Source of the DNA: Microlunatus phosphovorus NM-1 | GTDB lineage: Bacteria > Actinomycetota > Actinomycetes > Propionibacteriales > Propionibacteriaceae | DNA: 64,000 nt | Assembly (NCBI RefSeq): GCF_000270245.1 | Contig: NC_015635.1 | Span: 5,270,001-5,334,000 of the forward strand | Reading direction: 5' to 3' | Part shown: in pieces, positions 1 to 64,000 of the stretch | Position numbering within the stretch: the first letter of the stretch is position 1 | Layout of the letters: every line of letters begins with the position of its first letter | Notes under the pieces: generated by a model | Told to the model about the DNA's origin: nothing | Seen by the model: only the letters and a program-made list of their open reading frames with translations | Databases searched by the model: none | Position numbers and translations under genes: made by a program

Positions 1-1250
1 TCGCGCATCTGGGAGGCGATGGTCCGCATCCAGATCAGCTCGTACAGCCGGAACTCATCGCCGGTCAGGCCGGTCTGCGCCGGCGTACGGAACACCTCGC
101 CGGCCGGTCGGATCGCCTCGTGCGCCTCCTGGGCGTTCTTGACCTTCGAGGAGTAGACGCGCGGCTTCTCCGGCAGATACTGCGGGCCGAACAGTTGGCG
201 TACCTGATGTCGGGCGGCCGAGATCGCGGTGCCGGACAGCTGCACCGAATCGGTACGCATATAGGTGATGTGGCCGTTCTCGTACAGCGACTGCGCCACC
301 GACATCGCCCGCTGCGCGGTGAAGCCGAGCTTGCGGCCGGCCTCCTGCTGCATGGTCGTGGTTCGGAACGGCGCCGAAGGACGGCGGGTGATCTTCTTGG
401 ACTCGATGCTGCGGACCGTGAAGTCGGCCTGCCGCAGCGCCTCGGCCAGCGTGGTGGCGGCTTTCTCGTCCAGATGGACGAGTTGCTCGTTGCCCTTGCT
501 CTGCAGGGCGCCGCGAGAGTTGAAGTCGCGTCCCTGAGCGACCCGTTGTTCGCCGACGGTGACCAGCCGCGAGGCGAACAGCGGCGGTTCCGCCTCGGCG
601 CCGGCATCCAGGATCGCGTCGATGTCCCAGTAGGAGGCGCTGCGGAAGGCGATCCGCTCCCGCTCCCGATCGACGATCAGTCGGGTCGCCACGGACTGCA
701 CCCGGCCCGCCGACAGCCGCGGCATGACCTTCTTCCACAGCACCGGGGAGACCTCGTAGCCATACAGCCGGTCGAGGATGCGCCGGGTCTCCTGCGCATC
801 GACCAGGTCGACATCGAGGTCGCGAGGATTGGCGACGGCCTCGGCGATGGCGTGCGGGGTGATCTCGTGGAACACCATCCGCTTGGCCGGCACCTTCGGC
901 TTCAACTCCTGCAACAGATGCCAAGCGATCGCTTCGCCCTCGCGGTCACCGTCGGTCGCCAGCAGGAGTTCGTCGGCGTTGCTGAGTGCGTCCTTGAGGG
1001 AGCGCAGGGTGGGCCGCTTGTCCGGTGCGACCACGTACAGCGGCTCGAAGTCATGGTCGACGTTGACGCCGGTGCGCGCCCACTTCTCACCCTTGTACTT
1101 GGCAGGCACCTCCGCAGCACCGGTCGGCAGGTCACGGATGTGCCCACGACTGGACTGGACGATGTATCCATCGCCCAGGAAGCTGGCGATCTGGGTCGCC
1201 TTCTTCGGCGACTCGACGATCACCAGTCGTCGACCGGTAGTGGTTGCCAC
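1..1250 (-). CDS. topA: DNA topoisomerase I, N-terminal part (cut by window edge)
   Basis: Type IA topoisomerase that relaxes negatively supercoiled DNA through a 5'-phosphotyrosine intermediate. The first 416 residues are present; the rest lies beyond base 1. The protein opens with a TOPRIM domain (SPKKA near residue 10, acidic TDGDREGEA near residue 105), then the core with LSAGRVQSVA, and the active-site motif ITYMRTDS with the catalytic Tyr at about residue 330. The GTG at 1250 is chosen because AGAGGA lies just upstream and the TOPRIM domain starts directly after it. The next gene upstream on the same strand is a methyltransferase, separated by about 400 bases. Family assignment is certain; the missing C-terminus cannot be judged. 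Confidence 0.97.
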   Translation of the reverse strand, partial: MATTTGRRLVIVESPKKATQIASFLGDGYIVQSSRGHIRDLPTGAAEVPAKYKGEKWARTGVNVDHDFEPLYVVAPDKRPTLRSLKDALSNADELLLATDGDREGEAIAWHLLQELKPKVPAKRMVFHEITPHAIAEAVANPRDLDVDLVDAQETRRILDRLYGYEVSPVLWKKVMPRLSAGRVQSVATRLIVDRERERIAFRSASYWDIDAILDAGAEAEPPLFASRLVTVGEQRVAQGRDFNSRGALQSKGNEQLVHLDEKAATTLAEALRQADFTVRSIESKKITRRPSAPFRTTTMQQEAGRKLGFTAQRAMSVAQSLYENGHITYMRTDSVQLSGTAISAARHQVRQLFGPQYLPEKPRVYSSKVKNAQEAHEAIRPAGEVFRTPAQTGLTGDEFRLYELIWMRTIASQMR

Positions 1251-1656
1251 GCTGTCCTCTTCTACTGCCTCGTGCTCTGTACTGCTGAACTCAGTGCTGC
1301 TGAACTCTGCCTGTGATCACGCTGTGCGCCGCCCATCGGCCGAGCCGCGGCCACTCTACGACCCCCGTACTCATCAGTACGGCAGCTTGAACGACCACGG
1401 ACGGAAGATACATGGCCCCACCCACTCACCGCCCTTCCCACTCCGCCGACGCTCGCCCGGCCGACCCCACTCCGCACCAGTTCGTGTGGCCCAACTCCGA
1501 CTTCGCACTATTTAGGTCCACCGCGCACCACGTCTACCTGGTGCGCAGTCGCATCAAATGGTGCGAAGTCGGGAAAGGGATGGGCCAGGGAGGAGGGCGA
1601 GGGGTGGGCGGGCCGGTGAGGAGGGGTGGGGGGTGAGGCGGCTGCGGCGGGCTCCA
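1251..1656. other. Non-coding stretch between methyltransferase and topA
   Basis: I see no convincing gene here. The part next to topA carries an 11-bp direct repeat (CTGCTGAACTC at 1282-1292 and 1297-1307) inside the topA leader. The part next to the methyltransferase holds a nested inverted repeat, listed separately. A purine-rich G run follows at about 1575-1640. Short reading frames across the region have no ribosome-binding site and no recognisable protein. Confidence 0.6.
1497..1572. repeat. Nested inverted repeat downstream of methyltransferase gene
   Basis: Outer arms are CCGACTTCGCACTATTT (1497-1513) and AAATGGTGCGAAGTCGG (1556-1572): 16 of 17 positions pair, and the odd one can form G-U. 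Inside lies a second perfect pair, GCGCACCA (1523-1530) and TGGTGCGC (1539-1546). The sequence TGGTGCGnAGTCG is also repeated directly. It lies between two co-directional genes, so it could end the methyltransferase transcript, but no T-run follows. Confidence 0.75.
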
Positions 1657-3231
1657 TCAGGCGAACCAGCCGTCGGCGATCAGGATACGGAAGCGGGGCA
1701 GCAGGTCGGCACGAAGCTGGCGGAGATCAACCTCCAGCAGGCCGGCGACGGCGTCGATCACGACGCCCAGCGGAAGGTCGCCGTCGCAAGCTCCAAGTAC
1801 GGCGGCGAGGGCGGTATCGGCGTCGATAGCCCGGCGAAAACCTCGCTGCTGGCGGAGCACGATGTGCTGGGGATCGGCGGCGCCGGGCTGTCCGGTGGTC
1901 TCCTCGATCACGTCATCGGTGAGCGACCACGCCTGCGCCAGCAGCTCGTCATCGGATCGGCGGGAGGCTGTGATCCAGTCCGACTCGGCGGCGAACGCGG
2001 GGGCGATCGGCTGCTCGACCGCGTACGGCCAGTCCTCGATCCGCAGCCACGGGTCTTCCCGGCCGGCCCTGGTGAGCAGCAGCCAGCCCATCCCGACCGC
2101 CTCGATGCCCAGTCCGGCGAAATAGTCGAGCCATTCGGCATACCGCTGCCGGTAGTCGGCTGACCCGGCCAGGCCGGCATCGGCCAGCCAGAGCTCGACG
2201 TACGCCGGCACGTCCAGCACCTCCCGCTGCACGATGTGGGCGTCCAGACCGGTGCCGGCGACCCAACCGCCCAGCCGCTCCTGCCATGGCTGCCCGCCGA
2301 CGTGTGCCCAGTTGCCGAGGATCTGGCAGGTGCCGTGCGGGTTGAGGTGGTCGACGGCGCGCCGGACCAGGTGTTCCATCATGGCGTCGCCGCGGTAGCC
2401 GGTCTCCCGGTAGGCCAGCCGTTCCTCCCCGGCACGCGGCGGCGACATCACGTACGGCGGGTTGCTGGTGATCAGATCGAACCGGCGGCCGGCAACCGGC
2501 TCATACAGCGAGCCATCGAGCAGCTCGGCCGACACCCCGTTGAGAGCCAGCGTGAGCGCGGCCAGCTCCAACGTCCGGGGATTGACGTCGGTCGCGGTGA
2601 CCGCCGCGGCGTGGCCGGCGAGATGCAGGGTCTGTACGCCGCAGCCGGTGCCCAGGTCCAGCGCGGCGCTCACCGGCCGCCGGATGGTGAGCTGGGCCAA
2701 GGTGCTGGAGGCCGACGACACCCCGAGCACGAAATCGGGCCGCATCGGCGCGACCTGGGTGTCCAGGCCAGGAGTGAGATCGGAGAACACCAGCAGATCG
2801 CGGTCGTCGGCGGCGTACGGACGCAGGTCCACCTCCGCCCGTACCATCTCGCCGGCTCGCGAGTCAGCGCCTGGGGGGCCTGGGGAGTCAACGCCACCGG
2901 ATTCCACGACCAGCACGCCGGTATCGACCAACGGCTCGACCAGTCCCGGCAGTGCCCGCTCGACGGCTGACCGGTCCACGGCCCGCTGCAACGGCCACAA
3001 CCGGATCAAGGTGGCCAGCGGATCGTCCCGACCGGCCAGCGCTTCGACCGCGGGCACGGTGCTGTTACGGCCAAGGGCGGCGTGCGCGGTCGACCCGATC
3101 GCCGCCAGCACCGCATCGACGGTGTAGGCATGTCCGGCGAGGGTGTCCCGCAGATCCACGAGCATGGCCGGAGCGAGCTGATAGGAGGACGGCTGCTGCA
3201 CCGCGCCATGTTGGCACAACTCGGTAGTCAC
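1657..3231 (-). CDS. Class I SAM-dependent methyltransferase (DUF7059-type)
   Basis: Predicted S-adenosylmethionine-dependent N-methyltransferase; the substrate is unknown. The N-terminal ~150 residues resemble the actinobacterial DUF7059 region. Next comes a Rossmann methyltransferase domain with motif I (ALDLGTGCGVQTL, near residue 190) and the catalytic-type NPPY motif at residues 257-260, as in HemK/PrmC-like enzymes that methylate a planar amide or amine. A C-terminal ~180-residue extension follows. The 524-residue length fits the group found near topA in many actinobacteria. The GTG at 3231 is the start used; an ATG 22 codons later (MLVDLRDTL) is a possible alternative. Divergent from the RTX protein gene. 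Confidence 0.85.
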   Translation of the reverse strand: MTTELCQHGAVQQPSSYQLAPAMLVDLRDTLAGHAYTVDAVLAAIGSTAHAALGRNSTVPAVEALAGRDDPLATLIRLWPLQRAVDRSAVERALPGLVEPLVDTGVLVVESGGVDSPGPPGADSRAGEMVRAEVDLRPYAADDRDLLVFSDLTPGLDTQVAPMRPDFVLGVSSASSTLAQLTIRRPVSAALDLGTGCGVQTLHLAGHAAAVTATDVNPRTLELAALTLALNGVSAELLDGSLYEPVAGRRFDLITSNPPYVMSPPRAGEERLAYRETGYRGDAMMEHLVRRAVDHLNPHGTCQILGNWAHVGGQPWQERLGGWVAGTGLDAHIVQREVLDVPAYVELWLADAGLAGSADYRQRYAEWLDYFAGLGIEAVGMGWLLLTRAGREDPWLRIEDWPYAVEQPIAPAFAAESDWITASRRSDDELLAQAWSLTDDVIEETTGQPGAADPQHIVLRQQRGFRRAIDADTALAAVLGACDGDLPLGVVIDAVAGLLEVDLRQLRADLLPRFRILIADGWFA

Positions 3232-3318
3232 CGTGGCGAAGATGGGTATCCGCTACCGAGGTTCGCCGCTCGCACAACCGCTGCAATGTTCCTAACCAAC
3301 CTAGGAATGGAGATCAGC

Positions 3319-5040
3319 ATGACTGTGCAACGCCCCTCCCACACCCGGGCCCGACGGGCCCTCACCGTCGCCGGGATCAGCGCCCTGGCCCTCGGCGCGA
3401 CCTATCTCTCGGCTCCGCAAGCCAGCGCGGCAACCACCGCCTCCTATCAGGCTTCGGCCCGGACCTTGACCGTGATCGGCGACAACAACGCCAACACCAT
3501 CGTCGTCTCGCGCAACGCCGCGGGCGCCATCATCGTCAACGGTGGCGCCATCGCCGTGTCCGGCGGCGTACCCACGGTGGCGAACACCGACACCATCCAG
3601 ATCTTCGGCCTCGGCGGCAACGATGTGCTGACCATGAACGAGGCCAACGGCGCCCTTCCTCGCGCCCTGCTCTTCGGCGGCACCGGCAACGACACCCTGA
3701 CCGGTGGCTCCGGCGGTGATCAGCTGTTCGGCCAGGCCGGCGACGACACACTGCTTGGTCGGGGTGGGGTCGACGTGCTGTTCGGCGGAACGGACAACGA
3801 CAGCCTGACCGGCGGCGACGCCGACGACCAAGCCTTCGGGGAAGCCGGCAACGACACGCTGATCTGGAACCCGGGCGACGACACCGACCTGAACGAGGGC
3901 GGCACGGGCATCGACACCATCGTGGTCAACGGCGGGAGCGGCGCGGAGGAGTTCTCTGCCACCGCCAACGGCCAGCGGGTCCGCTTCGACCGGGTCACGC
4001 CGGCCCCATTCAGTCTGGACATCGGCGGCGGCGAGAAGCTGCAGCTGGCCGCCAACGGCGGCGACGACAGCTTCGTCGGCGGCAACGGACTGGCCGCGCT
4101 GATCGAGCTCACCGTCGACGGCGGCGAGGGGAACGACAACCTGCGCGGCGGGGACGGCAACGACATCCTGCTGGGCGGCGCCGGCAACGATGTGGTCGTC
4201 GGCGCTCGCGGGAACGACGTCGCCCTCCTCGGTGCCGGCGATGACCGATTCGACTGGGACCCCGGCGAGGGCAGCGACATCGTCGAGGGCCAGGCAGGTC
4301 GCGACCGGATGCTGTTCAATGGCAGCAACGGCGACGAGGCGTTCGAGACCATCGCGGTCGGCAGCCGGGTGCGATTCACCCGCGACGTCGGAAACATCGT
4401 GATGGACCTGAACGATGTCGAGGACCTCCTGCTCAATGCCAAGGGCGGCAACGACCAGGTCAAGGTCGGCGATCTGTCGGGCACCGACATCGTTCGGCAG
4501 ACCGTCGATCTGGCTGCCGACGGCGGCGGGGCTCCCGACGGTGCGGGCGACGACGTCGAGGTCGTGGGAACAAACGGCGACGACGTGATCCAGGTCAAGG
4601 GTCGGTCCGCCCGCCAGCTGGTCACGGGCCTGTCCGCAAGCGTCGCCGTGCTTCATGCTGACCCGGCTCCGACGGACCGGGTCACCATCAACGCCGCCAT
4701 CGGCGACGATGTCGTCTCCGGCAACGAACTCAGAGCACCTGCCGGCCTGGTGATCCGAGGCGGGGTCGGCCATGACGTGCTGGTCGGCAGCCAGGGCGAC
4801 GACGAGATCTTCGGCGAGGCCGGTGACGATGTTCTCATCGGCGGTCCCGGTCGGGACCGGCTGGACGGTGGCCCCGGCGACGACATCCTGCTGGAGGGCG
4901 AGATCCTGGTCGACGGCGAGATCGCGACCAAGGCCTGGGTGGCCAAGAACGTACGCGTCAGCGACGGCAGCACCGCCGTGACCGTCGGCGGCAAGCAGCT
5001 GATCGTCCCCGACTACCAACTGCCGGCTGCGACTCGCTGA
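3319..5040 (+). CDS. Secreted calcium-binding RTX-repeat protein
   Basis: Predicted exported protein of 573 residues built from glycine/aspartate RTX nonapeptides (GGxGxDxLx) that bind Ca2+ and fold as beta rolls. It has a signal peptide with a basic start (residues 1-15), a hydrophobic core, and an ASA cleavage motif near residue 37. RTX clusters lie near residues 119-180, 265-305 and 490-530, e.g. GGTGNDTLTGG and GGDGNDILLGG, separated by beta-rich spacers. The ATG at 3319 has GGAG six bases upstream; an in-frame ATG at 3307 is less well placed. No enzymatic domain is visible and no type I secretion genes lie nearby, so export is probably by Sec. A perfect hairpin follows the stop. Confidence 0.85.
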   Translation: MTVQRPSHTRARRALTVAGISALALGATYLSAPQASAATTASYQASARTLTVIGDNNANTIVVSRNAAGAIIVNGGAIAVSGGVPTVANTDTIQIFGLGGNDVLTMNEANGALPRALLFGGTGNDTLTGGSGGDQLFGQAGDDTLLGRGGVDVLFGGTDNDSLTGGDADDQAFGEAGNDTLIWNPGDDTDLNEGGTGIDTIVVNGGSGAEEFSATANGQRVRFDRVTPAPFSLDIGGGEKLQLAANGGDDSFVGGNGLAALIELTVDGGEGNDNLRGGDGNDILLGGAGNDVVVGARGNDVALLGAGDDRFDWDPGEGSDIVEGQAGRDRMLFNGSNGDEAFETIAVGSRVRFTRDVGNIVMDLNDVEDLLLNAKGGNDQVKVGDLSGTDIVRQTVDLAADGGGAPDGAGDDVEVVGTNGDDVIQVKGRSARQLVTGLSASVAVLHADPAPTDRVTINAAIGDDVVSGNELRAPAGLVIRGGVGHDVLVGSQGDDEIFGEAGDDVLIGGPGRDRLDGGPGDDILLEGEILVDGEIATKAWVAKNVRVSDGSTAVTVGGKQLIVPDYQLPAATR

Positions 5041-5072
5041 GCTCTGCGGATCCGACGTTCCGAGAGTCTTTG

Positions 5073-5106
5073 CTCTCCTGGCCCCCTCCCCGGTGGGCCA
5101 GGAGAG
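5073..5106 (+). terminator. Rho-independent-type hairpin after RTX gene
   Basis: Perfect 12-bp stem CTCTCCTGGCCC / GGGCCAGGAGAG with a 10-base loop, beginning 32 bases after the RTX stop and ending before the iron box of the next gene. No clear T-tract follows, as is common in actinobacteria. Confidence 0.75.
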
Positions 5107-5128
5107 AAGAGTCCAAGCCATGAAAGCC

Positions 5129-5147
5129 TTAGGCTAGGCTCCCCTTA
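5129..5147 (+). promoter_or_regulatory. Iron box (DtxR/IdeR-type operator) of the siderophore-binding protein gene
   Basis: TTAGGCTAGGCTCCCCTTA matches 15 of 19 positions of the IdeR/DtxR consensus TTAGGTTAGGCTAACCTAA. Its last A is the A of the ATG at 5147. It contains a TAGGCT hexamer suitable as a -10 about 12 bases before the ATG, and no Shine-Dalgarno is present, so the transcript is probably leaderless and the iron-loaded repressor would cover the transcription start. The geometry matches that at 9249-9267. Confidence 0.8.
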
Positions 5148-6154
5148 TGCATCGCGGTCTCCTTGGACGCCGGTCTCTCCTCGCCGGGCTCGCAGCTCTC
5201 GGTGCGGCCGGTCTGGTCGGCTGCAACGCCAGCGCGGGCGGCTCAAGCGACGAGGCCAGCCCAACCGGCGCGGCCAGGTTCAGCTACACAGACGCGCGCG
5301 GCAAGGTCGTGGAGTTCGATCTGCCGGCCACCGGCATCGTCGCACAGAGCAGCGTAGCCGCGACCTTGCTCGACTTCGGCTACCAGGTCGCCGGCGTCTA
5401 CGGGGATCTCAAGCCGGTCGACGGCAAGCTCAGCTATCAGGCAGGCGATCTGGACCTGAGCAAAGTCACCGTGCTCGCCGACGTGTACGGCGAGTTCGAC
5501 GTCGAGAAGCTCGCCGCGATGAACCCACAGGTCGTGATCGATCTGATGTTCGTGAAGGACGAGCTGTGGTATCTGCCCGACGATCTGCTGGCCAAGGTCG
5601 AGAAGGTCTGCCCCACGATCGCCATGGAGATGCTGGATCTCGGTCTGGTCGAGATCATCAACGATTTCGCTGAGCTTTCCGGAAAGCTCGGCGCCGACCT
5701 GAACGCTCCGCTGGTGACCGATGCCAAGAAGGCCTTCGATGACGCCACTGCCCAGGCCAAGGAAGCGATCGCCGCGAAGCCTGGGCTGACGGTTGTGGGG
5801 ATCAGTCGAACCGCCGACCAGGTGTGGATCACCAACGCGAATCAGGCACCCGACCTCGCCTACTGGAAGTCACTTGGGGCGAAGATGATCGACCATGGCG
5901 GCAAGCCGGACACCTATTTCACCGAGATCAGCTACGAGCAGCTGGACAAGTTCAGCGCCGACATCATCTATGACGACAGCCGTGCCGGATACAACGAGGC
6001 GGCCGACAACCAGCCGACCTGGCGAGCCCTGCCGGCCGTCCGAGCCGGACAGGTCGTGGCCTGGAGGCCCGCAGCCCCGTACTCGTGGAAGACGAACGCC
6101 CCGATCCTGACCGAGTTCGCGACCACGTACGCGCAGTCCCAGAAGGTCACCTGA
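5147..6154 (+). CDS. Iron-siderophore ABC transporter, substrate-binding lipoprotein
   Basis: Extracellular receptor that captures ferric siderophore and hands it to the FecCD-type permeases encoded at 7.0-9.2 kb. It has a twin-arginine-like start (GRRSLLAGL) and a lipobox LVGC with the lipidated Cys at residue 26. The mature part is a class III periplasmic-binding fold: an N-lobe beginning with DARGKVVEF, a long linking helix around the middle, and a C-lobe ending in a typical tail. Length 335 is normal. The start overlaps an iron box and has no ribosome-binding site, suggesting leaderless translation. The gene converges on the ATPase gene with an 8-base overlap. Which siderophore is bound cannot be read from the sequence. 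Confidence 0.9.
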   Translation: MHRGLLGRRSLLAGLAALGAAGLVGCNASAGGSSDEASPTGAARFSYTDARGKVVEFDLPATGIVAQSSVAATLLDFGYQVAGVYGDLKPVDGKLSYQAGDLDLSKVTVLADVYGEFDVEKLAAMNPQVVIDLMFVKDELWYLPDDLLAKVEKVCPTIAMEMLDLGLVEIINDFAELSGKLGADLNAPLVTDAKKAFDDATAQAKEAIAAKPGLTVVGISRTADQVWITNANQAPDLAYWKSLGAKMIDHGGKPDTYFTEISYEQLDKFSADIIYDDSRAGYNEAADNQPTWRALPAVRAGQVVAWRPAAPYSWKTNAPILTEFATTYAQSQKVT

Positions 6155-7013
6155 GCTGAGCGTCCCCGTCAACCCTGTCGTCGGCACTGTCGCCTTCGAG
6201 ACAGTGGTGACGGCCGATAGGGATGATGGTCGGGGTGCGTGAGATCGGGTCGGTGATGATCTGGGCACGCAGCCCGAACACCTCCAGCATCGACTCACTG
6301 GTGACGACCTCTGATGGGCTGCCCTCGGCACTGATCCGGCCGTCCTTCATCGCGATCAGGTGATCGGCATACCGGCAGGCGAGATTGAGATCGTGCATCA
6401 CGATCACCACGGTGGTGCCCCGACGCCGGTTGAGATCGGTGAGCAGATCGAGCACCTCGAGCTGATGCGACAGATCCAGATAGGTGGTGGGCTCGTCGAG
6501 CAGCAGCAGGTCGGTCTCCTGGGCCAGCGCCATCGCGATCCAGACGCGCTGCCGCTGGCCACCGCTCATGTCCTCGATCGGGCGGTCAGCCAGCTCGAGC
6601 GTGCTGGTCGCGGTCAGCGCCTCGGCGACCGCTCGATCGTCGTCGGCAGACCACTGCCGGAACCAGCCCTGGTGCGGATAGCGACCGCGTCCCACCAGGT
6701 CGGCGACCGTGATGCCCTCTGGCGCGATCGGAGTCTGCGGCAGCAGTCCCATCACCCTGGCGACCTGTTTGCTCGGGATCGAGGAGATCGAGCGGCCGTC
6801 CAGCAGCACCGCGCCATGCTGCGGGGGAAGCAGTCGGGCCAGACCGCGCAGCAGGGTCGACTTGCCACATCCGTTGGCGCCGATGATCACCGTCACCTTG
6901 CCGGTGGGGATGTCAACGGTGAGATTCTCGACGATCTGACGGTCGCCGTAGCCCAGGCCCAGCTCGCTGGCGGCGAGGGTGTGGCGGATGGCTGGGGCGT
7001 CACTGAGCACCAT
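6147..7013 (-). CDS. Iron-siderophore ABC transporter, ATP-binding protein
   Basis: Cytoplasmic ATPase that powers ferric-siderophore import, FecE/FepC class. It shows Walker A GANGCGKST (residues 45-53), Q-loop LPQTP near 91, signature MSGGQRQR (149-155), Walker B LLLLDEPT (168-175), and the switch His in VIVMHDLNLA. Length 288 is slightly longer than usual because of a C-terminal tail. It is the last gene of a minus-strand operon with two permeases, 6 bases after the upstream permease stop. Control is expected from the iron box in front of the first permease gene. Its 3' end overlaps the convergent binding-protein gene by 8 bases, with no room for a terminator. Confidence 0.95.
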   Translation of the reverse strand: MVLSDAPAIRHTLAASELGLGYGDRQIVENLTVDIPTGKVTVIIGANGCGKSTLLRGLARLLPPQHGAVLLDGRSISSIPSKQVARVMGLLPQTPIAPEGITVADLVGRGRYPHQGWFRQWSADDDRAVAEALTATSTLELADRPIEDMSGGQRQRVWIAMALAQETDLLLLDEPTTYLDLSHQLEVLDLLTDLNRRRGTTVVIVMHDLNLACRYADHLIAMKDGRISAEGSPSEVVTSESMLEVFGLRAQIITDPISRTPTIIPIGRHHCLEGDSADDRVDGDAQLR

Positions 7014-7019
7014 GGTCGA

Positions 7020-8096
7020 TCAACCTCCATGACCGATGCGGTTGGACCTGACAAGCAGGTAGAGCAGGTACGGGGCGCCGACGGCGGCGGTGAGGATGCC
7101 GACCGGCAGCTGGACCGGCAGCAGATGCTGACCGGCGAAGTCACCGCTGATCACCACCGCCGCCCCGACCAGGGCGGCGGGGACGAGGGCGATGCCGGTG
7201 CCGTTGGTGAGCCGGCGGGCGATCGGGCCGGAGACGAAGGCGACGAAGGCCACCGGCCCGGCGGCCGCGGTGGCGATCGCGGCGAGCGCGACGCCGATCA
7301 GGATCAAGAACAGGCGCGAGCGCTCGACCCGTACACCGACCGAGGTGGCGGCGTCATCGCCGAGCTGGAGACCGCCGAGCGCCCGGCCGGCCCACAGTGC
7401 CAGCGGCACGGTGACCGCCATCAGGATCAGCAGCGGCGCCATGCCATCTGCCGAGGCTCCGTTGAGGCTGCCGGTCAGCCACAGCAACGCCGCCTGGGCA
7501 TCCCAGATCTGCGCCCGGGTCATCAGGTAGTCGATGATGGCTTCCAGCATGGCCGCGATGCCGATCCCGACCAGCACTAGCCGATAGCCGGCGACGCCCT
7601 GTTTCCAGGCCAGCAGATAGATCAACAGCGCCGTGACCAGGGCACCGACGAACGCGAAGGCCGAGACCACGAAGCCGTTCAGATGCAGCATCAAGATCGC
7701 GATCACCGCTGCCGCACTCGCCCCGGAGGTGATCCCGATGATGTCCGGGCTGGCCAGCGGGTTGCGCATCATCGACTGGAAGATCGCCCCGGACAGCCCG
7801 AAGCAGACGCCGACGGCGAGACCCGTGACCGCGCGGGGGAGGCGCAGCTCGTACACGATGAAGTCCGTCGCCCGGGTTCCGCGGCCGGTCAGCGACAGCC
7901 AGACCTGCTTGATGGTGATCGGGAAGTCGCCCACGATCATCGCCAGACCGAACATGACGGTGAGGAAGATCAGCAGGCCGACGATCACGATGGCTGTACG
8001 CCGGTGCCGCCTGGATCGGGCCGCCTGGACGATCGCCGGGCCGCTCGCGCCGACTGCCGGAGCGGCGGTTCCACGGCTGAATAGAAGGGCGGTCAT
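7020..8096 (-). CDS. Iron-siderophore ABC transporter permease (FecCD family), second
   Basis: Integral membrane subunit of the ferric-siderophore importer, 358 residues with about nine to ten membrane segments. Family signatures are visible: ELRLPRAVTGLAVG, SGAIFQSMMRNPLASPDIIG and the coupling region GPVAFVAFVSGPIARRLTNG, where the permease contacts the ATPase. The ATG at 8096 is chosen over a 50-codon upstream extension because the extension is not family-like and GAGG precedes this ATG. It partners with the other permease as a heterodimer and lies 6 bases before the ATPase gene. A stem-loop sits in the 97-base gap before it. Confidence 0.93.
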   Translation of the reverse strand: MTALLFSRGTAAPAVGASGPAIVQAARSRRHRRTAIVIVGLLIFLTVMFGLAMIVGDFPITIKQVWLSLTGRGTRATDFIVYELRLPRAVTGLAVGVCFGLSGAIFQSMMRNPLASPDIIGITSGASAAAVIAILMLHLNGFVVSAFAFVGALVTALLIYLLAWKQGVAGYRLVLVGIGIAAMLEAIIDYLMTRAQIWDAQAALLWLTGSLNGASADGMAPLLILMAVTVPLALWAGRALGGLQLGDDAATSVGVRVERSRLFLILIGVALAAIATAAAGPVAFVAFVSGPIARRLTNGTGIALVPAALVGAAVVISGDFAGQHLLPVQLPVGILTAAVGAPYLLYLLVRSNRIGHGG

Positions 8097-8119
8097 AGGG
8101 GCCTCGTGCAAGTGCCGAT

Positions 8120-8163
8120 CTTGGGAAGGATTTGGTGCGAGGTCACGCCAAATCTCCCCCAAG
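8120..8163. repeat. Stem-loop between the two permease genes
   Basis: Arms 8120-8137 and 8146-8163 pair at 14 of 18 positions (CTTGGG and GATTTGG blocks are perfect) around an 8-base loop. It is inside the siderophore operon between two permease genes, so a role in mRNA processing or partial attenuation is possible. No T-tract is seen. Confidence 0.55.
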
Positions 8164-8193
8164 TCCCACGGGCGGAACCACGAGACAGCCCCC

Positions 8194-9249
8194 TCACAGT
8201 TCGGCCAGCTTCTTGCGGCGGACCAGAGCGATGAACACCGGGGCACCGAGGAACGCCGTGACGATGGCGACCTGGAGTTCGCCGGGGCGGGCGATCACCC
8301 GGCCGACGATGTCGGCGGCGAGCAACAGGATCGGCGAGAGCAGCAGCGAGTAGGGCAACACCCACCGATAGTCCGGACCGACGAACATCCGGGCGACGTG
8401 CGGGATGGTCAGGCCGACGAAGCCGATCGGACCGCAGGCGGCTGTCGCGGCGCCACAGAGCAACACGACGGCGCCGGCGGAGAGGCCGCGGGAGAGGAAC
8501 ACGTTGGCGCCGAGCCCGCGGGCCACATCCTCGCCCAAGGACAAGGTGTTGAGCACCCGGCCGAGAAAGAGGGAGAAGAGGCAACCGAGGACGAGAAACG
8601 GGGAGATCTGCGCCACGATCGACATGTCGCGGCCGGTCAGCGCGCCCACGGCCCAGAACCGGAACTGGTCGAAGGTGGACTGATCGAGCAACAACAGCGC
8701 GCTGGTCACGGCGCTGAGAGCCGCGGTGACCGCAGCTCCGGCAAGGGCGAGTTTGACCGGTGTCGCGCCCTCCCGGCCCAGCGCGGAGACCGAATAGACG
8801 ACCACCGAGGCCACGGCCGCCCCGAGGAACGCGAACCAGACGTAGCCCTTCGGCGAGGTGACTCCGATCGAGATGCCGAGCACCACGAACAGTGCCGCGC
8901 CGGCGTTGACCCCGAGGATGCCGGGATCGGCCAACGGGTTGCGGGTGACACCCTGCATCACCGCGCCGGCCAGGCCTAGCGCCGCCCCGACCAGTACGCC
9001 GAGGATGGTGCGTGGCACGCGGAGCTCGCGAATCACGAGTTGGTCGGTGCTCGTCGGGTCATACGCGACCACGGCGTCCCAGACGGCCTGCAACGGAGTC
9101 ACTCGGGTGCCGACCGCCAGGCTGAGAAAGCACAGAACGACGACCGCGGCGGTGCAGATCAGCAGGCCCAGGACTCGGGTCGATACTCGGCGTCGGGCGA
9201 CGGGCGCCACTGGCGCAGCCCGATGCTGCGGGATCACCGTCACCGCCAT
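8194..9249 (-). CDS. Iron-siderophore ABC transporter permease (FecCD family), first
   Basis: First gene of the iron-uptake operon, 351 residues, about nine to ten membrane segments. Typical motifs are IRELRVPRTILGVLVGAALG, AGAVMQGVTRNPLADPGILG and the ATPase-contact loop GPIGFVGLTIPHVARMFVG. It should pair with the permease encoded next. The ATG at 9249 directly abuts an iron box whose final base is the A of the start codon; no ribosome-binding site is present, so a leaderless message under IdeR/DtxR-type control is likely. The order permease-permease-ATPase, with the binding protein in a separate convergent unit, is complete for an importer. Confidence 0.94.
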   Translation of the reverse strand: MAVTVIPQHRAAPVAPVARRRVSTRVLGLLICTAAVVVLCFLSLAVGTRVTPLQAVWDAVVAYDPTSTDQLVIRELRVPRTILGVLVGAALGLAGAVMQGVTRNPLADPGILGVNAGAALFVVLGISIGVTSPKGYVWFAFLGAAVASVVVYSVSALGREGATPVKLALAGAAVTAALSAVTSALLLLDQSTFDQFRFWAVGALTGRDMSIVAQISPFLVLGCLFSLFLGRVLNTLSLGEDVARGLGANVFLSRGLSAGAVVLLCGAATAACGPIGFVGLTIPHVARMFVGPDYRWVLPYSLLLSPILLLAADIVGRVIARPGELQVAIVTAFLGAPVFIALVRRKKLAEL

Positions 9250-9267
9250 AAGGCGAGCCTAACCTAG
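9249..9267 (-). promoter_or_regulatory. Iron box (DtxR/IdeR-type operator) of the permease-ATPase operon
   Basis: Read on the minus strand, CTAGGTTAGGCTCGCCTTA matches 15 of 19 consensus positions and ends on the A of the ATG at 9249. It is nearly the same sequence and spacing as the box in front of the binding-protein gene, so both halves of the importer should respond to iron together. Confidence 0.82.
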
Positions 9268-9354
9268 GGAATGCGGGTTCAGGTACGTCTGACCAAACGG
9301 GGCTGGGCGGGGGCGCCTGGGCCCTTGCGCAGCAGGGCAGCTCGCGACCGACCA

Positions 9355-10716
9355 TCAGGCGACGGGCGGCTCAGTGACCGGGGGCTCAGGACGGTAGAAC
9401 CGATCGATCCCGGTACGGCGGGCCTGCCACCAGACCAGGGCGACCGCGATGGAGTTCAATGCCAGGGAGACCGCGAAGGTGATCGGGGTGCCGCGAGTCT
9501 CCTCGCCCACGAACGCCTCATCCCAGCCGCCGATCAGCGAGGTGATGACGGCGATGCCGATGTTGTTGACCGTGTGCAGGACGATGGCAGCCTCGAGACC
9601 ACCGGTACGCCAGGTCATCACGGTCGCAGCCACCGAGAACGCTGCGAGGTCGGCGAGGATCCACGGATCGAGGCTGCCGTGCGCAACGGCGAAGGCTGCC
9701 GCCGCCACGATCGCCGGGATCACCCACGAGAGCACCGGGCGACGGAAGCAGGCTCCGATGTTCTGCAGAACCCAGCCACGGAACGCGTACTCCTCTGCCG
9801 CGGCCTGGCCAGGAGTGAGCAGCACACCCATGACCAGCAGCACGGCCCATTGCTCGGGGCGCGCGGACTCCGGCGGCTCGATCACGGTGGATACGCCGAG
9901 GTAGACCGCCCACAGTGGGGTCAGGACCAGCAGGCAGCGCAGCAGCCAGCGCCAGCGGATCCGGCCGGCGACCGAGGACAGGAAGCCCGGCCGGATTCGA
10001 TGCACTCCCCAGACCGACAGCATCACCGCGGGGATCAGCACCGTCAGGGTCAGCAGCGAGTAGAGGTAGCCGCCCGGGCCCATCGATCCCTCGATGGACG
10101 AGATCTCATCGAGCCAGAGATCGATTCCGTCGATGGTCGTCTCACCGGACAGCAGTCCGTACGCGATCGCGACGGGGATCGGCAGCATCGTGAAGACCCC
10201 GAACAACACTGCCAGCACCAGGAACGACACGATCGGGCGCCACCAGGCCCAGGTCGGCCCCCGCAAGAGCTGGGCGTAGCTGACCGGGACCTCTGGCAGC
10301 CGTCGACGTACCGGTCGACGTCGGGGTTGGGGCGCAACAGGTGCTGGGACATGCGGCGAGTTCGTCCCGCCGGGACCGAATCCCCCAGGAGTGAATCCCC
10401 CAGGCGGGTATCCCCAGGGTGTGTGTCCACTGAGCTCGGATCCGCCAGGCTCGGATCCCCGGGACTCGAAACCCCCAGACTCGAGACTCTCCGACTCGAA
10501 ACCCCCTGGCTCGAAACCACGGGGCACGAAGCTCGGGATCGGCTGCCAGGTGGCCTTCGTGCCGTCACCGGCCTGCTGACCGGCGTCAGTCGGGGGCTGC
10601 CGCGGTGCAGTCGCACCGGGCGCGTCGGACTCGGAGCCGTCGAACCCAGAACCGAACCACCCGCCCCCGGTAGGAGGGCGGGTGCCAGAGGGGTCGGACC
10701 CCGGTGTGCTCAACAT
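9355..10716 (-). CDS. CPBP family intramembrane metalloprotease
   Basis: Predicted integral membrane glutamic/metalloprotease of the CAAX-protease/bacteriocin-processing (CPBP, Abi) family. The N-terminal ~150 residues are soluble, rich in Gly, Pro, Ser and Glu, with degenerate repeats of the type GGFES/GGSE encoded by near-tandem DNA (about 10380-10520). The C-terminal ~300 residues hold about eight membrane segments and the family motifs: EEYAFRG (diglutamate plus Arg), AVAHG, and LHTVNN. Length 453 exceeds the usual 200-300 because of the disordered head. The substrate is unknown. It lies downstream of the pyrophosphatase gene on the same strand, separated by a strong hairpin, so it is probably a separate transcript. 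Confidence 0.85.
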   Translation of the reverse strand: MLSTPGSDPSGTRPPTGGGWFGSGFDGSESDAPGATAPRQPPTDAGQQAGDGTKATWQPIPSFVPRGFEPGGFESESLESGGFESRGSEPGGSELSGHTPWGYPPGGFTPGGFGPGGTNSPHVPAPVAPQPRRRPVRRRLPEVPVSYAQLLRGPTWAWWRPIVSFLVLAVLFGVFTMLPIPVAIAYGLLSGETTIDGIDLWLDEISSIEGSMGPGGYLYSLLTLTVLIPAVMLSVWGVHRIRPGFLSSVAGRIRWRWLLRCLLVLTPLWAVYLGVSTVIEPPESARPEQWAVLLVMGVLLTPGQAAAEEYAFRGWVLQNIGACFRRPVLSWVIPAIVAAAAFAVAHGSLDPWILADLAAFSVAATVMTWRTGGLEAAIVLHTVNNIGIAVITSLIGGWDEAFVGEETRGTPITFAVSLALNSIAVALVWWQARRTGIDRFYRPEPPVTEPPVA

Positions 10717-10747
10717 TCACTCCGCGGACGCGAGATCAAGTACTTAT

Positions 10748-10785
10748 GGATGATGAAATCCCTGACATCGGGGATTTCATCATCC
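10748..10785 (-). terminator. Terminator hairpin of the pyrophosphatase gene
   Basis: Perfect 15-bp inverted repeat GGATGATGAAATCCC / GGGATTTCATCATCC with an 8-base loop, 21 bases after the pyrophosphatase stop and before the CPBP gene. It is unusually AT-rich for this DNA. No long T-run follows, so it is called from the stem alone. Confidence 0.75.
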
Positions 10786-10806
10786 GTTGTTACGCGGGAG
10801 AGGCGG

Positions 10807-13134
10807 TCAGCCGCGCGATTCGCTCGCGTTCTCCACCTCGGCCGGCGAGCTGGCGATGCCGGTCTGCCGCTTGGTGCTGATCACGACCGCGATGACGACG
10901 ATCGCCAAGGCGACCAGCGCGATCGGATAGCGCAGCGCGGACGGCGTCGCGCTGAGCGGCGACATGGCCACCACGGCCGGGGCGATCAGCACCGCGACCA
11001 GGTTCATCACCTTGATCAGCGGGTTGATGGCCGGGCCGGCGGTGTCCTTGAACGGATCGCCGACCGTGTCGCCGATCACCGTCGCGGCGTGAGCGTCTGA
11101 GCCCTTGCCGCCGTAGTTGCCGTCCTCGACCAGCTTCTTGGCGTTGTCCCAGGCGCCACCGGAGTTGGCCAGGAAGACGGCCATCAAGGTGCCGCAGGCG
11201 ATCGCACCGGCCAGGTAGCCGGCCAGCGCCGGTGCGCCGAGACCGAAGCCCACCGCGATCGGGGCCAGCAGGGCCAGCAGACCCGGGGTGGCCAGCTCGC
11301 GCAGCGAGTCGCGGGTGCAGATGTCGACCACCTTGCCGTATTCCGGCTTGCCGGTGCCCTCCATGATCCCGGGGATCTCGCGGAACTGGCGGCGTACCTC
11401 GTAGACGACCGCACCTGCCGCCCGACTGACCGCGTTGATGGCCAGACCGGAGAACAGGAACACCACGGCCGCACCGAGGATCAAGCCGACCAGAGTCGGC
11501 GGGGCGAACACCACGGCCTGAACCTCGAAGTCGTTGTACTTGTCGACCAGGACTGCGCGGATCGCATCGGTGTAGGAGCCGAACAGCGCGGTCGCAGCGA
11601 GCACCGCGGTCGCGATGGCGATGCCCTTGGTGATGGCCTTGGTGGTGTTGCCGACGGCGTCGAGCTCGGTGAGGATCTTCGCGCCCTCGCCGTCCACGTC
11701 GCCGGACATCTCGGCGATGCCCTGGGCGTTGTCGGAGACCGGGCCGAAGGTGTCCATGGCCACGATCACGCCGACGGTGGTCAGCAGGCCGCAGCCGGCC
11801 AGCGCGATGGCGAACAGCGCCACGATCCCGATGCCACCGAGCAGGTAGGCACCGTATACAGCGGCGGCGATGACCAGGGCGGTGTAGACCGCGGACTCCA
11901 GGCCGACCGAGATGCCGGACAGCACGACGGTGGCCGCACCGGTGAGCGAGGTCTTGGCGACGTCGTTCACCGGGCGGTGCTCGGTGCCGGTGTAGCGGCC
12001 GGTCAGCGAGAGGATGATGACGGCGAGCACGATGCCGATCACCACCGCGCCGATGGCCACGATCCGCGGATCGTCGATCGGGCCGGCGAACTGCAGCCCC
12101 TCGACCTCCAGTCCAGCGAAGCTGGACGGCAGATAGGCGAAGGCCGCGATGCCACAGAGCACTGCCGAGATGACCGCGGAGATGTAGAACGCCCGGTTGA
12201 TGGTGGTCAGACCACCCTCCCCGGGGCGGGGCTTGGTCAGGTAGATGCCGATGATGGCGGTGATCACGCCGACGGCCGGCACGATCAGCGGGAAGACCAG
12301 GCCGAACTCGCCGAAGGCGGCCTTGCCGAGGATCAGCGAGGCGACCAGGGTGACGGCGTACGACTCGAACAGGTCGGCGGCCATGCCGGCGCAGTCACCC
12401 ACGTTGTCGCCGACGTTGTCGGCGATGGTAGCGGCGTTGCGCGGATCGTCCTCCGGGATGCCCTGCTCGACCTTGCCGACCAGGTCGGCACCGACGTCGG
12501 CGGCCTTGGTGAAGATGCCCCCGCCGACACGCATGAACATGGCCAGCATCGCGGCACCGAAGCCGAAGCCCTCCAGGATCGTCGGCGCATCGCCGCGGAA
12601 GATCAGCACCACCAGGGCGGCACCGAACAGGCCCAGGCCGACGGTCGCCATGCCGACGTGCGCGCCGGTGCGGAAGGCGATCCGCATCGCCGGGTCGCGG
12701 CCCTCTGAACGGGCGGCGGCGGCGACGCGGACGTTGGCCCGGACGGCGAGCGACATGCCGAGATAGCCGATCAGACCGGAGAACAGTGCGCCGACCAGGA
12801 ACGCGATCGAGCGAGAGATCTTCAGCGTCCAGGTGCCGAACTCGCCGGCATGCACCGGGAGCGCCAGCAACAGCACGAACGCGACGATCGCGAAGACGCC
12901 CAGCGTGCGGAACTGGCGCGCCAGGTAGGCGTTGGCGCCCTCCTGCACGCCTAGAGCGATCTCCTTCATTCTGGCCGTGCCGTCGTTGGCGGCAATGACC
13001 TCACGCCGGAACAGAGCGCCCATGATCAAGGCGATGACGGCGATGACTCCGACCGCGGCAACCAGGGTGAGGTTGGAGCCGGAGAGGGTGACTTCGAGTG
13101 GGATTGTTTCCATCAGGACCGGAAGCCCGGACAT
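10807..13134 (-). CDS. hppA: Proton-translocating membrane pyrophosphatase (K+-independent type)
   Basis: Hydrolyses pyrophosphate to pump protons across the membrane; 775 residues with about sixteen membrane segments. The substrate-binding motifs are present (DVGADLVGKVE and DNVGDNVGDCAGMAADLFE), as is the second acidic cluster near the C-terminus (KDTAGPAINPLIKVMNLV). The potassium-specificity site reads GNTTKA, i.e. Lys where K+-dependent enzymes have Ala, which is typical of K+-independent H+ pumps. The ATG at 13134 is chosen because AGGAGG lies seven bases upstream; a start 14 codons earlier lacks this. A strong terminator hairpin follows. The gene is divergent from the helicase across a repeat-bearing gap. 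Confidence 0.96.
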   Translation of the reverse strand: MSGLPVLMETIPLEVTLSGSNLTLVAAVGVIAVIALIMGALFRREVIAANDGTARMKEIALGVQEGANAYLARQFRTLGVFAIVAFVLLLALPVHAGEFGTWTLKISRSIAFLVGALFSGLIGYLGMSLAVRANVRVAAAARSEGRDPAMRIAFRTGAHVGMATVGLGLFGAALVVLIFRGDAPTILEGFGFGAAMLAMFMRVGGGIFTKAADVGADLVGKVEQGIPEDDPRNAATIADNVGDNVGDCAGMAADLFESYAVTLVASLILGKAAFGEFGLVFPLIVPAVGVITAIIGIYLTKPRPGEGGLTTINRAFYISAVISAVLCGIAAFAYLPSSFAGLEVEGLQFAGPIDDPRIVAIGAVVIGIVLAVIILSLTGRYTGTEHRPVNDVAKTSLTGAATVVLSGISVGLESAVYTALVIAAAVYGAYLLGGIGIVALFAIALAGCGLLTTVGVIVAMDTFGPVSDNAQGIAEMSGDVDGEGAKILTELDAVGNTTKAITKGIAIATAVLAATALFGSYTDAIRAVLVDKYNDFEVQAVVFAPPTLVGLILGAAVVFLFSGLAINAVSRAAGAVVYEVRRQFREIPGIMEGTGKPEYGKVVDICTRDSLRELATPGLLALLAPIAVGFGLGAPALAGYLAGAIACGTLMAVFLANSGGAWDNAKKLVEDGNYGGKGSDAHAATVIGDTVGDPFKDTAGPAINPLIKVMNLVAVLIAPAVVAMSPLSATPSALRYPIALVALAIVVIAVVISTKRQTGIASSPAEVENASESRG

Positions 13135-14032
13135 GCAACGTCCTCCTGCAGACAGCTGGATCAGTCGCGCAGACATACAGTGCGACCGGCGAAGTCTAAC
13201 CAGGTGTGGCAGTGGTCTGCTGCCAAGACCCGGAGACGGTACGCGACTTGCAAGATTTCCGCCGGTGTGCTGAGCCCTGTCCGCAGGGTCCTCTGGAGGT
13301 GCTCGGGTCCTCGAAACCGACTCCGGAGCGGCTCAATCCGGGCGGTGCCTCTGATCGATCCGGCGGACACTTCCTGTCATTCCCCTGTGAGTGTGTTTCC
13401 TGTCACTCCAGCAGTGCTCCCGTCACTTCAATGGGTGCTCCTGTCACCGCGGCAGCTGGATTGTGGATGGTTGGCGCCGCCGGGCCAGAGACGATCGCAG
13501 CTCGAGCCGACAGCGGCACGTCTTGCGCCCGCGGGCCACAGCTGGCCGCAGATCAGACGGAAGACCCGTACGTCTTGCGCCCGCGGGCCAAGGACGATCG
13601 GCGGTGAGGCGTACCCGGCGTACGGTTCGCGCCCGCGGGCCATAGACGACCGACACGACGACTAACAGCTGCCCGTGCCACTCATAGACCCTGCAGCCCA
13701 ACCACAGAGCCGACGCGCGCCTGCGCGAGGGGGGTGCGTGTCGTGGTTGTGCACCTAGGGGTGTTTCCCCTGGTCAAAGCGCGTTCGGCCCGGGGCCTGA
13801 CTGGTGCGAGGAGGGGTGTCAGCGGGGAGGTCGGAGCACATTTCTGTCAGCAGACCGGTGTGCCTCACCCCGAGGAAGGACATACGTCAGGCCCCTCATT
13901 GTCAGCGGAACCCACCACATTCCTGACGCGTACCTGTGCGAAGGGGAGATAGGCGTGGTTGTCGGTAGGGCGTGTCAGGCTGAAGGGGTGAGGGAGGTTC
14001 AGGTCGCCGGTCGGCAGCAGGAGGACCTGCCC
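13135..14032. other. Long non-coding divergent region between hppA and the helicase
   Basis: About 900 bases with no supported gene. It holds four degenerate CCTGTCA-type words at about 20-26 base spacing (13373, 13399, 13419, 13440), then a tandem repeat of 52-bp period (listed separately), then an AGGGG/CCCCT hairpin near 13757. Reading frames here change frame between repeat units, which argues against coding. Promoters for both flanking genes must lie inside, but I cannot place them with confidence. Confidence 0.6.
13469..13675. repeat. Tandem repeat, four units of 52 bp (locus 1)
   Basis: Units begin at about 13469, 13520, 13572 and 13624, giving a 51-52 base period. Units two to four share a core of the form GTCTTGCGCCCGCGGGCCA (the fourth has GGTTC at the start), with a perfect GCCCGCGGGC palindrome; units two and three end in CGTAC at the boundary. 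Unit one is more diverged. The period is not a multiple of three. A related array lies at 46567-46770. Confidence 0.8.
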
Positions 14033-16552
14033 ATGCCGGACCGAAGCTTGCCCGGTCTGGAGGTCCGTCACGTGCGGGAGTTGCCACCGCGCCTGGTCCG
14101 GTACGGTCCGTGGCCGTCCTGGCTCTCCACGGACTCGCCGGTTCGAGCGGCCCTGGAGTCCGCGGGCATCGACCGGCTGTGGGCTCATCAGTCGGTCGCC
14201 GCCGATGCATTGGCGGCTCAACGTCATGTGGTGCTCACGACTGGTACGGCCTCGGGGAAGTCCTTGGCGTACCTCCTGCCCATTGCGTCCGCGGCGATCG
14301 GCGCGAGTCCGGCTGTCCCGGTGTCCACCGGGGTCGGACCGGCTGACGCGCAGACGGCAGGCGCCGGAACGACAGGGGTGGGCAGCCCGGAACCGAGCAG
14401 CGGCGTACGGTGGCGTCGCCGGCCGGCGACCTCGCTCTATCTCGCGCCGACCAAGGCACTGGCGCACGACCAGGCTCGGGTCTGCGCCGAGCTGGCAGTG
14501 CCAGGGTGGCGGGTCGCGACCGTGGACGGCGACACCGATCGTGCCGACCGCCAATGGGCCCGCGATCACGCCCACCACGTGTTGACCAATCCGGATCTGC
14601 TGCACGCCTCGCTGCTGCCGAACCATGCACGCTGGGCCTCATTCCTGCGTTCGCTACGGTTCGTGGTGGTCGATGAGTCGCACCGCTATCGAGGGCTCTT
14701 CGGCGCTCAGGTCGCAGTGGTGCTGCGTCGGCTGCGGCGGATAGCTGCCCACTATGGCGCTGATCCGGTCTTCGCGGTGCTGAGCGCGACGACGGCCGAA
14801 CCTGAGCAGACCGCGTCGGCGCTGACCGGGATCGCCGCGGACTCCCTCCTCGTCGTGTCCGACGACGGTTCTCCTCGTGGGCCGGTCCGGATCAGCCTGG
14901 CCTCATCAACTGGTGGGGCGGCAGAGGATGCAGCCGCCGAGCTGATGGCCGACCGGGTCGGTGCCGGGCAGCAGGTGCTGACCTTCGTGCCGTCCCGACG
15001 ACTCGCCGAAGAGGTGGCCCGCTCGGCCGCCCAACGGGCCGGACCCGACTGTGGGGAAGTCGTCGCCTACCGCGCCGGCTATCTCGCGACGGACCGGCGA
15101 GCGATCGAGCGAGGGCTGAACGACGGATCGGTACGCGGTGTCGCCGCCACCAACGCGCTCGAGCTCGGGGTGGACATCGCCGGTCTCGACACCGTGGTGC
15201 TCTGCGGCTATCCGGGCCAGCGGGCTGCCTTCTGGCAGCAGGCCGGCCGTGCCGGGCGGCGAGGAGGACCGGCCGAGGTGGTGCTGATCGCTCGGCCGAA
15301 CCCGGTGGACGCCTATCTGCTGGATCACCCGAACGCGTTGTTCGACCTCCCCGTCGAGGCATCGGTGCTGGACCCGGAGGCGGCTCCGGTGCTCGGTCCG
15401 CAGCTGGCAGCCGCAGCACAGGAGCGGCCGCTGCGGCCCGGCGATGAGCAGTGGTTCGGATCGCGGACCTGGCCGATCACCGCGCGGCTCACCGACCTCG
15501 GCGTGCTCCGGAAGAGACCCGACGGCTGGTACTGGACCTCGCCGAACCGGGCTGTCGATCGGATCAACCTGCGTACCGCCGACAGCCGCACCCTCGACAT
15601 CGTGGAGGTGCCGACCGGCCGGGTACTCGGCACTGTCAGTGCCGCGGAAGTAGATCGGGTGGTGCACCCGGGCGCGGTCTACCTGCACCAAGGAGACACC
15701 TTCTTGTGCGGGGATGCGGAGGCCGAGGCCGGCGAGGTCTATGTCCGGGCGGCACGACCGGGCTATCTGACGCAGGCGCTGGTCGATACCGAAGTGGCGC
15801 CTGGCACCAGCGTTCACGGTCGAACTGTCGGCAGCGGAAGGTTGGCGTACGGCCCGGCTCAGGTACGCAGCGTGGTCACCGGCTTCCTGCGCCGCGACGA
15901 GATCACCGGCCAGGTGTGGGACTCGACGCCACTGGACTGTCCGGAGCAGGTGCTCGCAACCTCCGCGGTGACGCTCACCGTGGCCACGGAGACGCTGCAG
16001 ACCGGACGGGATGGAGCTGTGCCACTCAGCCCGGCCCGACTGGACGCCGGTCTGCATGCGCTCGAGCACCTGCTCGCAGGCATGCTGCCGGCGGTTTTGA
16101 CCAGCGACCATGACGACATCGGGTCGCACTCCTGGCTCGAGGAGAGCGATGCCTGCGGCGACCCTCTCGCCGACGGCTCCACCGGTGCCCTGCCTGGCCG
16201 CTCACCGGGTGGGCCAGGAGCCGGTGGACCACGGATCGGCGGCCGAGGTGCCGGAGTGATCGCCATGTTCGACCGGCAGCCGGGCAGCGGCTACGCGGTG
16301 CGTGCGTACGAGCGAGCCGACGCCTGGCTCGCGGCTGCTGCTGACCGAATCGCCGAGTGCTCCTGTGACGGCGGCTGTCCCGGCTGCATCCTCACGCCCG
16401 GCTGCGGATCTAGCCGCCCGCTGGACAAGCCGACCTGTCGCAGGCTGCTGGACACACTCACCACACCGAGCAAGGTCTCGGAACCAGGCCAGGAATCCGG
16501 AGCCGAGCAGCGTGCGGGACGCAGTGTGACTCTCGGTAGGAACCCGCGGTGA
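14033..16552 (+). CDS. DEAD/DEAH-box superfamily 2 helicase with DUF1998-type C-terminus (MrfA/Rv3649-like)
   Basis: Predicted ATP-dependent DNA helicase, 839 residues. Motif I is TTGTASGKS (near residue 68), motif II is VVVDESHRY (near 213), and motif III is LSATTAEPE. The second RecA domain has NALELGVDIAGLD and QQAGRAGRRG. A C-terminal zinc-site motif ECSCDGGCPGCILTPGCG lies near 775, as in the MrfA/YprA family, whose B. subtilis member acts in excision of mitomycin-type DNA damage. The ATG at 14033 has AGGAGG eight bases upstream; a longer frame of 26 codons is not needed. It stands alone on the plus strand. No LexA-type box was recognised upstream, so damage control is not shown. Confidence 0.92.
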   Translation: MPDRSLPGLEVRHVRELPPRLVRYGPWPSWLSTDSPVRAALESAGIDRLWAHQSVAADALAAQRHVVLTTGTASGKSLAYLLPIASAAIGASPAVPVSTGVGPADAQTAGAGTTGVGSPEPSSGVRWRRRPATSLYLAPTKALAHDQARVCAELAVPGWRVATVDGDTDRADRQWARDHAHHVLTNPDLLHASLLPNHARWASFLRSLRFVVVDESHRYRGLFGAQVAVVLRRLRRIAAHYGADPVFAVLSATTAEPEQTASALTGIAADSLLVVSDDGSPRGPVRISLASSTGGAAEDAAAELMADRVGAGQQVLTFVPSRRLAEEVARSAAQRAGPDCGEVVAYRAGYLATDRRAIERGLNDGSVRGVAATNALELGVDIAGLDTVVLCGYPGQRAAFWQQAGRAGRRGGPAEVVLIARPNPVDAYLLDHPNALFDLPVEASVLDPEAAPVLGPQLAAAAQERPLRPGDEQWFGSRTWPITARLTDLGVLRKRPDGWYWTSPNRAVDRINLRTADSRTLDIVEVPTGRVLGTVSAAEVDRVVHPGAVYLHQGDTFLCGDAEAEAGEVYVRAARPGYLTQALVDTEVAPGTSVHGRTVGSGRLAYGPAQVRSVVTGFLRRDEITGQVWDSTPLDCPEQVLATSAVTLTVATETLQTGRDGAVPLSPARLDAGLHALEHLLAGMLPAVLTSDHDDIGSHSWLEESDACGDPLADGSTGALPGRSPGGPGAGGPRIGGRGAGVIAMFDRQPGSGYAVRAYERADAWLAAAADRIAECSCDGGCPGCILTPGCGSSRPLDKPTCRRLLDTLTTPSKVSEPGQESGAEQRAGRSVTLGRNPR

Positions 16553-16597
16553 GCGGGCTCGGATCGCTACCCGAGGGGTCGCTTGTCGAGGAACCAG

Positions 16598-17008
16598 CTA
16601 GCCGGCGTAGGTTCCAAAACTCCAGGAGTTGCCGTCGTCGTCGCGCACGGAGAATCCGGTCGAGCCGTAGTCGGTGTCTTCGAGCTCGCGAATGAACCTG
16701 GCGCCCAGTGCCTTCGCCTGGGCACAGACGTCGGCGGGGTGATCGGTCACGACGTAGAGGCACGCGGTGCCTACCGGGACATCGAAGGCGCCGCCTTCGG
16801 TGTAGGTCGCGACCATGACCCGGCCTCCTTCGGGCCAGATCATCTCCGAGTGGTTGACCGTGTTGTCTTCGCCGGGAACCAGGATGCCGTCGACGAAGCC
16901 GAGTCCGCGTAGCCAAGCGCGTAGTGCCATCGGGTCGTGGCTGCTGACCGCGGCCCAGACGTTGTGATCCTTCTGGTCGATGGCTGGTTGGGAGATTGTT
17001 TCGCTCAT
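16598..17008 (-). CDS. VOC/glyoxalase-superfamily protein
   Basis: Small cytoplasmic protein of 136 residues with the vicinal-oxygen-chelate fold (PhnB/bleomycin-resistance-like beta-alpha-beta-beta-beta halves). Visible features are NVWAAVSSHDP at the start of the first module, then VGTACLYVVTDHPADVCAQA, and the ending VRDDDGNSWSFGTYAG, the usual closing strand of the family. The substrate is unknown. The ATG at 17008 overlaps the TGA of the upstream AraC gene (ATGA), so the two are translationally coupled and probably act together, with the regulator controlling its own operon. No metal-binding triad can be assigned with confidence. Confidence 0.85.
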   Translation of the reverse strand: MSETISQPAIDQKDHNVWAAVSSHDPMALRAWLRGLGFVDGILVPGEDNTVNHSEMIWPEGGRVMVATYTEGGAFDVPVGTACLYVVTDHPADVCAQAKALGARFIRELEDTDYGSTGFSVRDDDGNSWSFGTYAG

Positions 17009-17907
17009 GCCACCGATGCTGACTGCTCGGTGCCGTCCTCGTCTTGAACGTTTGGGAACACTTCGTTGGCGAGCCACTGGGTAGGGGTGCAACCGGCCAG
17101 CCGGCGCCACTCCCGGTTGAGGTGCGCCTGGTCGGCATACCCGCACCTGAGCGCCACGTCCGCCAGTCTCGGGGTGGGTTGCAGGCGCAGCAGCCGATGG
17201 GCCTGCTCGAATCGCATCACCCGGGCTGCGACCTTCGGCGGGTGACCGAACTCGGCGGTGAACCTGGCCGTCAGCTGCCGCCGGGACCACCCGACTCGTT
17301 GTGCGACCTCCGACACCGGCAGCCCGCCATCGGATCCGCTGAGCAATCGCCAGGCGTGCCAGGTCGCCGGATCCCGCTGGGTGGCCCGCTGCAGCGACCC
17401 CGAGCCGGTGCCCAGCAGCCGGATCAGGTGCCGTTCGACGATGGCGACGCGGCTGCGGCAATCCGCCGCCTCCGCCAGCCGGTCGGACAGTCTCCGCGCA
17501 CTGGGCCCGAGCACGTCGGCCAGCGAGATCACGCGCCCGGCCAGGTCCGCCGCGCGGACCCCGAGCAAGGCCCGTGCGCCGGCCGGGGTCAGGTCCACCT
17601 GTACCCCGGTTTGGTGCCCGTCGTGGTGGATGTGTACCGGGAGATCGTGAATCCCTCCGATCAATCCGGCGAACGGAGTGGGCTCGTGCAGCGGACGGCC
17701 CGCACCGTCGAGCGCGTCGCCAGACACGACGGTCGCACCACCGAACGGCACGATCAGGGTCAGCGACCGCGCCGGCAGCCCCACGTGCACGCCCGCCGGG
17801 AACCCGGTCAGCTCATAACCGACTATCGCACTGAAGAACTCGCGTCCAGACGCCGCGGTCGGGATTCGGCACGCGCTGTCCGCCGTCGGCTGCGATCCAG
17901 TCACCAC
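17005..17907 (-). CDS. AraC-family transcriptional regulator
   Basis: DNA-binding regulator of 300 residues. The N-terminal ~170 residues look like an effector-binding domain (VHVGLPARSLTLIVPFGG), and the C-terminal ~100 residues hold the double helix-turn-helix: VSEVAQRVGWSRRQLTARF and then LADVALRCGYADQAHLNREW, followed by the conserved GCTPTQW. It lies immediately upstream of the VOC gene with a 4-base ATGA overlap, so it probably regulates a small catabolic or resistance operon containing that gene. The effector is unknown. The start at 17907 is a plain choice without a strong ribosome-binding site. Confidence 0.9.
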   Translation of the reverse strand: MVTGSQPTADSACRIPTAASGREFFSAIVGYELTGFPAGVHVGLPARSLTLIVPFGGATVVSGDALDGAGRPLHEPTPFAGLIGGIHDLPVHIHHDGHQTGVQVDLTPAGARALLGVRAADLAGRVISLADVLGPSARRLSDRLAEAADCRSRVAIVERHLIRLLGTGSGSLQRATQRDPATWHAWRLLSGSDGGLPVSEVAQRVGWSRRQLTARFTAEFGHPPKVAARVMRFEQAHRLLRLQPTPRLADVALRCGYADQAHLNREWRRLAGCTPTQWLANEVFPNVQDEDGTEQSASVA

Positions 17908-18148
17908 TCCATTGTCACTCCGACTTCGGAAGCACCTCTCCGACTCGGCAGGCTGGCCGCCGAAGCTGCAAGCGTGGCCGCATCATCAGCCAGCTCGGAT
18001 CGCGCAGCGATCAGTCGCCGACGAGGCACCGGGGTCGCGGATCAGCCCCGCGTGGTGGCCTCGAAAGCTCGACCCTTCCGCTCGAATTGAACAGCGCGGC
18101 TAGTCTCAGCCTCAGACGCTTGCCGCGTGGCGTTTCTGGGAGGCTGCA

Positions 18149-18187
18149 ATGTCCGGTCTGGATCTCGAGGAGACCCGGAAGCCGTGA
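18149..18187 (+). CDS. Candidate 12-codon leader ORF ahead of DUF6191 gene
   Basis: ATG at 18149 preceded by GGGAGG at five-base spacing; it encodes MSGLDLEETRKP and stops five bases before the ATG of the following gene. The ribosome-binding site here is better than that of the next gene, so ribosomes may load here and reinitiate. A TAGTCT -10-like hexamer lies at 18101-18106. No homology is claimed. Confidence 0.35.
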   Translation: MSGLDLEETRKP

Positions 18188-18192
18188 GCTTC

Positions 18193-18432
18193 ATGGAGAT
18201 CTTCCAGCCCGGGCTGAAACACCTGCGCGAAGAGCGGCAGCGGCAACAGCACGACATCGCCTATCCCACCGATGGCGCCGACCCGCTCGTCGATATCAAC
18301 CTGGACGCCGGGACCGCCACCATCCTGATCCCCACGCGGGCGGGCCAGGCGAGCCCGGAGCCCGGGGGCCACCCCGGCCCCAACGAGCTCACCGAACCCG
18401 AGTCATCGAACGAGCACACGACCACCCGCTGA
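18193..18432 (+). CDS. DUF6191-family small protein
   Basis: Predicted 79-residue protein. The stretch MEIFQPGLKHLREERQRQQ followed by VDINLDAGTATILIP resembles the tail of actinobacterial DUF6191 proteins, which end in a short strand with VDLDAGTAxI. The C-terminus is low-complexity, polar and acidic. Function is unknown; there is no signal peptide or membrane segment. The ATG at 18193 is favoured by the family match; a GTG at 18184 is in frame but too close to its purine tract. It converges with the TadG-like gene, leaving 8 bases between them. Confidence 0.6.
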   Translation: MEIFQPGLKHLREERQRQQHDIAYPTDGADPLVDINLDAGTATILIPTRAGQASPEPGGHPGPNELTEPESSNEHTTTR

Positions 18433-18440
18433 CCTCACGG

Positions 18441-18869
18441 TCACCGCACCTCCTCCGAGCCTGCGTACGCCACCGAGGACACCGTGCTCGGCAACCCTGG
18501 GGCGGTGAGCGCGACGGCCACCGATGCCGTCACGGTCACCACGAAGTCGATCTGATCGCCCACGCGCTTGCAGGCGACGACCTGAGCCCGATGGGCGGTG
18601 GCGTTCGCCCGAGCCGCATCACAAGGATCACCGCCCTGACTGGCCGTCGTCGCTCCGCTCAGGGCCGCCAGGTCGGCTGCCGCCCGCGCCCGGTGCCCAG
18701 CGATGACGTACCCGCTGATGAGCATCGCCGCATAGCCCAGCATCATCACCACAGCGCAGACCCCAACCATCAGCATGGTGCCGCTGCCCCGCTCGTCCCG
18801 AACCCCGCGTTCTGCACCGGAATCCACTTCCCACGTGGGTTTTGCTCCTGAAGATCCCGACCCGATCAC
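18441..18869 (-). CDS. TadG-like / Rv3654c-type pilus-assembly protein
   Basis: Predicted membrane-anchored pseudopilin-like protein of the Tad (Flp pilus) system, 142 residues. A short cytoplasmic head ending in RGSGTM precedes one long hydrophobic segment (LMVGVCAVVMMLGYAAMLIS) and the helix RARAAADLAALSGA, the usual signature of the Rv3654c/TadE-G group. The remainder is extracytoplasmic with two cysteines (DPCDAA, VACKRV) that could form a disulfide. It is the last gene of the DUF4244-TadE-TadG run; its start overlaps the TadE stop by four bases (ATGA). Expression should follow the upstream block at 19660-19735. Confidence 0.8.
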   Translation of the reverse strand: MIGSGSSGAKPTWEVDSGAERGVRDERGSGTMLMVGVCAVVMMLGYAAMLISGYVIAGHRARAAADLAALSGATTASQGGDPCDAARANATAHRAQVVACKRVGDQIDFVVTVTASVAVALTAPGLPSTVSSVAYAGSEEVR

Positions 18870-19237
18870 CGTGGCTCCTCCGGCTCCGGCACGACCTCAG
18901 CCTGAGCCCGCAGCGGTACGGCCACCAGGTTCCGGGCCAGCGGCCGAGCTACGACGGCGACCTCCACCCGTACGACGCCATGGGTACGGGTGATCGTGAC
19001 CCGGGCACCAGGTGGAGCCTCCCGCTTGGCCACGGCTACCGCGGAATCGTCGCCGCGAGCGGCCTGCCGAGCCACCTCGGCGGCCGTGTCAATGCAACGC
19101 ACCTGCATCACCATCAGATAGATGCCCCAGCTGAGCAGCAACATCACCACCAGGGCGGCGAGGGTGGCAACGGCCAGTTCGGCCGTCACCATCCCCCGTT
19201 CCCCGCGTCGGCTGCCGCCGTACGGACGAAGCGACAT
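18866..19237 (-). CDS. TadE-like minor pilin
   Basis: Predicted minor pilin of the Tad secretion/pilus system, 123 residues. The head RGERGMVTAELAV is a prepilin-peptidase-type site (Gly before Met, Glu five residues on), followed by the hydrophobic segment ATLAALVVMLLLSWGIYL and the typical RCIDTAAEVARQAARG. The C-terminal part is a beta-rich extracytoplasmic tail ending in Pro/Glu. It lies 3 bases after the DUF4244 gene and overlaps the next gene by 4 bases, so the three are co-translated. Corresponds in position to Rv3655c. Confidence 0.85.
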   Translation of the reverse strand: MSLRPYGGSRRGERGMVTAELAVATLAALVVMLLLSWGIYLMVMQVRCIDTAAEVARQAARGDDSAVAVAKREAPPGARVTITRTHGVVRVEVAVVARPLARNLVAVPLRAQAEVVPEPEEPR

Positions 19238-19240
19238 CGT

Positions 19241-19585
19241 TCAGTTCTTGACCATGAAACCGCTGAACGAGTGGATCAGCTGCAGCACGAACTTCAGCAG
19301 CGCGTCCTGCACGGCACCGTTGGTGACCACCGCGATCAACACCCCGGCGATCCCGATGGCAGCGATGATGCCCACCGCCCACTCCGCGCTGACCATGCCG
19401 CGCTGACTGCGCCGGGCTCCCCCGCCCGCCATTGCTCCGGCGCCGTCGGCCGACACCAACGCGATGCCCATGGTCTGCCTCGAACCACCGTCCTCGGACC
19501 AGCCGCTCGTCCCGATTGCCCCGATCCCGACTGCCCCGCTTCCGATCTCGGTGCCATCGACGACCTCGAACCTTGTCGTACCCAT
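19241..19585 (-). CDS. DUF4244 protein, probable Flp-type major pilin
   Basis: Protein of 114 residues with a poorly conserved head and the C-terminal core RGMVSAEWAVGIIAAIGIAGVL, a prepilin-like cleavage region followed by a single hydrophobic helix and a short amphipathic end, as in Rv3656c. It occupies the place of a Flp pilin in the locus, so it is likely the structural subunit; no other Flp candidate is present. The ATG at 19585 is chosen because GGAGG lies eight bases upstream. It starts the second tad transcription unit, downstream of a conserved upstream block shared with ssd. Confidence 0.8.
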   Translation of the reverse strand: MGTTRFEVVDGTEIGSGAVGIGAIGTSGWSEDGGSRQTMGIALVSADGAGAMAGGGARRSQRGMVSAEWAVGIIAAIGIAGVLIAVVTNGAVQDALLKFVLQLIHSFSGFMVKN

Positions 19586-19659
19586 TTCCCAGACCTCCTG
19601 CTTCCCCACCAACTGGTGAGCTGCACCCGCCCTGGATGCGTAGGGAGTCTGTGGATGTC

Positions 19660-19735
19660 GGGGTCGTTTCGTACGGGGTCGTCTGCAATCTGTTGACAGA
19701 GCTTCAAATGGCGCTCAGGCCTGTGGACAACTTCG
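19660..19735 (-). promoter_or_regulatory. Conserved upstream block of DUF4244-TadE-TadG operon with paired DnaA-box-like sites
   Basis: Minus strand reads TTGTCCACA (19722-19730), then 31 bases on CTGTCAACA (19691-19699), then CCGTACGAAA (19667-19676). The same three elements with identical spacing occur upstream of ssd (25342-25425). TTGTCCACA matches the actinobacterial DnaA-box form. The pair could bind DnaA or an unrelated regulator; the shared spacing suggests a functional promoter region. Confidence 0.65.
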
Positions 19736-19821
19736 CCAACCGGTGAGCAGGCGTGTGGTAGGGCTGCCCGAGCAGCACCAATCCTGGAACGAAGGTGTCG
19801 GCCGATCTCCCGCGACCAAGC

Positions 19822-21081
19822 TCACCTGACCAGCTCGCCCAGCTGGGCGACGGCCCGCGCCACCCCGTCCTCGGACCGGATCCGGTCGCCCAACGCAGCT
19901 GCCCGGAGCTTTCGGACCGGGTCGACCACGTCAGTGATCATCGCCGTCAGCGAGTCGGCGTTGAGCTGGTGCCGGCGGATCGGCGAGGCACCGACGCCGA
20001 GCTCGAAAACCCGACGACCCCAATACGGCTGATCGCCGATGTGCGCCACGACGCCCTGCGGGATGCCCGCGGCGAGAGCCGCCGCGGTCGTACCGGCGCC
20101 GCCGTGGTGGATCGCGCCGGCACACTGTGGAAGCAGCCAACCGTGCGGAACCGACCCGACCATCAATACGTCGTCCGACTCCGCGCCGACTGAAGCCAGC
20201 CCGGCTCCACCGGAGGAGACGATGCCGCGCCGGCCCGTCCTGGCCAGGGCTTCGAGGATCGAGGCCATCGTGCCCGCGGCATCCTGGGTCGACATCGAGC
20301 CGAAGCCGACATAGACCGGGGGTTCGCCGGCGGTCAGGAACTCCTCGATCCAACCGCGTACAGGCTCGGGTGGAGCGCCGCCGTCGAGGAACCAGTAGCC
20401 GGTGATCAGCTGCCCGGTGGGCCAGTCCGCAGGCGGTGGCACGACAGCGGCGGAGAACCCGAGCAGGCTCGGCGTGTCCCGGAAGATCTGACGTATCTGA
20501 CGCCGGCTCCCTCGTGGTAGTCCCAGCAACTCCCGTACCCGCTCGCCGGGAGGTTGGATGATGTCCGCCAGGATCCAGGAACCCATGATGCCGGCGACCA
20601 GATTCCGCCGCGACCACCGGTCCGGGAGCGGAGCTTGGACGCCCGCCCAGCCCGCTCTGGTCGGCTCGAACGGCGCCAACAAAGCAATCACGTGCCTGGC
20701 GCCGGATGCTTCGGCAAGCGCCTGGGAACCGTACGCGGTCAGTACGCCGGAGATGACCAGATCGAATGAGCCAGCCAGAGCTGCCGTCTCACCGGCCATC
20801 TGGACTCCCCAAGTCCGGACGAACGCCCGGAAGCGACGCAGCTCGACGAACTGGTTGTGGCTGCTGTGGCCCAGCCACTCTCGACCAAGCTCCGAATCCA
20901 TCACCGCGGTAGCGCTCAGCTTGGAGCCGATGAACGCCAGCCCGTGCTCGCGGACCAGGCTGCCGAAGTCTCCGGTCGAGCAGACGGTGACCTCGTGACC
21001 GGCGCGCCGCAATCCGACTCCGAGAGCGACAAACGGCTGTACATCGCCTCGCGAACCCGCCGCCACCAGGAGCACCCGCAT
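19822..21081 (-). CDS. UGT/MGT-type glycosyltransferase (sterol-glucosyltransferase-like)
   Basis: Predicted GT-B fold family 1 glycosyltransferase, 419 residues. The N-terminus MRVLLVAAGSRGDVQPF is the acceptor-domain start typical of sterol and glycopeptide/macrolide glucosyltransferases. The donor domain has VYVGFGSMSTQDA and the nucleotide-sugar motif HHGGAGTTAAALAAGIPQ followed by GDQPYWGRRV. The ATG at 21081 begins exactly at this family start; an upstream extension of 17 codons is unlikely. The acceptor is unknown. It sits between tadC and DUF4244 on the same strand, splitting the Tad locus, which is unusual. It could be an insertion or could modify the pilus; only position suggests the latter. 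Confidence 0.88.
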   Translation of the reverse strand: MRVLLVAAGSRGDVQPFVALGVGLRRAGHEVTVCSTGDFGSLVREHGLAFIGSKLSATAVMDSELGREWLGHSSHNQFVELRRFRAFVRTWGVQMAGETAALAGSFDLVISGVLTAYGSQALAEASGARHVIALLAPFEPTRAGWAGVQAPLPDRWSRRNLVAGIMGSWILADIIQPPGERVRELLGLPRGSRRQIRQIFRDTPSLLGFSAAVVPPPADWPTGQLITGYWFLDGGAPPEPVRGWIEEFLTAGEPPVYVGFGSMSTQDAAGTMASILEALARTGRRGIVSSGGAGLASVGAESDDVLMVGSVPHGWLLPQCAGAIHHGGAGTTAAALAAGIPQGVVAHIGDQPYWGRRVFELGVGASPIRRHQLNADSLTAMITDVVDPVRKLRAAALGDRIRSEDGVARAVAQLGELVR

Positions 21082-21221
21082 GTCCGAAGGGTAGTGATCC
21101 CGGTGCCGGCGCCCTGAGGCGGCGTCCAACACTCATCGAGAAGGAGGCTTGGCACCCAAATCTTGCCGAATCAGGTGCCGAACCTCCTTCTCGCGGACCT
21201 GATCCGGAAGGCTGCCTTCAC

Positions 21222-22094
21222 TCAGAAGTGGAGTGCATTGAGCACGGCGGAGGCCACCGTCGGCACGATTCCGATCAGCAGGAATGCGGGAATGAAGCAC
21301 ACCATCAACGGCAGGACGCTCCGTACGCCGACTCGACGAGCCGCCGACTCGACCTGACCACGACGCTCCTCCCGAGCGACCTCCGCGTGCACGAGCAGGC
21401 TTTCCACCAAGAGCGCTCCGGTCTCCACCGATCGAGCAAGATCGAGAGCGGCCGGACCCAGCTCCGGATGGCTGGCCAGCGATCGCCAAGCCGAGACATC
21501 GTCGTGACCGAGATCGGTGAGCCGCAGCACCTGGCCGAGGTCATCACCCAACGGACCGTCGACCACCTCGACCACGGATCGCAGCGCCGCCCTGACCGGC
21601 AGTCCTGCGGCCAGGCAGGCCGCCAACAGGTCGAGCGCCTGCGGCGCGTCGGCGATCCGGCGTTGCCGGGCTCGCCGAGTCGCTGACGGCTCCAACCAAC
21701 CCAGGACTACCGCGCCGGTCAAGGCGACGACGGCACCGATCGCCAAGGCGGCGATCGACGGTAGCCAGCCGGCCGCGGACGGCCCGGCCCGGAGCAGGAC
21801 GAAAGCAACTGCCACGCCCGGCATCGCCGCCTGGCCCAGTCGTCGGGTGAGCGGCGCAGCGTCCGGACGCCCTCGCAGCCACCGGGGCAGCGGCCGAACC
21901 GACCGCTGGACCACACGAGCATCGATCGGCGGCGGCCACGACAAGGACAGCGCCAGGGTCAGTAGCGCGGCCGTAACGACCATCCAGCCGGTGATCGAGC
22001 TCGCCGCATCGGCAGCCCACGCATCAGCACGCGTCGCGCCGGCGACCACGGCATCAGCAGCGGTCCGGATTGCGACCAACACCTCGTCCCACAT
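21222..22094 (-). CDS. tadC: TadC-like type II secretion F domain membrane protein
   Basis: Inner-membrane platform protein of the Tad pilus machine, 290 residues. It has an N-terminal membrane segment (GWMVVTAALLTLALSLSW), a second pair (MPGVAVAFVLLRAG, ALAIGAVVALTGAVVLGWL), a cytoplasmic T2SSF domain with LDLLAACLAAGLPVRAAL and LLVESLLVHAEVAREE, and a C-terminal segment (PLMVCFIPAFLLIGIVPTVAS). The ATG overlaps the tadB stop (TGATG), giving tight coupling. It should pair with TadB beneath the TadA ATPase. Confidence 0.87.
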   Translation of the reverse strand: MWDEVLVAIRTAADAVVAGATRADAWAADAASSITGWMVVTAALLTLALSLSWPPPIDARVVQRSVRPLPRWLRGRPDAAPLTRRLGQAAMPGVAVAFVLLRAGPSAAGWLPSIAALAIGAVVALTGAVVLGWLEPSATRRARQRRIADAPQALDLLAACLAAGLPVRAALRSVVEVVDGPLGDDLGQVLRLTDLGHDDVSAWRSLASHPELGPAALDLARSVETGALLVESLLVHAEVAREERRGQVESAARRVGVRSVLPLMVCFIPAFLLIGIVPTVASAVLNALHF

Positions 22095-22903
22095 CACATT
22101 GGTCTCCCCACCTGACGCGCCAGCCACTCGATCCACAACACTCCACAGGCGGCGAGGATCGCGCCCAGCACCAGACAGGCCCACCCGAACGGGCCCCCGA
22201 CCAGGAATCCCAGCGGGTCGCCACCCAACAGATAGCCGAGACCGATGCCGCACAAAGGCAGGGCCGCCATCACCCGGCCGGTGGCGCGTGGACCCGCCAA
22301 CTCGGCCGCCACCGTACGTTCGACGGACTGGTCGCTACGCAGAGCGTGGGCGACCTGATCCAACAGCTCCGCCATCGGGGCACCGGTCCTGGTGCCCACC
22401 TGCCAGGCGCGGGCCAGGTCCCGCAACCCCGCGCAACCGGGTTGCTGGGCCTCTTCCAGCAGTGCGGCGACGACGTCGCCACCGTTGCGATGCACCCGGG
22501 CGGTCACCGCCAGCACCGGCGCGTCCGCCGCGGCCAGGGTCAGCGCCTCAGCCGGGATCCGGCCCACGCGCACCTGGTTGGCAATCACCGAGCATGCCTG
22601 GGCCACCTCGGCGCGGATCGCGTGCTCCCGGCGAGTCCGCCGGCCCAACGCGAAGAGTCGCCCGGCGGCGCCGAGAGCGATCAGCACCGCGAAGGCAACC
22701 GCGGCAGCGGCCGGTCCGGCGATCAGAGCGGCTCCGACGACGACCGTGAGACCGGCGAACCCGAGCGCAGCCCAGCGGAGCCACGGCCGCGCTCGTCGGC
22801 GGCGCCGACTGGCCGACTGGTCCAATCGGCCCCGCACCGGGTCGGCTGGTCCGATCCACAACCACGCGGCAGCGGCGGAGCAGAGCAGGGTCAGTCCGAT
22901 CAC
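22094..22903 (-). CDS. tadB: TadB-like type II secretion F domain membrane protein
   Basis: Partner of TadC in the pilus platform, 269 residues. An N-terminal membrane segment (VIGLTLLCSAAAAWLW) is followed by a hydrophobic pair, the T2SSF domain (ACSVIANQVRVGRIPAEALTL, TGAPMAELLDQVAHALR), and a C-terminal pair of segments. The GTG at 22903 is chosen because it starts right at the first membrane segment and its GTGA overlaps the stop of a 28-codon ORF that itself overlaps the tadA stop. A longer frame reaching back into tadA is out of keeping with the family. Confidence 0.8.
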   Translation of the reverse strand: MIGLTLLCSAAAAWLWIGPADPVRGRLDQSASRRRRRARPWLRWAALGFAGLTVVVGAALIAGPAAAAVAFAVLIALGAAGRLFALGRRTRREHAIRAEVAQACSVIANQVRVGRIPAEALTLAAADAPVLAVTARVHRNGGDVVAALLEEAQQPGCAGLRDLARAWQVGTRTGAPMAELLDQVAHALRSDQSVERTVAAELAGPRATGRVMAALPLCGIGLGYLLGGDPLGFLVGGPFGWACLVLGAILAACGVLWIEWLARQVGRPM

Positions 22904-22986
22904 GGTTCGAACCTGTCTGCCGCCGCTCGCCTCGGTCGGATCCGTCCTGGCGTCACCGGTCGCGTCAGGACCCCCTGCGTTCTCAT
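22900..22986 (-). CDS. Candidate 28-residue ORF linking tadA to tadB
   Basis: ATG at 22986 overlaps the tadA TGA (ATGA), and its own TGA overlaps the tadB GTG (GTGA). It encodes a basic peptide starting MRTQGVLTRPVTPGRI, with about seven Arg and no membrane segment. The double 4-base overlap is the usual sign of translational coupling, so it may be a real small protein or a coupling device between the two cistrons. No homology is known to me. Confidence 0.4.
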   Translation of the reverse strand: MRTQGVLTRPVTPGRIRPRRAAADRFEP

Positions 22987-24254
22987 CGGTCGAGGATCCT
23001 CTCCAGTTGCTGGCTGCCCGGTCCTCGACGGGTACGCGGTCCGGAGCAGTCGATGGCTGGCACGGTCCGGACCCAGCCGGTGCCGGGATCACGCTCGAGC
23101 ACGTGCAGCTCACTGACCCGGCGACGTCCCGCCCGATCACGGCGAATGTGCACGACGACGTCCAATGCGGAGGCCAGCTGGGCGTGCAGGGCCGCGCGGT
23201 CGAGGTTGCCGAGAACACCCAGCGCTTCGAGCCGAACCGGAACGTCTTCGGCCGAGTTTGCGTGCACGGTGCCGCAACCACCTTCGTGACCGGTGTTCAT
23301 CGCCGCCAGCAGATCGCAGATCTCCGCACCCCGCACCTCGCCCACGACCAGTCGATCGGGCCGCATCCGCAAGGACTGGCGCACCAGATCAGTCAGCGTG
23401 ATCGCTCCACGCCCCTCGGCATTGGCCGGCCGACCCTCCAGACTGACCACGTGCGGATGATCGGGCCTCAACTCACGGGAGTCCTCGACCACCACCAGAC
23501 GCTCGGCAGGCGGCACCAGGCCCAACAGCGCCGCCAGCAACGTGGTCTTGCCCGAGCCGGTGCCGCCGGACACCAAGAAGGCAGCCCGACTCTCCACCAG
23601 CCGTTCCAGCACGGCCGCCAGGCTTGGGCTCACGGCGCCCGTCGCCACGCAATCCGCCAGGGAGAAGGCCCGTCGAGCCGGCACCCGCAGCGAGAGGCAG
23701 GTCCCCGGCAACGCCTGCGTAGCCAATGCCGCGTGCACCCGCGTGCCGTCGGGCAGCCGGGTATCGACGAAGGGTGAGCTGTCGTCGAGCCGCCGACCGG
23801 TGGCTGCGGCCAGACGCTGAGCCAACCGGCGTACCTGTGCATCATCAGCAAACCGAACCTCAGCCGGCACCAACCCATCGCCACGATCGACCCACACCTG
23901 ATCCGGTCCGTTCACCAACACATCGGTGACACCAGGCTCGCGCAGCAGGCCGGTGAGCGGCCCGGCGCCGACCATCTCTCGCCGCAGCGCCTCGACCACT
24001 GCCAGCAACGACTCATCGGTGACCAGCCGACCCTCGGCGCGCATCGCATCCGCGACATCGGCCGGAGTGTGCGCCCGCGACAGATCGGCCAGCCGTCGCC
24101 GGATCGGCTCCAGGTCCAGCCCGGCACCCTGGCCCCTCGCACTCAGACTCCTTGCGCCGCGGATCACGGCGCCATGCACTCCCGCTCCGGGAAACCCAGC
24201 TCCGAGGGCGCCGGCCGAGTCCCCGGACTCTGCCGGTTCCGCGAGCGCCCTCAT
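22983..24254 (-). CDS. tadA: TadA/CpaF-family secretion ATPase
   Basis: Cytoplasmic hexameric ATPase that drives Tad pilus assembly, 423 residues. The N-terminal domain carries VTDVLVNGPDQVWVDRGDG. The catalytic domain shows Walker A GGTGSGKTT (near residue 231), the Asp box VVVEDSRELRPDHPHVVSLE, Walker B VVGEVRGAE and the His box NTGHEGGCGTVHANS. The first ~45 residues are Ala/Gly rich and not conserved. Its start overlaps the ssd stop by four bases (ATGA), and its stop overlaps a small ORF before tadB. Corresponds to Rv3659c by position. Confidence 0.94.
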   Translation of the reverse strand: MRALAEPAESGDSAGALGAGFPGAGVHGAVIRGARSLSARGQGAGLDLEPIRRRLADLSRAHTPADVADAMRAEGRLVTDESLLAVVEALRREMVGAGPLTGLLREPGVTDVLVNGPDQVWVDRGDGLVPAEVRFADDAQVRRLAQRLAAATGRRLDDSSPFVDTRLPDGTRVHAALATQALPGTCLSLRVPARRAFSLADCVATGAVSPSLAAVLERLVESRAAFLVSGGTGSGKTTLLAALLGLVPPAERLVVVEDSRELRPDHPHVVSLEGRPANAEGRGAITLTDLVRQSLRMRPDRLVVGEVRGAEICDLLAAMNTGHEGGCGTVHANSAEDVPVRLEALGVLGNLDRAALHAQLASALDVVVHIRRDRAGRRRVSELHVLERDPGTGWVRTVPAIDCSGPRTRRGPGSQQLERILDR

Positions 24255-25327
24255 GACCGACCCTGGCGAACAGGCAACTGGCGAACAGGCAACTGACCGA
24301 GGATCTGACGACAGGCGCGACCCAGGTGGGAGCGACGTAGCCGGCCGGGCGGCTCACCTCGTTCAGCGGACAGCCGGGCGCTGCCCTCGTCGGCGAGGCA
24401 GGCGACCACGGGCAGCCCCAGACTCTCCTCCACCAGATCCGGGCTCATCCCTGCGACCCGACGGCCGCGCAACAGCACCTGAGTGCCGGCCGAAGGCAGC
24501 CAGGCCGCCACCTCCCGCGCCGCCGCCAGACCTCGCAGGTCGGCTCGGACGACCAGCAGGGTCAGCTCGGCCCGACGGGCCGCCTCCAGGACGTCGGGGC
24601 TCAACCACCGCGGCAGGTCGACGATCGTCAGATCGTGGCTGCGGGTCGTGGACCGCAGCACAGTAGCCAACTGCTCCGCCCCGATCTCGATCGGTGCAGT
24701 TGGCTGACCGCCCCGCACCCCGGTGAGCAGATCGATCCCATCGACGTACGGCAACTGGCCGCTGAGGTCACCGACATGCCCGGTCGCGTGGGCGAGCTGA
24801 GGCCAGCGCCAGCCATCCAGCTGCTCGGCGCCCAGCAACAAGTCCAGGCCACCGCCTCGCAGATCTCCGTCGATCAGCACGGTACGGAGACCGTCGGCGG
24901 CCGCTGTGACGGCCAGCGCGGCCGCACAGGTCGAGCTACCCACGCCGCCGACCGCTCCCACCACAGCGAGCAGTCGGCCGGCACCGGTCCGACGCCCGGT
25001 CGCATCGGCCAGGGCCGCGGCGAACCAGCTGTCTGCCGAAGGCAGGGCCGCCACCGCCGCCCCCAAGGGCACCGACCAGCGACAGAGCTCGTCGCTGTCC
25101 CGGTCCTCGCCGGCGACGAACACATCGGCCCGTCGCGGCAGCCCCAACGCCGCGAGCCGCTCCGCCTTGTCGCCGCCGATCACGACCGCGGTCGCCTCCC
25201 GCCACACAGCCCGCACCGCCCCGGGGTCGGACAGCACCCTCGGCTCCAGACCCACCGCGGCCAGCGTGGTCAGCAATCGGTCCAGCAGTTCGTCATCCGT
25301 AGTGAGCACGGCGGCATAGGCATCCAC
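24251..25327 (-). CDS. Ssd/CpaE-like P-loop ATPase of the Tad locus
   Basis: MinD/ParA-like protein placed first in the tad operon, as Rv3660c (septum-site-determining protein) is in mycobacteria; CpaE-type partners localise the pilus machine. It is 358 residues from the GTG at 25327. An N-terminal receiver-like region (AVLTTDDELLDRLLTTLAAVG) precedes a deviant Walker A VGAVGGVGSSTCAAAL, then VLIDGDLRGGGLDLLLG and TIVDLPRW. The extreme C-terminus has a short duplicated motif, QLPVRQLPVRQ. The GTG is chosen because the domain begins there; there is no ribosome-binding site, so translation may be leaderless. Upstream lies the paired DnaA-box-like block shared with DUF4244. Confidence 0.85.
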   Translation of the reverse strand: MDAYAAVLTTDDELLDRLLTTLAAVGLEPRVLSDPGAVRAVWREATAVVIGGDKAERLAALGLPRRADVFVAGEDRDSDELCRWSVPLGAAVAALPSADSWFAAALADATGRRTGAGRLLAVVGAVGGVGSSTCAAALAVTAAADGLRTVLIDGDLRGGGLDLLLGAEQLDGWRWPQLAHATGHVGDLSGQLPYVDGIDLLTGVRGGQPTAPIEIGAEQLATVLRSTTRSHDLTIVDLPRWLSPDVLEAARRAELTLLVVRADLRGLAAAREVAAWLPSAGTQVLLRGRRVAGMSPDLVEESLGLPVVACLADEGSARLSAERGEPPGRLRRSHLGRACRQILGQLPVRQLPVRQGRS

Positions 25328-25341
25328 GCCTAGACAATGCG

Positions 25342-25425
25342 TACGTCGGGTCGGTTTCGTACGGTGCTCTTGCAGATCTGTGGACAGCGCTTCGAATCCC
25401 GTTCGGCCCTGTGGATAAGTCGAGA
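25342..25425 (-). promoter_or_regulatory. Conserved upstream block of ssd-tadABC operon with paired DnaA-box-like sites
   Basis: Minus strand reads TTATCCACA (25410-25418, a perfect DnaA box), then 31 bases on CTGTCCACA (25379-25387), then CCGTACGAAA (25355-25364), followed by the ssd GTG. The block aligns over about 80 bases with that at 19660-19735, with the same spacing between all three elements. Confidence 0.7.
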
Positions 25426-25495
25426 AGGGCTCCAACAACGCCCGACGTCGAGACCTACAAAACCCTGAGAATCTTCTTATCTGAGGGGGTTCTCA

Positions 25496-25582
25496 ATGCG
25501 GCCCGTTCGCGATAGAAAGGGAGTCACGAACCAGTCTTCGGACACCGGTGAGTACGAGGAGAGTGGACCCTCCACTCCGTAG
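25496..25582 (+). CDS. Candidate 28-residue small ORF
   Basis: ATG at 25496 with GAGGGGG six bases upstream; it encodes a polar, acid-ended peptide starting MRPVRDRKGVTNQ and stopping at a TAG at 25580-25582. It lies alone in the gap upstream of ssd on the opposite strand. The ribosome-binding site is the only support; no homology or promoter was recognised. Confidence 0.25.
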   Translation: MRPVRDRKGVTNQSSDTGEYEESGPSTP

Positions 25583-25782
25583 TCGTTGGTGGCCGAAACC
25601 CTGGTTTTGCACGCCAACCGAGTACCCACGCGGCGACCACCCATCCAAACTGGGGCGTTGCGACCCGGGTCAGCCCGGGCCAACACACTGCAGGTGCACG
25701 CATGGTCGCTCGAGTCGACGTGCCAGACACGACGCCTGGGAGCCCCGGGCGTCGTGTCACGTCTGGCCGCAGTTGACCGAAC

Positions 25783-26493
25783 TCATTGGACTGGACTCAC
25801 CGGCGACGCCTCGGCACCATCGACCGCCGCCTGCGCCACATGCAGGATCCAGTCCCGTACGCCTTCGACACTGCCGTCCTGATAGCCGCTGAGCAATCGG
25901 TGGTAGTCGCCTCGCCGCCCGAGGTGTCCGACCTCGGTGACGATCACGCCGCGCGGGTCGAAGCCTGACGAGATCAGCACCATCCGTTCCACCGCCCGCG
26001 CGACCAGCCCGTCCGCGCTCCCGAACGGGACCGTGGTCGCGATCTCGGCGTGTGCGATGGCGGCCAACACCAAGGCGGGAACCTCGGAACGCGCCGTCAG
26101 CAACTCCGTCAGACCCGTCAACCGTGCGGCGACCTCACGCGATTCCCGCGGCCGACCCAGTTCGTCGTCGACCACCATTCCGTACCCTGCGAGAGTGTGC
26201 GCCCTCGCCAGCGCCTGGCCGGGTGCCACCCGGAGCACCGCGGCGAGCGCCGGCAGTTCGGTCGACAGCCGGACTGCGCCCGCTGCCCAAGCCTCCGGAT
26301 CGTCGGTCAACTGAGCACTGGCCCGCGCGCCGGTCAGCAGCGCGGCAGCGACCTGCTCGGCCGACATCGCTCGCAGAGCACGGTCAGTCAGGACGACGTC
26401 GACGGCATCGCGGGCTGCAGCGAGTCCAGACGGCACGCCCTCCAGCCGCGCCAGATCGGTCAGCGGGTCGGGCACGACTAGAGTTTGCACCAT
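25783..26493 (-). CDS. Rv3662c-like conserved protein with degenerate Fic motif
   Basis: Conserved actinobacterial protein of 236 residues, mostly helical and Ala rich, often labelled oxidoreductase without evidence. The segment HAEIATTVPFGSADGLVARA lines up with the Fic-domain core HPFxxGNGRxxR, but the catalytic His is Val, the Asn is Asp, and the first Arg is Leu, so AMP-transferase activity is unlikely if the fold is right. Its ATG (26493) shares bases with the ATG of the divergent methyltransferase (26492). A GAGG lies seven bases upstream. Its place next to the tad/ssd locus is conserved in mycobacteria. The Fic-fold reading is my inference. Confidence 0.7.
   Translation of the reverse strand: MVQTLVVPDPLTDLARLEGVPSGLAAARDAVDVVLTDRALRAMSAEQVAAALLTGARASAQLTDDPEAWAAGAVRLSTELPALAAVLRVAPGQALARAHTLAGYGMVVDDELGRPRESREVAARLTGLTELLTARSEVPALVLAAIAHAEIATTVPFGSADGLVARAVERMVLISSGFDPRGVIVTEVGHLGRRGDYHRLLSGYQDGSVEGVRDWILHVAQAAVDGAEASPVSPVQ
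26479..26484 (+). promoter_or_regulatory. Probable -10 element for leaderless methyltransferase mRNA
   Basis: TAGAGT lies seven bases before the ATG at 26492, which would place the transcription start at or next to the start codon. No Shine-Dalgarno is present for this gene. Confidence 0.45.
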
Positions 26494-27247
26494 GAGTCCG
26501 CCTCGGAGAACCCTCTATCCTGCGGCCGCCCCCGCGTGGATGGTAGGCGGGTCGCGGCGGCGCATCCTCGATCTCGGCTCGGGCACGGGCGCGTTCGCTC
26601 AGCTGCTGGCCGACGACGGCCATGAGGTGTTCTGCATAGATCGCGATGTCGACGCCGTCGCAGCCATCTCGGGGCGGCTGGGCACCAGGTTGCATGTCGC
26701 CGGGCAGGTCGAGTCGCTCCCGTACCTTTCCTGCCACTTCGATGTGGTCACGGCCTCGCAGAATCTGCACAGATTCGCCCCTGGGCTCGCCCTCTCGGAG
26801 ATCGCCCGGGTGCTCCGGCCGGGCGGTCACCTCGCGGTGGCATACAACACCCGGGACGACACCGTGCCCTGGGTGCGCCGGCTGACCGCCCTGGTCCAAC
26901 AAAGCGATCCCCTGGCCATGCGCGGTGACTACGGCGTCGAGTCGCTGACCGACGTCACCGAGAGTCCCTACTTCAGCGACTTGGTCCGCCGCGATTTCCG
27001 CAACTGGGTGCCGATCACCCGCAAGGGCCTGGTCTCGATGGTCGAGCGCCGCCCCTCCACCGCCCAGTTGGACACCGCGTCTCGGCACGCCCTGCTCGCC
27101 GAGGTCGCAGCACTCTACGACTCCATCGCCCGCGCGCCTGATCCGCTGCTGCTGCCCTACCGGGCCTCGTGCTGGCGCGCCCGCGTCGACCACACCGGAC
27201 TGGTGCTGGATGAGGATGACCTGGACGTGGTCCAGATCCAGCTCTGA
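26492..27247 (+). CDS. Class I SAM-dependent methyltransferase (UbiE/type 11-like)
   Basis: Predicted small-molecule methyltransferase, 251 residues. Motif I RILDLGSGTGAFAQLLADDG sits at residues 24-43; the acidic ribose-binding residue is in VFCIDRDVDAV; motif II VESLPYLSCHFDVVTASQ and motif III EIARVLRPGGHLAVAYN follow. The substrate is unknown; the family includes quinone and other metabolite methylases. The start codon overlaps that of the divergent gene, and a TAGAGT -10 just upstream suggests a leaderless message. An intergenic repeat begins 19 bases after the stop. Confidence 0.87.
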   Translation: MSPPRRTLYPAAAPAWMVGGSRRRILDLGSGTGAFAQLLADDGHEVFCIDRDVDAVAAISGRLGTRLHVAGQVESLPYLSCHFDVVTASQNLHRFAPGLALSEIARVLRPGGHLAVAYNTRDDTVPWVRRLTALVQQSDPLAMRGDYGVESLTDVTESPYFSDLVRRDFRNWVPITRKGLVSMVERRPSTAQLDTASRHALLAEVAALYDSIARAPDPLLLPYRASCWRARVDHTGLVLDEDDLDVVQIQL

Positions 27248-27265
27248 CCAGCTCCGTACCCGGAG

Positions 27266-27417
27266 CCTCACAGCGAGTGACGACCCCGTCGCGAGCGGCC
27301 GTGAGGCGGAGCGACGGCTCCGTCTGGACGACTGAGCGAACAAGACACGCCTTTTCGTCTTGTGAGCGAGGGAGGAAGACGGAGTCCTGGGAGCGGAGGC
27401 TCACAGCGAGTGACGAA
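27266..27417. repeat. Dispersed intergenic repeat, copy A
   Basis: About 150 bases, nearly identical to the reverse complement of 44577-44714. A 15-base end word (TCACAGCGAGTGACGA-type) occurs at both ends (27268-27283 and 27401-27416), as if the start of a second unit follows the first. The middle can form a hairpin around CGCCTTTTCG (ACAAGAC/GTCTTGT). Shorter relatives lie at 34405-34440 and 39923-39990. It follows the methyltransferase gene closely. Confidence 0.8.
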
Positions 27418-27433
27418 CAGTTGACAGCCAAAT

Positions 27434-27475
27434 TGGTCTATGCCATTCTTGAGCATACGTCGGTGGTCTATACCA
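27434..27475 (+). promoter_or_regulatory. Two DasR/GntR-type operators upstream of SIS gene
   Basis: TGGTCTATGCCA (27434-27445) and TGGTCTATACCA (27464-27475), centre to centre 30 bases. Both match the core of the DasR site TGGTCTAGACCA, whose regulator senses glucosamine-6-phosphate in Streptomyces. They lie 69-110 bases before the start of the amino-sugar SIS protein, a fitting target. Confidence 0.75.
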
Positions 27476-27543
27476 ATTTCGTGTCTCTGGACCATCTGAA
27501 GGACCGAAGACCCACCACCCGGAGATGAGGGGAACTGACGATC

Positions 27544-28584
27544 ATGGCCAGGGCCGGCGCGTTGATGTCCGCCGAGATCGCCGAGCAGCCCGCGGTCTGG
27601 CGCCGCCAACTCGAGGAGAGCACCCGGCAGGTCGATGCGGTCGCCCGACGGATCGCCGAGTACGACCCGAGGATGATCCTGTTCGTCGGCCGCGGGACCA
27701 GCGATCACGCCGGGCTCTACGGCAAATACCTGACCGAGATAGTCCTTCAGCTGCCGGCCGGCATGGTGTCCCCCTCGACCATGACTGCGTACGGTGCCCG
27801 TCCCGCACTGGACCGGGTGCTGATGATCGGCGTCAGCCAATCCGGCGGCTCCCCGGACCTGGTGCACTCTCTCGAGGTGGCCCGGCAACAGGGTGCGCTC
27901 ACTCTGGCGATCACCAATCAGGCTGATTCGCCGCTGGCCCAGGCGGCCGAGCTGGAGCTCGATGTCCTGGCCGGTCCCGAGCAGGCGGTCGCGGCCACCA
28001 AGTCCTACACGGCGCAGTTGCTCGCGCTCTATCTGATCTTCGATCGGCTGCGGGGCGGCTCCCCGGACTCGGCGGCAGCCCTGCCTGACCTCGCCGATCG
28101 GCTCATCGCGGGTGATGACGGCGTACGCACGCTGGCCCAGCGCTATCGGTTCGCCTCCCGCCTGGTCACGACCGCCCGCGGCTACTCCTACCCGACTGCA
28201 CGGGAGGCAGCGCTCAAGCTGATGGAGACCTCCTATCTCGGTGCGCAGGCGTTCTCCGGCGCCGATCTGCTGCACGGACCGCTGGCCATGATCGACCCGC
28301 AGGTGCCCGTGCTGGCCATCGTCGCCGACGGCGCCGGCGGTCAGGCCATGCAGCAGGTGATCTCCCGATTGGCCGAGGTCGGCGCGGATGTTATGTGTGT
28401 CGGCAACGCCGACGCCGTCGCGGCGGCCGACGCCGGGGTGGCACTGCCGGCCGGAGTCAGCCAGGAGCTCTCGCCGCTGCTGGAGATCATCCCGTTCCAG
28501 CAGTTGGCACTCCACCTGGCCGTCGCCCGGGGCGGCGATCCGGACGCACCCCGTGGGCTGAAGAAGGTCACCGAGACACTCTGA
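27544..28584 (+). CDS. SIS-domain protein, probable glucosamine-6-phosphate deaminase/isomerase-like
   Basis: Cytoplasmic amino-sugar phosphate enzyme of 346 residues with two SIS domains. It resembles the isomerase half of GlmS without the glutaminase half. Visible features: FVGRGTSDHAGLYGKYLTE (first sugar-phosphate loop), IGVSQSGGSPDLVHSLE, AVAATKSYTAQLLALYLIF, LMETSYLGAQAFSGADLLHGP, and the C-terminal RGLKKVTETL, the counterpart of the GlmS tail. Such stand-alone proteins often act as NagB-II type deaminases in GlcNAc catabolism. Two DasR-like operators upstream support induction by amino sugars. ATG at 27544 is used; ATG at 27565 is possible. The exact reaction is inferred. Confidence 0.82.
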   Translation: MARAGALMSAEIAEQPAVWRRQLEESTRQVDAVARRIAEYDPRMILFVGRGTSDHAGLYGKYLTEIVLQLPAGMVSPSTMTAYGARPALDRVLMIGVSQSGGSPDLVHSLEVARQQGALTLAITNQADSPLAQAAELELDVLAGPEQAVAATKSYTAQLLALYLIFDRLRGGSPDSAAALPDLADRLIAGDDGVRTLAQRYRFASRLVTTARGYSYPTAREAALKLMETSYLGAQAFSGADLLHGPLAMIDPQVPVLAIVADGAGGQAMQQVISRLAEVGADVMCVGNADAVAAADAGVALPAGVSQELSPLLEIIPFQQLALHLAVARGGDPDAPRGLKKVTETL

Positions 28585-28621
28585 GTCGGCGGACTGATCC
28601 TCGAGTTCGACCCGACCTGAC

Positions 28622-28682
28622 CTGGGGAACTTTTGGTCCTCTGTCCACCTGAGACGTGGACAGGGGACCAGAACTTTCCCAG
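28622..28682. terminator. Long imperfect hairpin between convergent SIS and TetR genes
   Basis: Arms 28622-28648 and 28656-28682 (27 bases each) pair at 23 positions around a 7-base loop. It starts 38 bases after the SIS stop and lies between two convergent genes, so a bidirectional terminator is the simplest reading. Confidence 0.7.
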
Positions 28683-28842
28683 AAGACGACCGGGGCGGCC
28701 CGGATCCGTCCCCACCACGGGCCACCGGGCCGCCACCACAGCCGCTGGGATCGTCACCCGATCCCGATGCCTCAATTCTGCTGGAGCTCACCGCCTCGGC
28801 CGAGGGCTAGCAGACCCGACCGAGTAGGTCGAAGGTCCCGGA

Positions 28843-29523
28843 TCACGCCCTGTCTGCGACCAGATCCAGCAGCATTCCTGCTATGAGGTCGACATACTCG
28901 GTCGCATCCCGCCCCTCGGCGCGCACGACGCGGTCCCACAGCTCGACCGAGCCGATCGCCGCTGTGCGTTGCACCATGGTTTCCATCGAAAGATCGGCCC
29001 GCAGCCAACCGCGCTGTGCCCAGCCCTGCAAGGTCAGCCGGATCTGGTCGGCGATCTCCTCGGTGAGCGCTCGCAACTCGTCAGCCAGTGCCGGATCCGA
29101 GCGAGATGCCTCAGAGAGTGCCATCCAGACGCCATGCGCTCCTCCGTTGACGGTCGCCATCACCACGGCACCGGCCCGGGCAGCGGCCACGGGGGTGTCG
29201 ACCTCGGCTACTAGCTGACGACCCAGCTCGGTGTCACCAACGGGCGTACCCGGCGCCCCGCCGAAGGAGGACGCCGCGATGGCCGCTCGGAGCAGCTGGA
29301 TCTTGGGGCCATGGTTCTGCACCGTCTCGGTCGACACGCGAGCACGACGTGCGATGGCCGGCATCGTGGTGCCCGCGTAGCCCTTCTCCGCGAATAGTTC
29401 AGCAGCGGCCTGCACCACGCGCTCTCGTGTGGCCGCCGCCTGCTGCTGGCGAAGCTCGGAGACGTACGTTCGAGTGGATGACTCCGACGTCGTCAACACA
29501 TCCGATGTATCAGGGGACACCAT
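28843..29523 (-). CDS. TetR-family transcriptional regulator
   Basis: Repressor-type regulator of 226 residues. The N-terminal helix-turn-helix is TRERVVQAAAELFAEKGYAG followed by TTMPAIARRARVSTETVQNH; the rest is the helical ligand/dimer domain. It is divergent from a glycosyltransferase gene with 86 bases between the starts, which suggests that it controls that gene and itself. The shared gap has three CTGTA words (near 29533, 29542 and 29563), possible operator half sites, but no perfect palindrome. The ligand is unknown. Confidence 0.88.
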   Translation of the reverse strand: MVSPDTSDVLTTSESSTRTYVSELRQQQAAATRERVVQAAAELFAEKGYAGTTMPAIARRARVSTETVQNHGPKIQLLRAAIAASSFGGAPGTPVGDTELGRQLVAEVDTPVAAARAGAVVMATVNGGAHGVWMALSEASRSDPALADELRALTEEIADQIRLTLQGWAQRGWLRADLSMETMVQRTAAIGSVELWDRVVRAEGRDATEYVDLIAGMLLDLVADRA

Positions 29524-29609
29524 ATTGACTCCTGTATTGCTGTACTGAATAGTTGGGTCCTGTACCGAACCGTACCAGCAGGGCCCCCACCACCGTCAGG
29601 AGTCCACTC

Positions 29610-30959
29610 ATGTCCAGCTACGTCATCGCCTCCGTACCGATCCACGGCCATGTCTCGCCTCTGCTGCCGATCGCAGCGCACCTGGTGGCCCGCGGCGACA
29701 CGGTTCACTTCCTCACCGGAGCCCGGTTCGCCGCCGCCGTCTCGGCCACCGGTGCCACCCATGTCGCGCTGCCGCCGGAGTCGGACTTCGACGACCGCAA
29801 TGTCGTCGCCCAGTTCCCGGAACGAGCCGGGATGTCACCGCTGGCCGCGGTCGCCTTCGACATCGAGCACATCTTCATCCGGCCGGGCGAAGGTCAGTAC
29901 GCCGGTCTCCAGCAACTCCTGCACAGCGAGCCCGTGGACGCCGTCATCGTCGATCCCTTGTTCGCCGGCGGCGTGCTGCTCGGCGAGCTGCCGGCCGACC
30001 GACGCCCACCGATCGTGGTCGGTGGGGTCGTGCCACTGGCGCTGGCCGGTCCTGGGATCGCGCCGTACGGGTTGGGCGTGCGCCCGATGTCCGGGCCGAT
30101 CGGCGCCATCCGGAACCAGATCCTGGCGGCGGTGAATGCCCGGGTGCTGCGGCCGGCCGAGGAGGCCGGGACGGCGATCATGCAGCGCATCCACGGACGC
30201 GCGGGCAGCGGGCCGATCATGGACTGGCTGACCCGGGCCGACGCGGTGATCCAGCTGACGGTGCCTTCCTTCGAATACCCACGCCCAGAGCCAGCCACCC
30301 GGCTGGCGTTCACCGGGATGATCTCGACCTCGTCGTCGCTGGAGCATCCCCGGCCGGCGTGGTGGCACGAGCTCGACGGCAGCCGACCCGTGGTCCACGT
30401 CACGCAGGGCACCATCGCCAACGACGACCTGACCGAGCTCATCATCCCCACCATGCGCGCCCTGGCCGACCAGGAGGTGCTGGTCGTGGTTGCCACGGGC
30501 GGTCGGCCGGTGTCGGACCTGGGGCCGTTGCCGGACAACGCCCGAGCTGCGGAGTTCCTGCCGTACAGCGAGTTGTTCGAGCGGACCGATGTGTTCGTCA
30601 CCAACGGCGGCTACGGCGGTGTCCAGTTCGCCCTCGCCCACGGGGTGCCGGTCGTGGTCGCCCCCGGCAAAGAGGACAAGATCGAGGTCGCGGCTCGGAT
30701 CACCTGGTCGGGCACCGGAGTGAACGTACGCAGACAGCGCCCCAGCGAGAGTCGGCTCCGTCACGCCGTCCGGCGGGTGCTGACCGACTCTCGGTTCCGC
30801 ACGGCTGCGTCGACGGTGGCGGCCGAGATGGCGGCGGCATCGGGGGCGAGCGGGTTCGCCGCGGTCGTCGACGACGTCGTGGCTGGTTGGCCCGGTTCGG
30901 CTGAGGAGCGGATCGGAATCGACCGCACCGATGCCGTTGGGCAACAGCACATCGCCTAG
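29610..30959 (+). CDS. UDP-glycosyltransferase, MGT (macrolide-type) family
   Basis: Predicted GT-B family 1 glycosyltransferase, 449 residues. It opens with SSYVIASVPIHGHVSPLLPI (acceptor domain with the catalytic-type His in GHVSP). The donor domain has VVHVTQGTIAND and the nucleotide-sugar signature TNGGYGGVQFALAHGVPVVV followed by APGKEDKIEVA. Proteins of this type inactivate macrolides or glycosylate natural products and lipids; here the acceptor is unknown. The ATG at 29610 has AGGAG eight bases upstream, so a 19-codon upstream extension is dropped. The divergent TetR gene probably regulates it, which suggests a detoxification role. Confidence 0.87.
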   Translation: MSSYVIASVPIHGHVSPLLPIAAHLVARGDTVHFLTGARFAAAVSATGATHVALPPESDFDDRNVVAQFPERAGMSPLAAVAFDIEHIFIRPGEGQYAGLQQLLHSEPVDAVIVDPLFAGGVLLGELPADRRPPIVVGGVVPLALAGPGIAPYGLGVRPMSGPIGAIRNQILAAVNARVLRPAEEAGTAIMQRIHGRAGSGPIMDWLTRADAVIQLTVPSFEYPRPEPATRLAFTGMISTSSSLEHPRPAWWHELDGSRPVVHVTQGTIANDDLTELIIPTMRALADQEVLVVVATGGRPVSDLGPLPDNARAAEFLPYSELFERTDVFVTNGGYGGVQFALAHGVPVVVAPGKEDKIEVAARITWSGTGVNVRRQRPSESRLRHAVRRVLTDSRFRTAASTVAAEMAAASGASGFAAVVDDVVAGWPGSAEERIGIDRTDAVGQQHIA

Positions 30960-31058
30960 GCTGCGAAAAGGCCCTGGTCGCCGGATCCCGGCAGCCGTAC
31001 GCGGTTGCCACGCCGGCATGCGGGGCTGTCTGTGCGCCGTCGATGTGGAGGTTCCGCC

Positions 31059-33059
31059 GTGACCGATGAAGCCCTGCCCGCCAATGAGGCCCCATCCGCC
31101 AACGAAGCATTGTCCAATCTGCTGCACGAGGATCGGCGGTTCCCGCCGCCGGCCGACCTCGCCGCCTCGGCCAACGTGACTGCCGCGACGTACGCGGAGG
31201 CGGAAGCCGATCTGGAGGCGTTCTGGGGCGAGCAGGCGAAGCGGATCACCTGGGACACCAAACCGACCGAGGTGCTGGACTGGTCCAACCCACCGTTCGC
31301 GAAGTGGTTCGCCGACGGCACCTTGAACGCGGCCTACAACTGCCTGGACCGGCACGTCGAGGCCGGCAACGGCGACCGGGTGGCCTACTACTTCGAGGGC
31401 GAGCCGGGCGACACCCGGGTGATCACGTACGCGGAGCTGACCACGGACGTGAAGAAGGCGGCGAACGCGCTGCTCGAGCTCGGCGTCGAGGCCGGGGACC
31501 GGGTGGCGATCTATCTGCCGATGATCCCCGAGGCCGTGGTGGCAATCTTGGCGTGCGCCCGGATCGGCGCCCCGCACACGGTGGTGTTCGGGGGTTTCTC
31601 CGCTGACGCACTGGCCTCGCGGATCGAGGATTGCGGGGTCGAGGTGGTGATCACTGCCGACGGCGGTTACCGGCGCGGCAAGCCGTCCGGGCTGAAGCCG
31701 GCTGTCGACGAGGCGCTGACGAAGTGCCCGTCGGTGCATCACGTGCTGGTCATCAAGCGGACCGGCCAGGACACCCCGATGACCGAGGGCCGGGACCTGT
31801 GGTGGGACGAGTTCGTCGGCCAGCAGTCCGCGGAGCACACCGCGGAGGCCTTCCCGGCCGAGCATCCGCTCTACATCATGTACACCTCGGGCAGCACCGG
31901 GAAGCCCAAGGGGATCCTGCACACCACCGGCGGCTACCTGGTGGGCGTGACGTACACCCAGTGGGCGACCTTCGATCTCAAGCCGGAGACCGACATCTTC
32001 TGGACCGCTGCGGACATCGGCTGGGTCACCGGGCACTCCTACCTGGTGTACGGGCCGCTGGCGAACGGGACGACCTCGGTGATGTACGAGGGCACACCCG
32101 ACACCCCGCACAAGGGCCGCTGGTGGGAGATCATCGAGAAGTACCGAGTGTCGATCCTCTACTGCGCGCCGACCGCAATTCGCACCTTCATGAAGTGGGG
32201 TGCCGACATCCCCGAGCAGTTCGACATGTCCTCGCTGCGGGTGCTGGGCTCGGTCGGGGAGCCGATCAACCCGGAGGCGTACGTCTGGTATCGCACCAAC
32301 ATCGGCGGCGACCGGGTGCCGGTGGTGGACACCTGGTGGCAGACCGAGACCGGGATGCACATGATCTCCCCGATGCCGGGTGTCACCTCCGGCAAGCCCG
32401 GTGCGGCGATGACCCCGGTGCCGGGGGTGAGTGTGGACGTGGTCAACGACGAGGCCGAGTCGGTGCCGAACGGCTCGGGTGGCTATCTGGTGATCACCAA
32501 GCCGTGGCCGGCGATGCTGCGTACCCTCTGGGGCGACGATCAGCGTTATGTCGACACGTACTGGTCCCGGTTCCCTGGCTTGTACTTCGCCGGAGACGGG
32601 GCCAAGCGTGACGAGGACGGAGACATCTGGCTGCTCGGCCGGGTGGACGACGTGATGAACGTGTCCGGCCACCGGATGTCGACCACCGAAATCGAGTCCG
32701 CGCTGGTGTCCCATCCGAAGGTGGCCGAGTCCGCCGTCGTCGGGGCGAGTGATGCGACCACCGGACAGGCGATCGTCGCCTTCGTGATCCTGCGCGCCGA
32801 TGCCGGCGACGGCGGTCCGGACGTCGTCGCCGAGTTGCGGGCCCATGTGGCCAAGGAGATCGGCCCGATCGCCAAACCGCGTCAGATCATGGTCGTGGAG
32901 GAATTGCCCAAGACCCGCTCCGGCAAGATCATGCGCCGGCTGCTGCGTGACATCGCCGAGAACCGTGAGCTCGGCGACGTCACCACCCTGACCGACTCGA
33001 CCGTGATGAACCTGATCAAGGAGAACCTGAGCGCCTCCGCGGCGAGTTCAGCCGAGTAG
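31059..33059 (+). CDS. acs: Acetyl-CoA synthetase
   Basis: Activates acetate to acetyl-CoA through acetyl-AMP; 666 residues, normal length. It has the N-terminal ACAS domain (WDTKPTEVLDWSNPPFAKWF), the AMP-binding P-loop YTSGSTGKPKG (near residue 275), the acetate-pocket region with WWQTET, and the C-terminal hinge and catalytic lysine in PKTRSGKIMRR (Lys near 621), the usual target of Pat/GNAT acetylation. The GTG at 31059 has GGAGG seven bases upstream. It precedes nhaA, a holin-like gene and a hydrolase, matching the Rv3667-Rv3670 arrangement. Control by the nearby Crp homologue is plausible but no site was recognised. Confidence 0.97.
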   Translation: MTDEALPANEAPSANEALSNLLHEDRRFPPPADLAASANVTAATYAEAEADLEAFWGEQAKRITWDTKPTEVLDWSNPPFAKWFADGTLNAAYNCLDRHVEAGNGDRVAYYFEGEPGDTRVITYAELTTDVKKAANALLELGVEAGDRVAIYLPMIPEAVVAILACARIGAPHTVVFGGFSADALASRIEDCGVEVVITADGGYRRGKPSGLKPAVDEALTKCPSVHHVLVIKRTGQDTPMTEGRDLWWDEFVGQQSAEHTAEAFPAEHPLYIMYTSGSTGKPKGILHTTGGYLVGVTYTQWATFDLKPETDIFWTAADIGWVTGHSYLVYGPLANGTTSVMYEGTPDTPHKGRWWEIIEKYRVSILYCAPTAIRTFMKWGADIPEQFDMSSLRVLGSVGEPINPEAYVWYRTNIGGDRVPVVDTWWQTETGMHMISPMPGVTSGKPGAAMTPVPGVSVDVVNDEAESVPNGSGGYLVITKPWPAMLRTLWGDDQRYVDTYWSRFPGLYFAGDGAKRDEDGDIWLLGRVDDVMNVSGHRMSTTEIESALVSHPKVAESAVVGASDATTGQAIVAFVILRADAGDGGPDVVAELRAHVAKEIGPIAKPRQIMVVEELPKTRSGKIMRRLLRDIAENRELGDVTTLTDSTVMNLIKENLSASAASSAE

Positions 33060-33204
33060 TCCTCTCCTGTCCGGCCCATAGCCCGTCCGCCGGCAAGCGA
33101 ATGCTGCTCGGGCTTCTCGGCAGGAATGCCTGGGCGCGGTAGGGTGACCGGCGGTGTGCCGGGAAGTCTGGTCGGCGATTCCGTAGCCGACCCCAGGAGC
33201 AGCC

Positions 33205-34404
33205 GTGGTCCAACCCCGCCCTCGCGTCGTGCTGTTCGGGCGGAATGCCAGCGACGCTGACACGATCGCCATCACCGACGTCCTGCGGCAGGAGACCGTC
33301 GGTGGCGCTTTGATGCTCGCAGCCGCCGTGGTCGCGGTGTCGTGGGCCAATGTCTCACCGGTGAGCTATGCCGCGGTGTTGCACCTGCCGCTGGGCCCAC
33401 TGGACCTGGAGCACTGGGTCGCCGACGGCCTGCTGGCGATCTTCTTCTTCGTAGCCGGACTGGAACTCAAGCGTGAGCTCACCGTCGGGGCGCTGAGCCG
33501 GCCGGCGCAGGCCTTGGTGCCGATCGCGGCGGCGCTCTGCGGAATGGCCGTCCCCGCGGCGATCTTCGTCCTCGTCAACCTGACGCTGGCCGGTGGGCGG
33601 CCGCAGGGCTGGGCCATTCCGATGGCGACCGATATCGCCTTCGCTCTCGCGATCCTGGGGCTGGTCGGCTCGCGGCTGCCGACCGGGCTGCGCGCCTTCC
33701 TGCTGACCCTGGCCATCGTCGACGACCTCGGCTCCATCGCCGTGATCGCGATCTTCTTCGCCCACGGGCTCTCCGCGCTCTGGCTGCTCGCGGCACTCGG
33801 CTGCGCCGGTTTGTGGCTGCTGCTGCAATGGCGGCGGATCCGTGGCTGGTATCTCTATCTGCCGCTCGGGATCCTGTGCTGGACCTGCATGTACGCCAGC
33901 GGCGTGCACGCAACGGTGGCCGGCGTGGTGCTCGGCTTGTTGACCTCCTCGAACGTCAGCCGAGGTCCGTCCGTGGTCGACGTCTGGGAACACCGCTGGC
34001 GGCCGATCTCGGCGGGCGTGGCCGTACCGGTCTTCGCGCTCGTGGCGGCGGGAGTGCCGGTGTCGATCGACAAACTGAGCGCAGCCCTGACCAGCCCGGT
34101 CGGCATCGGGGTGGTGCTCGGCCTGGTCGGCGGCAAGTTCCTCGGGGTGTTCGGGGGTGCCTGGCTGACCGCGCGACTGACTCGGGCCGAGTTGGCCGCG
34201 GAACTGCGCTGGAGTGAGATTGCCTCGGTGGCGCTGCTGGCGGGCGTCGGCTTCACGGTTGCCCTGCTGATCGGCGATCTGGCATTCGCCGACGATCCGG
34301 CCCTGCAGGAGGTGGCGAAGACCGGCGTCCTGGTCGGTTCGGTGATCGCGGCCGTCCTGGCCTCGATCTCCCTGCGCCGGCGTACGCGATCCCGGGCTGC
34401 GTAG
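33205..34404 (+). CDS. nhaA: Na+/H+ antiporter NhaA
   Basis: Membrane antiporter that expels sodium in exchange for protons; 399 residues with about twelve membrane segments. Conserved landmarks are FFFVAGLELKREL, the unwound-helix region IPMATDIAFALAILGL and LAIVDDLGSIAVIA with the paired acidic residues needed for ion binding, then GFTVALLIGDLAF near the end. The GTG at 33205 is preceded by AGGAG at five bases. It lies downstream of acs in the same direction with 145 bases between. The extreme end (RRRTRSRAA) is basic and cytoplasmic. Confidence 0.95.
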   Translation: MVQPRPRVVLFGRNASDADTIAITDVLRQETVGGALMLAAAVVAVSWANVSPVSYAAVLHLPLGPLDLEHWVADGLLAIFFFVAGLELKRELTVGALSRPAQALVPIAAALCGMAVPAAIFVLVNLTLAGGRPQGWAIPMATDIAFALAILGLVGSRLPTGLRAFLLTLAIVDDLGSIAVIAIFFAHGLSALWLLAALGCAGLWLLLQWRRIRGWYLYLPLGILCWTCMYASGVHATVAGVVLGLLTSSNVSRGPSVVDVWEHRWRPISAGVAVPVFALVAAGVPVSIDKLSAALTSPVGIGVVLGLVGGKFLGVFGGAWLTARLTRAELAAELRWSEIASVALLAGVGFTVALLIGDLAFADDPALQEVAKTGVLVGSVIAAVLASISLRRRTRSRAA

Positions 34405-34440
34405 TCATCACTCGCTGTTTCGTTCCGCGCTCAGGACGGG
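34405..34440. repeat. Fragment of the dispersed intergenic repeat, copy C
   Basis: TCATCACTCGCTGT and the following bases resemble the end of copies A and B (CGTCACTCGCTG, then CCGCGCTC). Only about 36 bases are recognisable. It starts at the nhaA stop codon. Confidence 0.5.
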
Positions 34441-34500
34441 GTTGCGTGGCGCCAACCGACCGGACCGTTAGGCTCAGGGCTGAGAGCGAGAGGAGATCCC

Positions 34501-34950
34501 ATGGCGGATCGCAAGGTCGCAGACCTGATCAAGGACATCCGAGGCGATGCCCAGCTCCTGGTCAATGACCAGGTAGAGCTGGCGAAGTCGGAGCTGGCGC
34601 CGGCCGCCAAGAACGCCGGCATCGGCGGTGGGCTCTTCGGCGCGGCCGGCTATTTCGGCATCAATGCCGGCACCCTCATCTTCGTCGCAGCGGCCCTCGG
34701 TCTGGCGGCGCTGGGTCTGCCCTACTGGGCTGCGTTCTTGATCGTGGCCGCAGTGCTGCTGATCATCGCGGGGATCCTGGGCGCCATCGGCTACTCCCGG
34801 ATCAAGAAGGTCAAGCCGCCGGAGAAGACCATCGCCAACGGCAAGGCACTCGTCACCGAGCTTCAGGCGGCCGTCAGCCGGGCCACCGCCGCCGCCACTG
34901 CGCCGCGGATCGAGGGAACCGTGGCCAATGACAAGAAGGCGTTGCGCTGA
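34501..34950 (+). CDS. Putative actinobacterial holin-X / phage_holin_3_6 family membrane protein
   Basis: Small integral membrane protein, 149 residues, of the family called phage holin 3_6; cellular members are common in actinobacteria and need not be holins. The amphipathic head VADLIKDIRGDAQLLVNDQVELAKSEL precedes two membrane segments (GGLFGAAGYFGINAGTLIFVAAA and WAAFLIVAAVLLIIAGILGAIG), then a basic tail. The ATG at 34501 has GAGAGGAG just upstream. Position matches Rv3669 in mycobacteria, between acs and an epoxide-hydrolase-like gene. The role is unknown. Confidence 0.8.
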   Translation: MADRKVADLIKDIRGDAQLLVNDQVELAKSELAPAAKNAGIGGGLFGAAGYFGINAGTLIFVAAALGLAALGLPYWAAFLIVAAVLLIIAGILGAIGYSRIKKVKPPEKTIANGKALVTELQAAVSRATAAATAPRIEGTVANDKKALR

Positions 34951-34959
34951 GCCCGCACT

Positions 34960-35880
34960 GTGCGGCGTGGTAGGCGTCCGCCCGCGCCGGAGTGGTCGGT
35001 ACGCGAGGTCTTGATCGAGGGTCCGTGGCGGCATCGGGAGATCACCGCCAACGGGATCCGCTTCCATCTGGCTACCGGGCTGAGCTTCACCCGAGAGCGT
35101 CCACTGGTGCTGCTGTTGCACGGGTTCGCGGAGTTCTGGTGGGCCTGGCGGCATCAGCTGCCGGCTTTGGATGCGGCCGGAGTGAGCGTGGCGGCGCTGG
35201 ATCTGCGGGGTTATGCGGCAACCGACAAGACCCCGCGCGGCTATCGCCAGTCGGTGACCGGGCTGGACGTCTCGGCGGTGATCCGTAGCCTCGGGTTCAG
35301 CTCGGCCACCATCGTGGGCCATGACTGGGGCGGCATTGCGGCCTGGTCGACGTATGCGTACGCGCCGGAGCAGGTCGACCGGATCATCACGATCAGTGCC
35401 CCCCACCCGCTTCGATTCCCCTGGCGGACCATGGGCGCCGGCCTGGCCTGGTTCCAGCTGCCGATCCTGCCGGAGCGGGTGATCACCGCCCGCCACGGCG
35501 CGTACGTCGAATGGCTGCTCCGTCGACGAGCCGACCCCGGAGCGGCCTTCCTCACCAGTGAGGAAGCTTGGCACTATCGGCAGGCGCTACGACTGTGGCC
35601 GAGCCCGCACTGCGCCCTGGAGTATCTGCGGATGTTCGGTCGTGATCAGCTGCGCCCGGCCGGTCGGTCCTACCGGAGCGCGCTGTCGGCGCCCGTTGAC
35701 GTGCCGGTGCTGGCCATCCGAGGCGAGCATGACCGGCTGGTGCCAGCCGACTCGATGCTGCCGCGCAGCCCGTACGCACCGCGCACGCACCGTCACGTGG
35801 AGATCCCCGGTGCCGGTCACCTCCCGCACGAGGAGTCGCCGGACGCCGTGACGGCCGCCGTCATCGACTGGCTCCGCTGA
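34960..35880 (+). CDS. Alpha/beta hydrolase, epoxide-hydrolase-like
   Basis: Predicted alpha/beta-hydrolase of 306 residues. The oxyanion region is LLLHGFAEFWWAWRHQL; the nucleophile elbow is GHDWGG, with Asp as nucleophile, which is typical of epoxide hydrolases and haloalkane dehalogenases rather than esterases. The acid is in IRGEHDRLVP, and the catalytic His is in GAGHLPHEE. Epoxide-hydrolase-like function fits the position of EphE (Rv3670) in mycobacteria, but the substrate is unknown. The GTG at 34960 is the only early start in frame and has no good ribosome-binding site; it follows the holin-like gene by 9 bases, so coupling is likely. Confidence 0.85.
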   Translation: MRRGRRPPAPEWSVREVLIEGPWRHREITANGIRFHLATGLSFTRERPLVLLLHGFAEFWWAWRHQLPALDAAGVSVAALDLRGYAATDKTPRGYRQSVTGLDVSAVIRSLGFSSATIVGHDWGGIAAWSTYAYAPEQVDRIITISAPHPLRFPWRTMGAGLAWFQLPILPERVITARHGAYVEWLLRRRADPGAAFLTSEEAWHYRQALRLWPSPHCALEYLRMFGRDQLRPAGRSYRSALSAPVDVPVLAIRGEHDRLVPADSMLPRSPYAPRTHRHVEIPGAGHLPHEESPDAVTAAVIDWLR

Positions 35881-35976
35881 CCCGGGCGCCCGCTGCTCGG
35901 CTACGCGCGGCGGAGTCGTCATTCACAGCTCCTCCGGCGGCACCCCGAGGCCAAACCCCGGGACCAAGCGATGGAA

Positions 35977-37698
35977 TCAGGCGAGCCGGAGGATGCGGGA
36001 TTCCCAGGGTGCCAGCACGGTCGGCGACCCAGCACCATGAGTGCCGAGCAGCAGAGTCGAGCCGGTCAGGTCAGGCAGCTCAGCCACGGGAAGCTCCAAC
36101 GGCTCCCGGGACAGGTTCGCCAGCACCAGCAAGCTCGAGTCTGCACCAGTCCTGACGAACGCCCACAACCGCTCGTGATCGGGCAGCAGCAGCTCGAACC
36201 GACCCTCGACGACCACCGGGTTCTCGTGTCGGAGCTCGATCAGTTTCCGGTAGTGATGGAACACCGAGTCCGGATCAGCCACGGCCGCCTCGGCGTTGAC
36301 CACCAGGTAGTTGGGGTTGGCCGGCAGCCACGGAATACCCTCGGTGAAGCCGGCGTGCGAGCGGTCGTTCCACTGCATCGGCGTACGGGCGTTGTCCCGG
36401 CTCTTCACCGACAGCGAATGCAGCACCGCCTCCGCCTCGAGACCGAGCGACAGCGCCTCCGCGTGGTAGTTCACCGACTCCAAGTCCTGATACTGGCTGA
36501 TATCGGTGAAGTAGGTGTTCGTCATGCCGAGCTCTTCGCCCTGATAGACGTAAGGCGTGCCCTTGTGCAGGTGCAGCACCGTGCCGAGGGTCTTGGCCGA
36601 GGCCACCCTGAACTCCGGTGAGTCGTCGCCGAACCGGGACACGGCTCGGGGCTGGTCGTGGTTGTTCCAATAGAGCGAGTTCCAGCCCGCGTCGGCGAGC
36701 CCCTCCTGCCAGTCGGCCAGGTTCTTCTTCAGCACCGGCAGCGGCAGCTCGGCGAGGTGCCATTTGACGCCGCCCGGCTGCGAATCCAGGCTGACGTGCT
36801 CGAAGGTGAACACCATGTTGAGCTCGTGCCGATCTGGATCGGTGATCGAGCGAGCCACCTCGATGGTGGCGCCGGGCGTCTCGCCGACCGTGATCAGCTG
36901 CTGCTCGTCCAACCCGACCTCGCGGTTCATCTCGGCCAGGAACTCGTCCAGCCGGGGCCCGTTCATCACCGAGCCGAAGTTCGCGTCATACGCCTGGCCC
37001 TCCGGCGGCGCGGTATCGGCCAGTTCAGCAGGCTTGGAGATCAGATTGATGACGTCCATCCGAAAGCCGTCGACGCCGCGGTCGACCCACCACCGCATCA
37101 TCGCGTAGATGGCCTGCCGCACTGTTGGGTTCTCCCAGTTCAGGTCGGGCTGCTTGCGGGAGAAGATGTGCAGGTAGTACTCCCCGGACCGCTCGTCGAA
37201 CTCCCACGCCGAACCGCCGAACGCCGCCTTCCAACCGGTTGGCTCAGCCCCGGGGGCTCCTGGCTCGAAACCGGGCCGAGCCGGTCGCCACCAATACCAG
37301 TCCCGCTTCGGCGAGGCCGGATCCCGCGACTCGACGAACCACTGATGCTCGTCGGAGGTGTGGTTGACGACCAGGTCCATCACCAGCTTCATCCCCCGGT
37401 CATGCACGCCGGCGATGATCGCGTCGAGGTCCGCCAATGAGCCGAAGAGCGGGTCGATGTCGTGGTAGTCGGAAATGTCGTACCCGTTGTCATCCTGCGG
37501 AGACTTGTACACCGGCGACAACCAGACGACGTCGACACCCAACTGCTTCAGGTAGTCCAGCTTGCCGAGGATGCCGGGCAGATCACCCATCCCGTCGCCG
37601 TTGTAGTCGGCGAAGGACCGCGGGTATATCTGATAGACGACGGCGGACTTCCACCAGCCGGCCGGGCGCGGGTCGACTGCGGTGGTTTCGGGGCTCAT
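35977..37698 (-). CDS. Alpha-glucosidase / oligo-1,6-glucosidase-like GH13 enzyme
   Basis: Glycoside hydrolase family 13 enzyme of 573 residues that should cleave alpha-glucosidic bonds of malto- or isomalto-oligosaccharides in the cytoplasm (no signal peptide). It shows VYQIYPRSFADYNGDGMGD, region I DLVVNHTSDEHQWF, region II DGFRMDVIN with the nucleophile Asp (near 217), region III VGETPG with the acid/base Glu, and region IV NNHDQPR. The QGEELGM loop is typical of the subgroup. The ATG at 37698 overlaps the upstream HD-protein stop (ATGA). Whether it prefers 1,4 or 1,6 bonds cannot be settled here. Confidence 0.9.
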   Translation of the reverse strand: MSPETTAVDPRPAGWWKSAVVYQIYPRSFADYNGDGMGDLPGILGKLDYLKQLGVDVVWLSPVYKSPQDDNGYDISDYHDIDPLFGSLADLDAIIAGVHDRGMKLVMDLVVNHTSDEHQWFVESRDPASPKRDWYWWRPARPGFEPGAPGAEPTGWKAAFGGSAWEFDERSGEYYLHIFSRKQPDLNWENPTVRQAIYAMMRWWVDRGVDGFRMDVINLISKPAELADTAPPEGQAYDANFGSVMNGPRLDEFLAEMNREVGLDEQQLITVGETPGATIEVARSITDPDRHELNMVFTFEHVSLDSQPGGVKWHLAELPLPVLKKNLADWQEGLADAGWNSLYWNNHDQPRAVSRFGDDSPEFRVASAKTLGTVLHLHKGTPYVYQGEELGMTNTYFTDISQYQDLESVNYHAEALSLGLEAEAVLHSLSVKSRDNARTPMQWNDRSHAGFTEGIPWLPANPNYLVVNAEAAVADPDSVFHHYRKLIELRHENPVVVEGRFELLLPDHERLWAFVRTGADSSLLVLANLSREPLELPVAELPDLTGSTLLLGTHGAGSPTVLAPWESRILRLA

Positions 37699-38375
37699 GC
37701 GGACGATCCTGGCACAGGTCCGAGCTCGTCCGGAGACACGCCCGCAGCGCGAAGCTCGGCCACCAGTTCCCGGCACTCGGCAACCAGATTGAACCGGGCC
37801 CGCCCGTTGAGCTGACGCCCTCGCGGCGTGTTGAAGAGGTCACGCCCAGCCAGCTCCCGCAGGATCTGGAACCGCCCCCGGGCGAAATCCAGCCGGGGTA
37901 CGTGGGCGTACTCCTCACGCACCTGCGCGACATAGCGCGCATACGCCTCCGGGCTGCCGCCCAGCACCGCCAGGTCGGCATCGCACAGCAGCTCTCCGTT
38001 GGCATCCCGGGAACCAGGCACATGCGTGGCGGTGAGCCGCACCAGCCGCGCGATCTCGTTGAGATCCTCCTGCTCCAGTCCGGCGCGGCTGAGCTCACGG
38101 ATGCTCAGCCGGGCCGAGGCGTCCTCATTCGTCAGCTCCCGGGTCGGGACGTCGTAGATCGCATCGTGGTAGAAACCGGCCAACCGGACCAGAAACACGT
38201 CGTGATCGGCGGTCGCGAACTCGCTGATCCGGTCCTGGACCGCCGCCAGGTGTTCGAGGCCGTGATAGCGGCGGTGCGGTTCGGCATAGCGGGCGATGAC
38301 TCGCGTCCCGAGCTTGGGCTGGTCGCGCAGCGTTGCGTCCCAGATCTGCTGGAGCCGCTCGGTGTCAGTGCTCAT
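37695..38375 (-). CDS. Predicted metal-dependent HD-superfamily phosphohydrolase (COG4339-like)
   Basis: Protein of 226 residues resembling the predicted HD phosphohydrolase group of COG4339. Signatures: RRYHGLEHLAAVQDRI (first metal His), LVRLAGFYHDAIYDVP (HD pair), and later LLCDADLAVLGG with the last acidic ligand. The substrate is unknown; nucleotides are usual for the fold. It overlaps the NUDIX gene by 11 bases upstream and the glucosidase gene by 4 bases downstream, so it is the middle gene of a tightly coupled set. Confidence 0.8.
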   Translation of the reverse strand: MSTDTERLQQIWDATLRDQPKLGTRVIARYAEPHRRYHGLEHLAAVQDRISEFATADHDVFLVRLAGFYHDAIYDVPTRELTNEDASARLSIRELSRAGLEQEDLNEIARLVRLTATHVPGSRDANGELLCDADLAVLGGSPEAYARYVAQVREEYAHVPRLDFARGRFQILRELAGRDLFNTPRGRQLNGRARFNLVAECRELVAELRAAGVSPDELGPVPGSSA

Positions 38376-39069
38376 CGTGTCCCTGTCCTCGGGAGATGTC
38401 GGTCAGATAGCGAGCCGGGATGTCGAAGCGCCGTTGCTCGTCCCACGGCCGTTGCCAGCCCGCGAGGTCGAGGACCCCGTCCAGCAGATGCGCGGTCAGC
38501 CCCCAGATCAGATGCCCGGCCACCTCGAAGCCCGGCCCGGAATAGCCGGACGGATGCCGTACGCGACCGCGGTTGGCCGGGTCGGTGAGATCGGCCACCG
38601 AGACGACGACGACAGACGCCACCTCCCGCGGATCGGGTGGGCCGATCAGGCCCCGGTGCCGCCACCAGGCGACCACGGTGGTGACATCGAACCCGCTGAC
38701 CGCCACATGCGCCGGCGGCAGTGCGCCGATCGGCACCACCCCGGAGGAGTCGATGCCGGCCTCCTCCCGCGCCTCACGGACCGCCGTGGCGATCAGATCG
38801 AGATCGGTTGACTCGTTCGCGCCGCCGGGGAAGGCGATCTGGCCGGCATGAGTTCGCAGGGTCGCCGCGCGCTCGACGAAGAGGATCTCCGGGCCCCGCT
38901 CCCCCTCACCGATGAGCACCAGAACAGCCGCCGCCCGCCCACCGATACCCGGTCGTAGGGCCACCGATCGTTGCAGCCGGGCGTCATCGAGCAACGCGCG
39001 ATCAAGCGGCTGGAGCCAGACCGGCAGTTCCTCGGTCGGCGGTGTCAGTGACTGCTCGTGTTGATTCAT
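38365..39069 (-). CDS. NUDIX hydrolase, probable CoA pyrophosphatase
   Basis: Predicted pyrophosphohydrolase that cleaves CoA or its derivatives; 234 residues. The NUDIX box is FPGGANESTDLDL then REAREEAGI, in the long form typical of CoAse/NUDT7-like enzymes, preceded by HAGQIAFPGG. An Rv3672c counterpart lies at the same place next to nth in mycobacteria. The ATG at 39069 is chosen over one 10 codons earlier because it leaves a short gap to nth and fits family length. Its 3' end overlaps the HD gene by 11 bases. Confidence 0.87.
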   Translation of the reverse strand: MNQHEQSLTPPTEELPVWLQPLDRALLDDARLQRSVALRPGIGGRAAAVLVLIGEGERGPEILFVERAATLRTHAGQIAFPGGANESTDLDLIATAVREAREEAGIDSSGVVPIGALPPAHVAVSGFDVTTVVAWWRHRGLIGPPDPREVASVVVVSVADLTDPANRGRVRHPSGYSGPGFEVAGHLIWGLTAHLLDGVLDLAGWQRPWDEQRRFDIPARYLTDISRGQGHDEH

Positions 39070-39099
39070 CGGCTCATCTGCCCGAGCCACCCGGCCCAC

Positions 39100-39888
39100 T
39101 CATCCGCGCGGCTCGCGAACCAGCTTCTCCGCCTTGACCGGATCGGTCTCGCCCTCCCCGTACGCCGGGCACCAGCGAGCAACCGGACACGCCCCGCAGG
39201 CCGGATTGCGGGCATGACAGCGCCGCCGGCCGTGCCAGATCACGTTGTGGCAGAGCTGGGTCCAATCCTTGCGCGGGAAGAGCGCACCGACGTCCCGTTC
39301 CACCTGATCGGGGTCGACCGAGGTCGTCCAGCCGAATCGCCGAGCCAACCGGCCGAAGTGCGTGTCGACGGTGATGCCCGGCACCCCGAACGCGTTGCCG
39401 AGCACCACATTGGCGGTCTTGCGTCCGACCCCAGGGAGGGTGACCAGCTGCGCCAGCTTGCCTGGCACCTCACCACCGAAGTTCTCCGTCAGGGCCGCAC
39501 CCAGCTTGAGCAGCGTGTCGGACTTCGCCCGAAAGAAGCCGACCGGCTTCAGCAACTCCTCCAGCTCCATCCGATCGGCCGCCGCGTACGCCGCTGCGGT
39601 GGGATAGCGCGCGAACAGGATCGGCGTGATCAGGTTGACCCGTTTGTCCGTGGTCTGGGCGGACAGGACCGTCGCGACCAGCAGCTCGAGAGGAGTGCTG
39701 AAGTCGAGCTCGCAGTGAGCGTCGGGATAGGTCTCGTGCAGCACCCGGTTGATGGTGCGCGCGCGCCGGACCAGGGCCGTCCGTGACACATCGCCCCCTC
39801 GATTCCTCCCACCAACCCGCCCCCCGGCATTGGGCAGGGTGTCCACCACGGCTTCGACGACACCGGCGGAAGACGCGCTCTGTGACAT
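39100..39888 (-). CDS. nth: Endonuclease III
   Basis: Base-excision-repair DNA glycosylase/AP lyase for oxidised pyrimidines, 262 residues. It shows [17 protein letters not shown], the helix-hairpin-helix [15 protein letters not shown] with the catalytic Lys, [11 protein letters not shown] with the catalytic Asp, and the [4Fe-4S] cluster motif C-x6-C-x2-C-x5-C in [17 protein letters not shown]. The first ~45 residues are poorly conserved; the true start could be a little further in. Divergent from crp across 192 bases that carry a palindrome and a Crp-like site. Confidence 0.95.
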
Positions 39889-39907
39889 GAGGATCACCCT
39901 AGTTTGT

Positions 39908-39922
39908 GACACTGACAGTGTC
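39908..39922. promoter_or_regulatory. Perfect palindrome in nth-crp gap
   Basis: GACACTGACAGTGTC is a 15-base palindrome with a single central base, 20 bases upstream of the nth start. It has the look of an operator; the binding protein is unknown. Confidence 0.45.
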
Positions 39923-39990
39923 TTCGTCACTCGCTGTTCGCTCCGCGCTCGAGACTCTGCCGCGCTACGCTCTCGGCCGCTCGCGACGGG
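39923..39990. repeat. Short form of the dispersed intergenic repeat, copy D
   Basis: Starts TTCGTCACTCGCTG and ends CGGCCGCTCGCGACGGG, the two ends of copies A and B (same orientation as B), but with a shorter middle. It lies in the nth-crp gap. Confidence 0.6.
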
Positions 39991-40009
39991 CCGGGAACGG
40001 AATCTGCGC

Positions 40010-40025
40010 TGTGACCCGTGACACA
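40010..40025 (+). promoter_or_regulatory. Crp/GlxR-like site upstream of crp
   Basis: TGTGACCCGTGACACA matches 9 of the 10 defined bases of TGTGA-n6-TCACA. A TAGCCT -10 candidate follows at 40043-40048, so the site would overlap the -35 region and could mediate autorepression. Confidence 0.6.
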
Positions 40026-40080
40026 GGCGGTAGGTTCAACGGTAGCCTGACACCGACAGGCGCTGACAGCAGGAGGTCGT

Positions 40081-40758
40081 GTGGATCCGGAGGTCTTGAA
40101 GAAGGCTCCGCTCTTTGCCGGACTCGAGGACGAGGCCGCTTCGGCGTTGGCCGCGGCGATGGGCACCATCAAACTCAACCGCGGCGAGGTGTTGTTCCAC
40201 GAGGGCGACAAGGAAGACCGCCTCTACGTGGTCGTCAGCGGCAAGATCAAGCTGGGCCGGAGTGGCTCGGCCGGCCGGGAGAACCTGTTGGCGATCCTGG
40301 GGCCGGGGCAGATGTTCGGCGAGTTGTCGCTGTTCGACCCGGGGCCGCGCTCCTCGACCGCGACCGCGGTCACGGCGTGCGAGATCCGTACGCTCGAGCA
40401 CGACGAGCTCATGGGTTGGCTGTCCGGCCGGCCGGAGGTGGCACTGGGGCTACTCGGTCAGTTGGCTGCCCGGCTGCGGCGGGCCAACGACGTGGTGGCT
40501 GACCTGGTGTTCTCCGACGTGCCCGGCCGGGTCGCGAAACAGCTGCTGGAGTTGGCCCGCCGATTCGGCGAGCGTCGCGAGGACGGCATTCACGTGCACC
40601 ACGACCTCACTCAGGAGGAGTTGGCCCAACTGGTCGGCGCCTCCCGGGAGACCGTGAACAAGGCGTTGGCCGATTTCGCCGCCCGCGGCTGGATCAGACT
40701 GGAGCCACGCTCGGTCACGATCCTGGACACCGTACGAGTCGAGCGCCGGGCCCGCTGA
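40081..40758 (+). CDS. crp: cAMP-receptor-type transcriptional regulator (Crp/GlxR)
   Basis: Global regulator of the Crp/Fnr superfamily, 225 residues. The cyclic-nucleotide domain carries FGELSLFDPGPRSSTATA, with the Glu and Arg-Ser-Ser that contact cAMP. A long dimer helix follows, then the winged helix with TQEELAQLVGASRETVNKAL (residues about 177-196) as recognition region. It matches Rv3676/GlxR in sequence type and in its position divergent from nth. The GTG at 40081 has AGGAGG upstream. A near-consensus Crp site lies 56 bases upstream, pointing to autoregulation. Confidence 0.94.
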   Translation: MDPEVLKKAPLFAGLEDEAASALAAAMGTIKLNRGEVLFHEGDKEDRLYVVVSGKIKLGRSGSAGRENLLAILGPGQMFGELSLFDPGPRSSTATAVTACEIRTLEHDELMGWLSGRPEVALGLLGQLAARLRRANDVVADLVFSDVPGRVAKQLLELARRFGERREDGIHVHHDLTQEELAQLVGASRETVNKALADFAARGWIRLEPRSVTILDTVRVERRAR

Positions 40759-40782
40759 GCCAGCTCCCCGCCGATCGTCGGC

Positions 40783-42261
40783 TCAGGCCGTGCCGAGGGT
40801 GACCTCCACGGTGTGCGACTGGCCGTCGCGGTTGTAGGTCACCTCGACCTTGGTGCCCGGTGCGTAGTAGCGGGTCGCCGCGATCAGCCCGTCCGCGTCG
40901 GCCGTGGCGAAGTCGTTGATCTTGGTGACCTGGTCGCCCTCCTTCAACCCGGCCTTCGCGGCGGCACCGTCGGCGGACACGCTCTGCAGGGTGACGCCAT
41001 CGGTGGAGACCGCGGCCGAGTCCTGGCCACCGACGCTCACACCCAGCGCGGCGTTGGTATAGCTGCCCGTCTCGATCAGCTGCGTCGCCACCCGTACGGC
41101 CACATCAGCCGGGATGGCGAAACCGATGCCGATGTTTCCCGAGCTGGAGCCGTCGGATCCGGTGGAGGCGATCGAGGAGTTGATGCCGACCACAGCACCG
41201 TTCAGATTGACCAACGGCCCGCCGGAGTTGCCGGGGTTGATGGCCGCATCGGTCTGTACGGCGAGGTAGACCGCATCGTTTGTCGTGCCGGATCGGACCG
41301 GTCGCGTGGTGTTGGAGACGATCCCGCTGGTCACGGTGTCGGAGAGACCGAGCGGCGCGCCGACGGCCACCACCGACTGACCGACCTCGATCGAGTCGGA
41401 CTTCGCGAAGGCTGCCGGCACCAGCTTGTCGCTGGCCGCGACCTTGATCACCGCGAGATCGTTGGTGTTCGAGGTGCCTACCACGGTGGCCTTCTCCGAT
41501 GTGCCGTCATCGAAGGTGACCGTGATCGACGTCGCCCCGCTGCCCTGCTGGGTCTCGCCTGGCTGACCACCCTGCTGACCGAACGGATCCTGCGGATCGC
41601 CGCCTTGCTCACCGGATTGGCCTCCCTGGCTGCTGGCCGCTTCGGAGACCACGTGGTCATTGGTCAGGATGTGACCCTGCTTGTCGAGCACGACGCCGGT
41701 ACCGATGCCGCCGCTTTGACCGGCCTGGACCGTGATCGTCACGACCGAGGGCTCGATCTGCTTGGCGGCGGCCGAGATGGTGCCGTCCAGTTTCGGCGTG
41801 GTCGCCGCGGTCTGTGTGGTCACCGTGACCGGCGAGTTCGCTCCGGCCGCGCCGCCGCCCAGATAGGCGTACGAGCCGATGCCGGCACCGGCACCGATCA
41901 CCGCCGCGAGTGCCGCCGCTGCGACCACGACTCCCGGTCGGCGCTTGGGCAGGGTGGCGGTGGCTACCGGTGCTGCCGGTCCGGGCGCCGCCGGAGCCTG
42001 CGCCATTGGCTGGATGAGGGTCGCATCGGGGTCAAAGCTGCCCTGATATCCGTCGTGTTGACCTCGATAGGCGCCGGACTGATAGGCGTCGGACGGGGTG
42101 GCGGAGCCCGCGGAGGGCTGACCGAGCGGCGGTACGCCAGCCGGAGCTGGGAAGTCCTGCCCGTGATAGCCGCCGATCGGCTGCATCGGGTGATAGTCGG
42201 GGCCCGTGGGCTGCCCGAAAGGCGGGGTGTTCATTCCAGAAGGCTGTTGCGGTGTGCTCAC
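40783..42261 (-). CDS. HtrA/DegP-family serine protease with PDZ domain
   Basis: Membrane-anchored extracytoplasmic protease for quality control or stress, 492 residues. A Pro/Gly/Gln-rich cytoplasmic head (1-~110) is followed by one membrane segment (GVVVAAAALAAVIGAGAGIG), a trypsin-like domain with triad residues in TNDHVV (His near 203), NTNDLAVIKV (Asp near 266) and NPGNSGGPL (Ser near 342), and a C-terminal PDZ domain (LGVSVGG to VTYNRDGQ). A Gln/Gly-rich loop is inserted after the catalytic His. GTG start with GGAG close by. Convergent with crp. Confidence 0.92.
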   Translation of the reverse strand: MSTPQQPSGMNTPPFGQPTGPDYHPMQPIGGYHGQDFPAPAGVPPLGQPSAGSATPSDAYQSGAYRGQHDGYQGSFDPDATLIQPMAQAPAAPGPAAPVATATLPKRRPGVVVAAAALAAVIGAGAGIGSYAYLGGGAAGANSPVTVTTQTAATTPKLDGTISAAAKQIEPSVVTITVQAGQSGGIGTGVVLDKQGHILTNDHVVSEAASSQGGQSGEQGGDPQDPFGQQGGQPGETQQGSGATSITVTFDDGTSEKATVVGTSNTNDLAVIKVAASDKLVPAAFAKSDSIEVGQSVVAVGAPLGLSDTVTSGIVSNTTRPVRSGTTNDAVYLAVQTDAAINPGNSGGPLVNLNGAVVGINSSIASTGSDGSSSGNIGIGFAIPADVAVRVATQLIETGSYTNAALGVSVGGQDSAAVSTDGVTLQSVSADGAAAKAGLKEGDQVTKINDFATADADGLIAATRYYAPGTKVEVTYNRDGQSHTVEVTLGTA

Positions 42262-42392
42262 GTTCTCCAGGTTGGGGCCCGATCCTGTGCAGATTCTGTG
42301 CGCTTCCCATGGCTCGGCTACGTCTCGTGGTGGAGCCTGAGAGCAAGGTCAGGATGGGCTGAGATGAGCCTCAACCCACCCCTCATCGGCGG

Positions 42393-43169
42393 TCAATGTG
42401 TGCGCAGATAGTCCAGTTGGGCGCGCACCGACTGCTCGGCGGCGGGCCAAAGGGAGCGGTCGACCTCGGCGTACACCCTTGTCACGATCTGGGCGGCGGT
42501 CTCGTCGCCGAGCCGCAGGGCTTCGCGGACCTGCTCCAAGCGACCCAGCCGATGCTCGCGATAGAACCTCAGCAGCCGCTCCGGCTCGCTGACCACCGGT
42601 CCATGACCAGGCAGGATGGCGCTCACGTCATGCTCGCGGACGGCCTGGAGCAGCACCTCGAGGGAGTCGAGGTAGGCGCCGAGGTCTCCGTCCGGGTGGG
42701 TGATCACGGTCGTGCCCCGGCCAAGCACCATGTCACCCGTGAGGAGCCAGGCGCCCCGCTCGCTGGTCACCAGCAGGGAGGTCGAATCACTGGTATGGCC
42801 TGGTGTGGCGAGCGCCCGGATCGTGAGGTCTGTCCCCTCGATCAGGTCGCCGTCACGAAGCCGGCCATCGTGGTCGCCGGTGGGAATCACGTACGCAGGG
42901 TCGGCCGCCCGTGCCCCGGCACCGGTGAGCTCGGCGAACCGGGGCAGACCCTCGGAGTGGTCGACATGGCGATGGGTCAGGACGGTGACCACGACCTCGC
43001 CGGCCTCGGCCTGGACAGCGCGGAGATGGGTCTCGTCGGGTGGGCCTGGATCGACCACCACGCTGGGCCCTCCGGGACGACCCAGGATCCAGGTGTTGGT
43101 GCCCTCCAGCGTCATCGGACCTGGGTTGGGCGCCAACCGTAGCCGGATGTCCGGCGCGACATCACTCAT
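42393..43169 (-). CDS. Metallo-beta-lactamase-fold hydrolase (Rv3677c-like)
   Basis: Predicted zinc hydrolase of 258 residues with the glyoxalase-II/LACTB2-like fold. The metal motif is LTHRHVDHSEG; later ligands are in ALATPGHTSDS, LLTGDMVLG and LPGHGPV. A C-terminal winged-helix-like region follows. LACTB2-like relatives act as RNases or thioesterases; the substrate here is unknown. It matches Rv3677c by place, between crp and RidA. The ATG at 43169 overlaps the upstream NUDIX stop by 8 bases; an ATG four codons earlier is possible. Confidence 0.88.
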   Translation of the reverse strand: MSDVAPDIRLRLAPNPGPMTLEGTNTWILGRPGGPSVVVDPGPPDETHLRAVQAEAGEVVVTVLTHRHVDHSEGLPRFAELTGAGARAADPAYVIPTGDHDGRLRDGDLIEGTDLTIRALATPGHTSDSTSLLVTSERGAWLLTGDMVLGRGTTVITHPDGDLGAYLDSLEVLLQAVREHDVSAILPGHGPVVSEPERLLRFYREHRLGRLEQVREALRLGDETAAQIVTRVYAEVDRSLWPAAEQSVRAQLDYLRTH

Positions 43170-43842
43170 CAGCCGGTCCATCAATGCGCCGCGGATAGCG
43201 GAACACCCAGCCGTCCGCCTCGCGTACCACCCGAGGCAGCACGGGCTCGATGACCCGATCACGGCCGAACTCGATCGCCGCGGTCACCGACGACAGCTCG
43301 GAGAGTTCCAGCAGGATCGACAGGGTCGGCGGCATCAGCTGCAAAGAACCGGCCTGGAAAGCAACGACCGCCGCCCGCGGACAAACCCAGTCGGCATCGA
43401 GGGTCTCGCTGGACGTGTCCTCAGCTGTCTGACCAGTGGGCAGGGCAGCTAGGTAGAAGGCGGTGTCGTAGCGGATCGGCTGCTGCTCGGGCGTGATCCA
43501 GTGTGCCCACGGCACCAGGGCGTCCGCGGTGAGCTCGACCCCGGTCTCCTCCCGCGTCTCCCGAATCGCGCACGCCAGCCTCGGATCCGGCGCGGTCTGG
43601 TCGACCGGATCGAGACCACCGCCGGGAAACACCGCCATCGACGCCGCGAACGTCATCCGGGCATGCCGGTGCAGCAGGTACGTCTCCAGCCCGGCATCGC
43701 CGTCCCGGCACAGGACGACACTGGCTGAGGCTCGCGGCGATGCCGGCACGGATCCCGCCGGCCAGGCATCGGCCAATGCGGCCAGCTTGGCCGGCACTGT
43801 GAGCCTCAGTGAGGTCAAGACGTCGAGTGAGTGACTCGGCAC
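43162..43842 (-). CDS. NUDIX hydrolase
   Basis: Predicted pyrophosphohydrolase, 226 residues, related to NUDT19/RppH-like actinobacterial proteins. The NUDIX box is FPGGGLDPVDQTAPDPR then AIRETREETGV, with an insertion inside the box as in NUDT19-type members. It begins SASVVLCRDGDAGLETYLLHRH, a usual first strand. GTG start at 43842. It overlaps the MBL gene by 8 bases and lies 45 bases downstream of RidA, so the DUF4177-RidA-NUDIX-MBL set is probably one operon. Confidence 0.85.
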   Translation of the reverse strand: MPSHSLDVLTSLRLTVPAKLAALADAWPAGSVPASPRASASVVLCRDGDAGLETYLLHRHARMTFAASMAVFPGGGLDPVDQTAPDPRLACAIRETREETGVELTADALVPWAHWITPEQQPIRYDTAFYLAALPTGQTAEDTSSETLDADWVCPRAAVVAFQAGSLQLMPPTLSILLELSELSSVTAAIEFGRDRVIEPVLPRVVREADGWVFRYPRRIDGPADE

Positions 43843-43887
43843 GGCTGGACCTCCAGATCGACCCGGGTTGCTGGTCAGGCGGATTTC

Positions 43888-44391
43888 TCAGGCGGGCTGA
43901 ACGCTCGGCCTGCTGCGGAGCTGGGCGACGACCTCCACCTCGACCGGCGCGTCCAGCGGCAGCACCGAGACGCCCACCGCGCTGCGGGCATGGCGACCGG
44001 CGTCACCGAAGATCTCGCCGATCACGGTGCTGGCGCCGTTACCGACCTGCGGCTGGCCGGTGAAGTCCGGCGTGCTCGCCACGAAGATCACCAGGCGCAC
44101 GATCCGCTCGATCTCGTCGATGCCGCCTGCCTGCTCGCTGACCGCGGCCAGTCCATTCAGCACCGCGGTCCGCGCGCACTCGGCCGCGGTCTCCACCGAC
44201 ACCTCGGCCCCCACCTTGCCGGACGCGACGAGCTGACCGGCCACAGTCGGCAGCTGACCGGACGAGTAGACGAGGTCGCCCACCCGAACGGCCGGCACGT
44301 ACGCCGCAACCGGCGCTGCGACCGGCGGCAGCGTCAAGCCCAACTCGGCGAGTCTCGCCGACGGCAACGATGCCGAACCCTGGAGCGCCAC
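43888..44391 (-). CDS. RidA/YjgF-family protein
   Basis: Member of the RidA (YjgF/YER057c/UK114) family, which deaminates reactive enamine/imine intermediates; 167 residues, trimeric fold expected. It has LVYSSGQLPTVAG, VLNGLAAVSEQAGGIDEI, LVIFVASTPDFTGQPQVGNG and GRHARSAVGVSVLPLDAPVE, the last with the active-site Arg. Length is near that of the longer Rv3678c-type subgroup rather than the 130-residue archetype. GTG start at 44391, 3 bases after the DUF4177 stop, so the two are coupled. Confidence 0.88.
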   Translation of the reverse strand: MALQGSASLPSARLAELGLTLPPVAAPVAAYVPAVRVGDLVYSSGQLPTVAGQLVASGKVGAEVSVETAAECARTAVLNGLAAVSEQAGGIDEIERIVRLVIFVASTPDFTGQPQVGNGASTVIGEIFGDAGRHARSAVGVSVLPLDAPVEVEVVAQLRSRPSVQPA

Positions 44392-44394
44392 GGC

Positions 44395-44553
44395 TCAGTC
44401 CTGGATCGGGCGCTTGAGATAGGCCACCAGGTTCTCCGGGTTCAGCCCAGGCACAACCTGCACCAGCTCCCAGCCGTCCTGGCCCCAGTTGTCCAGGATC
44501 TGCTTGGTGGCATGGACGAGCAACGGAATGGTGACGTATTCCCACTTGGTCAT
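44395..44553 (-). CDS. DUF4177-like small protein (Rv3678A-type)
   Basis: A 52-residue protein beginning MTKWEYVTIPLLVHATKQIL, followed by NWGQDGWELVQVVPG and ending LVAYLKRPIQD. This is the compact DUF4177-like fold found next to RidA in many actinobacteria. The start is fixed by the family; AGGATCACCTC with weak ribosome-binding character precedes it. It heads the RidA-NUDIX-MBL gene set. The function is unknown. Confidence 0.85.
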   Translation of the reverse strand: MTKWEYVTIPLLVHATKQILDNWGQDGWELVQVVPGLNPENLVAYLKRPIQD

Positions 44554-44576
44554 GAGGTGATCCTACGGACGGTGCC

Positions 44577-44714
44577 TTCGTCACTCGCTGCGAGGCTGCG
44601 CTCCCAAGACTCCGTCTTCTTCCCTCGCTCACAAGACGAAAAGGCGTGTCTTGTTCGCTCAGTCGTCCAGACGGAGCCCTCGCTCCGCCTCACCGCCGCC
44701 GCTCGCGACGGGGT
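44577..44714. repeat. Dispersed intergenic repeat, copy B
   Basis: About 138 bases, nearly identical to the reverse complement of copy A (27266-27417), including the central hairpin around CGAAAAGGCG. It starts TTCGTCACTCGCTG and ends CTCGCGACGGGGTC. It lies 24 bases upstream of the DUF4177 start, at the border of the accessory island. Confidence 0.8.
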
Positions 44715-44738
44715 CCAGCCCACCCAGGGGCCGCCCGA

Positions 44739-44955
44739 TCAGCAGGCGCACAGGCAGAACGGATGCCCGCTCGGATCGAGCAGCACCACAAACGACGCAT
44801 TGGACGCAGAATTGTCGGCTAGCACGGCACCGAGCGACTGCGCGTACGCCACGGAGGCCGGGAGGTCCGCCTTGGCCACATCGAGGTCGAGGTGGGACTG
44901 CTGGGGCACCTCGTTGACCGGCCAGGTCGGCGGCCGGTAGTCGAGCGCCGGGGCC
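44739..44955 (-). pseudogene. VOC/glyoxalase-family gene, 3' part (split by IS)
   Basis: The C-terminal ~72 residues of a VOC protein: PALDYRPPTWPVNEVPQQSH, then LDLDVAKADLPASVAYA, ending HPFCLCAC and a TGA at 44739. The N-terminal part lies on the other side of the IS3-family element at 46329-46519. Joining the halves across the 4-base target repeat GGCC leaves the reading frame one base off, so the gene may also carry a small indel near the junction. Confidence 0.75.
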
Positions 44956-44984
44956 TACCCCCGGTTCTTGGACACGGGGGTTGA

Positions 44985-45890
44985 TTACGCAGCGGTTGGG
45001 AGCGTAGCGGCCCAGCGGGCCTCGTAGGTGGACGGGGACTGGTATCGGCACCAGGAGTGGCGCCGCTTGGTGTTGTAGCGGGTCAGCCACCTGAAGAGCT
45101 GCCGGCGGCAGATGAGCTCGTCGGGCCAGCAGGCGGCGTCTTGGAGGACCTCTCGTTTGAGGGTGGCGTTGAACGACTCCGCGAGCGCGTTGTCGGCCGA
45201 CGTGCCCACGGCACCCATCGACTGGGTCACGCCGAGGCGCGCGCAGAGCTTGGCGTAGTCCTTCGAGGTGTAGACCGACCCGTGGTCGCTGTGGAAGATG
45301 GCCCCTGCCAGCCCACCTGAGCCGCCGCGGGTCGCAGCTGCTGCGGTGAGGGCGTCCTCGACGAGGCTGGTGCGCATGTGGTCCGCGACCGCCCAGCCGG
45401 CGAGCCGTCTGCTGTAGCAGTCGATGACGGTGGCCAGGTACAGGTTCGTCCCGTCGGCCAGCGGCAGGTAGGTGATGTCGCCGACATAGCGTCGCCCCGG
45501 CGCATCCGCGGTGAAGTCCCGCTTCAGCAGGTCGGGGATCAACTGATCCGACGGTTCGGGAATCGTGGTCCGCACACGGCGCTTCTTGACGTAGCCGGCT
45601 ATCCCAGCCGCACGCATGACCCGCGCGACGCGTTTGTGGTTGACCCGCTCCCCGGCAGGGACACCGTCGTTGAGCTCCGCGGTCACCCGTGGCGCGCCGA
45701 CGGTGTTGTCGGCCTCGTGGATCACCCGGATCCGTTCGGCCAACTCCGCATCCGCGGCAGCACGGTCGGTACGGGCTGGCGCTCCAGCCTTCCAGGCGTA
45801 GTAGGAGGAGCGCTCGATCTCGACGAGTGCACACAGTCGCTTCACCTCGAAGGTGGCGGAGTTGTCGGCGACGAACTGGAAGCGACTCAC
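44985..45890 (-). CDS. IS3-family transposase OrfB
   Basis: Catalytic DDE integrase of element 1, 301 residues. The helical HTH_21-type head (SYYAWKAGAPAR, RVTAELNDG, KRVARVMRAAGIAG) precedes the rve core: first Asp in YVGDITYLPLADG, second in FHSDHGSVYTS, Glu in ALAESFNATLKRE. It ends near the left terminal repeat. The GTG at 45890 overlaps the orfA stop (GTGA), in the -1 frame; I see no canonical slippery heptamer, so reinitiation is the simpler way of expression. It appears intact. Confidence 0.93.
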   Translation of the reverse strand: MSRFQFVADNSATFEVKRLCALVEIERSSYYAWKAGAPARTDRAAADAELAERIRVIHEADNTVGAPRVTAELNDGVPAGERVNHKRVARVMRAAGIAGYVKKRRVRTTIPEPSDQLIPDLLKRDFTADAPGRRYVGDITYLPLADGTNLYLATVIDCYSRRLAGWAVADHMRTSLVEDALTAAAATRGGSGGLAGAIFHSDHGSVYTSKDYAKLCARLGVTQSMGAVGTSADNALAESFNATLKREVLQDAACWPDELICRRQLFRWLTRYNTKRRHSWCRYQSPSTYEARWAATLPTAA

Positions 45891-46255
45891 CAGCGCGTCT
45901 CCCCGGCGAAATACTTGGCCGCCCGCTGGAGGATCTCCCGCTCGGTGGTCAACTTCGTCGTCTCTGCCCGCAGGGCCGCGTTCTCTGTTTCGAGCCGCGC
46001 GATCCGCTGTTCCTGTGTCTCATCGACAGGCCCTGACGGAGGCGTCATCGGCGGCTTGGCGTGCAGTGGGCTGGAGGTCAGCGTCCCGTCGGCGGCGGTC
46101 TTCTTGCCGGTCCCGTACGCCTCGAGCCAGTGCCGCAGCGTGCCACGCACGATGCCCAGGTCCTCAGCAATGCCGCGGACCGTGGCCCCCGGTGTGGACT
46201 CATACAAGTCGACGGCCTGACGACGGAACTCCTCGGAGTAGTTCTTCCTGGCCAT
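45887..46255 (-). CDS. IS3-family transposase OrfA
   Basis: DNA-binding partner of element 1, 122 residues. A helix-turn-helix of HTH_8/HTH_28 type (FRRQAVDLYESTPGATVRGIA then LGIVRGTLRHWLEAYG) is followed by a linker and the coiled-coil leucine zipper EQRIARLETENAALRAE typical of IS3 OrfA. It ends at TGA overlapping the orfB GTG. It appears intact, so the element could be active. Confidence 0.9.
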   Translation of the reverse strand: MARKNYSEEFRRQAVDLYESTPGATVRGIAEDLGIVRGTLRHWLEAYGTGKKTAADGTLTSSPLHAKPPMTPPSGPVDETQEQRIARLETENAALRAETTKLTTEREILQRAAKYFAGETRW

Positions 46256-46328
46256 GATTCTCGGATCATCTCGCTCACTCCCTGCCCATCACGGGTGCGG
46301 GATTCGGCGTGTCCAAGAACTGGGGTCA

Positions 46329-46519
46329 GGCCCCGCCAGCTGGAACGACAGCTTGGTTCCCCCACCGTCGGACTGGACGGTCCACCAGTCCTCGTCGGTG
46401 CAGACGATGGGCCAACCCAGCAGCTGGCTGTAGAACTCCGCCAACCGGGGCGGGTCGTCGGTGTCGAGCACCACATGGCCGAGCGCGATGCTCGGCCGGT
46501 CGATCGTTGAATCGCTCAT
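46329..46519 (-). pseudogene. VOC/glyoxalase-family gene, 5' part (split by IS)
   Basis: The N-terminal ~63 residues of the VOC protein: MSDSTIDRPSIALGHVVLDT, then AEFYSQLLGWPIVCTDEDWW and KLSFQLAG, where the insertion begins. The start at 46519 fits the family. The 3' part is at 44739-44955. Confidence 0.78.
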
Positions 46520-46566
46520 GTCGCCATCCTGCCCGCCGGCACTGACAGACCACGCCCCGCTGAAGC

Positions 46567-46770
46567 CTTCCGCCGCGCCTGGGGATGCCACAGGTGGTCG
46601 CCAGTCGGGCGGGCTGCGGGTACGTCTGCCGCCTGGGGGATGCCACAGATGATCGCCAGTCACGCGGGAACCGGGTCCGTTTCGCGCCCCCGGGCCACAC
46701 ATGGACGCGAGCCAGCCGGGCCGCGAGTACGTCTGCCGCCTGGGGGCCACAGATGATCACTTTTCCGTGT
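46567..46770. repeat. Tandem repeat, about four units of 52-55 bp (locus 2)
   Basis: Units start near 46567, 46624, 46679 and 46731. Spacing is 52 bases between the last two, and 55 where one unit carries a 3-base insertion. Cores GTCTGCCGCCTGGGGGCCACA and GTTTCGCGCCCCCGGGCCACA match those of the array at 13469-13675 (one unit pair aligns without gaps over 52 bases at about two-thirds identity). The stretch 46520-46835 between genes holds nothing else I can support. Confidence 0.72.
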
Positions 46771-46821
46771 GCAGACAGGAAAAACGTGGGCTCAAACACT
46801 AGTCATCGCACACCTGTTCGA

Positions 46822-46827
46822 CTAGAA
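46822..46827 (+). promoter_or_regulatory. -10 element of the DUF222 gene (leaderless type)
   Basis: TAGAAT eight bases before the ATG at 46836, with no Shine-Dalgarno, the arrangement expected of a leaderless actinobacterial message. Confidence 0.5.
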
Positions 46828-46835
46828 TGGGTGAC

Positions 46836-47498
46836 ATGTTCGAGGAACGGTTGGAGGCGGCGCTCGGGGACCGGCGCGCCCTGGCCGACCTCGCCGCCCG
46901 GGCCGAGCAGCAGTCGAAACGATGGGGTTGCCGCAAGCTTGTGGTCGCCGCCGCGTGGGCCGACGCCCATTCGGAGGTGGATCATCTCGAGGGTGGGGTG
47001 CTGGTCGAACGACTCATCAAGATCGGGCCGGTCGGGACACCGCCGGTCGCGGAGTTCGCCCCTGAGGGATTGATCGGCCCGTACGGCACCTCGACCGCCT
47101 CCGCCCGGTCCTGGATGTCCGACGCGTTGACGGTCCGGCACCGACTCCCCAGGTTGTGGGAACGCGTCCAAGCGGGTGAGATCCATGCGTGGCAGGCCCG
47201 GAAGATCGCGAACCTGACCGCCCACCTGTCGATCGCGATCGTGGGGATGGTGGATGAGCAGACCGCCGGCTGGGTCACCCAACTCCCGTGGCAGACGTTC
47301 CTGAAGAACTTGGATGCCACCATGCTCGAGGTGGATGAAACCTCCTATCGGGAGCGGGAGAAGATCATCGCCGCGAAACGTGAGGTTCGCGCCACCCAAT
47401 CCGAAGACGGGCTCCGCACGTTGATTGCTCGCGGTGAGGCCGGGGATGTGGCGATGCTCCTCGCCCTGGACTTCCCCCCGTTTGACGGACACCTGACC
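46836..47498 (+). pseudogene. DUF222/HNH endonuclease gene, 5' part (split by IS)
   Basis: The first 221 codons of a DUF222-type protein, a multi-copy actinobacterial family with a C-terminal HNH nuclease domain. Landmarks are RWGCRKLVVAAAWADAHSEV, LTVRHRLPRLWERVQAGEI, HAWQARKIANLTAHLS and LALDFPPFDGHLT, where the IS begins. Excising the IS with one copy of the 3-base repeat ACC rejoins it in frame with the 3' part at 48759, giving a 749-residue protein. As it stands, the frame reads into the IS and stops within a few codons. Confidence 0.85.
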
Positions 47499-47533
47499 TG
47501 AGGTGGCCACTGGTCACCAGGGAGGATGTCGTT

Positions 47534-47827
47534 GTGCCTGCTCCTCACCCGCCTGAGTTCCGCCGTCGTGCGGTCGAGCTTGCTCGTGAGCGGTCCAAGC
47601 CAGTTGCTGAGTTGGCGAAAGATCTGGGAATTTCCGAATCGTGTCTGCGTCGCTGGATGGAGCAGTCCGAGACCGACGCTGCCGGTGGTAGCGAGACGGC
47701 GTTGACCAGTCGGGAGAAGAAGGAGCTGGTCGAGCTGCGCCGGGATAAACGGCGCCTGGAGATGGAAGTCGAGATCTTGAAAAGGGCGGCCGCCTATTTT
47801 GCCCAGGAGAATGTTCTCCCAAAATAG
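47534..47827 (+). CDS. IS3-family transposase OrfA (element 2)
   Basis: DNA-binding subunit of 97 residues: helix-turn-helix PPEFRRRAVELARERSKP followed by VAELAKDLGISESCLRRWM, then a coiled coil EKKELVELRRDKRRLEMEVE and the typical end ILKRAAAYFAQEN. Just before the TAG, C CCA AAA forms an X-XXY-YYZ slippery heptamer (47818-47824), and orfB is in the -1 frame, so an OrfAB fusion by -1 frameshifting is expected. A perfect GGAGAA/TTCTCC inverted repeat lies directly upstream (47806-47819). Possible start codons other than 47534 are few. Confidence 0.9.
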   Translation: MPAPHPPEFRRRAVELARERSKPVAELAKDLGISESCLRRWMEQSETDAAGGSETALTSREKKELVELRRDKRRLEMEVEILKRAAAYFAQENVLPK

Positions 47828-48717
47828 TGTACGGGCTGGTCCATGAAATGGCCGATGACGGGATTGATGTCGCGGTGGCTTGCCGGGTGCTGAATGTGTC
47901 GCGGTCGGGATACTACGACTGGCGCGGCCGGCCTGCATCGGCACGGGAACAGGAGAACACGCTGCTGTTGAAGCTGATCGAGGAGATCCATGCCGATGAG
48001 GACATGAAGACGTACGGGGCGCCGCGGGTGCACGCCGAGCTGGTCTTGGGGCACGACCTGCAGGTGAACCAGAAGCGGGTCGCCCGGCTGATGCGCCAGG
48101 CCGGCATCCAGGGCCTGTACCGGCGGCGTCGGTCGTGGACCACGATCCGGGACCCGCACGCCATCCCCGCCAAGGACCTCGTCAACCGCCGGTTCACGGT
48201 GGACGGTCCGAACCGGTTGTGGCTGACCGACATCACCGAGCACCCGACGGTGGAGGGCAAGGTGTACTGCGCCGCGGTCATGGACGCCTGGTCCCGCCGG
48301 GTCCTGGGCTGGTCCATCGACGACAACATGCGGAAGGAGCTCGTGGTCGACGCGCTCGGGATGGCGGTGCTGCGGCGCAACCCGATGGACGTCGACAATA
48401 ACACGATCATGCATTCCGATCACGGGTCGCAATTCACATCGTGGGCATTCAGTCAGAAAGTCTATGATGCCGGGCTGGTGCCGTCGATGGGCAGTGTGGG
48501 CGACTGCTACGACAATGCGATGATGGAGTCCTTCTGGGAGAGAATGCAACTCGAGCTGCTCGATTCGCAGGTATGGTTCACCCGGGACGAGCTTGCCAAC
48601 GCGATGTTTCGATGGATAGAATCATGGTATAATCGGAGACGTCGGCATTCGAGTATTGGAATGCTGTCGCCGATAGAGTTTGAAACCCGTTCCACAGGGT
48701 CAGACCGTCCGGGCTGA
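47827..48717 (+). CDS. IS3-family transposase OrfB (element 2)
   Basis: DDE transposase/integrase of 296 residues. The head has ACRVLNVSRSGYYDWRGRPAS and YGAPRVHAEL; the rve core has Asp in LWLTDITEHPT, Asp in MHSDHGSQFTS and Glu in NAMMESFWERMQLE, followed by the usual WYNRRRRHSSIGMLSPIEFE. The GTG at 47827 shares one base with the orfA TAG; translation may also come from frameshifting at CCCAAAA. It appears intact. It differs from the OrfB of element 1, so the two IS are distinct family members. Confidence 0.94.
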   Translation: MYGLVHEMADDGIDVAVACRVLNVSRSGYYDWRGRPASAREQENTLLLKLIEEIHADEDMKTYGAPRVHAELVLGHDLQVNQKRVARLMRQAGIQGLYRRRRSWTTIRDPHAIPAKDLVNRRFTVDGPNRLWLTDITEHPTVEGKVYCAAVMDAWSRRVLGWSIDDNMRKELVVDALGMAVLRRNPMDVDNNTIMHSDHGSQFTSWAFSQKVYDAGLVPSMGSVGDCYDNAMMESFWERMQLELLDSQVWFTRDELANAMFRWIESWYNRRRRHSSIGMLSPIEFETRSTGSDRPG

Positions 48718-48755
48718 CCCTCAACCCCGAGTGTCCGTGGAACAGGGGGAACCTC

Positions 48756-50345
48756 ACCCTGCATCAACGTGTCGCGGAATGCTTAGCCGACGAGGGTGAT
48801 GAGGATCCGTTGCCGGTGCGGATGTCGAAGGCGATGGGTTGGATCGCGCATCCCGCCCGGGTGCTGGACCTGCTGGCCCGGCACGCGACCGATCCGGACC
48901 CGCACCGAGATCCGTGGGAACAAGTTGCTGCGCATGCCGCCGACGACACTGATCCGTGGGCTGATGACCTTCCGGCTGCAGGCTGGGAGACCGCCCAACA
49001 CGGCAACTATCATCAGCCCGCCTTTGATGAGGATGAGTGGTGGACCCAACCCCGCCCCGACCAGCCTGGCGCCCCCGGCGACGGTGATGGGCACGAGTAT
49101 TGGCCGGCGGATCCGCCGCCCGATCCCGACGACCTGGCCTGGTTTCAGCACCAGCACGACGGCACCAGTGACGGTGATGCCAGCCGCGACAGTGCCAGCC
49201 GCGACAGTGCCGGCCGCGACAGTGCCAGCGGTGGCAACCTCGACGGTGGCGCCAGCCCTGCTGGTGACAACACCAATCCGGACGCCGACACCAATCCGGA
49301 CGGCGACACCAGGCCGGACGGCGATACCAGGCCGGACGGCGGCACCGCGAGCAACGAAGGCCGCGGTGAGAACACTGGCGACCGGGACGCCAACCACGAG
49401 CAGCCAGGGCGGGCCAGCGACGACACCCCCGCGGTCGACCAGCCGAGCAGTGGCGCCGATTCCGGTCAAGCAGACCCCAGGCGAAGTGACGGTGGTCCAG
49501 GCGAGACCGGACCGAACAATGCCGGCCAGCGTGATCCCGACAGCAACGACACCCCTCCAACCGGCGGGCATCGCCCTAGCACCAAGCAGACCAGTCGCGA
49601 CTGGACAGGCGCCACAACGGCAGGCGACCAGAACACCACCGGTCACGACAACCCGCGACGCAGCGATCCCGATGATCCCGACACCAGCGACACCGAGACC
49701 ACCTCGACTACCACAGGTGAGGCGCGGACCGGCCCGGCACGGACCGGCCCAGTGCGACCACCATTACCGGAGGCGTTCCGGCCACCCGGTTGGCGACCCT
49801 TGACCCCGGCCCAGTTGGCAGCGTGCGCACCCACGGTCGTGTTGCACGTCCACCTCAGTGAACAGACCCTGCGGGATGGTCACGGGGTGGTGCGGACCGA
49901 CTGGGGACCGATCCTGATCGAACAACTGCAACGGTTCCTGGTCCAACACGAAGCCCACCTCACGGTGTATCCCGTCATTGATCCGGCCGAGACCGCCGCC
50001 GCCGACGGATATGAGACACCGCTCCGGCTGCGTCGTGCCATGCAGATTCGGCATCCCCGATCGGTGTTCCCGCACTCACCCACCACCGGCCGTACCGATC
50101 TCGATCACACCCCCGCCTACCTCCACAACGGGCCACCCGGACAAACCGGCATGCACACCCTCGGCCCCCTCGCCCGATGTGAACACCGGGCCAAAACGAT
50201 CGGGAACTGGCGGTCCAAACAACCCGAACCAGGCACCTACCTGTGGCGATCACCCCAAGGCTGGATCATGATCACCACCAACCAAGGCACCCTCACCCTC
50301 GGCCACACCGAATGGGCAACCCAACTCTGGGACGCAGCCTCCTGA
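48756..50345 (+). pseudogene. DUF222/HNH endonuclease gene, 3' part (split by IS)
   Basis: Continues the DUF222 protein from LHQRVAECLADEG. Next is a long low-complexity linker rich in Asp, Gly, Thr and Pro with short repeats (RDSAS, NPDGDT/RPDGDT), then a conserved C-terminal part (LTPAQLAACAPTVVLHVHLS) and an HNH-type nuclease end: TDLDHTPAYLHNGPPGQ and LGPLARCEHRAKTIGNW. The frame is open to TGA at 50343. Without the 5' part it has no proper start, although an internal start could give a truncated nuclease. Confidence 0.82.
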
Positions 50346-50382
50346 CCGCTGTCGCCGGAGAACTGACCAAGCGGCGCGCCAC

Positions 50383-50446
50383 TAGGATCGGCGGCATGCC
50401 CCACTTGCGCCTGCCGCGCCCCGCCACGATCGCACTCACGTGCTGA
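50383..50446 (+). promoter_or_regulatory. Promoter and possible 16-codon leader ORF of npdG
   Basis: TAGGAT (50383-50388) is a good -10, eight bases before an ATG at 50396 that would be at the transcript start. That frame encodes MPHLRLPRPATIALTC and ends at 50446, overlapping the npdG GTG at 50440 by seven bases. It could be a leaderless leader peptide coupled to npdG, or a chance frame. Confidence 0.35.
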
Positions 50447-51090
50447 GCGAGTCGAGCGTAGGGATCCTCGGCGGCACCGGGCCACAGGGACGAGGGTTGG
50501 GACGCAGGCTTGCTGCCGCGGGCTACTCGGTGGTGCTCGGCAGCCGATCGGCGGACCGGGCCGCAAGCGTGGCCGTTGGCATCGGCTCCGATCAGATCAC
50601 CGGCGGCGACAACCAGCAGGCTGCCGAGGCCGACCTGGTGATCGTCACCGTCCCGTACGCGGGTCATGCCGAACTCCTCGAATCGCTCCGCGAGCCGCTG
50701 TCGGGCAAGATCGTGATCGACTGCGTCAACCCACTGGGTTTCGACAAGCAGGGCCCGTACCCCCTTGACGTTCCCGACGGCTCGGCCGCGCAAGAGGCTC
50801 AGCGGATCCTGCCGGACTCGACGGTGATCGCGGCGTTCCATCACCTCAGCGCAGCCCGGCTGGAGGACCCCGCGGTCCAGGACTTCGACGAGGACGTCCT
50901 GGTGCTGGGCGAGGACCGGGCCGCCATCGGCGTCGTCATCGCCCTGGCCACCGCAGCGTTGCCGGGCAGCCGCGGTGTGTACGCAGGACGGTTGCGTAAC
51001 GCCGGCCAGGTGGAGGCCCTCACCGCCAACCTGATCGCTATCAACCGCCGCTACAAGACCCACGCCGGGCTGCGCATCACGGAGCTGTGA
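50440..51090 (+). CDS. npdG: NADPH-dependent F420 reductase
   Basis: Transfers hydride between NADPH and coenzyme F420, supplying reduced F420 to oxidoreductases; 216 residues. The Rossmann start VGILGGTGPQGRGLGRRLAAAGY carries the NADP site, followed by VVLGSRSADRA (Ser-Arg for the 2'-phosphate), ADLVIVTVPYAGHAELL, and VIDCVNPLGFDKQGPY. Length is normal. The GTG at 50440 lacks a good ribosome-binding site and overlaps a short leader frame. Its stop overlaps the start of the first Get3-like gene (TGATG), so three genes are coupled. Shows that the organism uses F420. Confidence 0.92.
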   Translation: MLSESSVGILGGTGPQGRGLGRRLAAAGYSVVLGSRSADRAASVAVGIGSDQITGGDNQQAAEADLVIVTVPYAGHAELLESLREPLSGKIVIDCVNPLGFDKQGPYPLDVPDGSAAQEAQRILPDSTVIAAFHHLSAARLEDPAVQDFDEDVLVLGEDRAAIGVVIALATAALPGSRGVYAGRLRNAGQVEALTANLIAINRRYKTHAGLRITEL

Positions 51091-52091
51091 TGAACCGATC
51101 TCGCGCCGACGGCCCGTTGGCCGCGCCACCGACGCCCCCTCGGCAGACCCTGCACATCGTCAGCGGCAAGGGCGGCACCGGCAAGACCACCATCGCGGTC
51201 AGCCTTGCCTGCGCTTTGGCCACCGCCGGGCGCCGAGTGCTGGTGTGCGAGGTGGAAGGCCGGCACGGCATCACCGACCTGTTCGGCCGTCTACCGCTGG
51301 ACGGTGCGGAGGAGCCGCGGTTGACCCGGACGCCGAGCGGCGGCGCCGTGCACGGTCTGGCGATCGATGCCGAGGACGCATTGCTGGAATACCTGGACAC
51401 CTACTATCGCCTCGGCTTCGCGGCCAAGGCGCTGGAGAAGTTCGGCTTCGTCGACTTCGTCACCTCGATCGCCCCCGGCCTGCGCGACGTGGTGCTGACC
51501 GGCAAGGTGTACGAGGCCGTCCGCCGCCAGCGCAAAGGGCTCTCGGATGCGTACGACGCCGTGGTCCTGGACGCCCCGCCGACCGGCCGGATCGCGCAGT
51601 TCCTCAACATCCACGAGGCCGTGTCCGGACTGACCAAGGTCGGGCCGATCCGCAGCCAGGCCGACTCGATCAACGCGATGCTGCGCGACTCGGCCACGGC
51701 CGTGCACCTGGTCACCTTGCTGGAGGACATGCCGGTGACCGAGACCGACGAGGCCATCGCGCAGCTGGCGCCCACCCAGATCGCGGTCGGCACGGTGATC
51801 GCCAATATGGTCCGCTCGATGCCGCTCACCGACGAGCAGCTGCGTACCTTCGCCGAAGGCAACGGCGTGCTTCGAGTCCCCGGTTTCGACGAAGCCGACA
51901 ACAAGGCGCTGGCTGCCGAATTCGGCGCCGAAGCCACCCGGACGCTGGATCACCGGCGACTCCGTACGGTGCTGGACGGCTTCGGCAAACCGGTCGCCGA
52001 AGTCGCTTTCGACCCGGGCGGCATCGACGAGACCGCCGTCTTCGCGATTGCCGACCAACTCCGAGCACAGCTCGCCCTGGAGCACTCGTGA
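51090..52091 (+). CDS. Get3/ArsA-like ATPase, first of pair (Rv3679-like)
   Basis: P-loop ATPase of the ArsA/Get3 group, 333 residues, corresponding by sequence type and place to Rv3679 of the mycobacterial Rv3679-Rv3680 pair, described as a Get3-like heterodimer. Deviant Walker A is IVSGKGGTGKTTIAVSLA; switch region YDAVVLDAPPTGRIAQFL; A-loop near the end (LRVPGFDEADNKAL). No arsenite-type cysteines are apparent. The ATG at 51090 has GGAG five bases upstream; a GTG one codon earlier is equally in frame. It overlaps the npdG stop and its own stop overlaps the partner's GTG (GTGA). Confidence 0.9.
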   Translation: MNRSRADGPLAAPPTPPRQTLHIVSGKGGTGKTTIAVSLACALATAGRRVLVCEVEGRHGITDLFGRLPLDGAEEPRLTRTPSGGAVHGLAIDAEDALLEYLDTYYRLGFAAKALEKFGFVDFVTSIAPGLRDVVLTGKVYEAVRRQRKGLSDAYDAVVLDAPPTGRIAQFLNIHEAVSGLTKVGPIRSQADSINAMLRDSATAVHLVTLLEDMPVTETDEAIAQLAPTQIAVGTVIANMVRSMPLTDEQLRTFAEGNGVLRVPGFDEADNKALAAEFGAEATRTLDHRRLRTVLDGFGKPVAEVAFDPGGIDETAVFAIADQLRAQLALEHS

Positions 52092-53221
52092 CTACGACAC
52101 CGGGTTTCCTCGACATCGACGCCTTGATCGCCGACCGGCAGATCAGGATCGCCGTCATCTGCGGGGCAGGCGGCGTCGGGAAGACCACCAGCGCGGCAGC
52201 CTTGGCCTTGCGAGCGGCCGAGGCAGGGCGCAAGGTCGTCGTGCTGACCATCGACCCGGCCCGCCGCCTGGCCCAATCGTTGGGCATCGCCGAACTGGAC
52301 AACACCCCGCGCCCGGTCCACGGCATCGACACCAGCAACGGCGGCAGTCTCGACGCGATGATGCTGGACATGAAGCGCACCTTCGACGAGGTCGTGCTCG
52401 CCCACGCCAATCCGGAGACCGCCTCCTCGGTGCTGGAGAACCCGTTCTACGTCGCGCTGTCCTCCCAGTTCGCCGGCACCCAGGAATACATGGCGATGGA
52501 GAAGCTGGGCCAACTGCACGCCGAGGCGACCGAGAGCGGAACGTGGGACCTGATCGTGGTCGACACTCCGCCGGCCCGATCCGCCCTGGACTTCCTGGAC
52601 GCACCCGAGCACCTGTCCGCGCTGTTGGACGGCCGGTTGATGAAGGTCCTTCTGTCCGGAGCTCGCGGACCGTTCCGCCTGGTCAGCGTCGGATTCAACC
52701 TAGTCTCAAGCGCGCTCAACAAAGTCCTCGGCGGACGGCTGCTGACGGATCTGCAGACGTTCATGGCCGGCTTCGAGGCCATCTTCGGCGGCTTCCGAGA
52801 GCGTGCCACCCACACCTTCGAGCTGCTCGCCTCACCTCAGACGACGTTTCTGGTCGTCGCCACCCCACAGCGCGATGCGCTGCGGGAGGCGGCGTACTTC
52901 GTCGATCGTCTCAGTGACGAGGGCATGCCGCTCGCCGGTCTGGTGGTGAACCGGGTCAACCGGTCCGCCCTCGACGTGTCCGCCGAGCGCGCGCTCGCCC
53001 AGGCCGAAGACCTCGATCCGGACGCGTACGCCGTCGAGATCTCAGCACTGCGCCAGCACGCCGACCTGGTCCGAGTGATCGAGAACGAGCACCTGCTGCT
53101 CGACCGATTCTCGGCCAGCCGACTGACCGTGGCTCACACGTTGGTGGCGTCGCTCCCCAGCGACGTCACCGACGCCGACTCACTTCGTCGCGTCGGCAGT
53201 CTGCTTGCTGAGCAGGATTGA
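52088..53221 (+). CDS. Get3/ArsA-like ATPase, second of pair (Rv3680-like)
   Basis: Partner ATPase of 377 residues. Deviant Walker A is VICGAGGVGKTTSAAALALR; switch I area LTIDPARRLAQSLG; switch II LIVVDTPPARSALDFLDAPE. An inserted hydrophobic helical stretch follows (LVSVGFNLVSSALNKVLGG to AGFEAIFGGF), as expected of a client-binding region in Get3-like proteins. The GTG at 52088 overlaps the first ATPase's TGA by four bases, so the two are made in equal amounts. The last 42 bases overlap the 3' end of the convergent whiB gene. Client proteins are unknown. Confidence 0.9.
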   Translation: MTTTPGFLDIDALIADRQIRIAVICGAGGVGKTTSAAALALRAAEAGRKVVVLTIDPARRLAQSLGIAELDNTPRPVHGIDTSNGGSLDAMMLDMKRTFDEVVLAHANPETASSVLENPFYVALSSQFAGTQEYMAMEKLGQLHAEATESGTWDLIVVDTPPARSALDFLDAPEHLSALLDGRLMKVLLSGARGPFRLVSVGFNLVSSALNKVLGGRLLTDLQTFMAGFEAIFGGFRERATHTFELLASPQTTFLVVATPQRDALREAAYFVDRLSDEGMPLAGLVVNRVNRSALDVSAERALAQAEDLDPDAYAVEISALRQHADLVRVIENEHLLLDRFSASRLTVAHTLVASLPSDVTDADSLRRVGSLLAEQD

Positions 53222-53467
53222 GCGCCAGCTCCGCACGTCCGGCCGCTGCCGCAGCAGCTGCCGACGCTCACGTTCGGTCATCCCGCCCCAGACGCCCCAC
53301 TCGATCCGATCGTCCAGCGCCTCAGCCAGGCACTCGAAGCGCACCGGGCAGCCCATGCAGACGGCCTTGGCCCGCTTCTGATCGATGGCTTCTGGGAACA
53401 GCGCATCGCCCATGCCACGGCACTTGGCGAGCATCGTCCAGTCTTCTGATTGTTGTACAGCGGTCAC
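53180..53467 (-). CDS. WhiB-family iron-sulfur regulator (WhiB4-like)
   Basis: Redox-sensing [4Fe-4S] transcription factor of 95 residues. The four cluster cysteines are at 16, 37, 40 and 46 (AKC, VCMGCP, FEC), followed by the beta-turn GVWGGM and a basic tail RERRQLLRQRP for DNA contact. Place between the Get3-like pair and ponA matches whiB4 (Rv3681c). The GTG at 53467 has AAGGGGG eight bases upstream. The last 14 codons are antisense to the end of the Rv3680-like gene. A TACCAT -10 candidate lies within the inverted repeat at 53558-53570. Confidence 0.93.
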   Translation of the reverse strand: MTAVQQSEDWTMLAKCRGMGDALFPEAIDQKRAKAVCMGCPVRFECLAEALDDRIEWGVWGGMTERERRQLLRQRPDVRSWRSILLSKQTADATK

Positions 53468-53557
53468 GCTGTCATCCCCCTTGGATAACCGCGGCTACTC
53501 CCCCGAGGCCGCGTGTCGCCTCCTGGCACTCCCCAGTACCCACTGCGGATGCGACAC

Positions 53558-53570
53558 TCGTATGGTACGA
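53558..53570. promoter_or_regulatory. Inverted repeat in whiB-ponA divergent region
   Basis: TCGTATGGTACGA has 5-base arms and contains TACCAT on the minus strand, a possible whiB -10. A second, perfect 12-base palindrome CGAGACGTCTCG lies at 53634-53645, and a TATGCT -10 candidate for ponA at 53683-53688. The 282-base gap holds no gene. Confidence 0.4.
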
Positions 53571-53749
53571 ATGCGTCAAGGCCTTGGCCAGCCCAAATCT
53601 CGGCGTTCGTACCTTCGTGATCATTTCGATATGACGAGACGTCTCGCCCGGTGAGGACGGCGGAGTCGTGACCCGTCAGCCGCTATGCTGCGGCCGACAC
53701 CGCCACGAACGATTCGGCGCGGCCATTTTCCTCACGTACCCTGTTCGCC

Positions 53750-56227
53750 ATGCCCTTTACCCCTAAGAGAGTGGGCGGTGTTGCGTACTCGCTGGTGATG
53801 TTCATCGTCGTCAGCGTGTTGTCGGGTGTCCTGATCGCCGGCCTGTTCGTCCCGATCGCGGGTCTCGCCGGTGTCAGCAGCAAGGCTGCCGCCGAAGAGC
53901 TCGGCAACCTGCCCGCCGAGCTCGAGACCCCGATCCCGCCCACCCGGTCCAAGGTGTTGATGGGCAACGGCAAGGTGCTCGCGTACTTCTACGACGAGAA
54001 CCGGATCTATGTGAAGCTCGACAAGATCGCCCCGGTGATGCGACAGGCGCAACTCGCCATCGAGGACCACCGGTTCTATGAGCACGGCGCGCTCGACCTG
54101 CGCGGCACGATGCGGGCGCTGGTCCGCAACTCCGCCGGCGGCGAGACCCAGGGCGGTTCCTCGATCAGCCAGCAGTACGTGAAGATGGTCCAGATCGAGG
54201 CCTGCCAGGGTGATCGTGAGTGCATCGCGGACGCCCAGCGTTCCTCCGGACCGGAGGGCTACAAGCGCAAGATCCGTGAGTTGCGCTATGCGATCGCGTT
54301 GGAGAAGCGGTTCAGCAAGGACCAGATCCTGGAGCGGTATCTCAACATCGCCTACTACGGCGAGGGCGCGTACGGCGTCGAGGCGGCCGCCCGGCACTAC
54401 TTCAGCAAGAACGCGTCCGAGCTGAACCTCAGCGAGGCGGCCCTGTTGGCGGGTCTGGTGCAGAACCCGGATGCCAACAACCCGGTGGACAACCCCGGCG
54501 CCGCCTCGGATCGTCGCGACGTGGTGTTGAACCGCATGGCCTCACCGGAGTTGAAGCTGATCACACCGCAGCAGGCGGCCGCAGCCAAGAAGCAGAAGTT
54601 CAACCCGAAGAAGGTCAAGCACACTCGGGCCGGCTGCGTCGGCACCAAATATCCGTTCCTGTGCGACTACGTCTACCAGACGCTGAAGACGATGCCGAGC
54701 CTCGGCAAGACGGTCAAGGACCGGGAGAACCTGGTCAAGCGCGGTGGGTTGACCATCCAGACCGCGATCGATCCGAAGACCCAGGATGCCGCGGAGAAGG
54801 CGGTCGCCAAGGTGGTCGGACCGACCGATCCGCTGATCTCCACCATGAACATGATCCAGCCCGGCACCGGTCTGATCCTGGCCATGGCGCAGAGCCGGCC
54901 GGTGATGGGCACCGACACCAAGAAGGGCGAGTCCTACTGGAACTACGCGGTCGACCCGAAGATGGGCGGCACCCAGGGCTACCAGGCCGGCTCGACCTTC
55001 AAGGCGTTCACCGCTGCAGCGGCCCTGGAGCGGGGCATCCCGCTGTCCAAGCGGTTCAACGCGCGGGCAAGCATGGAGTTCGGCGGCAAGTCCTTCGAGA
55101 CCTGCAACGGCCGCGAGCAGGTCTACGGGCGGTGGAATGTGAAGAACTCCACCGGCGCCAACGGCAACATGAACATGTATCGCGGCGCCCAGATGTCGGT
55201 GAACACCTACTTCGTGCAGTTGGAGATGACCACCGGCATGTGCCGGGTCACCAAGATGGCCAAGAAGCTCGGCCTCAAGCTCGGCACTACCGATCGCGAC
55301 ATCGTGAAGTACTACCAGCACACGCCGTCGTTCACCCTCGGCTCCGTCGAGGTGAGCCCGCTGTCGATGACGGAGGCGTATGCCACCTTCGCCGCCCGCG
55401 GCATCCACTGCGATCCGATCATCATCGAGTCGGTGACCACGCGGACCAAGAAGAAGCTCGAGGTGCCGGACGGCAACTGCAAGCGGGTGATGAGCAAGGA
55501 TGTCGCCGACGGCATGAACAAGCTGCTCGCCTCGGTGATCACCAAGGGCACCGGCACGCGCGCGCGAACCTCGGACGGCCGACCCCAGGCGGGCAAGACC
55601 GGCACCATCGACTCCAACGAGGCCGTCTGGTTCGCCGGCTACACACCAGATGTCGCCGGGGTCGCGATGATCTCGATCGACAACCGTAAGAAGCCATTCA
55701 TCAAGAGCAAGAAGGCCAAGGCGACCGGTCAGTTCCGCCGCCAGGGCGTCAAGTACTACCGAGTGCCTTCCACCGGCGTCTATCTGGAGGGTTCGGGCGG
55801 CGGCGACGCCGGGCAGAAGATCTGGAAGCCGACCATGGAGAAGTACCTGGACGGCGTGCCGCGGACCAGCTTCAAGAGCCCGCCGTCTCGGATCGAACGC
55901 GGCAAGATCGTGACCGTGCCCAGCAGCTTCGGACTCGGCATCGACGCTTATTCCAAGAAGCTGCGCAAGGCGGGCTTCACCGTCGAGACGTCCCGTGTCT
56001 ACAGCGATCGCACTCCGCGCGGCGGATTCGTCGGCTGGTCGCCGGGTCCGGGCGCCCGGGTCGGCCAGTACAGCACCATCTACCGGATGTACTCCATGGG
56101 TCGCGACCCGGCGAAGGTCGCGGCGGAGAGGGCGGCCAAGAAGCGGGCCGAGGCCGCGAAGAAGGCAGCGGCCAAGAAGAAGGCTGCGGAAGAAAAGAAG
56201 AAGAAGGCCGAGAAGGACGACGGCTAA
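53750..56227 (+). CDS. Bifunctional penicillin-binding protein (class A, PonA2-like)
   Basis: Peptidoglycan synthase with transglycosylase and transpeptidase activity, 825 residues. One membrane segment (residues 10-40) is followed by a GT51 domain with AIEDHRFYEHG (catalytic Glu near 105), GGSSISQQYVK and RKIRELRYAIALEKRFSK. The transpeptidase has SxxK at Ser415-Lys418 (GSTFK), SVN at 483-485 and KTGT at 616-619. A PASTA-like domain (VPSSFGLGIDAYSKKLRKAG) and a highly basic Lys/Ala tail close the protein. It matches ponA2 by place and domain order. The ATG at 53750 lacks a clear ribosome-binding site. It converges with the YqeY-like gene, with overlapping stops. Confidence 0.95.
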   Translation: MPFTPKRVGGVAYSLVMFIVVSVLSGVLIAGLFVPIAGLAGVSSKAAAEELGNLPAELETPIPPTRSKVLMGNGKVLAYFYDENRIYVKLDKIAPVMRQAQLAIEDHRFYEHGALDLRGTMRALVRNSAGGETQGGSSISQQYVKMVQIEACQGDRECIADAQRSSGPEGYKRKIRELRYAIALEKRFSKDQILERYLNIAYYGEGAYGVEAAARHYFSKNASELNLSEAALLAGLVQNPDANNPVDNPGAASDRRDVVLNRMASPELKLITPQQAAAAKKQKFNPKKVKHTRAGCVGTKYPFLCDYVYQTLKTMPSLGKTVKDRENLVKRGGLTIQTAIDPKTQDAAEKAVAKVVGPTDPLISTMNMIQPGTGLILAMAQSRPVMGTDTKKGESYWNYAVDPKMGGTQGYQAGSTFKAFTAAAALERGIPLSKRFNARASMEFGGKSFETCNGREQVYGRWNVKNSTGANGNMNMYRGAQMSVNTYFVQLEMTTGMCRVTKMAKKLGLKLGTTDRDIVKYYQHTPSFTLGSVEVSPLSMTEAYATFAARGIHCDPIIIESVTTRTKKKLEVPDGNCKRVMSKDVADGMNKLLASVITKGTGTRARTSDGRPQAGKTGTIDSNEAVWFAGYTPDVAGVAMISIDNRKKPFIKSKKAKATGQFRRQGVKYYRVPSTGVYLEGSGGGDAGQKIWKPTMEKYLDGVPRTSFKSPPSRIERGKIVTVPSSFGLGIDAYSKKLRKAGFTVETSRVYSDRTPRGGFVGWSPGPGARVGQYSTIYRMYSMGRDPAKVAAERAAKKRAEAAKKAAAKKKAAEEKKKKAEKDDG

Positions 56228-56694
56228 CCAGCCAGCTGTCGCCGCACCTCGGCGGCGACAGCGCCACCGTCTGCCTTGCCTCGCGTCTGTGGCGTGAGCA
56301 CGCCCATCACCTTGCCCATGCCTTTCATGCCTAGTTCGGCGGCACCGGTGCTGGCGATGGCCTCGCTGACCAGGGCTGCGATCTCGGCGGCGCTCAGCTG
56401 CCGGGGCAGGTAGTCGGCCAGCACGTCGGCCTCGGCGCGCTCCTTCTCGGCGAGCTCGGGGCGATCGGCGTTGGTGTACGCCTCCTCTGCCTCACGGCGC
56501 TTCTTGGCCTCTTTGATGACGACGTCGAGAACCTGCTGCTCGGTCAGCTCGTGTGACTTCGTACCCGACACCTCGGCCTCGCTGATCGCGGTGAGCACCA
56601 TCCGGAGCGTGCCGGAGCGGACCTTGTCGCGAGCCTTCATGGCGGCGGTCAGATCGGTACGGAGGCGCTGCTTGAGGCCGGTGTCGTTGCTCAT
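56224..56694 (-). CDS. GatB/YqeY-domain protein
   Basis: Cytoplasmic protein of 156 residues with the GatB/YqeY fold, resembling the tRNA-binding tail of GatB but stand-alone. Landmarks: LKQRLRTDLTAAMKARDKVR, TLRMVLTAISEAEV, IKEAKKRREAEEAY, DYLPRQLSAAEI and GMGKVMGVLTPQTRGKADG. A role in tRNA amidation is often assumed but unproven. The ATG at 56694 is chosen because the family begins there. Its TAG overlaps the ponA TAA on the other strand (CTAA). Confidence 0.9.
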   Translation of the reverse strand: MSNDTGLKQRLRTDLTAAMKARDKVRSGTLRMVLTAISEAEVSGTKSHELTEQQVLDVVIKEAKKRREAEEAYTNADRPELAEKERAEADVLADYLPRQLSAAEIAALVSEAIASTGAAELGMKGMGKVMGVLTPQTRGKADGGAVAAEVRRQLAG

Positions 56695-56827
56695 GAGCCC
56701 AGTCTCCCAGCCCGGGCCTGCGCGTCCCTCCGATTTTTGTTCAGTGGTCCACCCCACACGTGGGCGACGGGACAGACTTTCGCGGCGAGCCAGGACATCC
56801 AGGCGACCAGGATCAAGACTTGTCCCC

Positions 56828-58432
56828 ATGATCGCGCAGATCTGGTTCGCGCTGGCCATGTTGGTGGTGGTGATCCTCGCCCGGGGTGTGGGTGGACGGA
56901 TCGGTGTGCCGTTCACCATCCTGCTGACTCTGGTCGGACTGGCGTACGCGTTGGTCCCCGGCCCCAAGCTGGAACTCGATCCCGAGGCAGTGCTGGTGTT
57001 GGTGATGCCGCCCCTGCTCTACAGCACCGCGCGCCGATCCAGCCTGCTGGCGATCAGAGCGAATCTGCGTCCCATCGTGAGTTTGTCGGTGCTGTTGGTG
57101 CTGGCCACCGCCTTCGCGGTCGGCGCGCTGGTCACCCTGGTGGTCCCGGGCATGCCATTGGCCGTGGGTCTGGTTCTCGGCGCCGCCGTGGCACCGCCGG
57201 ATCCGGTCGCCGCCCTCTCCATCGGGCGCCGGGCAGGGATGCCACCACGGTTGATCGTGCTCATCGAGGGCGAGGGTCTGCTCAACGACGCGACGGCCCT
57301 GACGACCTATCAGGTTGCAGTCGCGGTAGCCGTCGGCGGCGCGTTCTCCTGGACCATCGCCTCCGGATTGTTCCTGCTGGCTGTCGCCGGTGGGCTGGCC
57401 GTCGGGATCCTCGTCGCACTGCTGATCCGTCTGGCACGACCGATGCTCAGGGATCCGCTGATCGCCAATGCGGTGTCGCTCGCGGTCCCGTTCGTGACCT
57501 ACCTGGTCGCCGAGGCCATTCACTCCTCGGGTGTGTTGGCTGTCGTCGTGGCCGGCCTGATGGTGGGACACAACGCCGGGCGTACAGAGAGCGGCGCCTC
57601 GCGACTGCAGACCGGCGCGGTGTGGGAGTTCGTCGAGTATCTGCTGGAGGGGTTCGTCTTCCTCCTCATCGGCCAGCAGCTGCCGAGTGTGATCCGTGGG
57701 CTGCAGGACCAGCCCCTGTCCATCGTGGTGGCGGCCGCCGCGGTGTCGGTGGGCGCGGTGTTGCTCGTTCGCCCGCTGTGGCTGGTGATCACCCAGTGGC
57801 TGCCGGCGCGGTTGCATGCGCGGCTCGGCGTGAGGTCGACAGATCGGCTTCGCGGACGGGAGCTGGTAGCGCTGAGTTGGGCGGGCACGCGCGGTGTGAT
57901 CACACTGGTGGCCGTCTTCGCGGTGCCGCTGACCACAGAGCAAGGCACCCCCTTCCCGTACCGAGACCTGATCTCCTTCTGCGCGTACGTCGTCGTCTTG
58001 GTCACCCTGGTCGGCCAGGGGCTGACGTTCGCCCCGCTGCTGCGCCGACTCCGGCTGCGGATCAATCGTGCCGAGGTGGAGCAGCTACGCAACCAAGCCC
58101 GACTGGCGACGATCGACGCCGGCCTGGCCCGGGTCGATGATCTTGTCGCGGTCGATCGGATCGGACCGGAACTGGCGGCCGCGATCCGGGCCGGGCTGGC
58201 CGCACGGGCCGATCGCTACCACGCCCGGATGGCCGCACTGCGGGAGTCCGACGACGGCCAGGTCACCTGGACCGAGGACTACGAGGCCGCCATCGCCGCA
58301 CGGCGAGCGGTGATCAATGCGCAACGAGAGGAGCTGCTGCGCTGGCGTGATGCCGGACGGCTGCCGGACGCCAGCCTGCGGATCCTGCGACGCGAGCTCG
58401 ACCATGAGGAACGGACGCTGCTCGACCGCTGA
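56828..58432 (+). CDS. CPA1-type Na+/H+ antiporter
   Basis: Cation/proton antiporter of 534 residues with about twelve membrane segments. Landmarks: PFTILLTLVGLAYALVPG, LVMPPLLYSTARRSSLLAIR, the ion site AAVAPPDPVAALSIGRRAGM, LIEGEGLLNDATALTTYQVA, and WAGTRGVITLVAVFAVPL, all typical of the NhaP/CPA1 group. The last ~110 residues form a soluble helical tail (LRNQARLATIDAGLARVDD). ATG at 56828. It is separated from the YqeY gene by 133 bases, divergent. It may cover sodium or pH stress together with NhaA elsewhere in the window. Confidence 0.92.
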   Translation: MIAQIWFALAMLVVVILARGVGGRIGVPFTILLTLVGLAYALVPGPKLELDPEAVLVLVMPPLLYSTARRSSLLAIRANLRPIVSLSVLLVLATAFAVGALVTLVVPGMPLAVGLVLGAAVAPPDPVAALSIGRRAGMPPRLIVLIEGEGLLNDATALTTYQVAVAVAVGGAFSWTIASGLFLLAVAGGLAVGILVALLIRLARPMLRDPLIANAVSLAVPFVTYLVAEAIHSSGVLAVVVAGLMVGHNAGRTESGASRLQTGAVWEFVEYLLEGFVFLLIGQQLPSVIRGLQDQPLSIVVAAAAVSVGAVLLVRPLWLVITQWLPARLHARLGVRSTDRLRGRELVALSWAGTRGVITLVAVFAVPLTTEQGTPFPYRDLISFCAYVVVLVTLVGQGLTFAPLLRRLRLRINRAEVEQLRNQARLATIDAGLARVDDLVAVDRIGPELAAAIRAGLAARADRYHARMAALRESDDGQVTWTEDYEAAIAARRAVINAQREELLRWRDAGRLPDASLRILRRELDHEERTLLDR

Positions 58433-58467
58433 CTCCACGACCACGTCGGGTGGGTAGCCTGCATCGT

Positions 58468-59385
58468 GTGTCAGCAGCAGGGGTGATCGGCAAGACGGTG
58501 CTCAGTGCCGGAGCCGTCGGGGTGGGGTGCTTCGCGTACGCGAGCCTGTACGAAGTCAACGCGTACGCGCTGCGTCGGGTCGAGGTGCCGATCCTGCCGC
58601 GGGGAGCGCGCCCGATCCGGGTGCTGCAGATCTCCGACCTGCACCTGACGCCGCGCAACATCAAGCGGGTCGAGTGGGTTTCCCGGCTGGCCGGGCTGGA
58701 GCCGGATCTGGTGATCGACACCGGAGACAACCTGTCGCATCCCGACGCGGTTCCCGTGGTCACCGCCGCACTCGGTCGGCTGCTCGACAAGCCGGGACTG
58801 TTCGTCTGGGGATCCAACGACTACTACGCACCGACGTTCAAGAACCCACTCGCGTACCTGACCCGGCCAAGTCGAATGGGACGCGAGCATCAGGGCGAGC
58901 TGCCCTGGCGCGACCTCGGGGCGCGATTCGAGCAGGCCGGCTGGATTGATCTCACCCATCGACGGCTCACCCTGGAGATCAATGGAACCCGGCTCGGGTT
59001 CCGCGGCGCAGACGATGCACACCTGGGCCGTGACCAGTACGCGCTGGTGGCCGGCCCGGTCGACTCCGAAGCCGAGGGCGAGGTGGTCATCGGGGTGACC
59101 CACGCGCCGTACCGGACCGTGATCGACGCGATGACCTACGACGGCTGCGAGCTGGTGATCGCCGGCCATACCCACGGCGGTCAGGTCTGCGTCCCATTCT
59201 ACGGCGCCCTGGTCACCAACTGCGATCTCGACCCGGGCCGGGTGAAAGGGCTGTCGACCAACAGCGCCGGCGGCAAGACCTCGTTCCTGCATGTGTCCGC
59301 AGGACTGGGCACCTCGCCCTACGCGCCGTTCCGCTTTGCCTGCCGGCCCGAGGCAACCCTGCTGACCCTGGTGCCACGGGTCTGA
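58468..59385 (+). CDS. Calcineurin-like metallophosphoesterase (Rv3683-like)
   Basis: Predicted membrane-associated dimetal phosphoesterase of 305 residues. An N-terminal hydrophobic anchor (TVLSAGAVGVGCFAYASLY) precedes the metal motifs: LQISDLHLTPRN, LVIDTGDNLSHPD, WGSNDYYAPT (GNHE variant), GVTHAPYRT and IAGHTHGGQVC. The GTG at 58468 follows a TAGCCT -10 by seven bases (58455-58460), so a leaderless message is likely. Order after ponA2 matches mycobacteria. The substrate is unknown. A CATCTGG/CCAGATG hairpin follows at 59423-59450. Confidence 0.9.
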   Translation: MSAAGVIGKTVLSAGAVGVGCFAYASLYEVNAYALRRVEVPILPRGARPIRVLQISDLHLTPRNIKRVEWVSRLAGLEPDLVIDTGDNLSHPDAVPVVTAALGRLLDKPGLFVWGSNDYYAPTFKNPLAYLTRPSRMGREHQGELPWRDLGARFEQAGWIDLTHRRLTLEINGTRLGFRGADDAHLGRDQYALVAGPVDSEAEGEVVIGVTHAPYRTVIDAMTYDGCELVIAGHTHGGQVCVPFYGALVTNCDLDPGRVKGLSTNSAGGKTSFLHVSAGLGTSPYAPFRFACRPEATLLTLVPRV

Positions 59386-59422
59386 TCCAGGCTCAGAAGG
59401 CGGCTGACCCACGGTCACAAAC

Positions 59423-59450
59423 CATCTGGCCCACGGTCAGGAACCAGATG
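59423..59450 (+). terminator. Hairpin after phosphoesterase gene
   Basis: CATCTGG (59423-59429) and CCAGATG (59444-59450) form a 7-bp stem; a CCACGGTCA word is repeated directly at 59409 and 59431. It lies between the phosphoesterase stop and the tRNA promoter. Confidence 0.45.
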
Positions 59451-59472
59451 TGAGGTCTGGCGCGCTTTGGGC

Positions 59473-59478
59473 TAGACT
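59473..59478 (+). promoter_or_regulatory. -10 element of tRNA-Pro gene
   Basis: TAGACT, 22 bases before the mature tRNA 5' end, at a usual distance for a tRNA promoter with a short leader. Confidence 0.5.
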
Positions 59479-59500
59479 CTGCGAGGCCCTACGGGGCCAG

Positions 59501-59579
<79 letters not shown>

Positions 59580-59585
59580 TAGTCA

Positions 59586-59618
59586 CGTGAGGACCACCGG
59601 CCTGTCCGGCCGCTCACG
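59586..59618. terminator. Hairpin downstream of tRNA-Pro
   Basis: CGTGAG/CTCACG outer arms with an inner GGCC/GGCC pair, 9 bases after the tRNA and 37 bases before the convergent membrane-protein gene ends. It could serve both directions. Confidence 0.5.
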
Positions 59619-59654
59619 CTTCTCATGCCTTGGGCGATCTGCTCATGGGCGTCG

Positions 59655-60344
59655 TCAGAAGAGCACCGGCAAACTGGCCATGCGCGAGGCGGCAATACCC
59701 AGGGTCGCCAGGGCAGCAGCCAGCAGCAGGGCCCGCGCGGCTCGATAGCGGAAGCTGGAGATGACCCCGGAGAAGAACAGGGCCGCCGCCAGCAGGATGG
59801 TCACCGACACGTAGGCGCTGGCGGTGGCGCCAGCTTCACGACCCAGCTGCGACGCCGACTCTGCTTCGGCGATCGCCGTCCGGTAGCCGGCCAGCTGGCC
59901 GTTCAGGTACTGCTGGTCGTCGGCCAGCGGGGTCGGTGTCCGGCCGGCCTCGACCTCGCGCTGCCAGGTGTCCAGCACCGGGAGGAAGTCCTTGCGTACC
60001 AGGCTGTCACGATAGAACTGCTCCACCTTGGTATTGCCCGACGCCACGACCTGGGCATACTGAGCGGTGATCATCGCGTCGTACGCGATCTTCTGTGTGG
60101 CAAGTCCGAACAGCCGAGCCGCCTCGACGTGCTTGTCCGATGCCACCTGCGCATGGTCAGCGCTGGATCCGCTCCAGCGTACGGACTCGAATCCGCACCA
60201 GGCCGTCCCGATCGTGGTGATCCCCAACAGGATCACCGCCACGATCTCCACGATCTTCTCGAACCGAGACTCCTTGCCGGGTGAGCCCGGCGCCACCAGG
60301 CCGAACGAGACCGTGTCGGTCGTCGCGCCGGTCATCAAGCTCAC
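59655..60344 (-). CDS. Predicted membrane protein partnered with SPFH protein
   Basis: Unrecognised protein of 229 residues; it has some DUF4337-like character (one N-terminal membrane segment followed by TAWCGFESVRWSGSSADHAQ), but I am not sure. Segments: VEIVAVILLGITTIGTAW near the start, a long charged helical middle (LVRKDFLPVLDTWQREVEAG), then two C-terminal segments (ASAYVSVTILLAAALFFSG and RALLLAAALATLGIAASRM). Its start overlaps the stop of the SPFH gene by four bases, so the two are coupled and probably interact in the membrane. No enzymatic motif is visible. Confidence 0.7.
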   Translation of the reverse strand: MSLMTGATTDTVSFGLVAPGSPGKESRFEKIVEIVAVILLGITTIGTAWCGFESVRWSGSSADHAQVASDKHVEAARLFGLATQKIAYDAMITAQYAQVVASGNTKVEQFYRDSLVRKDFLPVLDTWQREVEAGRTPTPLADDQQYLNGQLAGYRTAIAEAESASQLGREAGATASAYVSVTILLAAALFFSGVISSFRYRAARALLLAAALATLGIAASRMASLPVLF

Positions 60345-61255
60345 CGCTGATCACCCCCAGCACGCTCCGCCCCCGGCTCCCCTGACCCATCCAGCGGAGC
60401 CGCCGGATCGGGCGGCAGTCCACCGGGACCGGGCAACGGTCGAACCCCCGCCGGCAGGGTGACATTGAGATTCTCCCGGCGCAGGATCAGCTCGCGCCAC
60501 AGCTCAGTCTCGCGATAACGCCACGGTGCCTCCGCTGATCCCGCCTGCGCGACGAGATCCTGATCGTTGCTCAGCTGGGCGATGCGTGTCTCGGCGGCGG
60601 CATTCTCCGCAGCCAGTTCGTGACGAGCCCGCACCACCGCTTGCACAGCCTCACCCGTGCGACCGAGATCGACCGAACGGAGCTGGAAGGATGCGAGCTC
60701 GAACCCGGTCTCGGCCAGCTCAGCGGTCAACTGCTCGCCGACCTCGCGCTGCAACGCCTCGCGCGCGGGGCCGAATAGATCGTCCACACCCACCTGTTCG
60801 GCGCCCAATGCCGCAGTCACCCCGGCGTGGCAGCAGTCGCGGACGGCGGCACCGATACCGCCTGGGCCGAAACGCAGATGGACGTCGCGCAGACCTTCCA
60901 GGCGGAGCCGATACCGAACGGTGTAGCCGACCACGGCTCGGGTCCGGTCGCCGAGATACACCTCGATGGCCGGTCCGCAGCTGTCCAACCCGGCCTGGTC
61001 GACCGGCTCCGGCTCGCCCCCGACCCGATAGCTCAGCTCGGTCGACGGATAGGTCACCACGGTGCGCCGCCGCAGCGCAGGCACGAAATGCAGCCCGGGC
61101 GACAGCACGGCGTCTGTTGGCCGACCACGGACCAGGAGCAGGCCGAGTCGGCCGGACGGGATGCGGAGGAAGGACTCGCTGAGCACGACCCAAGCGAGGA
61201 TGCCCACCGCCGGAACCAGGAGGACCACCAGGATGATCCAGCCGACCAGATTCAT
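60341..61255 (-). CDS. SPFH/Band 7-domain membrane protein
   Basis: Stomatin/prohibitin-like protein of 304 residues. An N-terminal membrane segment (LVGWIILVVLLVPAVGILAWVV) precedes the SPFH domain (GLLLVRGRPTDAVLSPGLHF, TVVTYPSTELSYRV, VGYTVRYRLRL, ELASFQLRSVDL), then a helical coiled region RHELAAENAAAETRIAQLSN and a Pro/Gly-rich end. Proteins of this class form membrane-bound rings or scaffold microdomains. It is coupled to the following membrane protein by a 4-base overlap. The role in this organism is unknown. Confidence 0.85.
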   Translation of the reverse strand: MNLVGWIILVVLLVPAVGILAWVVLSESFLRIPSGRLGLLLVRGRPTDAVLSPGLHFVPALRRRTVVTYPSTELSYRVGGEPEPVDQAGLDSCGPAIEVYLGDRTRAVVGYTVRYRLRLEGLRDVHLRFGPGGIGAAVRDCCHAGVTAALGAEQVGVDDLFGPAREALQREVGEQLTAELAETGFELASFQLRSVDLGRTGEAVQAVVRARHELAAENAAAETRIAQLSNDQDLVAQAGSAEAPWRYRETELWRELILRRENLNVTLPAGVRPLPGPGGLPPDPAAPLDGSGEPGAERAGGDQR

Positions 61256-61487
61256 GGACGGGTTCTACCAACCAGGAGCCGGCACCAACCAGCCTCAGGG
61301 GCAGATTTCATACCGCCAGGATGAGCCGGCCGCTTTCTCGGACCTGAGATGAACCGGGCCGGCCTCACACCGCGAGGGTGAGTTCTACCCAGATAGTTTG
61401 GCCGGGGCGAGTTTTATGTGCGACAGCCGGCACCGTACGTGCGACACGCCGTCTCACTGTCACCCCGTCCCCCACCGGAGAGTGCCC

Positions 61488-64000
61488 GTGTCCTCATCAG
61501 CGCCACGCGCCCGAACTCCGCAGCGCACCCACCGCCCCCGAGGTGCCGCCCTGCGGTCGGTGATCGCCCTGCTGCTCGCTCTCGGGTCGGTGCTGGTGAC
61601 GCCGGCGGTGGCCCACGCCGAGGACGACGGTGTGCTGAGCATCAGCAAGGGCGTCAATGGCTGGGACCGACGGGCATCAGGTCGACCCGGACGAGACCTT
61701 CGTCTACACGATCGTCATCGGCTGCTCCAACGGCGGTTCGGGCGGCTGCACGAATGCCGTTCTGCAAGACGAGTTGCCGGCCGGCATCGTGCTCGACAGC
61801 GACGCGAGCGATATCGATGTCCAACCCTCCGGGAGCGGGACCGCCACGGTGGACGGCAACCAGGTCACCGTCACCTTCACCCAGCCGCTGACCGATCCAG
61901 CCGACAGCCAGGGGATCCAGGACCAGGCGACGATCGAAGTGCACATCCCGGTCCGGGTCGATCCGGACATCTCCCCTGAGCTCGACGGCGAAGATCTGAC
62001 CAACACCGCGACCGTCGACGGCACCAACACCGACCCGGCAACCGACGACTTCACCGTCGTCCCCAGCGTGCCGACAGACCTCGAGGCCAGCACGGACAAA
62101 TCCTTCGATCCCGACTCCGCAGTCGCCGATCCCGGCACCGAGACCACGCTCACGCTGACCGGCGGCAATGCGTCCAACATCGCTGTGGACGAGATCGTGC
62201 TCACCGATCCCAGCGGTGACCCGCCGGGCGCTTTCGCCTATCTCGGACTCACCAGCGACACCCTCGAGGTGTCCTTGCCCGAGGGCGCCGAGCAAGTTCA
62301 GGTCGACTGCTGGGTGGACGACGGCTGGGTGGACGGTTCACCGAACGCGCCACCAGCCACCCTGCCTGATGGCGTCGATCCAGCGGACTGCGCGGGACTG
62401 CGGGTCCACTTCATCTCGACCGACGGCCAGGGCATCCCGCCTGGCGAGAGCGGCACCATCACCGTCGGGCTGGAACAGCGTGACAATATCGGCGATGCCG
62501 GCGAGGGCCCGATCAGCAACGAGGTCGCCACCACCGTCACCCTCGATGACGAGACCTCTGACCCGGCCACCGCATCCGACGACTACGTCATCACCTCGGC
62601 CGAGCTGCCACTCGATGCCTCGAAGGTCTTCCAGCCCGATGTCATCGCCGCCGGTGGCCAGAGCACCGTCACTCTCGGCGCGACCAACAGCAGCGACCGT
62701 ACGCTCACCAGCCTCTCGATCACCGAACCCGGCGGCGATCCCGACCTGTTCGAGAACGGCCTCACTTTCAGCGGCTGGACGGACGACGTGCAGTGGCCGA
62801 GCGGGGCGACCGGAGCGAGCGTCACCTACACCTACGACGACGGCAGCAGCGAGACACTCACCGCCGATTCACCCGACACCCTGCCCGATCCGCCGGATGG
62901 CAAGGTGGTCACCGGCTTCACGGTCGAGTTCACCGGACCGATCGTTCCCGGCGCCGAGGCGAGCATCCCCTTCACGGTGACCGCCGACGAGACCCAGGCT
63001 GAGGCAGAGATCCAGCACCCGAACTCCATCAGCGCCGAGTCCAGCGCCCCCGGCGGCTATCACGGCGAGGCCGAAGCCGACGACACCCTCACCACCATCG
63101 AGCAGCGGCTCGCCGTCGAGGTGGACAAGGAAATCAGCCCCGACGAGATCTTTGCGATCCCCGGCCAGGAAGCCGTCGTCCAGCTGACCGGCAAGGTGTC
63201 CGACTTCCCCGAGTCGACGACCGACGCCCATCAGATCATCGTCCAGGACCCCGCCGATCTGACCAATGACGGCTGGTACGACGCGTTCGCCCCGCAGACC
63301 ATTGCCGAGACCCCGATCCCCGCCGACGCAACCTTGACCGTGCAGTACTACAACGGGACCGAGTGGGTGGACGTGCCCGGCATGGTGGACCTCGAGGGCC
63401 CGCAGATCTTCACCGGCGAACTGCCGCCCGAGGTCCAGGAGAACGCGCAGGGCATCCGGTTCGTCTACGAGTCCGAGGAGGGTTTCCCGCCAGGCACCAC
63501 GGTCAATCCCAATATCAATTTCGAGCTCAAGCCCGAGATGGCGGGCCAGGAGCTGAGCGTCGAGAATTGTGCCAGCTCGGCGCTAGCACGCCCGCACCCG
63601 GGGTCGACGATGCCAGCGCCGCCCAGGAGTCCCCCGACTGCCCGGTCATCGAGCTGATCGACCCCGACCCCGGCAACGCCGACTTCATCGAGAAGGACTG
63701 GGACAGTCCGAAGCTGGTCGGCGAGCGCTCACAGAACGAGCACGGCGCATCATTGCGCTGGTCCACCAGCGGCGCGACCGGCATCGACCAGATGCGCATC
63801 TACGACGTGCCGGATCCGACCCCACTGCCGGGCAGCGTGTACGACAGCTTCGACCTGGTCCGGATCGACCCGATCACCGCCACGATGGATCCACTGCTGA
63901 CCTACGACCGGGTCGCCGGCATCCAGCTGTTCAGCCGCTCGGCGAATGACTGGGTCGCAGCTCCCAACGACCCCTGCCCAGCCGCCTGCGACGGCACCTT
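61488..64000 (+). CDS. Large secreted repeat-domain surface protein, with two apparent frame breaks, cut by window edge
   Basis: GTG at 61488 (GGAG upstream) starts a Sec signal peptide (basic RTHRPRGAALR, core SVIALLLALGSVLV, end VAHA). The signal frame stays in phase with SISKGVNGWD until about 61666, where the coding frame jumps by one base (an extra C would explain it). The body, in the other frame from about 61667 to 63560, carries DUF11/adhesin-like beta domains: ETFVYTIVIGCSNGG, then KSFDPDSAVADPGTETTLTL, KVFQPDVIAAGGQSTVTL and KEISPDEIFAIPGQEAVVQL as repeat starts. A second jump near 63568 leads to a frame with SPDCPVIELIDPDPGNADFI and onward past 64000. Sequencing errors or a decayed gene are both possible. 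Confidence 0.7.

Follow-up and report, generated by a model that had tools for sequence, protein, structure and literature searches.

The two halves of the Tad pilus locus in the window (the whole 64,000-nucleotide stretch of Microlunatus phosphovorus NM-1 DNA that was analyzed) carry the same block of sequence upstream, which raises the question of what this block does and which protein reads it. We propose that it is very probably the operator-promoter that controls a natural-competence regulon in Actinomycetes. The same block precedes many other DNA-uptake genes in this genome and in relatives and thus probably turns on natural competence. No description of the double box was found in the literature searched.

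A common block upstream of both tad operons

On the minus strand upstream of ssd, TTATCCACA lies at 25418, CTGTCCACA at 25387 (31 bp on), and CCGTACGAAA at 25364. Upstream of the DUF4244 gene, the same strand carries TTGTCCACA at 19730, CTGTCAACA at 19699 (again 31 bp on), and CCGTACGAAA at 19676. The common block that the preliminary description placed before ssd-tadABC and DUF4244-tadE is therefore real, with its boxes 31 bp apart on both sides. Its 31-base spacing is correct, but the 24 bases given for the third word are not, as CCGTACGAAA begins 23 bp past the second box at both blocks.

When aligned with the other genome sites, the ssd promoter (minus strand throughout) consists of box 1 (TTATCCACAGG, 25408..25418), box 2 (CTGTCCACAGAT, 25376..25387, placed by sequence and by the genome-site alignment), the conserved CCGTACGAAAC (25354..25364), which may act as a weak -35 region, and CATTGT (25334..25339), the putative -10 element 45 bp past the start of the box 2 core. 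This -10 position is common to 10/14 genome sites and to many class sites; the transcription start is predicted from it. The ssd gene (24251..25327; Ssd, CpaE/TadZ-like; TIGR03815) has a GTG start, picked from the promoter position, at +57 from the box 2 core; for this reason, its transcript is probably leaderless. It is followed on the same strand by the tadA ATPase gene (22983..24254; TIGR03819) and then by tadB and tadC, named from their position and the preliminary description. A search for related loci with ssd returned one distant Caballeronia locus.

The DUF4244 promoter, also on the minus strand, is built alike, with box 1 (TTGTCCACAGG, 19720..19730) and box 2 (CTGTCAACAGAT, 19688..19699) assigned from sequence, CCGTACGAAAC (19666..19676) as a possible weak -35 region, and CAGACT (19646..19651) as the candidate -10 element, judged by its position 45 bp past the start of the box 2 core. 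Downstream on this strand are a small pilin-like DUF4244 gene (19241..19612; PF14029) and a tadE-like minor pilin gene (18866..19237; NF041390, TadE_Rv3655c), both assigned by family match, and a third gene of the operon (18441..18869), previously named tadG, for which a homologous stretch is found behind tadE in related loci. The proposal that the two operons have a common operator-promoter is strongly supported by the fixed geometry, by a -10 hexamer at a set place, and by retention of the block in relatives and across the class.

Copies of the block in the source genome

The first sites came from a search that started only from the tad block and took no account of gene identity. Two boxes with 20 to 45 bp between the words occur four times in the whole genome, and the reversed pattern does not occur. 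Allowing up to three mismatches, CTGTCMACAGAT-N11-CCGNNCGAA had 11 genome matches (four exact; one for the reversed pattern) and TTRTCCACAGG-N20-CTGTCCACAG had five (one for the reversed pattern). A profile built from ten sites, with L012 (three mismatches, within an open reading frame) kept out, retrieved 14 copies of the block in the 5.68-Mb genome (E < 2e-8; next best, 0.17). The sites of comEA, yraN-comM-dprA, and two DUF559/AbiEi-type genes were newly predicted by the profile.

One of the 14 sites is an orphan. The genes behind the other 13 are ssd-tadABC, DUF4244-tadE, comEA(-comEC), yraN-comM-dprA, recA, an ssb-type gene, an M23 peptidase gene, a DUF4192 gene, and five DUF559/AbiEi-type genes. 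Family membership was confirmed for ComEA (by Pfam), the N-terminal part of ComEC, SSB, DUF4192, M23, YraN, YifB/ComM, DprA, RecA, Ssd, TadA, and TadE. A single cis element is thus common to the genes of the uptake pilus, ComEA/EC, DprA/ComM, SSB, and RecA, and the set as a whole resembles a natural-transformation gene list. The preliminary description had held that many copies unrelated to tad genes would count against its proposal. There are indeed 12 further copies, but most precede competence-type genes; the block is therefore neither tad-specific nor random. In the source isolate, comEC is split by an IS-like insertion, and the isolate may for that reason not be transformable.

Occurrence of the block in relatives and the wider class

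Profile matches were present in 18/40 genomes of relatives (own genome included), and a regulon homologue was found at 26 of the 28 loci fetched from 68 non-own matches. Three loci (L029, L054, and L057) were omitted from one alignment that fed no count. When searched from the gene side, the double box was found upstream at 15/22 same-family comEA loci (own included), with weak matches at 2/8 comEA loci from other families of the order. This count draws on 30 of the 39 comEA-bearing genomes; L256, where the contig starts too near, was not judged, and its site is in the profile search.

Across the class, two TCCACAG words 28 to 32 bp apart occur in 62/246 genomes, and the reversed pattern occurs in none. 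The exact double box is absent from the other 184/246 genomes, and comEA is present in 39/40 relatives versus profile matches in just 18; many genomes may thus control comEA differently or with words that the patterns miss. Within the genus, G000, G006, and G010 keep the motif, and G003, G011, and G019 have comEA without a profile match. Outside the own genome, 122 class sites were fetched (all but G267:C17:579, G131:C235, G124:C23, G266:C26, and G085:C27). A homologue of the same genes lies in the same sense within the next 2.6 kb at 63 of these sites, including one assignment, comFC, that is a self-match (the query was taken from that locus). Among the 59 sites left unassigned by tblastn, many appeared by eye to precede DUF559-like, divergent ssb, or DUF222-like genes, and others appeared chance-like. 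XRE-type genes were seen behind sites in L156, L161, and L076; Pfam confirmed the ones in L161 and L076.

In the phylum search, 198 of the 217 genomes lie outside the class, and 11 of these 198 match. A third TCCACA word sits between the two in 9 of the 11 (all from one family), a layout like that of a replication origin; the phylum search therefore gave no sign of the regulon outside the class.

Promoter geometry

In the source genome, a -10 element is found 44 to 45 bp past the second word at 10/14 sites and is absent from 4/14, and the start codon falls at +57 at 8/14. Among the 63 assigned class sites, 42 have a YANNNT hexamer 44 to 47 bp past the second word, against a background of 48/1,464 windows elsewhere (about 3% per window); the hexamer played no part in site selection. 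It is also found at 24/59 unassigned class sites, giving 66/122 in the whole class set. A -10 element at fixed distance, as in housekeeping (sigma-70-type) promoters, is thus seen at both class and own sites.

As a control, words with starts 38 to 42 bp apart gave 17 sites in 14/246 genomes (none in the own genome; two for the reversed pattern). Four of these 17 lie upstream of regulon homologues and seven have a -10 element, a share not far below the 66/122 of the class set. Some control sites appear real (comEA, M23, and two DUF559-like sites), so this spacing is not a pure chance control. A distance of about 41 bp between word starts is one helical turn more.

The analysis establishes where the sites lie, how they are spaced, which genes follow them, and that they are conserved; activation, transcription start, sigma factor, and competence phenotype are predictions. 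A putative activator would bind the directly repeated TCCACAG words, which are separated by about 30 bp, or three helical turns, so that both copies would lie on the same side of the helix. This activator would then assist the housekeeping RNA polymerase at promoters whose -35 region is poor and whose YANNNT -10 element starts about 45 bp past the second word. In many genes, the start codon follows the -10 element by some 12 bp, so such transcripts would be leaderless. Induction would jointly switch on the Tad/Flp uptake pilus, ComEA-ComEC, ComM-DprA, SSB, RecA, a cell-wall peptidase, DUF4192, and several DUF559/AbiEi-type proteins.

Candidate regulators

The preliminary description gave a link to DnaA as one possibility and named as an alternative another regulator with a TGTCCACAG-like word. 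The words do resemble DnaA boxes: they contain the core TCCACA, and box 1 is often TTGTCCACA or TTATCCACA. However, they appear to differ from the boxes of DnaA-controlled promoters in the longer conserved word (G10), in a second box that is degenerate at its first two positions (YY rather than TT), in strict pairing, and in the fixed distance to the -10 element. The alternative would appear to fit better than DnaA.

We consider it unlikely that DnaA itself is the activator, which would make the boxes DnaA boxes and tie DNA uptake to the replication initiator. In M. tuberculosis and S. coelicolor, TTGTCCACA is the high-affinity DnaA box, according to the available part of PMC4285127; it is box 1 at many of our sites. 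In addition, the class consensus YYGTCCACA is close to the boxes that those class genomes carry behind dnaA, and PF08299 has one match in the source genome, leaving no DnaA paralogue for the job. On the other hand, G10 is found in 80/84 boxes of genus and family sites versus 17/28 boxes behind dnaA in class genomes (Fisher P = 3e-5), although these samples were drawn differently: the 28 dnaA boxes come from only 6/20 regions, and the genus sites come from a pattern favoring G10. Box 2 further conserves A11 (37/42) and T12 (38/42) and its second position is T in only 21/42 sites, compared to 37/42 for box 1 (the 42 sites being 14 own sites, orphan included, plus 28 from relatives, L054 and L057 among them). 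At class sites, T is found at position 2 in 29/63 first and 25/63 second boxes; the class-genome boxes behind dnaA also vary at this position (T in 19/28). The origin-like third word in 9 of the 11 matching genomes outside the class also argues against DnaA. A DnaA paralogue as activator was rejected for this genome, given the single PF08299 match; across the class, PF08299 is matched in 244/246 genomes, five of which have two or three matches.

A broader proposal, to which we assign a low probability, is that a single ancient two-word operator read by DnaA runs competence in much of Actinomycetes, so that DNA uptake, RecA, SSB, and DprA would be loaded according to the state of replication initiation. 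The DUF559/AbiEi-type and DUF222-type proteins would then be unrecognized competence nucleases, some perhaps encoded by selfish genes spread by transformation.

A small HTH_17 (excisionase/BldC-like) protein of the Mlut_14660 kind, binding the direct repeats, is a rather improbable reader of the block. As described in the accessible part of PMC8467076, mutations affecting the comEA/EC promoter of Micrococcus luteus cluster in and near Mlut_14660, an HTH_17 protein gene divergent from the cpaB and tadZ genes, and one missense change reproduced the phenotype. Yet HTH_17 proteins are found in 28/28 genomes searched, whether the motif is present or absent. In the own genome, 9 of 10 HTH_17 matches were viewed by eye and lie in integrative elements, next to PIN-like toxin-antitoxin-type neighbors, or beside proC; none adjoins a competence gene. 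The HTH_17 genes at C1:5244751 and 5257399 were rejected as regulon sites: TTGTCCACA lies about 250 bp upstream of each, but within an open reading frame that belongs to two related integrative elements.

It is more doubtful still that the AbiEi-type winged-helix domains encoded by the DUF559-family genes of the regulon regulate their own and the other promoters. AbiEi_4 is matched by 4/5 DUF559-family proteins in the source genome, although two of the four matches fall under the curated cutoff of 25 bits (24.8 and 23.8), and AbiEi/DUF559-type genes are frequent among class sites (by tblastn and by eye). However, one sharp motif is common to several divergent DUF559-family paralogues, and the known AbiEi operator is an inverted repeat, whereas the words of the block are direct.

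That the block is instead an SOS or DNA damage promoter (LexA or PafBC) is highly improbable: recA and an ssb-type gene are among the members, and recA also has the palindromic GAACACGTGTTC and a TGTCAGTG-N8-TATGGT word, but the LexA and PafBC motifs (GAAC-N4-GTTC and TGTCRGTG-N8-TANNNT, respectively) are both exact only at recA among the 14 sites, as is TGTCRGTG by itself, the ssd word has one mismatch to the LexA-type palindrome, and, to our knowledge, tad, comEA, and dprA are not counted as damage genes.

Comparison with known competence systems

Competence regulons with one common box include those of the ComK box (Bacillus), the CRP-S/Sxy sites (gammaproteobacteria), and the com-box (streptococcal SigX). 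The predicted competence promoter described here is like these in placing one DNA signal before uptake pilus, comEA/comEC, ssb, dprA-type, and recA genes. It differs in its word and layout, with a direct pair of TCCACAG words spaced by about 30 bp and followed about 45 bp later by a -10 element, often before a leaderless gene, and in taking in DUF559/AbiEi-type and DUF4192 genes. The SigX promoter word is mentioned in the part of PMC8467076 available to us.

Micrococcus luteus, also an actinobacterium, has the same machinery (Flp/tad-1, tad-2, and comEA/EC), and its tad genes are required for transformation, according to the available portion of PMC4322843. The accessible text of a January 2026 paper (PMC12849477) describes neither regulator nor promoter word and states that the upstream signals or cascade are still to be identified. 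The double word 28 to 32 bp apart, together with the fixed -10 element, could serve as bait for the regulator of competence in high-GC Gram-positive bacteria, and it points to actinobacteria that may be capable of transformation. As likely competence genes, it would add the DUF4192, DUF559/AbiEi-type, and, less surely, DUF222-type families, which are named by domain only.

A probable shared promoter block in the tad locus

The same block, two direct TCCACAG-type words (boxes 1 and 2) about 30 bp apart, precedes ssd (TTATCCACA at 25418, CTGTCCACA at 25387, and CCGTACGAAA at 25364) and DUF4244 (TTGTCCACA at 19730, CTGTCAACA at 19699, and CCGTACGAAA at 19676) on the window's minus strand, as the preliminary description had reported. 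The distance of 31 between the boxes held; the third word follows the second after 23 bases, not 24. The proposal that this block is a shared operator-promoter is supported and can be widened to a competence regulon. Transformation of M. luteus requires tad genes, and tad and ComEA/ComEC genes are frequently paired in actinobacteria (excerpt of PMC4322843). No description of the double box was found in our literature search. A UGT-like glycosyltransferase-like gene (identified by eye; window 19822 to 21132) separates tadC from the DUF4244 promoter.

Copies in the whole genome

In the 5,683,123-base genome, of which positions 5270001 to 5334000 form the window, the exact double-box pattern has four matches; the two that fall elsewhere precede a DUF4192 gene and a DUF559-type gene. 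Querying with the downstream half of the block retrieved further sites, 11 in all. A sequence-only profile built from an alignment of 10 of these (locus L012 was left out) retrieved 14 genome sites with E values from 6e-23 to 1.7e-8, while the next best was no better than 0.17. Same-sense downstream genes are ssd-tadABC; DUF4244-tadE and the next gene; comEA followed by comEC; yraN-comM-dprA; recA with a recX-like gene (recX by eye); an ssb-type gene; an M23 peptidase; DUF4192; and five DUF559/AbiEi-type genes. Family scans upheld the key names; the five DUF559/AbiEi-type proteins gave a DUF559 match in two and AbiEi_4 in four (two of the four just under the cutoff). Because the search was seeded with the tad block alone, this gene list is an outcome rather than a selection; comEA, yraN-comM-dprA, and two DUF559/AbiEi-type genes were absent from the training set yet found. 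An orphan copy with good boxes 33 bp apart (L029:1501-1590; G000:C1:2820267-2820356) is directed toward the metH 3' end and has neither a clear gene downstream nor a -10 at the usual position.

The recA copy (L031/L121; G000:C1:2258298-2258382) carries a LexA-like GAACACGTGTTC palindrome approximately 20 bp upstream of box 1 and TGTCAGTG-N8-TATGGT, a PafBC-like word whose -10 is the competence -10 hexamer. Thus, the recA promoter seems to combine three regulatory inputs.

An IS3-like two-ORF insertion (L116:6874-8057, by eye) splits comEC behind comEA (L116:5449-9121; G000:C1:3715300-3735299). Judged from this interruption, the M. phosphovorus isolate may be nontransformable, though the regulon promoters look intact.

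Distribution among relatives and within the class

Profile matches occurred in 18/40 relatives (own genome counted), every one in the same family, and in 0/16 genomes from other families of the order. When 28 of the 68 non-own matches were fetched, 26 had a regulon-gene homologue (exceptions, L054 and L057). Box spacing across 42 genus and family sites (own included) was 30 in 25, 31 in 11, and 27 to 29 or 33 in six. From the gene side, the double box was found upstream of 15/22 same-family comEA loci, which 0/60 shuffles equaled; G015 and G018 have it upstream of comEA although the profile had missed both genomes. Loci of comEA in other families gave weak matches in 2/8. With comEA present in 39/40 relatives, the gene is therefore more widespread than the motif.

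At the class level, TCCACAG-N21-25-TCCACAGA matched 62/246 genomes (38/95 genera), leaving 184 without an exact match; the reversed pattern matched 0/246. We fetched 122 sites outside the own genome (including L074 to L103 and L128 to L133; five listed sites were left out) and queried them by tblastn with own-genome proteins and a single comFC taken from a class locus, accepting same-sense homologues within 2.6 kb downstream. A homologue was assigned at 63/122 sites: comEA/comEC (n = 12), ssd/tadA (n = 11), yraN/comM (n = 8), DUF559-type (n = 8), recA (n = 5), ssb (n = 5), DUF4192 (n = 5), M23 (n = 4), DUF4244/tadE (n = 4), and comFC (n = 1, the query's own locus matching itself). By eye, among the matches listed, the 59 other sites included further DUF559-type, divergent ssb, DUF222-like, and NlpC/P60-like peptidase genes as well as chance-looking sites; Pfam upheld one of the divergent ssb genes and one DUF222 protein. 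Six class genomes have two sites approximately 4 kb apart on one strand that mark both tad operons (in L129 and L130, the second was recognized by eye only), versus a promoter-to-promoter distance of 5.7 kb here. Outside the class, 11/198 genomes matched, nine of these with an origin-like third word, and no regulon was seen.

Several DUF222-like genes directly follow a double box in genome G267 (L133 and L136 to L139; by eye), as if a multicopy family were riding on the competence promoter. A 98-residue piece of one such G267 protein had no Pfam match; a gene placed likewise in G162 (L186) gave a DUF222 match. A STAS-like anti-sigma antagonist and anti-sigma-type ATPase gene pair (by eye) lies near the tad locus and a helicase gene in five genomes of two families (L128 to L132).

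Promoter geometry

Positions were counted from the start of the TCCACAG core of box 2. In the 63 assigned class sites, selected on the two words alone, TANNNT occurs at +45 or +46 in 17 and once elsewhere within 25 to 79. The looser YANNNT occurs at 44 to 47 in 42/63 assigned and 24/59 unassigned sites, versus 48/1464 four-position windows elsewhere. ATG/GTG peaks at 57 to 59 in the assigned sites (32 matches), with 11 more at 49, inside the -10 stretch. In the own genome, 10/14 sites have the -10 at 44 to 45, and 8/14 have a start codon at 57. This arrangement suits a promoter that depends on an activator, has two sites on one face of the DNA and often gives leaderless transcripts; activation and the transcription start are inferred.

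Word starts 38 to 42 bp apart gave 17 sites in 14/246 class genomes (reversed, 2; own genome, 0). A regulon homologue lies downstream of 4/17, versus 63/122 in the main set, and a -10 is present in 7/17 versus 66/122; this set is therefore no clean chance level and, like the 184 class genomes lacking the exact pattern, counts against the regulon reading. Some promoters seem to use one helical turn more.

Candidate readers of the block

The upstream cascade of M. luteus competence was still unknown in January 2026 (excerpt of PMC12849477). Genetics in M. luteus implicate the HTH_17 protein Mlut_14660 (excerpt of PMC8467076) and point to a protein of this kind as the reader, but HTH_17 genes were present in 28/28 genomes searched. 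The DnaA link suggested in the preliminary description is unproven: box 1 before DUF4244 equals TTGTCCACA, a high-affinity DnaA box in M. tuberculosis and S. coelicolor (excerpt of PMC4285127), whereas G10 occurs in 80/84 block boxes versus 17/28 boxes behind dnaA (from 6/20 such regions, the two samples being drawn differently), and box 2 keeps A11 in 37/42 and T12 in 38/42, with position 2 divided between T and C. No DnaA paralogue was found in the own genome.

Left of the window (G000:C1:5236000-5269999) lie two related integrative elements, L315 and L316 (by eye, a replication-type gene, an HTH_17 gene, and an integrase), each with TTGTCCACA within the reading frame preceding the HTH_17 gene.
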